Source: a virus
IMG/VR virus record: IMGVR_UViG_3300044533_000757
Coordinates: 1-20,031 of that record
DNA: 20,031 nt
Reading direction: 5' to 3' (one strand)
Part shown: positions 1 to 20,031 of the stretch, piece after piece
Layout: the number at the start of each line of letters is the position of its first letter
How positions within the stretch are numbered: the stretch's first letter is position 1
The notes under the pieces: model-generated
Told to the model about the DNA's origin: nothing
Databases searched by the model: none
Seen by the model: the letters and a program-made list of their open reading frames with translations, nothing else
Position numbers and translations under genes: made by a program

Positions 1-10
1 GCCCCAAAAG

Positions 11-811
11 ATGGTTGATTATACTCCCTCACACCAAGAGCGCGCTCACGCGAAGCTATCTGCAAGCGGCGCATATATTTGGTTGAATTGCACGATGTCG
101 CCATCTCTTTCCGTTGGCGTGCCGCGTAAATCAAACAAGTATGCAGACGAAGGAACGCTGGCGCATGAATATGCGCAGTGGCGTCTTGCGCAGCTAGGTA
201 TTGGTAAAAGCAGCGCTGTAGTAAACGTGTCGCCAGAAGTAAAAGATTTGTTTGAGACTAATCTTGGCGTCTATCTGGACTATGTCGAGAGCTTGGCAAA
301 ACAAACAGACTTGTATGCTGTCGAGAAACGTGTCTCGCTGTCGCGTCTATGGGAAAACGATAGACAGAAGCCGCCAGAAGTTATGTTTGGGACGTCCGAT
401 TTTGTCGCATTAACGCCAGACAAGATCCTTCACGTAGTAGACTTAAAGTTTGGCGCTGGCGTCGCAGTAGATCCAAAAGATAATTCGCAAGGGTTGTATT
501 ATGCTTTGGGGACATATCTCACCCTGCCCCAGAATATTAATCCGCCGGACACAATCAGAATTACGATTGTGCAGCCCCGCGCGAAACACACAGACGGCCC
601 GATAAGACATTGGGACGTAGCGACCGTGGACATGCTTGATTGGGCATATTCAGTCTTGAAACCCACAGTCGAACTCATTGCCGAAAACGACAAGACAAAA
701 CTGTCTATCGTGGAGGGCAAACACTGCCGTTGGTGTCCAGCGGCGTCGGGAAACTGTCCCGAAAAGAGAAAGACAAAGGCGACATTAGCTAAAGCTGCCT
801 TTGTCGATTGA
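11..811 (+). CDS. DUF2800 family Cas4/RecB-like PD-(D/E)XK nuclease
   Basis: A 266-aa protein of the phage DUF2800 family, placed as in many phages just before a DUF2815 SSB and a DNA polymerase. Visible motifs fit a RecB/Cas4-type nuclease: H52 in a GTLAHE segment, E105, the GTSD motif ending at D130, D144 and K146 in VVDLK, and a Q160-x3-Y164 motif. Four cysteines, C27 near the N-terminus and C239/C242/C249 at the C-terminus (CX2CX6C), have the split arrangement that binds a 4Fe-4S cluster in Cas4 and AddB. It probably processes DNA ends during replication or recombination; its substrate is unknown. The frame is open to the window edge, so a start further upstream is possible, but the first conserved block (HAKLSASG) begins soon after this ATG. 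Confidence 0.85.
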   Translation: MVDYTPSHQERAHAKLSASGAYIWLNCTMSPSLSVGVPRKSNKYADEGTLAHEYAQWRLAQLGIGKSSAVVNVSPEVKDLFETNLGVYLDYVESLAKQTDLYAVEKRVSLSRLWENDRQKPPEVMFGTSDFVALTPDKILHVVDLKFGAGVAVDPKDNSQGLYYALGTYLTLPQNINPPDTIRITIVQPRAKHTDGPIRHWDVATVDMLDWAYSVLKPTVELIAENDKTKLSIVEGKHCRWCPAASGNCPEKRKTKATLAKAAFVD

Positions 812-828
812 TCCAAAATTTTGACACT

Positions 829-833
829 AGGAG
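829..833 (+). promoter_or_regulatory. Shine-Dalgarno AGGAG of the ssDNA-binding protein gene
   Basis: A clear AGGAG lies eight bases before the ATG at 842 in the 30-bp gap after the DUF2800 gene. It fixes the start of the next gene. Confidence 0.7.
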
Positions 834-841
834 ATTAGGAT

Positions 842-1393
842 ATGGGTCAGAACATCAAAACGGCGGTAGGCGTTCTTTCTTTTGCTAACTTGTTTGAGCC
901 GCGCGCTGCCGTCCCCGGCGGCGATGAGCGCTTCTCTACAAATCTTGTTTTCGACCAGGCGGCGCAAGACACGCCCGAATACAAGGCGTTAGTCGCAGCT
1001 ATCGCAGCGGAAGCTAAAGAATTTTTTGGTGGTAAAGTTCCTACTGGCATTCGCAACCCAATACGCGACGCTAGTGAGAAAGATTATACTGGTTACGGAC
1101 CAGGAAAAACTTACATTTCTGCATGGACAAAGACACGTCCAGGAATTGTAGGTCCAAACCCAACCTGTGAAGAGATTGTAGAAGCTGACCGCGTATTTGC
1201 GGGACAGCGCGCACGTCTAGTTGTTCGCGCCTTTGGCTACAACAACAGCGGCAATAAGGGGATCGCACTCTCTTTACAGCATGTGCAAATTACAAAATTT
1301 GACATGCCGCGTCTCGACGGTCGCAAGAGCGCCCGCGACGAATTTGCTGACGGGTTCAGCGAAGAAAAAGAACTGGAAGATAGCCCGTTCTAA
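842..1393 (+). CDS. Enc34-like phage ssDNA-binding protein (DUF2815)
   Basis: A 183-aa protein with the DUF2815 pattern: an early VLSFANLFEP segment, a RFSTNLVF strand, and a later block reading YNNSGNKGIALSLQHVQ. This family includes the single-stranded-DNA-binding protein of Enterobacter phage Enc34, an OB-fold protein. The C-terminus is acidic and ends in an aromatic residue (EEKELEDSPF), as in T7 gp2.5 and bacterial SSBs, where the tail recruits partner enzymes. It should coat ssDNA during replication and may contact the polymerase encoded two genes downstream. It lies 30 bp after the DUF2800 nuclease gene, a pairing common in phages. Confidence 0.85.
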   Translation: MGQNIKTAVGVLSFANLFEPRAAVPGGDERFSTNLVFDQAAQDTPEYKALVAAIAAEAKEFFGGKVPTGIRNPIRDASEKDYTGYGPGKTYISAWTKTRPGIVGPNPTCEEIVEADRVFAGQRARLVVRAFGYNNSGNKGIALSLQHVQITKFDMPRLDGRKSARDEFADGFSEEKELEDSPF

Positions 1394-1401
1394 TAAATAT
1401 T

Positions 1402-1452
1402 AGGTGAGGCGATATATTTTTTGCCTCACCTGTCTTGTTTGTAGAAAGACAG
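1402..1452 (+). promoter_or_regulatory. Two tandem RNA hairpins between the SSB and DUF6378 genes
   Basis: The first hairpin has a perfect 9-bp stem, AGGTGAGGC (1402-1410) with GCCTCACCT (1423-1431), around a 12-nt U-rich loop. The second has a perfect 7-bp stem, CTGTCTT (1430-1436) with AAGACAG (1446-1452), around a 9-nt loop. They share two bases, so they may compete. The second ends where the AGGAAGGA ribosome-binding site (1451-1458) begins. No U-tract follows either stem, so a simple intrinsic terminator is unlikely. An RNA-processing or mRNA-stability element, or control of translation of the next gene, fits better. Confidence 0.55.
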
Positions 1453-1464
1453 GAAGGACAGTAT

Positions 1465-1842
1465 ATGGTTGAGCATCAGAAAAGGCTCCCTTTGGGCGAC
1501 ATTCTCGCGCAAGTTGACGCCGACATCGACAATTCAATTACCTCCACAACGGAACTGGCGAACGAATACGCTAAGAAACTCCATAAGCCGCCGCCAGTTA
1601 CAGGACTATTAAAAGAGCGCGGTCTTACGCATGGCGACTACACAGACCACGCGGAAATAACGCAAGGTCTTAAATATGTAATGGCGGGCGCGCGTAATTG
1701 GGACCGCCTGACCGCAGTTCAGCGTGAGACGCTGGAGATGGTCGCGCACAAGATTGGCCGTATCTTAGCGGGCGATCCAACATTCAAAGATCATTGGGAC
1801 GACATTGAAGGTTATGTCCGCCTCACGGTGGAGCGCCTTTAA
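1465..1842 (+). CDS. Small phage DUF6378-like (MazG-like) protein
   Basis: A 125-aa protein. I prefer the ATG at 1465 over one 30 bases upstream because AGGAAGGA (1451-1458) sits at the right distance only for 1465. Conserved-looking blocks are a GLTHGDYTDHAEITQ segment and a C-terminal half reading ETLEMVAHKIGRIL, then GDP and DHWDDIEGY. This E-x2-E/K/D pattern resembles DUF6378 phage proteins and, more loosely, the all-alpha MazG-type NTP pyrophosphatases that act on non-canonical or excess nucleotides. The family match is from memory of the motif, and enzymatic activity is inference. It lies 2 bp before the polymerase gene, which suggests coupled translation and a nucleotide-related role. 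Confidence 0.65.
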   Translation: MVEHQKRLPLGDILAQVDADIDNSITSTTELANEYAKKLHKPPPVTGLLKERGLTHGDYTDHAEITQGLKYVMAGARNWDRLTAVQRETLEMVAHKIGRILAGDPTFKDHWDDIEGYVRLTVERL

Positions 1843-1844
1843 TT

Positions 1845-3866
1845 ATGGCGATCCGTCTTTCCATAGACATTGAAACTTGTTCTGAGGCTGATCTTAGGAA
1901 AGTCGGAACCTATGTCTACGCACAGCACCCTTCTACGAAGATCCTGTGCGTTGGCTACGCGATAGACGACGCGCCAGCGAAAGTTTGGCGCGCCGTTGAT
2001 GAACCAATGCCAGAGGACTTGTATGCCGCCGTCCATGACAAAGAGACGGAGTTTTACGCGTGGAACGCCGCTAACTTTGAGATGGTTCTTTTACCGAACC
2101 TAATTGAGTGGCCGATTATTAACACGCGAAAATGGCATTGCACGATGACGCGCGCAGCCTATTGGGGCTTGCCGATGAAACTAGAAACGGCCGCTGATGC
2201 GCTGCGACTTGGTTGGCGCAAAGACATGGCCGGACACAGACTGATGCTTTCTATGTCAAAGCCTCGCGCCAATGGAACTTACTGGCATGAGAGCAAAGAT
2301 AAGAAAGAGCTTTGGCGCTTCAAAGCGCTTTGCGACTACTGCATACAAGACGTTGAGGTCGAGCGCGACATAGCAAAGAACTTGCCGCCGCTTCCAGAAG
2401 ACGAAGAAAAGATATGGCGTCTTGATTACACGATGATGCGCCGCGGAATGCCTATTGATGTAAAGGCAATCACCGCGCTCAAAGACGTCGCAGAAAACCA
2501 ATTAAAGCGCCTAGACGAACAAATGCGCAAGGCGTCTTTCGGTAAAGTTCCCACAGTGGGAAACGTCGGCGCGCTCACGCGTTGGTGTCATGCGCGCATG
2601 AACCAGTTGGGCATACATCAGCAAAAAGCAGAAGAATTACTCCCAGCCGTAGATAAGGAAAGTATTGATGCTTTTCTATCCGAACTCGAACAAGAAGCGA
2701 CGCACTTCGTCCATCGTTCGTCAAAATTATCTATCCCGACAGATATTGCGGACATGCTGCGTATCCGCAAAGAGGCCGCAAAAAGTTCTGTTGCCAAATT
2801 ACAAGCAATGGAAAAGTGCGCGACATCTGACGCCCGTATTCACGGTCTGACAATGTTCTATGGCGCCAGCCGAACAGGTCGCTGGGCGGGCCGATTGGTG
2901 CAAGTTCAAAACTTGCCCCGCGGCATTAAAGGCGTCGATCCAAACATTGAAATTGAAAAGATACTTTCACAGCGCACGAACTACGCCGCGCCAACAGGCG
3001 TCACGCGTCTTGAGGCTATCTCTGCATGTCTTCGTGGTTGTTTCAAACCACATAAAGGTAAATTCTATGTTGGCGATTTTAGTCAGATCGAAGCGCGGGT
3101 TGTTGCATGGCTCGCAAGGCAGCAAGACATTCTTGACGTGTTCGAGAGCGGCGAAGATGTCTATACCTTCACGGCAAACAAGCTTGGATCAAAAGATCGC
3201 CAGTTTGGCAAAGTTCTGGTGTTGGCTTGCGGCTTTGGAATGGGACCGGCAAAATTCAAAGACACTGCGGCAACATACGGCCTTGATCTCACAGACGAGC
3301 AAGCCAAAGAAGCCGTGACGCTCTGGCGCGGCGCGAACCTAAACATTGTTCAATTTTGGAAAGATTTAGAGAAAGCTGCGCGACTTGTTTTAGACGGCGC
3401 GACTAAGTCGCGCGTTGTCACGGTTGGCAAAGTCGCGTTGGCGATGGGCGCAGGTAAACTTTCTGGATGTCTGTTAATTCGTCTGCCTTCTGGGCGACAG
3501 CTTGTTTATCGTGAAGCGCGTTTGCTTGATCGGCAAGATGGGTTTCCCCCGGCGATAGCTTACGCGGGCCAAAATCAAATAACGCGTAAATGGGAAACGA
3601 CTTACACCTATGGCGGCAAAATCTGCGAAAACATAGTTCAAGCGTGCGCTTCTGACCTATTGCGCTTTGCGCTGACAAAGATCCCATTCAGTTTGCATCC
3701 TCTTGTCACCATACACGACGAAATCGTGTGTTCTATTGGTGACACTTACTTTGAGGAAAAGGTGAACTTAAAGGATCTGACCAAAGCCATGACAATGTCG
3801 CCGCCCTGGGCGGATGGTCTACCGATTGGCGCAGATGTCAAATCTATGGACAGGTATGGTAAGTAA
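1845..3866 (+). CDS. polA: Family A DNA polymerase (PolA-type) with 3'-5' exonuclease
   Basis: A 673-aa replicative phage polymerase with no 5' nuclease domain. The N-terminal third is a 3'-5' proofreading exonuclease: DIET (D8, E10), NAANFE (residues 74-79) and Y165-x3-D169. The C-terminal half has the polymerase motifs: motif A GDFSQIEAR with catalytic D411, the O-helix from R452 through K456 to F464, and motif C HDE with D625. Aligning the O-helix R-x3-K-x7-[YF]-G with Klenow places Leu460 at the Phe762 position and Phe464 at the Tyr766 position. Leu at 762 is a known class of viral PolA linked in marine surveys to temperate phages. The gene starts 2 bp after the previous stop; a GTGGAG lies 11 bp before its ATG. 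Confidence 0.95.
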   Translation: MAIRLSIDIETCSEADLRKVGTYVYAQHPSTKILCVGYAIDDAPAKVWRAVDEPMPEDLYAAVHDKETEFYAWNAANFEMVLLPNLIEWPIINTRKWHCTMTRAAYWGLPMKLETAADALRLGWRKDMAGHRLMLSMSKPRANGTYWHESKDKKELWRFKALCDYCIQDVEVERDIAKNLPPLPEDEEKIWRLDYTMMRRGMPIDVKAITALKDVAENQLKRLDEQMRKASFGKVPTVGNVGALTRWCHARMNQLGIHQQKAEELLPAVDKESIDAFLSELEQEATHFVHRSSKLSIPTDIADMLRIRKEAAKSSVAKLQAMEKCATSDARIHGLTMFYGASRTGRWAGRLVQVQNLPRGIKGVDPNIEIEKILSQRTNYAAPTGVTRLEAISACLRGCFKPHKGKFYVGDFSQIEARVVAWLARQQDILDVFESGEDVYTFTANKLGSKDRQFGKVLVLACGFGMGPAKFKDTAATYGLDLTDEQAKEAVTLWRGANLNIVQFWKDLEKAARLVLDGATKSRVVTVGKVALAMGAGKLSGCLLIRLPSGRQLVYREARLLDRQDGFPPAIAYAGQNQITRKWETTYTYGGKICENIVQACASDLLRFALTKIPFSLHPLVTIHDEIVCSIGDTYFEEKVNLKDLTKAMTMSPPWADGLPIGADVKSMDRYGK

Positions 3867-3898
3867 AATACACGTGAGCTAGTTCAGGTGTATTTTTT
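3865..3898. terminator. Hairpin terminator between convergent replication and lysis modules
   Basis: A perfect 9-bp inverted repeat, AAAATACAC (3865-3873) with GTGTATTTT (3888-3896), overlaps the polymerase stop codon. Its 14-nt loop can pair further (TGA with TCA). A T-run follows on the plus strand, and a shorter T-run lies on the minus side. It most likely ends plus-strand transcription of the polymerase and may also end the minus-strand lysis transcript, whose last stop lies 10 bp away. Confidence 0.75.
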
Positions 3899-3908
3899 AG
3901 CTGTCTAG

Positions 3909-4205
3909 CTAGACACGCGGTCGCTTGTCTAACGCTTGTCTAAGCTGACGGACTTCCTGTCTAAGCGCTTCAACTTCGCTGGTCAGATCCTCGATCCGGC
4001 GCTCGTATCCGTCTATCAAAGATTGAAAATTCCTAGACAGGCTGTCTAAGCGCGCGACCTCGGCGTCTGTCTCAATTTTTTCAGCTTCGGCGTTGATCTT
4101 TTTGCGTCCAGCAAAGTAGCCCATAGCTCCGACAGTGAGCGAGCCTAGTATGGGCGCAATATACTCGCGGACTGCGTCAAGAAAGCGTTGTTCGTCTTCG
4201 GTCAC
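3909..4205 (-). CDS. 98-aa membrane-anchored coiled-coil protein of the lysis cassette
   Basis: I do not recognise a named family. The chosen start is a GTG at 4205 whose GTGA overlaps the stop of the o-spanin gene by 4 bp, with a G-rich ribosome-binding site just upstream; a longer reading from a TTG at 4316 would run through the o-spanin gene. The protein has a short N-terminal segment, one transmembrane helix (about residues 14-33), then a basic RKK stop-transfer patch and about 60 residues of strong heptad-like coiled coil (ERRIEDLTSEVEALRQEV region). That layout resembles an inner-membrane spanin or a holin accessory protein, yet a spanin pair is already encoded immediately upstream. It is the last gene of the cassette before the terminator. 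Confidence 0.7.
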   Translation of the reverse strand: MTEDEQRFLDAVREYIAPILGSLTVGAMGYFAGRKKINAEAEKIETDAEVARLDSLSRNFQSLIDGYERRIEDLTSEVEALRQEVRQLRQALDKRPRV

Positions 4206-4435
4206 TTTGACCCCCAACCGCAGGCGTCTTTGCCTACAGCATTGTGGGCCTTCACAGCTTTGATCGTGGGGGTTGTGTCTCTGCCCGACCATAGGATCGG
4301 GCGCGCACCGTCGCAAAAAGTCAGACTACTCGCCATCGGGACGCTTGAAGCCGTCGTCGTCTGGCACGCTGTCAGGCTTATCAATAAAGGCGCGCTCAAC
4401 AGCAAGACGAACTTTGACGGAACGGTTCGCAGCAT
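4202..4435 (-). CDS. o-spanin (Rz1-like outer-membrane lipoprotein)
   Basis: A 77-aa lipoprotein. A basic start (MLRTVPSK) is followed by a hydrophobic stretch and the lipobox LTAC, so signal peptidase II should cut before C24 and leave a 54-residue lipidated mature protein. The next residue is Q, favouring the outer membrane. The mature part contains FCDGARPI and HNAVGK segments that I associate with Rz1-like proteins of other phages. Its first 110 bases lie inside the 3' part of the upstream i-spanin gene in another frame, the classic embedded Rz/Rz1 arrangement. With the i-spanin it would span the periplasm and fuse inner and outer membranes in the last step of lysis. Confidence 0.85.
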   Translation of the reverse strand: MLRTVPSKFVLLLSAPLLISLTACQTTTASSVPMASSLTFCDGARPILWSGRDTTPTIKAVKAHNAVGKDACGWGSK

Positions 4436-4571
4436 CGACTTGCGCCTTTAAGTTTTCGAGTTGCTGCGACGTCTTTCCTAGATCAACGAGCCGCTGTGAG
4501 TTGAGCCAATCAAACAGTTTCCCGGCAGCGCTAAAGAACGCGCCAAGAATACTGATGATGGCAGGGATCAC
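4326..4571 (-). CDS. i-spanin (Rz-like inner-membrane protein)
   Basis: An 81-aa protein starting at a GTG (4571) whose GTGA overlaps the stop of the holin-like gene by 4 bp. It has an N-terminal transmembrane helix (about residues 2-22) and then a predicted periplasmic coiled coil (roughly 35-60, with LGKTSQQLENLKAQVD). The tail is acidic and proline-containing. It is much shorter than lambda Rz (153 aa), but size varies widely in this functional class. The key evidence is position: the lipoprotein o-spanin gene starts inside it in a different frame, and endolysin and holin-like genes lie upstream. Confidence 0.8.
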   Translation of the reverse strand: MIPAIISILGAFFSAAGKLFDWLNSQRLVDLGKTSQQLENLKAQVDAANRSVKVRLAVERAFIDKPDSVPDDDGFKRPDGE

Positions 4572-4741
4572 TTGATACCCGTGACATTAAAATCCTTGGC
4601 GGCGATCAGACCGACACCAATCAAAGCGGCCTGTAGATCCGGCACGCTAATCGTCTTGGTCTGCCAAGCGTTCCAGAGGACGCCTAAAAGCGTGAACACG
4701 CCAGGAATTGTTGTCATCCAGTTTTTCATAAGTCCGCTCAT
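4568..4741 (-). CDS. Small holin-like membrane protein (57 aa)
   Basis: A short gene recovered by reading the minus strand between the lipoprotein and i-spanin genes. It encodes a 57-aa protein beginning MSGLMKNWMTTIPGVFTLLG and ending in GLIAAKDFNVTGIK. This ending is a hallmark of small phage proteins often annotated as holins or as hypothetical. It has two weakly hydrophobic segments (about 10-25 and 38-48). An AGGAAGG ribosome-binding site (4748-4754) overlaps the stop of the preceding lipoprotein gene. As the endolysin has no signal peptide, some protein must let it cross the inner membrane, and this is the best holin candidate here. The hydrophobicity is modest, so the role is inferred from context. 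Confidence 0.7.
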   Translation of the reverse strand: MSGLMKNWMTTIPGVFTLLGVLWNAWQTKTISVPDLQAALIGVGLIAAKDFNVTGIK

Positions 4742-4751
4742 TGTTGCCTTC

Positions 4752-4898
4752 CTAGTTGCAGGGGTTGCGAGTGTTGTCGCGGGCGACGCATTCGATCTCT
4801 TTTAAGGACATGCTGCACCCCGCCAGGAGAGACGTTAGGACCAGGCCCAAGGAGAAAAGAACGGCTAAAGACAGGAAGCGATATGTCTCGAATGTCAT
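4752..4898 (-). CDS. 48-aa lipoprotein with cysteine-containing tail
   Basis: The start is the ATG at 4898, which overlaps the endolysin stop as ATGA and has GGAGG upstream; a longer reading would lie inside the endolysin gene. A hydrophobic signal region ends in LLAGC, a lipobox with C28 as the lipidated residue. The mature peptide is only 21 residues and reads CSMSLKEIE followed by CVARDNTRNPCN, so it holds two further cysteines that could form a disulphide. The IECVARDN-type ending looks like a conserved small phage protein of unknown role. It could be a second outer-membrane lysis factor or a superinfection-exclusion lipoprotein; the sequence does not decide between them. Confidence 0.7.
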   Translation of the reverse strand: MTFETYRFLSLAVLFSLGLVLTSLLAGCSMSLKEIECVARDNTRNPCN

Positions 4899-5311
4899 GC
4901 TGTCTTTGCCTCCGAAGGACGTTTTCCCTTCTGAAGTTGAGCCAGCGTTAGACCCCCGGTCCACTGCAAATGGGCCATCTCAAACTTAAGTCCTTCAAGC
5001 CCTAAACTCTCGCCTATCTGGCGGCAGCGCTTAAAAGTGCGGGCGTCATTCCACTGCGCTTTCCCGTTAACTACGGGGACAAAATCAAAAGCGAGCCGAT
5101 AATTGTGGAAAGATTGTCCACCCTTGGCGTAGGTCACGATCCGCCCCGGCTTGGTCCGGCCCTGGGCGTAAATCGTGTTCTGACTTTCGTTGTCGCGGTA
5201 AGTAGACGTTATTAAAACGTCGATACCTTCCTTTTTACACAGGGCGATAAATGTCTTGGCCTTCGCCGCAACTACAGGATGTAAATCCTTGATGTCACGT
5301 GAGTTTATCAT
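4895..5311 (-). CDS. Endolysin, M15-family L-Ala-D-Glu/D-Ala peptidase
   Basis: A 138-aa zinc peptidase. I place the start at the ATG at 5311 (MINSRDI) because the residues upstream (TAAPTVYTYRECR) do not resemble the family. Motifs match phage M15 endolysins: TSTYRDN with R39, the zinc site SFH69-NYRLAFD76, and the third ligand H114 in MAHLQWTGG. It should cut stem-peptide bonds in peptidoglycan. No signal peptide is visible, so release depends on a holin. It is the first gene of the lysis cassette and its stop overlaps the lipoprotein start by 4 bp. The ribosome-binding site is weak, and one copy of a 21-bp repeat (5314-5334) lies immediately upstream of the ATG. Confidence 0.9.
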   Translation of the reverse strand: MINSRDIKDLHPVVAAKAKTFIALCKKEGIDVLITSTYRDNESQNTIYAQGRTKPGRIVTYAKGGQSFHNYRLAFDFVPVVNGKAQWNDARTFKRCRQIGESLGLEGLKFEMAHLQWTGGLTLAQLQKGKRPSEAKTA

Positions 5312-5313
5312 AA

Positions 5314-5334
5314 CTGTTGGCCTACATTCCCGGT
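5314..5334 (+). repeat. 21-bp imperfect direct repeat, copy 1
   Basis: This 21-bp segment with core ACATTCCCGGT matches 5545-5565 at 19 of 21 positions in the same orientation, 231 bp apart. This copy sits directly upstream of the endolysin start codon. It could be an operator or an integrase arm site. Confidence 0.6.
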
Positions 5335-5416
5335 ATGTATACACTGTTGGTGCGGCAGTGCTGCACCATACTAACAAACCAGACAGTATAAAGCTATTGT
5401 TTTTAGGAGATAATCT

Positions 5417-5473
5417 ATGACAAACGAGTTAGAAATCAGAGTTTATTACGAAGATACTGTTGGGCAACAGTGA
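5417..5473 (+). CDS. 18-codon micro-ORF with strong ribosome-binding site
   Basis: An ATG at 5417 preceded by TAGGAGA at good spacing opens an 18-residue frame (MTNELEIRVYYEDTVGQQ) ending at TGA 5471-5473. In the +1 frame, translation stays open from about 5469 to a TGA at 5520-5522 (SDKTADSVHVYDNKQIF), so an intact ancestral reading of about 35 residues is possible if one base was gained. I recognise no family. It may be a leader peptide, a decayed small regulator or excisionase remnant, or chance. The ribosome-binding site is the main support. Confidence 0.35.
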   Translation: MTNELEIRVYYEDTVGQQ

Positions 5474-5544
5474 CAAGACAGCAGACAGTGTCCATGTCTA
5501 TGATAATAAACAAATATTTTGAATACTGCCAGAAATAGATCCCG

Positions 5545-5565
5545 CTGTAGGCCGACATTCCCGGT
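5545..5565 (+). repeat. 21-bp imperfect direct repeat, copy 2
   Basis: Second copy of the 5314-5334 repeat, with two mismatches. It ends 21 bp before the -35 box of the integrase promoter, so this copy could bind a regulator of int. Confidence 0.6.
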
Positions 5566-5586
5566 GCTTGGATGCCGCAATTTCCC

Positions 5587-5615
5587 TTGCACTGCCGCAC
5601 ATGCTGCACTATATA
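5587..5615 (+). promoter_or_regulatory. Sigma70-like promoter of the integrase gene
   Basis: A -35 box TTGCAC (5587-5592) and -10 box TATATA (5610-5615) are separated by exactly 17 bp and lie about 30 bp before the int ATG. The spacer contains two TGCNGCA heptamers, so a bound regulator would block polymerase. A perfect TATAAT also occurs at 5614-5619 but has no matching -35 box. Confidence 0.65.
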
Positions 5616-5629
5616 TAATCAATGATTAT
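5615..5629. promoter_or_regulatory. 15-bp perfect palindrome downstream of the int promoter
   Basis: ATAATCA, a central A, then TGATTAT form a perfect dyad at or just after the expected transcription start and before the ribosome-binding site of int. It looks like a dimeric operator, though a role in recombination cannot be excluded. Confidence 0.5.
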
Positions 5630-5645
5630 GTAGCGGGGGTTAAGG

Positions 5646-6542
5646 ATGAAACTTTTAAAATGGCTGACGCAAGTCATTGATCGACGTGTGTCGCAAGGAA
5701 GCTTATCGGAAGGGTCGGCAGGGCTTTATAAGGCGGCGCATAAACGCCTGCCTAAGAAGCTGCTTGACCTCAACCTTGCCGATGTAAAACGACGCGACGT
5801 TGAAGACGCGGTCGCGGATATGAATGCCCGCGGACTTAGCCCCGCTACAATCAAACACGCGCTTACGATCCTGGGCAGCGCGTTTAATGACGCGATTGAT
5901 AATGACTTGATCCAGGCGAACCCAGCCGTGCGGATCAAGACACCTAAGAAAAAGACCAGGCTAAATAGAAACGTCTCAGACGATGGTTTGAAGCGCCTAC
6001 TCAACATAGCAGCAAATCACCCCTATGGCTGGTTGCTGCGTTTTGCGTTGGGGTCTGGGCTTCGTCGCGGTGAACTACTTGCGTTGAATTGGGGCGACAT
6101 AGACCTGACCGCTGGCACGGTCGCAGTGAACAAGAGCATCATTGTTGTGGATAATAAAGAACAAATCTCCACGCCAAAAACCGCTTCAAGTATCCGCGTT
6201 GTGACGTTGCCCCCGGCCATTGTCGCAGAGGCTACCCGCCGCCGCGGCAACTATGACGACGAAAATCCAGTATTCGTAAGCAGCCAGAAATGCCGTCTTG
6301 CGCTTTCCACAGCCAGCGACAGAATTAAAGAAATGCTGGTTGAAGCGGGCTTACCCGATCAGACCTTGCACTCTTTACGGCATACCCACGCGTCACAACT
6401 TGTGTCTTCTGGTTGTCCGCTTCCTGCAATCGCGCAGCGTATGGGTCATGCCAATGTCGCTACAACAATGTCGGTTTACGCTCACGCCTCGGCAAGCGAA
6501 GATGCCAAATTAGCCGCAGCAATCGGACAGGCTGTTAGTTAA
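5646..6542 (+). CDS. int: Tyrosine recombinase, phage integrase
   Basis: A 298-aa site-specific recombinase of the phage integrase/XerC type. An N-terminal core-binding region of about 105 residues is followed by the catalytic domain with all expected residues: R140 in GSGLRRGE, K178 in STPKTASS, H242-x2-R245 in LHSLRHTH, H268 in MGHAN, and nucleophile Y278 in MSVYAHA. It is shorter than lambda-type integrases (about 350-400 aa) and I see no separate arm-binding domain. It should catalyse integration and excision of the phage. A GGGGG run upstream could serve as ribosome-binding site. It is convergent with the late operon and its last 8 bases overlap the end of the ejection-protein gene, leaving no room for a terminator between them. 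Confidence 0.95.
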   Translation: MKLLKWLTQVIDRRVSQGSLSEGSAGLYKAAHKRLPKKLLDLNLADVKRRDVEDAVADMNARGLSPATIKHALTILGSAFNDAIDNDLIQANPAVRIKTPKKKTRLNRNVSDDGLKRLLNIAANHPYGWLLRFALGSGLRRGELLALNWGDIDLTAGTVAVNKSIIVVDNKEQISTPKTASSIRVVTLPPAIVAEATRRRGNYDDENPVFVSSQKCRLALSTASDRIKEMLVEAGLPDQTLHSLRHTHASQLVSSGCPLPAIAQRMGHANVATTMSVYAHASASEDAKLAAAIGQAVS

Positions 6543-9312
6543 GCAATCCGCGCGTTTTGTTTTTGCGGTTATAGTCATGCGCAGCTTGGTTTCCTAACGC
6601 CAGCCAAGCTGCGGGATGAACGCCTAACGGTAAGCCGCCTCTTGCAGACGCAGACGTCGTAGGCTTAGATCCAACCTTTTGAGCAACCGCCAAGAATTGT
6701 GCGTATGCTTTAGGATCGCGCATTACTTCCTTAAAGATTTCTTCCTGTCTAGGCGTAATGCGACCAACCATTTTACGAACATACTCTGATCCAACTTGGT
6801 TGCCGATCAGCGTGCCGCGACCGAAAACACTTTTGGAAACTTTGCCGCCTAACGCCGCGCCGCCCATCCTCGCGGCGACATCTACGACGTCTGGAACTTT
6901 GGATTGTAGATCAATTCCTGGGATACGCTGCCCACGAACCTCTCCCGCCGTTTTTACGGCGCTGAGATTTTCCCTAATTTGAGTAGCTTCGTCGCGCGTC
7001 AAAAGACCCCGCGCGGACATCCAATCCGTAAGCGATGTTCCGTTTTTGTTAAGCGGCGCTAACGCACGATCCGCTGAAACAGACATATTGTCTGTATTGA
7101 GGATGTGGTCGCGCAGCATAGCGCGCAAACCGTCTTTGCCGTCTGCGGTTTTGCCTGCCGTCCGATAAAGCTGTTCTAAACTCTGGACAGGATTGGCGCT
7201 AGACACAGCGTTTTGAATGACCTTTGTTGGATCTTCTGTGTTGCCTAAAACTTGTCTAGTAAAGTTTGCAGAGTTTGATACGTTAGAAGTGGACGCCTCT
7301 CGCGCTGTCTTCGCGCGGGCCGCGGCTTGATCCGCCTTTTGCGCGAACTGATCTGCGTTGCTTGCCATCTGCGACGCAGCCGCCATGTCTTCGTGCAGAC
7401 CTGGGAACTGCTCGTATATTTGCGGTTCCTTCTGGACAGCCGCCGCAATCTTAGACGGAATTGGCATTTTAGTCACAGGATTTAATACTTGTTGTCCAAC
7501 CTGGACACGCTGCCCTGTCTCGAGCAAGGCTCGCGCTGCGTCAGGATCTTTGGCCGCTGCGAGCGCGTTTTCGATGCCTTGATACTGTTTGATGTCCGAG
7601 CCGTTAAGAATATTCTCAATCGTCCCAAGTTTCATTATTTGGTCTGCGCCAGTGTTTTTACTGGCTAACGCTTCAACCACCCCCGGCGAGCGACGGTATT
7701 TGTCCATCATCTGCGTAATGAACTGGTTGTATTCGCTTAAGCCATCAACCTTGAAATGGTTGGTCATAGTTGAGGTAAGTCGATTGGCGTATTCTTTTGC
7801 TAAATTTGCAGAGCCATGATTAGCGTTAAGACCGCCGCCAAACGTGCGTTGGTCCGCGCGTAAGTTTCCAAGCAACTTACGATAATCTCCGACTGTTGCG
7901 TCTGGCTTATTAATAATCTCTTTCCAGGTGTCGAGCGTTCCAGGTGAGAGCGACGTTTGTCGATCCACGCCTAGTTTCTTTATCATGTCATTGTAATAAG
8001 CTCGCGCCGCATTACTGCCCACGGCGCGGTTATTGTCTATGAGCGCTTCGAGATCGTTAGCTCTAGCTTTATCTTCAAATAAACCTTGCCAAAGCTGATC
8101 TTGTAAAGCGTTGTTCGCGGTGCGCTCCATTGCAGGTGCAACGTCTAAAGATGATCCGGCCTTAATTGCATCTTGTGCCGCGGCGTCCGCTGTCATGCGA
8201 GCACTATTAAAAGCGGCACCTGTTCTATTTTGGACATCTGCCGCGCGGGCCTTGGCCGCTTCAAGCATCTGGGCAGCGTCACCCGAAAGCGTGCCTACGG
8301 CGTTGTTGGTTAAATTCTGCATCGCCGTGTCTGTGTCACGCGTAATGTCGTAACCAAACTTGGGATCTTTTTGTCTAAGGGCTGTAACGATACCCTGTGT
8401 TGTTTCGTCTTGTAAGAAAGGCGTTGTCGCGCCGCCTGGCAAATTGTTTGCCTGGTTTTGGACGTCAGACAGAAGGCGCTGTGTTTCCGTGTAGACGGAG
8501 GTCGGATCTGTCGGTAGCCCCTGCGCTTTAAGATTAGACAGCGCTGCGTCTGTGTATGCTTTATTCGTATTGACCGCTGCGCCCTTCTCAGGGTTGACCA
8601 TGTTGCGGAATGTTTCTGCGACTGTGCCGCCGCCAACTTTCTCCGCGCCTTTAGTTGCATAACGTAACAACTGTCCTGGACCCGCAAGCGATCCAGCAAT
8701 ACCGCCAATCAAATGCCCTGTTGCGTTGTCTGGCGAAAGCGTGTCCGCAACCATTGTGCCTGCACCTGCACCACTGGACGCAGCTAATTCGCCTTTAAGA
8801 AAACCACCTTTGTCAGCGTTGATTGCTTGGACTGCGCGCGACGCAAGATTAGATCCTGTCGCAACTGGGCCTAACGCACTCGCAACACCCGCTGTCGCAA
8901 GACCCGTTGTAAGACCGCCGCCTGTCATACGGCCGCCGTAGTAATAAGGTCGCGCGCTTGGTGCTATGTCTTCCGGCGCGCCAGCTATTCTTTCCCAGGC
9001 TTTACTCGCGCGATCAAATTTATATGGCTCGCCTGTAGCTTTCGAATGCAGGTATTCGATACCCGCAGACACCGGGTTTAGGTTTACAAGATCCGCAAAG
9101 TCGCCAGCACCGCCGACAACCGCGCCTTGGCCGAAAGCTTTAAGCTTACCGCTTACGCCTTGGTAATCTTGGTTCTTTTGCGCAGCGCTTTGTAAATCTG
9201 TGTCCAGTTTCTTAAAAGCGTTAGACACATCATTCCATTCTGGCGTGCCTTTAAGCTGCTGGTTATTTACAAGCCAATCGCCAAACTCGTTTAGTGTCGC
9301 TGCGTCGCTCAT
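6535..9312 (-). CDS. Large internal virion / DNA-ejection-type protein (925 aa)
   Basis: The last and largest gene of the late operon. The N-terminal 220 residues include several glycine/alanine-rich hydrophobic stretches (around 62-80, 128-160, 175-190 and 200-215) that could insert in membranes. The middle (about 330-700) is long, helical and rich in A, Q, N and D. The C-terminus has another glycine-rich patch (AARMGGAALGG) and a basic end. That make-up and position match podoviral internal-core proteins such as P22 gp16 or T7 gp16, which leave the virion and form a channel for DNA entry; no specific homology is claimed. AGGA precedes the ATG, which lies 1 bp after the upstream stop. No catalytic motif is evident. 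Confidence 0.7.
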   Translation of the reverse strand: MSDAATLNEFGDWLVNNQQLKGTPEWNDVSNAFKKLDTDLQSAAQKNQDYQGVSGKLKAFGQGAVVGGAGDFADLVNLNPVSAGIEYLHSKATGEPYKFDRASKAWERIAGAPEDIAPSARPYYYGGRMTGGGLTTGLATAGVASALGPVATGSNLASRAVQAINADKGGFLKGELAASSGAGAGTMVADTLSPDNATGHLIGGIAGSLAGPGQLLRYATKGAEKVGGGTVAETFRNMVNPEKGAAVNTNKAYTDAALSNLKAQGLPTDPTSVYTETQRLLSDVQNQANNLPGGATTPFLQDETTQGIVTALRQKDPKFGYDITRDTDTAMQNLTNNAVGTLSGDAAQMLEAAKARAADVQNRTGAAFNSARMTADAAAQDAIKAGSSLDVAPAMERTANNALQDQLWQGLFEDKARANDLEALIDNNRAVGSNAARAYYNDMIKKLGVDRQTSLSPGTLDTWKEIINKPDATVGDYRKLLGNLRADQRTFGGGLNANHGSANLAKEYANRLTSTMTNHFKVDGLSEYNQFITQMMDKYRRSPGVVEALASKNTGADQIMKLGTIENILNGSDIKQYQGIENALAAAKDPDAARALLETGQRVQVGQQVLNPVTKMPIPSKIAAAVQKEPQIYEQFPGLHEDMAAASQMASNADQFAQKADQAAARAKTAREASTSNVSNSANFTRQVLGNTEDPTKVIQNAVSSANPVQSLEQLYRTAGKTADGKDGLRAMLRDHILNTDNMSVSADRALAPLNKNGTSLTDWMSARGLLTRDEATQIRENLSAVKTAGEVRGQRIPGIDLQSKVPDVVDVAARMGGAALGGKVSKSVFGRGTLIGNQVGSEYVRKMVGRITPRQEEIFKEVMRDPKAYAQFLAVAQKVGSKPTTSASARGGLPLGVHPAAWLALGNQAAHDYNRKNKTRGLLN

Positions 9313-9313
9313 T

Positions 9314-10540
9314 TTATTGTCCTAGAAGTTGTCTAGCTTTTTCTATCGTAGACATGCCGCTGCTCGCGCCGCCACTTGCATCCCCGGTCACGCCGCGCGC
9401 TGCATCTGCGCCGGGCGTGTAAGCGCGACCCTGTTCATTAGCAGACAAGCCGTTAATGACGTTAGATAGCTGCGCTCTTGTATCTCTTAGACTTGTGTAG
9501 CTTGCCAAAGCGGCGTCACGATCTGACTTAGTTCGAGCATTCTGGGCAGTCTGCGCAGCTTCGTTCATGCGCGTCTCAAGCATAGGTAAAAGCGCTTGAT
9601 ACTTGTTTCGCGCCTCCGCGCCGCCAGTGAACCAACTACCGATCGACGGGAACATTTGTTGGACCTGTTGCACCTGGAACTTACTACGCCCTGCGCCCGC
9701 TAAGTCGCCAGACAGACCGCCTGCAAGTCGATTATGTAACCCTGCGAGCGCGATTTTATTCTGAATATGCTCCTGAGTATTCTTTGATGGCGCACTACCC
9801 CAAAGAGAACTCCAACCCGCTTGCAGATTATCCGTGTTAGGACCAAAAGCTCCCGCAGGGTTTGGCATGGGCGACGGTGTAGACGGCGGTGTCTCAAGCG
9901 CAGTATTTGTTCCGTTTTGCGCAGGGATAAACTTTGTGTCTGTGGGGTTTGTTTTGCTGTATTGAAGAAAGCCATTCCCCATAGGATCTGCGATAACGCC
10001 GTAACGCTCGACGGAAGGTGTTGTCCTGTCAAAATAATCCTGCGTAGACATGCCAAGCGCTTTGGCATTTCGCTCAATGTCTGTTGGTATGCTTTGCTGC
10101 GCCGCGACTGATAAACCTTTATCGGGATCAGCTTTTATTAACTCTTTAATTTCGGGACTTAAATCTGAGCGAGCAAGCGCGGATCTAACTGCTTCCTGTT
10201 GAGATGCGTAAGCAGACTGAGCCTGCGCTTCACGTTGATTGAGCAAACGTGTCTGCGCAGCGTTAAGAATGTTATGCGGCATCTGTCCTAATACCGCAGC
10301 ACCCGCAGCAAGTGTCGCTGCGCGTTGCGACGGCATTTGTCGCATACCCGCGCCAAGTAATAACGGCGCTAAAGACATGAGCGTCTGACTGCGCGCTTGC
10401 GCAACATCAGCTTCGTTCATGCTTGGTGCGGCGACGGCAGCGAGGGGGTTCGTTGCCGCCGTCGCCGCGTCACCCGCGCCGTAGGAAGGACCGGCAGGGC
10501 TATTCAAACCAAGTATTGAAAATATGTCGGAGATAGCCAT
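9314..10540 (-). CDS. Internal virion / ejection-associated protein (408 aa)
   Basis: GGAGG near the end of the previous gene precedes two adjacent ATGs (10543 and 10540). The second has the better spacing, while the first overlaps the upstream stop as TAATG. The N-terminus (MAISDIFSILGLNSPAGPSYG) leads to an alanine-rich helical segment with a LMSLAPLLLGAGMRQMPSQRAATLAAG hydrophobic patch, split by basic residues. A Q/A-rich region follows, then a proline-rich linker (around 215-235) and a helical C-terminal region (TRMNEAAQTAQNARTKSD). I recognise no named family. Composition and position between a proline-rich protein and the 925-aa protein suggest a second component of the DNA-ejection machinery. 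Confidence 0.65.
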   Translation of the reverse strand: MAISDIFSILGLNSPAGPSYGAGDAATAATNPLAAVAAPSMNEADVAQARSQTLMSLAPLLLGAGMRQMPSQRAATLAAGAAVLGQMPHNILNAAQTRLLNQREAQAQSAYASQQEAVRSALARSDLSPEIKELIKADPDKGLSVAAQQSIPTDIERNAKALGMSTQDYFDRTTPSVERYGVIADPMGNGFLQYSKTNPTDTKFIPAQNGTNTALETPPSTPSPMPNPAGAFGPNTDNLQAGWSSLWGSAPSKNTQEHIQNKIALAGLHNRLAGGLSGDLAGAGRSKFQVQQVQQMFPSIGSWFTGGAEARNKYQALLPMLETRMNEAAQTAQNARTKSDRDAALASYTSLRDTRAQLSNVINGLSANEQGRAYTPGADAARGVTGDASGGASSGMSTIEKARQLLGQ

Positions 10541-10542
10541 CA

Positions 10543-11121
10543 TTAGCCTCCGTAAAGCTGCGAGCGCAACCAAGCTAATCGTGGGTCTTCCGGCGTATTA
10601 GATTGCATTACTGGACCCGGACCTTGCGACAATGCTGTCGCGCCGCGTGGTAACGCTAAACCTTGCAAGCCCATTGGCATTGGCGGACCCATCTGCGGAC
10701 GATGCGGCGGCAGAGGTGGATTAATTGGCGGTTGCATTGCGGCTTGCATTGGCCCTGGACCTTGCGCCGGTCCAGCAGCAGGACCGCTGTCTATGCGGGG
10801 CATTCCGGCAGGCGGCATTTGTCCTTGCGGCTGTCCAATTCCTTGCGAAGCGAGGAAAGCTGCAATCGCGTCTGGCTGTGACATTTGTGGAGCTTGTGGC
10901 GCAAGTGAGACAGATCCAAGCAAACCTTCTGGACGACGTGGCGGCATAGGTGCGCTGCGCGAGCTAGACATATTCTGCGGGCGACGCGGCGGTGTGGGTG
11001 CCGCAGACTTAGTATTTGGCGCACTAGGCATTGCGCCAGACATATCCACGTTTGGTGCCTGCGCGTTGTCGCCTAACAAACCTTGCAAAAGCGGGAGTAA
11101 TTCAGAAGCGTAACCATACAT
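10543..11121 (-). CDS. Proline-rich low-complexity virion protein (192 aa)
   Basis: No enzyme motif is visible. The N-terminus (MYGYASELLPLLQGLLGD) is a likely amphipathic helix. Most of the rest is rich in P, A, G, M and Q, with three related basic proline motifs: PPRRP at about residues 44-48, PPRRP at about 60-64 and PPHRP at about 138-142. The end is more ordered (EDPRLAWLRSQLYGG). Such disordered proteins often accompany the internal/ejection proteins of podoviruses and may thread through the tail. Its stop overlaps the next ATG and its last codons carry that gene's ribosome-binding site, so production of the two is probably coupled. Confidence 0.6.
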   Translation of the reverse strand: MYGYASELLPLLQGLLGDNAQAPNVDMSGAMPSAPNTKSAAPTPPRRPQNMSSSRSAPMPPRRPEGLLGSVSLAPQAPQMSQPDAIAAFLASQGIGQPQGQMPPAGMPRIDSGPAAGPAQGPGPMQAAMQPPINPPLPPHRPQMGPPMPMGLQGLALPRGATALSQGPGPVMQSNTPEDPRLAWLRSQLYGG

Positions 11122-11133
11122 TGACGTATCTCC

Positions 11134-11766
11134 TTAGAGTAATCCTTGCACCGACATCATGTGCCGTTGATTATGGAAATCTTGCATTTGACGCAGTAGC
11201 GCATCGTTCATGCTGTTATCTTGCGCCATTGGCTGCGGCTGTGTGTCGGCCTGCGACAACAAACCTGCAATAGGATCTGGTTTTTGTGGTTGCAGGTTGC
11301 CTTGTAGAAGTTGTCCAATAGGATCATTCGCGGGTGCGGGTGCAGGCGCGTAAGACAAGGCCGCGTTTGGTCTAGTCGCAGGGGTCTGCCCCATCATCTT
11401 TGCGACATGCGACGCGACCGTGCCGTTACCATCAGACGCGTTGTAGTGTCCTGGCGAGCCCGCGTTTACCGTGGAATACATATCAAGCAAGCCCATGTTT
11501 GGCTTGTATCCACGGTCATTAAGAAAATTGAAGAAAGCGTCGATTTGATTACGCGCGCTGGGATGCACTGTGTCTATGTGATACTTAGCGCGTTCTTCTG
11601 GCCCAGCCTGGAACAAGCCAAAATACTTATTGCCTTTGCCGCCCCAGCGTGACGGGTCATTAGAGCTTTCATAACTAAACACGCGTTGCACATCTTCTGG
11701 ATTATGCCCGCGCGCTTTAGCCTGCGCGACTAAGTAAGCAAGGTCTTGTGGAGTAAGTCCGCTCAT
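11134..11766 (-). CDS. Virion-associated lytic transglycosylase-like protein (210 aa)
   Basis: The N-terminal 130 residues resemble a lysozyme/lytic-transglycosylase fold: SYE33SSNDPS with E33 as the probable catalytic acid, then WGGKGNKYFGLFQ (G50-Q53), the usual G-L-x-Q block after the glutamate. The C-terminal 75 residues are proline/glutamine-rich and probably disordered. It lies among the internal virion proteins, not in the lysis cassette, so it most likely makes a local hole in peptidoglycan when the phage injects DNA, as T7 gp16 and other virion transglycosylases do. Its ATG overlaps the previous stop as TAATG. Confidence 0.75.
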   Translation of the reverse strand: MSGLTPQDLAYLVAQAKARGHNPEDVQRVFSYESSNDPSRWGGKGNKYFGLFQAGPEERAKYHIDTVHPSARNQIDAFFNFLNDRGYKPNMGLLDMYSTVNAGSPGHYNASDGNGTVASHVAKMMGQTPATRPNAALSYAPAPAPANDPIGQLLQGNLQPQKPDPIAGLLSQADTQPQPMAQDNSMNDALLRQMQDFHNQRHMMSVQGLL

Positions 11767-12923
11767 TAGAAAGGCACCACTTGTCCATTAACGATGCGCC
11801 CGCCGCCGGGGTTCATTAGTTGCCCGTTTTGCGTAAATCCGCCCCCGGCACTTGCGGTTGGAACCATTGCATATGGATTAGAATTGCCGCCGCCCAACAG
11901 GCCGCCTAAACCATTTGCCAAAAGCGATGCGCCTACACCTTGGCCGCCGGGGATAAACATACTGCCTATACCCGCAGCTAGACCCAACCCCGTCATTAAT
12001 GGGTTAGACGTAGGCATTTGCTGTTGCTGATAGCTTTGTCCAGACGAAGACGTGCTAGAAGACGTGGACTTAGGCGCGCCTTGAACAGTCGTGTTGTAAG
12101 CCTGCAATGCTTGATAGGGTAAATTCTGCATACGCAGATACTCATTGTATTTAGCTGTATCTGCGTTTTGCTGTGTTTGCTGCACTTGGTTGCCAAAGCT
12201 CATTACATTTTGCAGAGCAGCCGTATTGGTGTTTTGTTGATCCATTCCAAGTTTAGCAAGTGAATTGCCGCCGCTAAGAAGATTTTGCATCCAATTCTGA
12301 AACGCGCCTTGATTGGATCTATCCGCAGTCAGCGTGTTTCCGATGTCTTGACCCATTAAATTAGTCGCGTTGTTGTATCCTGTGTTAAGCAGGTTAGCGA
12401 CAAGGTTGTTTGTGTTGAGGTTGTTTTGCGCAGTCGCAACACCTTCTTGCACGCCGTGTCTGGAACCGCCAAAGGCTTTCGCAGACAGAGCTTGGTCGCC
12501 AGTTTGCGTGAGTGCGCGATTGAGGTTTTGATCGCTTATACCTTGCACACTGTTTATTACAGTGTCGATATAAGGGTTCATATAATCTGAGATACCTTGC
12601 AAGCCATTTTTATACGTGCCGGACACAACTTCCATTGGCGCTTGCATTCCGCCGCTTATTGCGTTTCCCGCGGCGTTAAAATACGGAGCCGCTTGGCCGA
12701 CTAAGTTTCCAAGGCCAATGCCTACGGCGTTTTGAATATCGTTCATGCCCGCGGTCAATTCGCCCGTATAGGCTTGACCCGGATTGTTGAGTAGATCCGT
12801 CGCAGCGTTCACGCCACGTTGTGACGCGGCGGTAAGCCATTCGGGTATTTTATTCTCGGAGGTGCTGTTATTTGACGAAATCGTCGGCACCCATTGCATA
12901 TTATTGCCGCTGCTTTTACCCAT
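11766..12923 (-). CDS. Phage internal/tail protein with AFGGSR motif (385 aa)
   Basis: A protein of a pattern that I have seen widely in podoviruses but cannot name with certainty. It has the block YMNPYIDTVINSVQ, then a helical segment and SAKAFGGSRHGVQEG at about residues 146-162. The middle is rich in N and Q and likely helical. A serine-rich linker (about 283-297) leads to a C-terminus with glycine-rich hydrophobic segments (GLGLAAGIGSMFIPGG, LANGLGGLLGGG). The hydrophobic C-terminus suggests membrane contact during ejection. The gene overlaps the end of the previous one by 8 bp and has an AAGGA ribosome-binding site; it precedes the transglycosylase gene. Confidence 0.65.
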   Translation of the reverse strand: MGKSSGNNMQWVPTISSNNSTSENKIPEWLTAASQRGVNAATDLLNNPGQAYTGELTAGMNDIQNAVGIGLGNLVGQAAPYFNAAGNAISGGMQAPMEVVSGTYKNGLQGISDYMNPYIDTVINSVQGISDQNLNRALTQTGDQALSAKAFGGSRHGVQEGVATAQNNLNTNNLVANLLNTGYNNATNLMGQDIGNTLTADRSNQGAFQNWMQNLLSGGNSLAKLGMDQQNTNTAALQNVMSFGNQVQQTQQNADTAKYNEYLRMQNLPYQALQAYNTTVQGAPKSTSSSTSSSGQSYQQQQMPTSNPLMTGLGLAAGIGSMFIPGGQGVGASLLANGLGGLLGGGNSNPYAMVPTASAGGGFTQNGQLMNPGGGRIVNGQVVPF

Positions 12924-13314
12924 TGGGCTGTTCCTTGAGGTCTAATTCAAAAGTGACGCACTTAGGTTTGAAACCGTAAGGCGGAAAGCGTTTTAAGAAG
13001 CCCTTGCGTGAAATGCTTGTGATTGCAGTGCAACCATTTTCGAGCGCAAATTCTTTTACGCGAGGAAGATACTCATCTAAGAGTTTCGATAGTTTTCCCG
13101 CGGCAATAAAGAAATGTAGTTTGCGACAACGCGGGTATTGAACAATCTCTGTAATCACGCAGCATTCTTCGTCGCCCCAATATTGGAAGCGGCCTTTCTT
13201 AATACCCTCTGCGATATCGGCGCGCGTATGCGTATGCCCGTCCAGGGCAAGCGCCTTGTCGAAAAGCGCGGCAAGATTAAATTGGCGGTTGGACTGTTCC
13301 ACGTGTCGCAACAC
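12916..13314 (-). CDS. gp13-like / GNAT-like small phage protein (132 aa)
   Basis: The core reads ITEIVQYPRCRKLHFFIAAGKL, then a LENGCTAIT segment and SRKGFLKRF. This pattern is shared by many small phage proteins encoded just before ejection proteins, some compared with T7 internal virion protein gp13 and some with acetyltransferase folds. It may be a scaffolding or internal-core assembly factor; no acetyl-CoA-binding motif is evident. The start is uncertain. The GTG at 13314 gives a 38-bp overlap with the upstream gene; a second GTG at 13302 shortens this to 26 bp, and neither has a convincing ribosome-binding site. No internal ATG is available. Confidence 0.65.
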   Translation of the reverse strand: MLRHVEQSNRQFNLAALFDKALALDGHTHTRADIAEGIKKGRFQYWGDEECCVITEIVQYPRCRKLHFFIAAGKLSKLLDEYLPRVKEFALENGCTAITSISRKGFLKRFPPYGFKPKCVTFELDLKEQPNG

Positions 13315-13528
13315 TCGTCGTAAGAGTTCCAGAGTTGTCTACCGTCACTTGGTAGACAGTCCCGTTTGGCGCTTGCAGGAGTATTTGCGGCTGGATCGTA
13401 TTTGGCCCTGCCAACAGGCTAATTCGACGTGCCAACAGCGAAAGGAACGAAGACATCCAAAGCGTGTCGTATTGCTTTGGGGCCGCTCCAAAGGTGGGAA
13501 GTGGTAAGGGCTTAGTGCTTGTCGTCAC
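13277..13528 (-). CDS. Small phage structural protein (83 aa)
   Basis: A GTG start at 13528 overlaps the stop of the large tail protein as GTGA. The first 20 residues are proline- and threonine-rich ([10 protein letters not shown]). A helical middle ([19 protein letters not shown]) and a beta-like end ([20 protein letters not shown]) follow. Small proteins of this shape (LP-rich start, helix, then a VD-x-SG-x-L ending) are common between head/tail genes of phages and are usually unnamed. It could be a connector or chaperone for its neighbours. Its 3' end overlaps the next gene by up to 38 bp. Confidence 0.6.
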
Positions 13529-15543
13529 CGTCTTCCCCCATTACCTACAATATCTAACCTAATCGCGCCCAAACTCCAATAGTCATCGTTTGTCGCTTCG
13601 ACCCGCAGTCGAATATCGCGGCCAGATACGCGGGTGTCTGTATAACTGTCTGCCCTGGGCGCGTAAGGACCATAGGTCACTTCTGTCTGGCCGGGGGCAA
13701 AACGCGTTAAGAATTTGATTTGATAATTACTGACGTCGCTGTCTGGATCTGACGACACCATAGCTTGATTAATGTCAACATTGTCTGATCCTTGTCCAGC
13801 GTCCAAGACAGCCGTCTCGGCCCAGACATTGCCAACCCTAGACACGCCGTCTTCTAGCCAACCGTCCTCTTGTTGGAAGACATTGTTGTCTACGCTGGAC
13901 GCCAAGGGGAAACTCGCCGTGACCGCGCCTACCGCAGCGGTTCTCTGTCTTTCGCCTCTAATCCAGAAATTTTCACTGTAGTTCCAGATCACATAATTGT
14001 TGCACTCGCCGTCGGTTGCGTGAATGTCTGGATACTCAAACCAAAATTCGGGGAACGCCCCATTTTCGTGCATATGCGCGCGGTAGTTTCCATAGAGCGG
14101 ATCGTAGTTCTGTTTGATGTGGTTAAACATTGGACAAGGCAACAAACGCACTGCGCCGCCGTCGTAACGCCAGAAACCACTCTCACCAAACCAGATTGTT
14201 TGTGCGCCACCCGCCGCGATTGCATTAGGCGCAGAAAATGTTGTGGAGCCTAGTTTCTCGACACCGTAGAAATAAGGCGCGCCAACATAGCGAACGAGAA
14301 AACATTCATGCTGCGTTAAGACAAGGATACCTTCTTTTACGCGAACGCCAGTAATGATGGGCGATGATGCTTCCAAGTCTATGTAACCAGCTTGTCCAGT
14401 AGTCGTGTTGAAGGTCCAACCGTTGTAGTTTTCCAGATCAGACCACGCGATACGACGCGGATTTCCACCTGCACCCATAAGCATAACCGCGCGTTCCGCA
14501 GTAACGGCCATAGCGTAATTATCTATTGGCGCGTTTGACGGCACATCCATTGCTGGAATAACGCCCGTTGTAGGTGACAAATGAAGCAATCTGCCATCAG
14601 AAGAACAGACACCCAATAAATCCTGTCCAAATGACGAAAAGGTCCAATGGTCCGGTTTACGAAAAATTGGTGGGTTGGAACTGCGGGCGCGACCATAGTT
14701 ATCTTGTCCAACAATAAAGCTACCTGTGTGCGTTCCAGAACCAGCACTAGATGTGTTTACTGGAGGACCATTTTTACCAGAGGCCAACACCGTTGTGCTA
14801 GACACGGTCTGAGACGCGCTAACCGTATATGTCCCCGTGCCGCCTGTTCCAGTGCCAAACGCAGTTATTCGAGTGCCAACGGTTACGCCTGTGCCGCTTA
14901 AGAATTGACCCACAGCTAACGTGCCGCTTGATACCGCCGAAACAGTAAAAGTTGTTCCAGATATTGCGCCGGTCACACTTGCGGGCGCGCATACCCGGAA
15001 TGTGTCTGTGCTGACAGGAATAACATAATACGGCGTGCCTACCACCAAACCTGTTGGCAAAGAGCCTGTCGTCGTGAACTTGACAACGTCATCTGAGGTG
15101 AAGCCGTGGTTCACCCAAGTAATCACCGCGGGCGACGCATTAGTAATTGTTACGGTAGCGGTTGCAACAATCGTTGTGCCAGACGGATCGGGGATCGGAA
15201 TATCGTCCGTTCCCCAATCCAGAGAGCTATACCCGCCGCCAGATACAGCGGCCATGCCAATAAAGTTCGATGGTGTGACATCTGCAAGCGACCCAAACAG
15301 AACTTGCACGCCGCTTTCGTGGCCTATCGCGGTCCATTCACGCGCGTCATTATCGCGCCATTGAAACAAAGCTCTTATCTTATCTGGTAGAGGTTGCGCC
15401 GTGATACGCGTGCAACCCCCGATAGGCATAATGCTACCTGCGAGCCAACGGACGTTAGACGTGTCCCACCAAGTATTAGGCGCGTCGTAGGGCGTCGCTT
15501 GTCTAACGACGCCAGGGGGAAATTTAAACGGAACCCACGTCAT
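13525..15543 (-). CDS. Tail hub/nozzle-like virion protein (672 aa) with inserted beta domains
   Basis: A large structural protein that starts [15 protein letters not shown] and continues [19 protein letters not shown]. Its body has repeated beta-propeller-like segments ([46 protein letters not shown]). The end, [20 protein letters not shown], resembles the C-termini of DNA-stabilisation/tail-hub proteins such as P22 gp10 or of tail-nozzle proteins. I use that as a functional analogy, not proven homology. Residues about 121-275 form a low-complexity T/S/G/V-rich insertion made of two different beta modules. The gene overlaps the oxygenase stop as ATGA and is followed by a GTGA-coupled small gene. 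It probably closes the tail and is a main structural part of the short tail. Confidence 0.7.
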
Positions 15544-16100
15544 TCTGCGGCCTCTAATTTCTCAATAGGTAGAATGTCGCCGTCAAATGTTGCGACAAAC
15601 ACAAGTCTCATCTGTTGGGGTTTACAAAATCCTTGAGCGTGCCAACCCCCCTCAAAGACAACAAATTTATCCATTTCGGGTTTAACTACCTCGACAACGT
15701 CTGTGCCTGTCTCATCCAGTATGAAAGTCTCGCCAGCATCAAACTGGTTTAGGTAAATGAGAATATGTTTATGCTCAAACGCGGGGTGATCTATGTGGGG
15801 ATCACCATGCTTACTAGGGTCCGCAAAAGTCAGATTAAGCGCCATACGATAAACTTTTTTGATTTCGATATTATTGTCGGCGCATACGCGTCGGAGCATA
15901 CGCATAGCTTGCGGGTAAAAAGGTGAATGCGGAATACCTGCGGTTTGTTCTTCTGATCTCTTCATAAGATCATGCGTCATAACCGGGAAATTTAAAGTAG
16001 CCATACCCGCATACCAAGGGAAATCCCCGCTTCCAACTACGCGTAAGAAAGCAGTTTCATTTTCATTAAAATTGCACGGGCCTTCACGTAGAACCGCCAT
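15540..16100 (-). CDS. 2OG-Fe(II) oxygenase
   Basis: A 186-aa protein with the iron facial triad H102-x-D104 (GDPHIDHP) and H154 ([10 protein letters not shown]), plus R165 (QQMRLVF) placed to bind 2-oxoglutarate. The [14 protein letters not shown] segment before the HxD motif is typical of phage and prolyl-hydroxylase-like members. It should hydroxylate a substrate using 2-oxoglutarate and O2. The substrate is unknown: a virion protein, a host surface molecule or nucleic acid are all possible. It sits inside the tail operon, 1 bp after the glycine-rich adhesin gene (with GGAG as ribosome-binding site) and overlapping the tail-hub gene by 4 bp, so it is made late with structural proteins. Confidence 0.85.
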
Positions 16101-16101
16101 C

Positions 16102-16779
16102 TTAGCTCCACTCTAATTTAATATATCCTGACGCCCCGCCGCTTCCGGCTCCTGTCGCGCTGTCACAGTAGTAAGATGTAAATCCTGCAAGACACGCGAC
16201 ATACGGCCAGCTTTCGTAATAGCGTAGGTCGGTGCAAGTGTAAGTCGATCTTGTGTTATATCCCGTAGAGCCTGCGCCCCCGCCACTCCCGACAGTCCCA
16301 TACGGTTGCGTTCCGTAAAGCGCGATTATGCTTGCTTGGTTTTCGTCTGTTATTGTCCACGTTCGCGTTGCTGTGGAACCTACGCCGCCATTAGCCGCGC
16401 CGCCTGCACCTGTAACATAATCACCATACTTACTATCGTAACCTGGTCCGCCATTCCCGCCGCCGTTGCAATTACCGGCTACACCTTGTGTTCCACCATT
16501 CCCGCCTTTGACAGTTACAGTCAAAGTATTGAACGTGGGGAAAGTAATCGCCTGCGAAGTTGTATATGTGACGCCGCCAACAGGCGACGGAACTACGGGC
16601 GATGTATTTCTTGTTCCCGCAAAGCTAGAAAAGGATATAGGTCCAGACGCGACAAAGTTTCCTCGCGCATTGTTCTCTTTATACCAACGAGCGTTGTAAT
16701 ACGCGCCCAAGTTATTCCCGAGGCTAAAAGCAGACTGAATGTCGCTCATACTTATGGGGGTAGACGGAACAGTCGTCAT
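16102..16779 (-). CDS. Glycine-rich tail adhesin-like protein (225 aa)
   Basis: The N-terminal 60 residues (MSDIQSAFSLGNNLGAYYNA, then RWY and ISFSSFAGTRNT) form a module that I associate with phage tail proteins and that probably attaches to the tail. After a short beta region, residues about 93-180 are very glycine-rich (GGNGG, GGGNGGPG, GAGGAANGGVG, GSGGGAGS). Such blocks can form polyglycine-II sandwiches as in T-even gp38 adhesins. The C-terminal part carries cysteines and aromatics (YTC, YVAC, YYC) and ends GYIKLEWS. A role in host recognition is inferred. The ATG overlaps the stop of the 106-aa gene as ATGA. Confidence 0.65.
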   Translation of the reverse strand: MTTVPSTPISMSDIQSAFSLGNNLGAYYNARWYKENNARGNFVASGPISFSSFAGTRNTSPVVPSPVGGVTYTTSQAITFPTFNTLTVTVKGGNGGTQGVAGNCNGGGNGGPGYDSKYGDYVTGAGGAANGGVGSTATRTWTITDENQASIIALYGTQPYGTVGSGGGAGSTGYNTRSTYTCTDLRYYESWPYVACLAGFTSYYCDSATGAGSGGASGYIKLEWS

Positions 16780-17096
16780 TGTTGGTTGCCCTCACGCGAG
16801 ACAAAGTATGTGTGCAGACCTGCAACAATTCCTGAGTAAGGCGTCAATTCTCCATCTGCCAACCAAGCGTTTTGTTCTTCAGAATACCGATATTCGACGT
16901 CTGGTAATTCAAACAATTTTGACGATGGCAGAGGATACACAAAGCGAAAGCATCCCCAGCCGCCAGGAACTTCTATGAACGGATCGGAGACGTGTTCCGT
17001 ATAGTCCACGGTGAAGAATAGACCTCTAGCGAACCAGTATTGTGCTCGCGCGGTAAATTCATCAATCGTGGAGTTATTGACGATTATATAATTCAT
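16776..17096 (-). CDS. Hypothetical small tail-operon protein (106 aa)
   Basis: I do not recognise this protein. It is compact and rich in aromatic residues (AQYWFARGLFFTVDYTEH, GGWGCFRFVYPLP), with a charged middle (DVEYRYSEEQNAWLADGE) and no membrane segment or signal peptide. It is linked by 4-bp ATGA overlaps to both the upstream S74 fibre gene and the downstream glycine-rich adhesin gene. That position suggests a fibre-assembly chaperone or a small fibre-tip protein. Confidence 0.65.
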   Translation of the reverse strand: MNYIIVNNSTIDEFTARAQYWFARGLFFTVDYTEHVSDPFIEVPGGWGCFRFVYPLPSSKLFELPDVEYRYSEEQNAWLADGELTPYSGIVAGLHTYFVSREGNQQ

Positions 17097-17989
17097 CTTG
17101 CAGTCTCTAGCGCAGCGACTTTGTTTGAAAGCTCTTTGACCGCCTCGATAAGAATGCCGACAAGATTGCCGTATGCGACAGAGAGTGTGCCGTCATTCTC
17201 AACAACGACCTCTGGAACAATGTCACGCATTTCCTGGGCTATGACGCCCACGCCAGCTTCACCCGTATCAATGCGGTCGTAATAAACACCCCGCATTTGA
17301 TTTACGAGACCGACAGCGTTTTCGATTGTCTTGACGTTTTGTTTAAGTCTGGCGTCGGAATAAGCCGTCACGTTGCCCGCAGCCGTAAAGTCGCCAGTTG
17401 AGATATTCCAAGACACACGCGCCGTTCCGCCAGAGTTTTTAAAACCTGCGAGCGTAGCGTTACCAAAATAATAGCCTGCGGATGATCCCAGCGTGAGGGT
17501 CATTTCTGTCGTGCTATTTATGATAGACAGATTACCCGTGAGCGTGCCGCCCGTAAGGTTGAGTTTAAGCGCGTCGGCGGTGTCTACATAGGCTTTGGTT
17601 GTTGGGTTAGTCGATGCGCTGGGTGTTTGCACTGTCACCGCGCCAGAAAACGCAGCCGCTCCAGAAACATTGACCGCGCCGAGCGTCGTTGTGCCTGTTA
17701 CAGCTATGGTGCTTGCAAATGTTGCTGCGCCTGTATGCGCCGATGTCCCAGATAGAGTTGTATTACCCGTAACTAGTAAAGTGTTATCAAACGTGACAGC
17801 GCCGTTTACACGTAGCGTCTGTCCAAATACCATTGGGCCAGCAGCGGTCTGCGACGTCGTTAGAGCACGCGACAAAACGTGTGTGTCTAATGTGTCTAAG
17901 TCAGTATTAAGATGCGTTCCCCACGCATTCGTGTCCGCGCCGACTTCGGGTTTAATGAGGTTATATGTCGTCGTGTATGTGTTTGCCAT
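17093..17989 (-). CDS. Tail fibre with C-terminal S74 intramolecular chaperone
   Basis: A 298-aa fibre protein. Residues 1-45 (MANTYTTTYNLIKPEVGADT and following) look like an attachment domain. Residues about 55-125 are T/G/A-rich beta repeats of the 'VTGNTTLSG' type that form trimeric shafts. Residues 128-155 carry the NPTTKAYVD and LTGGTLTGNLS fibre motifs. The last 88 residues are a peptidase S74 chaperone with the catalytic dyad S211 and K216 in SDARLK, then GVIAQEM and VAYGNLVGILIEA. In this family the domain helps trimer folding and cuts itself off at the serine. Cleavage would leave a shaft of about 210 residues, small for a phage fibre. The ATG overlaps the previous stop as TAATG. 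Confidence 0.85.
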   Translation of the reverse strand: MANTYTTTYNLIKPEVGADTNAWGTHLNTDLDTLDTHVLSRALTTSQTAAGPMVFGQTLRVNGAVTFDNTLLVTGNTTLSGTSAHTGAATFASTIAVTGTTTLGAVNVSGAAAFSGAVTVQTPSASTNPTTKAYVDTADALKLNLTGGTLTGNLSIINSTTEMTLTLGSSAGYYFGNATLAGFKNSGGTARVSWNISTGDFTAAGNVTAYSDARLKQNVKTIENAVGLVNQMRGVYYDRIDTGEAGVGVIAQEMRDIVPEVVVENDGTLSVAYGNLVGILIEAVKELSNKVAALETAR

Positions 17990-18498
17990 TATATCACCGT
18001 CGTAAGGTAAGGTGCGGGGTCATTCTTTGGCACCCAGATTGTTGGGTCGTCAGGCTGGTCAGGTTCAAGCCATAGGATGTATGCGTTTTGTGCATAGCTA
18101 TCCGGCGTCTCTGTAGCCGCCATAGCCATTGTGCCAGACATATTGATTGCGAATGCCGCAACGTCTGGAGCTTCAGTTAAATCGAAATAGATATTCTGGT
18201 TATTAAGAGTAAATGCGACAGTATCTGGAGCTTCAACTGCAACTAAATACGCGCCACCTGTAACCTGTGCAGCAATCGCTGCCGTATCTTTTGCATCAGT
18301 CGCAGCTAATGAAACAGTTGCAAAAATACCAACATTGATTGCAGATATATCTTTAGCTTCTGTCGCTGCAATACTAACATTAGTAACACTGGTTAATGAA
18401 ATGCTCGAACTGTCTTGAGCGTCCGTCGCTAATAATATAGCGGCAGTCCCGCCAGCGGCCCCTAATGGGCTAGAGGCTATTGGTGAGAAACCAAGCAT
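17989..18498 (-). CDS. 21-residue-repeat tail-operon protein (169 aa)
   Basis: The protein opens with MLGFSPIASSPLG, a start seen in other phage structural proteins. Six tandem units of about 21 residues follow, each with a signature like AATDAKD or VEAPD. The key aspartates fall at 29, 50, 71, 92, 112 and 133, giving spacings of 21, 21, 21, 20 and 21. The units alternate hydrophobic beta-like stretches and small residues, as in beta-solenoid or fibre-shaft repeats. The C-terminus (LWLEPDQPDDPTIWVPKNDP) is not repetitive and is acidic and tryptophan-containing. It probably forms part of the fibre or its collar. Its stop overlaps the S74 fibre start by 1 bp. Confidence 0.7.
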   Translation of the reverse strand: MLGFSPIASSPLGAAGGTAAILLATDAQDSSSISLTSVTNVSIAATEAKDISAINVGIFATVSLAATDAKDTAAIAAQVTGGAYLVAVEAPDTVAFTLNNQNIYFDLTEAPDVAAFAINMSGTMAMAATETPDSYAQNAYILWLEPDQPDDPTIWVPKNDPAPYLTTVI

Positions 18499-18508
18499 TT
18501 ATTATGCC

Positions 18509-18892
18509 TTAAGCTATAACGCCAATCGTAGAAACATAATCCGGCGCAGGAGCACCAGTTGCAGCATTAACCCATTCGCCAGGCGTTTCTAAATCGCCTT
18601 GCTGATAGACATACTGCGTAATGGCGCTAGAGAAGGTCGGCATATCGTCCGGCGTTCCGTTGAGACGTAAGCGTCCCCAAAATCCAGAACGCGCTACAGG
18701 CGTTGGCGGGTTGTCTGGGTCTACTGGCGTTGGAATTGGCTCGTAGATTGTTCCAACAACATTGACAAACCAACCGCCGCCGCTTTCAAATGTGCCGTTG
18801 ACGATGATGTTATCGTCAGCGTCCACAAAGCCAAGCGTTGTAGCTTCGTCTAAAAGAGTAGCGTAGTCGCTGCTGTTAAATACGATGTCCAT
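18509..18892 (-). CDS. Hypothetical tail-operon protein (127 aa)
   Basis: No family is recognised. The N-terminal half (FNSSDYATLLDEATTLGFVD) precedes a NGTFESGGGWFVNVVG segment. A proline-rich linker (around 52-67, with PTPVDPDNPPTPV) leads to GFWGRLRLNGTPDDMPTF and a C-terminal part. The layout suggests a small two-part virion or chaperone protein. The ATG overlaps the stop of the upstream carbohydrate-binding tail protein as TAATG. A 10-bp gap follows before the 21-residue-repeat gene. Its role among fibre genes is otherwise unknown. Confidence 0.6.
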   Translation of the reverse strand: MDIVFNSSDYATLLDEATTLGFVDADDNIIVNGTFESGGGWFVNVVGTIYEPIPTPVDPDNPPTPVARSGFWGRLRLNGTPDDMPTFSSAITQYVYQQGDLETPGEWVNAATGAPAPDYVSTIGVIA

Positions 18893-20031
18893 TAATATGG
18901 CGCTCCTACTGAGGATTTTTGTTTAAGAATGGCGTCTGGGAGACGGGTGTTGTAGAGGGCAACTGAACCATACCAGCCAACAGCAAACTGGGCGTTACGA
19001 CTACCTATATAAGCAGCCGTGACACTGCTGATACTATTAGCATCGGTAGTCACCGTTCCATTATTACCTACAAGGCTTCGACCAGATGATGATTGAGCAT
19101 AACCAACACGCGCCTTTGCAGTCAGTGTTACGTTGGCTGCAAGATTAGTGGAATTGGCGTATGACATAATTTGAGTTGTGCCATTCGCAAAGAATGGACT
19201 ATCAAAGGCCGTAGCTGCTGTTAGGCCAATAAATCTACCTGAACCCGAACCTGTGGCAGTTGGGTTCGTAAGCGTAAACTCTGTCAGAGCGCTAAAATTA
19301 GACCCCTGCAAAGTCGTCAGCGCACTACCCGTCAACTGCGCGACATCAGCCGCTCTCGTAACGCTTGCGGCTACTGTGGGGATGTAGCTGGCGGCGAAGG
19401 AGCCTGCTTCTAGCTGTGCGCCCCAGATATAAATGCCGGATGAATTATCGCCTGTAAAACTAGCGCTGGTGTTCGGATAAACACGAACATTCATCGTTGT
19501 TTTAGCTGCAATGTTACCGACAAGGGAAACACGCCACCAACCATTTCCGACATTTTGTGTCGTAGCGCTGACCAGCGTTGCGCCTCCACCAGCGGCTGCG
19601 CCTGTAACAGCGCCAGTCAATAGGTTTATGGTAGCTGTGCAATTTTCAAATGTTGATGTTGGCGCGATGAAGTATATTACTGCGGACGTATATTCACCGG
19701 CCTTCATATACACAGACCAAGAATAATTGGTCGAAGCAACTGTAGTGACAGAACGCTCGACATATTTAACCGACGCTGTATTATCTGGGATAATCTTGTC
19801 GGCGGTGAGCGTTCCATCTGGGGCAATAGCAACATTCGCCATACCGGTTGTATATATGTTCAGCTTAGTCCAGTAGGCGTTATCAAATTGGTCGCTATAA
19901 GAAAGCAGATTTGTCCTACTCTCCTCAATCAACAATCCTCTCGGCGTTGCTGGAACAGTAGAAGGGTCGAAGTCGTAGCGGGGGCCATAGACTGCGGCTG
20001 TAGTGGTAGGGATGTAGGCTGATGGGCTTGT
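18892..20031 (-). CDS. Partial tail protein with carbohydrate-binding-like modules
   Basis: The reading frame runs off the right edge, so the N-terminus is missing; about 379 residues are visible. Near the edge the frame encodes a PSAYIPTT segment and YDFDPSTVPATPRG, joined to LLIEESRTNLL, a conserved linker found in many phage tail and receptor-binding proteins. A jelly-roll-like module follows (WSVYMKAGEYTSAVIYF, GWWRVSLVGN, IYIWGAQLEAGSFAASYIPT), then a second concanavalin-like module (SALTEFTL, ARVGYAQSS, WYGSVALYNTRLPDAIL). YIPT-type ends occur twice, suggesting at least two repeated CBM-like modules, one mostly outside the window. It probably binds surface glycans. A TTG at 19935 is not the true start because the conserved linker extends upstream of it. 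Confidence 0.8.
   Translation of the reverse strand, partial: TSPSAYIPTTTAAVYGPRYDFDPSTVPATPRGLLIEESRTNLLSYSDQFDNAYWTKLNIYTTGMANVAIAPDGTLTADKIIPDNTASVKYVERSVTTVASTNYSWSVYMKAGEYTSAVIYFIAPTSTFENCTATINLLTGAVTGAAAGGGATLVSATTQNVGNGWWRVSLVGNIAAKTTMNVRVYPNTSASFTGDNSSGIYIWGAQLEAGSFAASYIPTVAASVTRAADVAQLTGSALTTLQGSNFSALTEFTLTNPTATGSGSGRFIGLTAATAFDSPFFANGTTQIMSYANSTNLAANVTLTAKARVGYAQSSSGRSLVGNNGTVTTDANSISSVTAAYIGSRNAQFAVGWYGSVALYNTRLPDAILKQKSSVGAPY

Follow-up and report, generated by a model that had tools for sequence, protein, structure and literature searches.

Aquatic phages commonly encode 2-oxoglutarate (2OG)-Fe(II) oxygenases, genes that are usually explained as contributions to DNA repair or to 2OG/nitrogen metabolism (excerpts of PMC3037559 and PMC4164917). 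One 2OG hydroxylase of viral origin whose presumed targets are proteins of the virus is the prolyl 4-hydroxylase of chlorovirus PBCV-1, which, unlike the enzyme described below, belongs to a eukaryotic virus, takes peptide substrates and is unlinked to a phage receptor-binding protein (excerpts of PMC9301287). Glycine-rich adhesins form a second point of comparison: in the gp38 proteins, such as those of phages S16 and PP01, variable loops bind the receptor (excerpts of PMC12892980), and in Pam3 gp24 receptor binding has been proposed for the glycine-rich motifs, at their distal ends (excerpts of PMC9608196). The words 'oxygenase' and 'hydroxylase' are absent from the Pam3 paper. Among the titles and excerpts retrieved in literature searches, no case was recognizable in which a 2OG oxygenase modifies a tail protein of a phage.

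The window analyzed here—a stretch of 20,031 nucleotides of viral DNA (IMG/VR record IMGVR_UViG_3300044533_000757)—brings an oxygenase and a glycine-rich adhesin together in one run of minus-strand tail genes. The run includes a cassette whose first gene (17093–17989) encodes a tail-fibre protein with a Peptidase_S74 (endosialidase-type chaperone) domain, followed by a 106-aa protein (16776–17096) that is more variable than the adhesin, the 225-aa adhesin itself (16102–16779) and the 186-aa oxygenase (15540–16100; ATG start, TGA stop). The downstream neighbor (13525–15543), part of the backbone and outside the cassette, encodes a 672-aa gp10-like tail/stabilization protein. The initial annotation had described the enzyme as translationally linked to the adhesin and to a 'tail-hub protein', and both links are borne out by the sequence. 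The oxygenase ATG begins one base past the adhesin stop codon, with a probable ribosome site (GGAG, 16106–16109, minus strand, five bases before the ATG) lying in the terminal part of the adhesin gene, and its own stop codon overlaps the ATG of the gp10-like gene (ATGA, 15540–15543). The name given to the 672-aa protein needs some qualification: it matches 'stabilization' and structural proteins of podovirus-type phages, and its phiM5 relative was found in particles, according to a note in the phiM5 record. The window protein is 66 residues longer than its 606-aa counterparts in contigs L001 and L009, and a region around residues 182–276 matches tail-fibre-type PHROGs.

The junction between the oxygenase and the gp10-like gene (15540–15554, minus strand) deserves closer inspection. 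A GAGG motif at 15551–15554, the probable ribosome site of the gp10-like gene, also codes for part of the C-terminal KLEAAE of the oxygenase, a stretch common to the window, L001 and L009; the bases ahead of the gp10-like ATG are identical in the latter two contigs. The copy in L010, which does not adjoin a gp10-like gene, lacks the KLEAAE stretch and is nine residues shorter at its C-terminus. Because these residues are missing there, share their coding with a ribosome site and have a predicted confidence (pLDDT) below 50 over the last five positions of the AlphaFold model, they were probably acquired as a side effect when the oxygenase gene was inserted ahead of the gp10-like gene.

Several other features of the window merit a brief description. 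Its left part, on the plus strand, encodes a DUF2800/PDDEXK-type protein, an Enc34-type SSB and a DNA polymerase A, and a tyrosine integrase is encoded at 5646–6542 (Phage_integrase, E = 5e-25), so the phage may be temperate. The gene immediately preceding that of the S74 fibre (17989–18498) encodes a repetitive protein of 169 aa that shares only about 48% identity with its counterpart in L009, and the S74 fibre next to that counterpart is 87% identical to the one in the window. Finally, a 117-aa DUF5856 protein lies just ahead of the tail gene in L061 (5637–5990); proteins of similar size without a match occur in several relatives, a similar-looking 121-aa protein adjoins the adhesin of G001, and no protein of this type was seen in the window.

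The 186-aa protein is, by motif and predicted fold, a 2OG-Fe(II) oxygenase, in agreement with the earlier reading of a complete enzyme with residues H102, D104, H154 and R165. The H-x-D...H iron triad of the superfamily is present, and R165 supplies the basic residue downstream of the distal histidine that binds the 2OG carboxylate. H102, D104 and R165 are invariant in all 14 aligned sequences (the window counted), while H154 aligns in 11 of them, the alignment placing a histidine one column later in L014, L015 and L017. The AlphaFold model (mean pLDDT 90.7) adopts a double-stranded beta-helix, with a Burkholderia 2OG oxygenase (6n1f; Z = 15.2, 2.8 Å over 164 residues) as its best match in the PDB, followed by a Shewanella oxygenase, PiuC, PHD2, OGFOD1 and bacterial prolyl 4-hydroxylase (P4H), including 4iw3, a bacterial P4H solved with EF-Tu. 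AlkB comes close behind (Z = 12.2–12.3), and ALKBH structures were matched as well. The predicted fold, the H-x-D...H motif with its arginine and the domain size resemble enzymes of the PHD/P4H type (PHD2, bacterial P4H, OGFOD1 and PiuC), to which a profile of the oxygenase family also weakly matches in the form of prolyl hydroxylase sequences in the PDB; identity over the structural alignments, however, is about 12–15%, and the window enzyme differs in being phage-encoded and in belonging to an adhesin cassette. The sole Pfam match is to 2OG-FeII_Oxy_3 (PF13640), at 15.4 bits against a gathering cut-off of 27—a cut-off exceeded by its relative gp039 of HTVC008M (32.9). The fold by itself decides neither for a protein nor for a nucleic acid substrate.

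This assignment conflicts with the label under which the family is filed. The only PHROG matched at E ≤0.01 is 274, 'DNA endonuclease V' (E = 9.6e-24, residues 23–172), a name also borne by relatives in several cyanophage and pelagiphage records; the P-RSM4 record calls its member denV, and Sullivan et al. 2010 list denV in a table, in the row for genes that 13 cyanophage genomes contain (excerpt of PMC3037559). We checked eight relatives against Pfam: seven go by the name 'DNA endonuclease V' or denV, and the eighth is the close relative in L001. Matches to 2OG-FeII_Oxy_3 at E ≤1 came from six (one above the cut-off), and the remaining two had no match at all. H-x-D and the arginine are present in every one. 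T4 DenV belongs to a Pfam family of its own. That endonuclease V family (pyrimidine-dimer glycosylase) was matched neither by the window protein (E ≤0.1) nor by the eight relatives (E ≤1), the PDB sequences matched by the oxygenase family profile included no endonuclease V chain, and the fold matches of the window model include the endonuclease V-named proteins of P-SSM2, S-RIM50 and ACG-2014b. By motif and fold, the proteins so named in cyanophages and a pelagiphage, at L002 4953–5468, L003 4947–5477, L004 4935–5423 and 7270–7755, L005 4935–5477 and L006 4325–5531, are 2OG-Fe(II) oxygenase-like. Since the members checked carry the motif, the Pfam matches and the fold of 2OG oxygenases, the PHROG 274 label is very probably a transferred error, and an endonuclease V identity for the window protein—suggested by the best PHROG and by the names of its relatives—was rejected on motif and fold, leaving it a negligible probability. 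Relabeling PHROG 274 would rid many cyanophage genomes of an erroneous repair annotation.

The marine members of PHROG 274 (e.g., in P-RSM4, S-CAM1 and HTVC008M) share the profile family and the HxD...R motif with the window oxygenase, at 26–31% identity for most of those aligned and 14–20% for two, but they show no tie to this adhesin and often adjoin replication genes. The PHROG 274 gene lies between gp44 and dam in P-RSM4, near these genes in S-CAM1 and after the baseplate hub gene in HTVC008M; in L011 and L013, the oxygenase is found near clamp-loader and Dam-like genes (gene names by reading, genes from a simple greedy caller), and in L025 the same calls place it next to a 90-aa protein. 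ACG-2014b, a cyanomyovirus, has two PHROG 274 copies close to a glycine-rich protein: the product of L006 5880–6974, with a long glycine-rich C-terminal stretch, is one gene away from both, a possible second pairing. The nearest relatives of the window oxygenase occur in L001, L009, L060/L061 and L010, and are 48–68% identical among themselves. A single scan of bacterial genome contigs gave 111 pattern matches and, among them, no relative of the oxygenase.

Placement among tail genes had originally been taken to suggest hydroxylation of a virion protein, and we dropped this argument as evidence by itself. In phiM5, unrelated genes for endolysin, holin and spanin occupy the position ahead of the gp10-like gene, and other relatives have lysozyme or carboxypeptidase genes there. 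Of 29 close relatives, 25 lack an enzyme adjoining the tail gene, and the copy of G001, the 41,149-base record behind L010, lies in a replication region. A virion role nevertheless gains indirect support by a different route, because the oxygenase tracks one adhesin subtype in linked as well as unlinked positions.

The linked positions came from a scan that yielded 29 contigs with a gp10-like protein, near-duplicates such as L060 and L061 included. Using the greedy gene caller, an oxygenase was found in the cassette of four (L001, L009, L060 and L061). An adhesin gene is present on 28 (L070 does not hold a complete one), and sequence identity to the window adhesin separates the four with an oxygenase (61–67%), whose adhesins are of one subtype with that of the window, from the other 24 (32–49%). 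Counted as distinct adhesins, 23 including that of the window, an oxygenase accompanies four and none of the remaining 19. Whole-record searches, covering 17 of the 29 lineage records and G001, detected no oxygenase relative anywhere in 16 of the 17, several of which are fragments in which the absence is local; the seventeenth, the record of L061, carries the oxygenase. An adhesin profile was also built from the five oxygenase-linked adhesins, whose high scores against it arise by construction.

The unlinked case is G001, in which no match to the gp10-like protein was found. Its oxygenase (31258–31785), 57% identical to that of the window, is encoded directly behind the genes for a DNA polymerase A and a 90-aa protein. 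About 28 kb away, at 2788–3444, the record encodes an adhesin of the window's subtype (56% identical to the window's) within an S74–109 aa–adhesin cluster that no oxygenase adjoins. We scanned 2.9 million viral contigs twice, with patterns from the N-terminus and from the C-terminus of the adhesin. Both scans recovered the full-length subtype from one identical set of five contigs, each of which carries the oxygenase; the N-terminal scan gave, in addition, five partial adhesin matches at 34–44% identity. A close oxygenase is present on six contigs; the sixth is a 10,124-base piece of the G001 phage from another sample, which the adhesin scans did not return. All these scans rely on short peptide patterns, which can overlook divergent copies, and the oxygenase scans missed L060 and L061. 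A second lineage probe, with the DNA polymerase of G001, retrieved only G001 and the copy of the same phage from another sample. The oxygenase is co-inherited with one glycine-rich adhesin subtype, both linked and unlinked.

The two genes also appear to have been exchanged. Between the window, L001 and L009, whose phage backbones are nearly identical, silent differences reach 0.68–0.78 in the oxygenase and 0.70–0.86 in the adhesin, as opposed to 0.08–0.10, with zero amino acid differences, in a 132-aa gene that follows the oxygenase at a distance of about 2.2 kb, with the gp10-like gene and an 83-aa gene in between; the gp10-like gene itself is intermediate (0.45–0.52). Because silent sites are saturated in the adhesin and oxygenase genes and nearly unchanged in the 132-aa gene, we infer that both were swapped for distant alleles, with both genes and their order retained each time, and plausibly as one unit. 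Identities of the oxygenase and the adhesin are only modestly correlated (r = 0.49, 10 pairs), which counts against a direct link. Nonsynonymous differences in the oxygenase (0.21–0.34) stay well under the silent ones, which at the sequence level indicates that the enzyme is under purifying selection and kept functional. L061, whose backbone is more distant from the window (gp10-like protein 78%, 132-aa gene 72% identical), has a cassette with an S74 fibre, an adhesin and an oxygenase that are 82%, 64% and 53% identical to those of the window.

Taken together, we favor a reading in which the enzyme is an accessory Fe(II)/2-oxoglutarate dioxygenase of the receptor-binding cassette that putatively hydroxylates the adhesin, with a probability of roughly 45%. 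Counting against it, adjacency accounts for the co-inheritance everywhere except in one phage, G001, distant members of the family often adjoin replication genes, AlkB is also a match to the fold, and both genes could instead track a common host. The strongest rival builds on the last point: the enzyme would modify a host target, either a small molecule or a protein such as a translation factor or surface receptor, and would accompany the adhesin since both suit one host. Adhesin type and host generally go together, G001 and L001 come from one metagenome (3300032221), as expected of phages with a common host, and the P4H/EF-Tu complex 4iw3 is one of the fold matches; a tight pairing within one exchanged cassette is, however, simpler to explain as a direct link, and we consider a host target somewhat doubtful.

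A nucleic acid target, in repair or base modification, would make the tail position accidental. The replication-region copy of G001, the cyanophage relatives between or near clamp-loader and dam genes, and AlkB and ALKBH among the fold matches all point this way, as does the DNA-repair role proposed for cyanophage 2OG oxygenases in the excerpts of PMC3037559. Yet the only Pfam match is the weak one to 2OG-FeII_Oxy_3, the protein is acidic (pI 5.2), and the tail-linked copies were replaced along with the adhesin, a joint replacement for which an enzyme acting on DNA would have no use; we therefore regard this explanation as unlikely. The initial annotation had offered another partner as an example, the 192-aa PPRRP protein. 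In its favor, this protein is rich in proline and its gene belongs to the run that holds the oxygenase, with PPRRP-type proteins also in L001 and L009. Its distribution contradicts this choice: G015, in which the oxygenase was not found, has a homologue with 78% identity, and no homologue was found in the oxygenase-bearing G001 and G010. The PPRRP protein was thus rejected as the substrate, a role we consider highly improbable.

The adhesin stands as the likeliest putative substrate of the oxygenase, and its sequence offers a candidate site. The adhesin has no match in a phage protein collection, and its model (mean pLDDT 92.8) finds the Pam3 fibre as top fold match, a weak one (E = 0.036). 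Its likeness to the glycine-rich adhesins lies in a glycine-rich tail-tip domain with variable loops. The five oxygenase-linked adhesins have in common, among other residues, C104, TGYN(T/N)R at 172–177, C182, C196 and the pair C205–D206; by eye, no C-D pair was seen at the place of the latter in the 19 oxygenase-free adhesins, 12 of which entered the alignment used for the adhesin model, the seven long ones being left out. Most of these subtype residues fall in a predicted hairpin (strands 174–187 and 194–208), which would make this subtype-specific hairpin (about residues 174–208) the likeliest target region.

Under the favored adhesin reading, the oxygenase would be produced late in infection along with the adhesin and would oxidize the latter at one or several positions while still inside the infected cell, ahead of tip attachment and tail assembly; the hydroxylated, mature tip would then serve receptor binding or correct folding. 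More tentatively, the phage might hydroxylate its own adhesin by way of an exchangeable two-gene unit, such that host recognition needs an oxygen-dependent modification of the tail tip, likeliest on the cysteine hairpin. If true, this would provide a defined substrate for one phage 2OG oxygenase and would mean that tail tips can need enzymatic maturation for host recognition.
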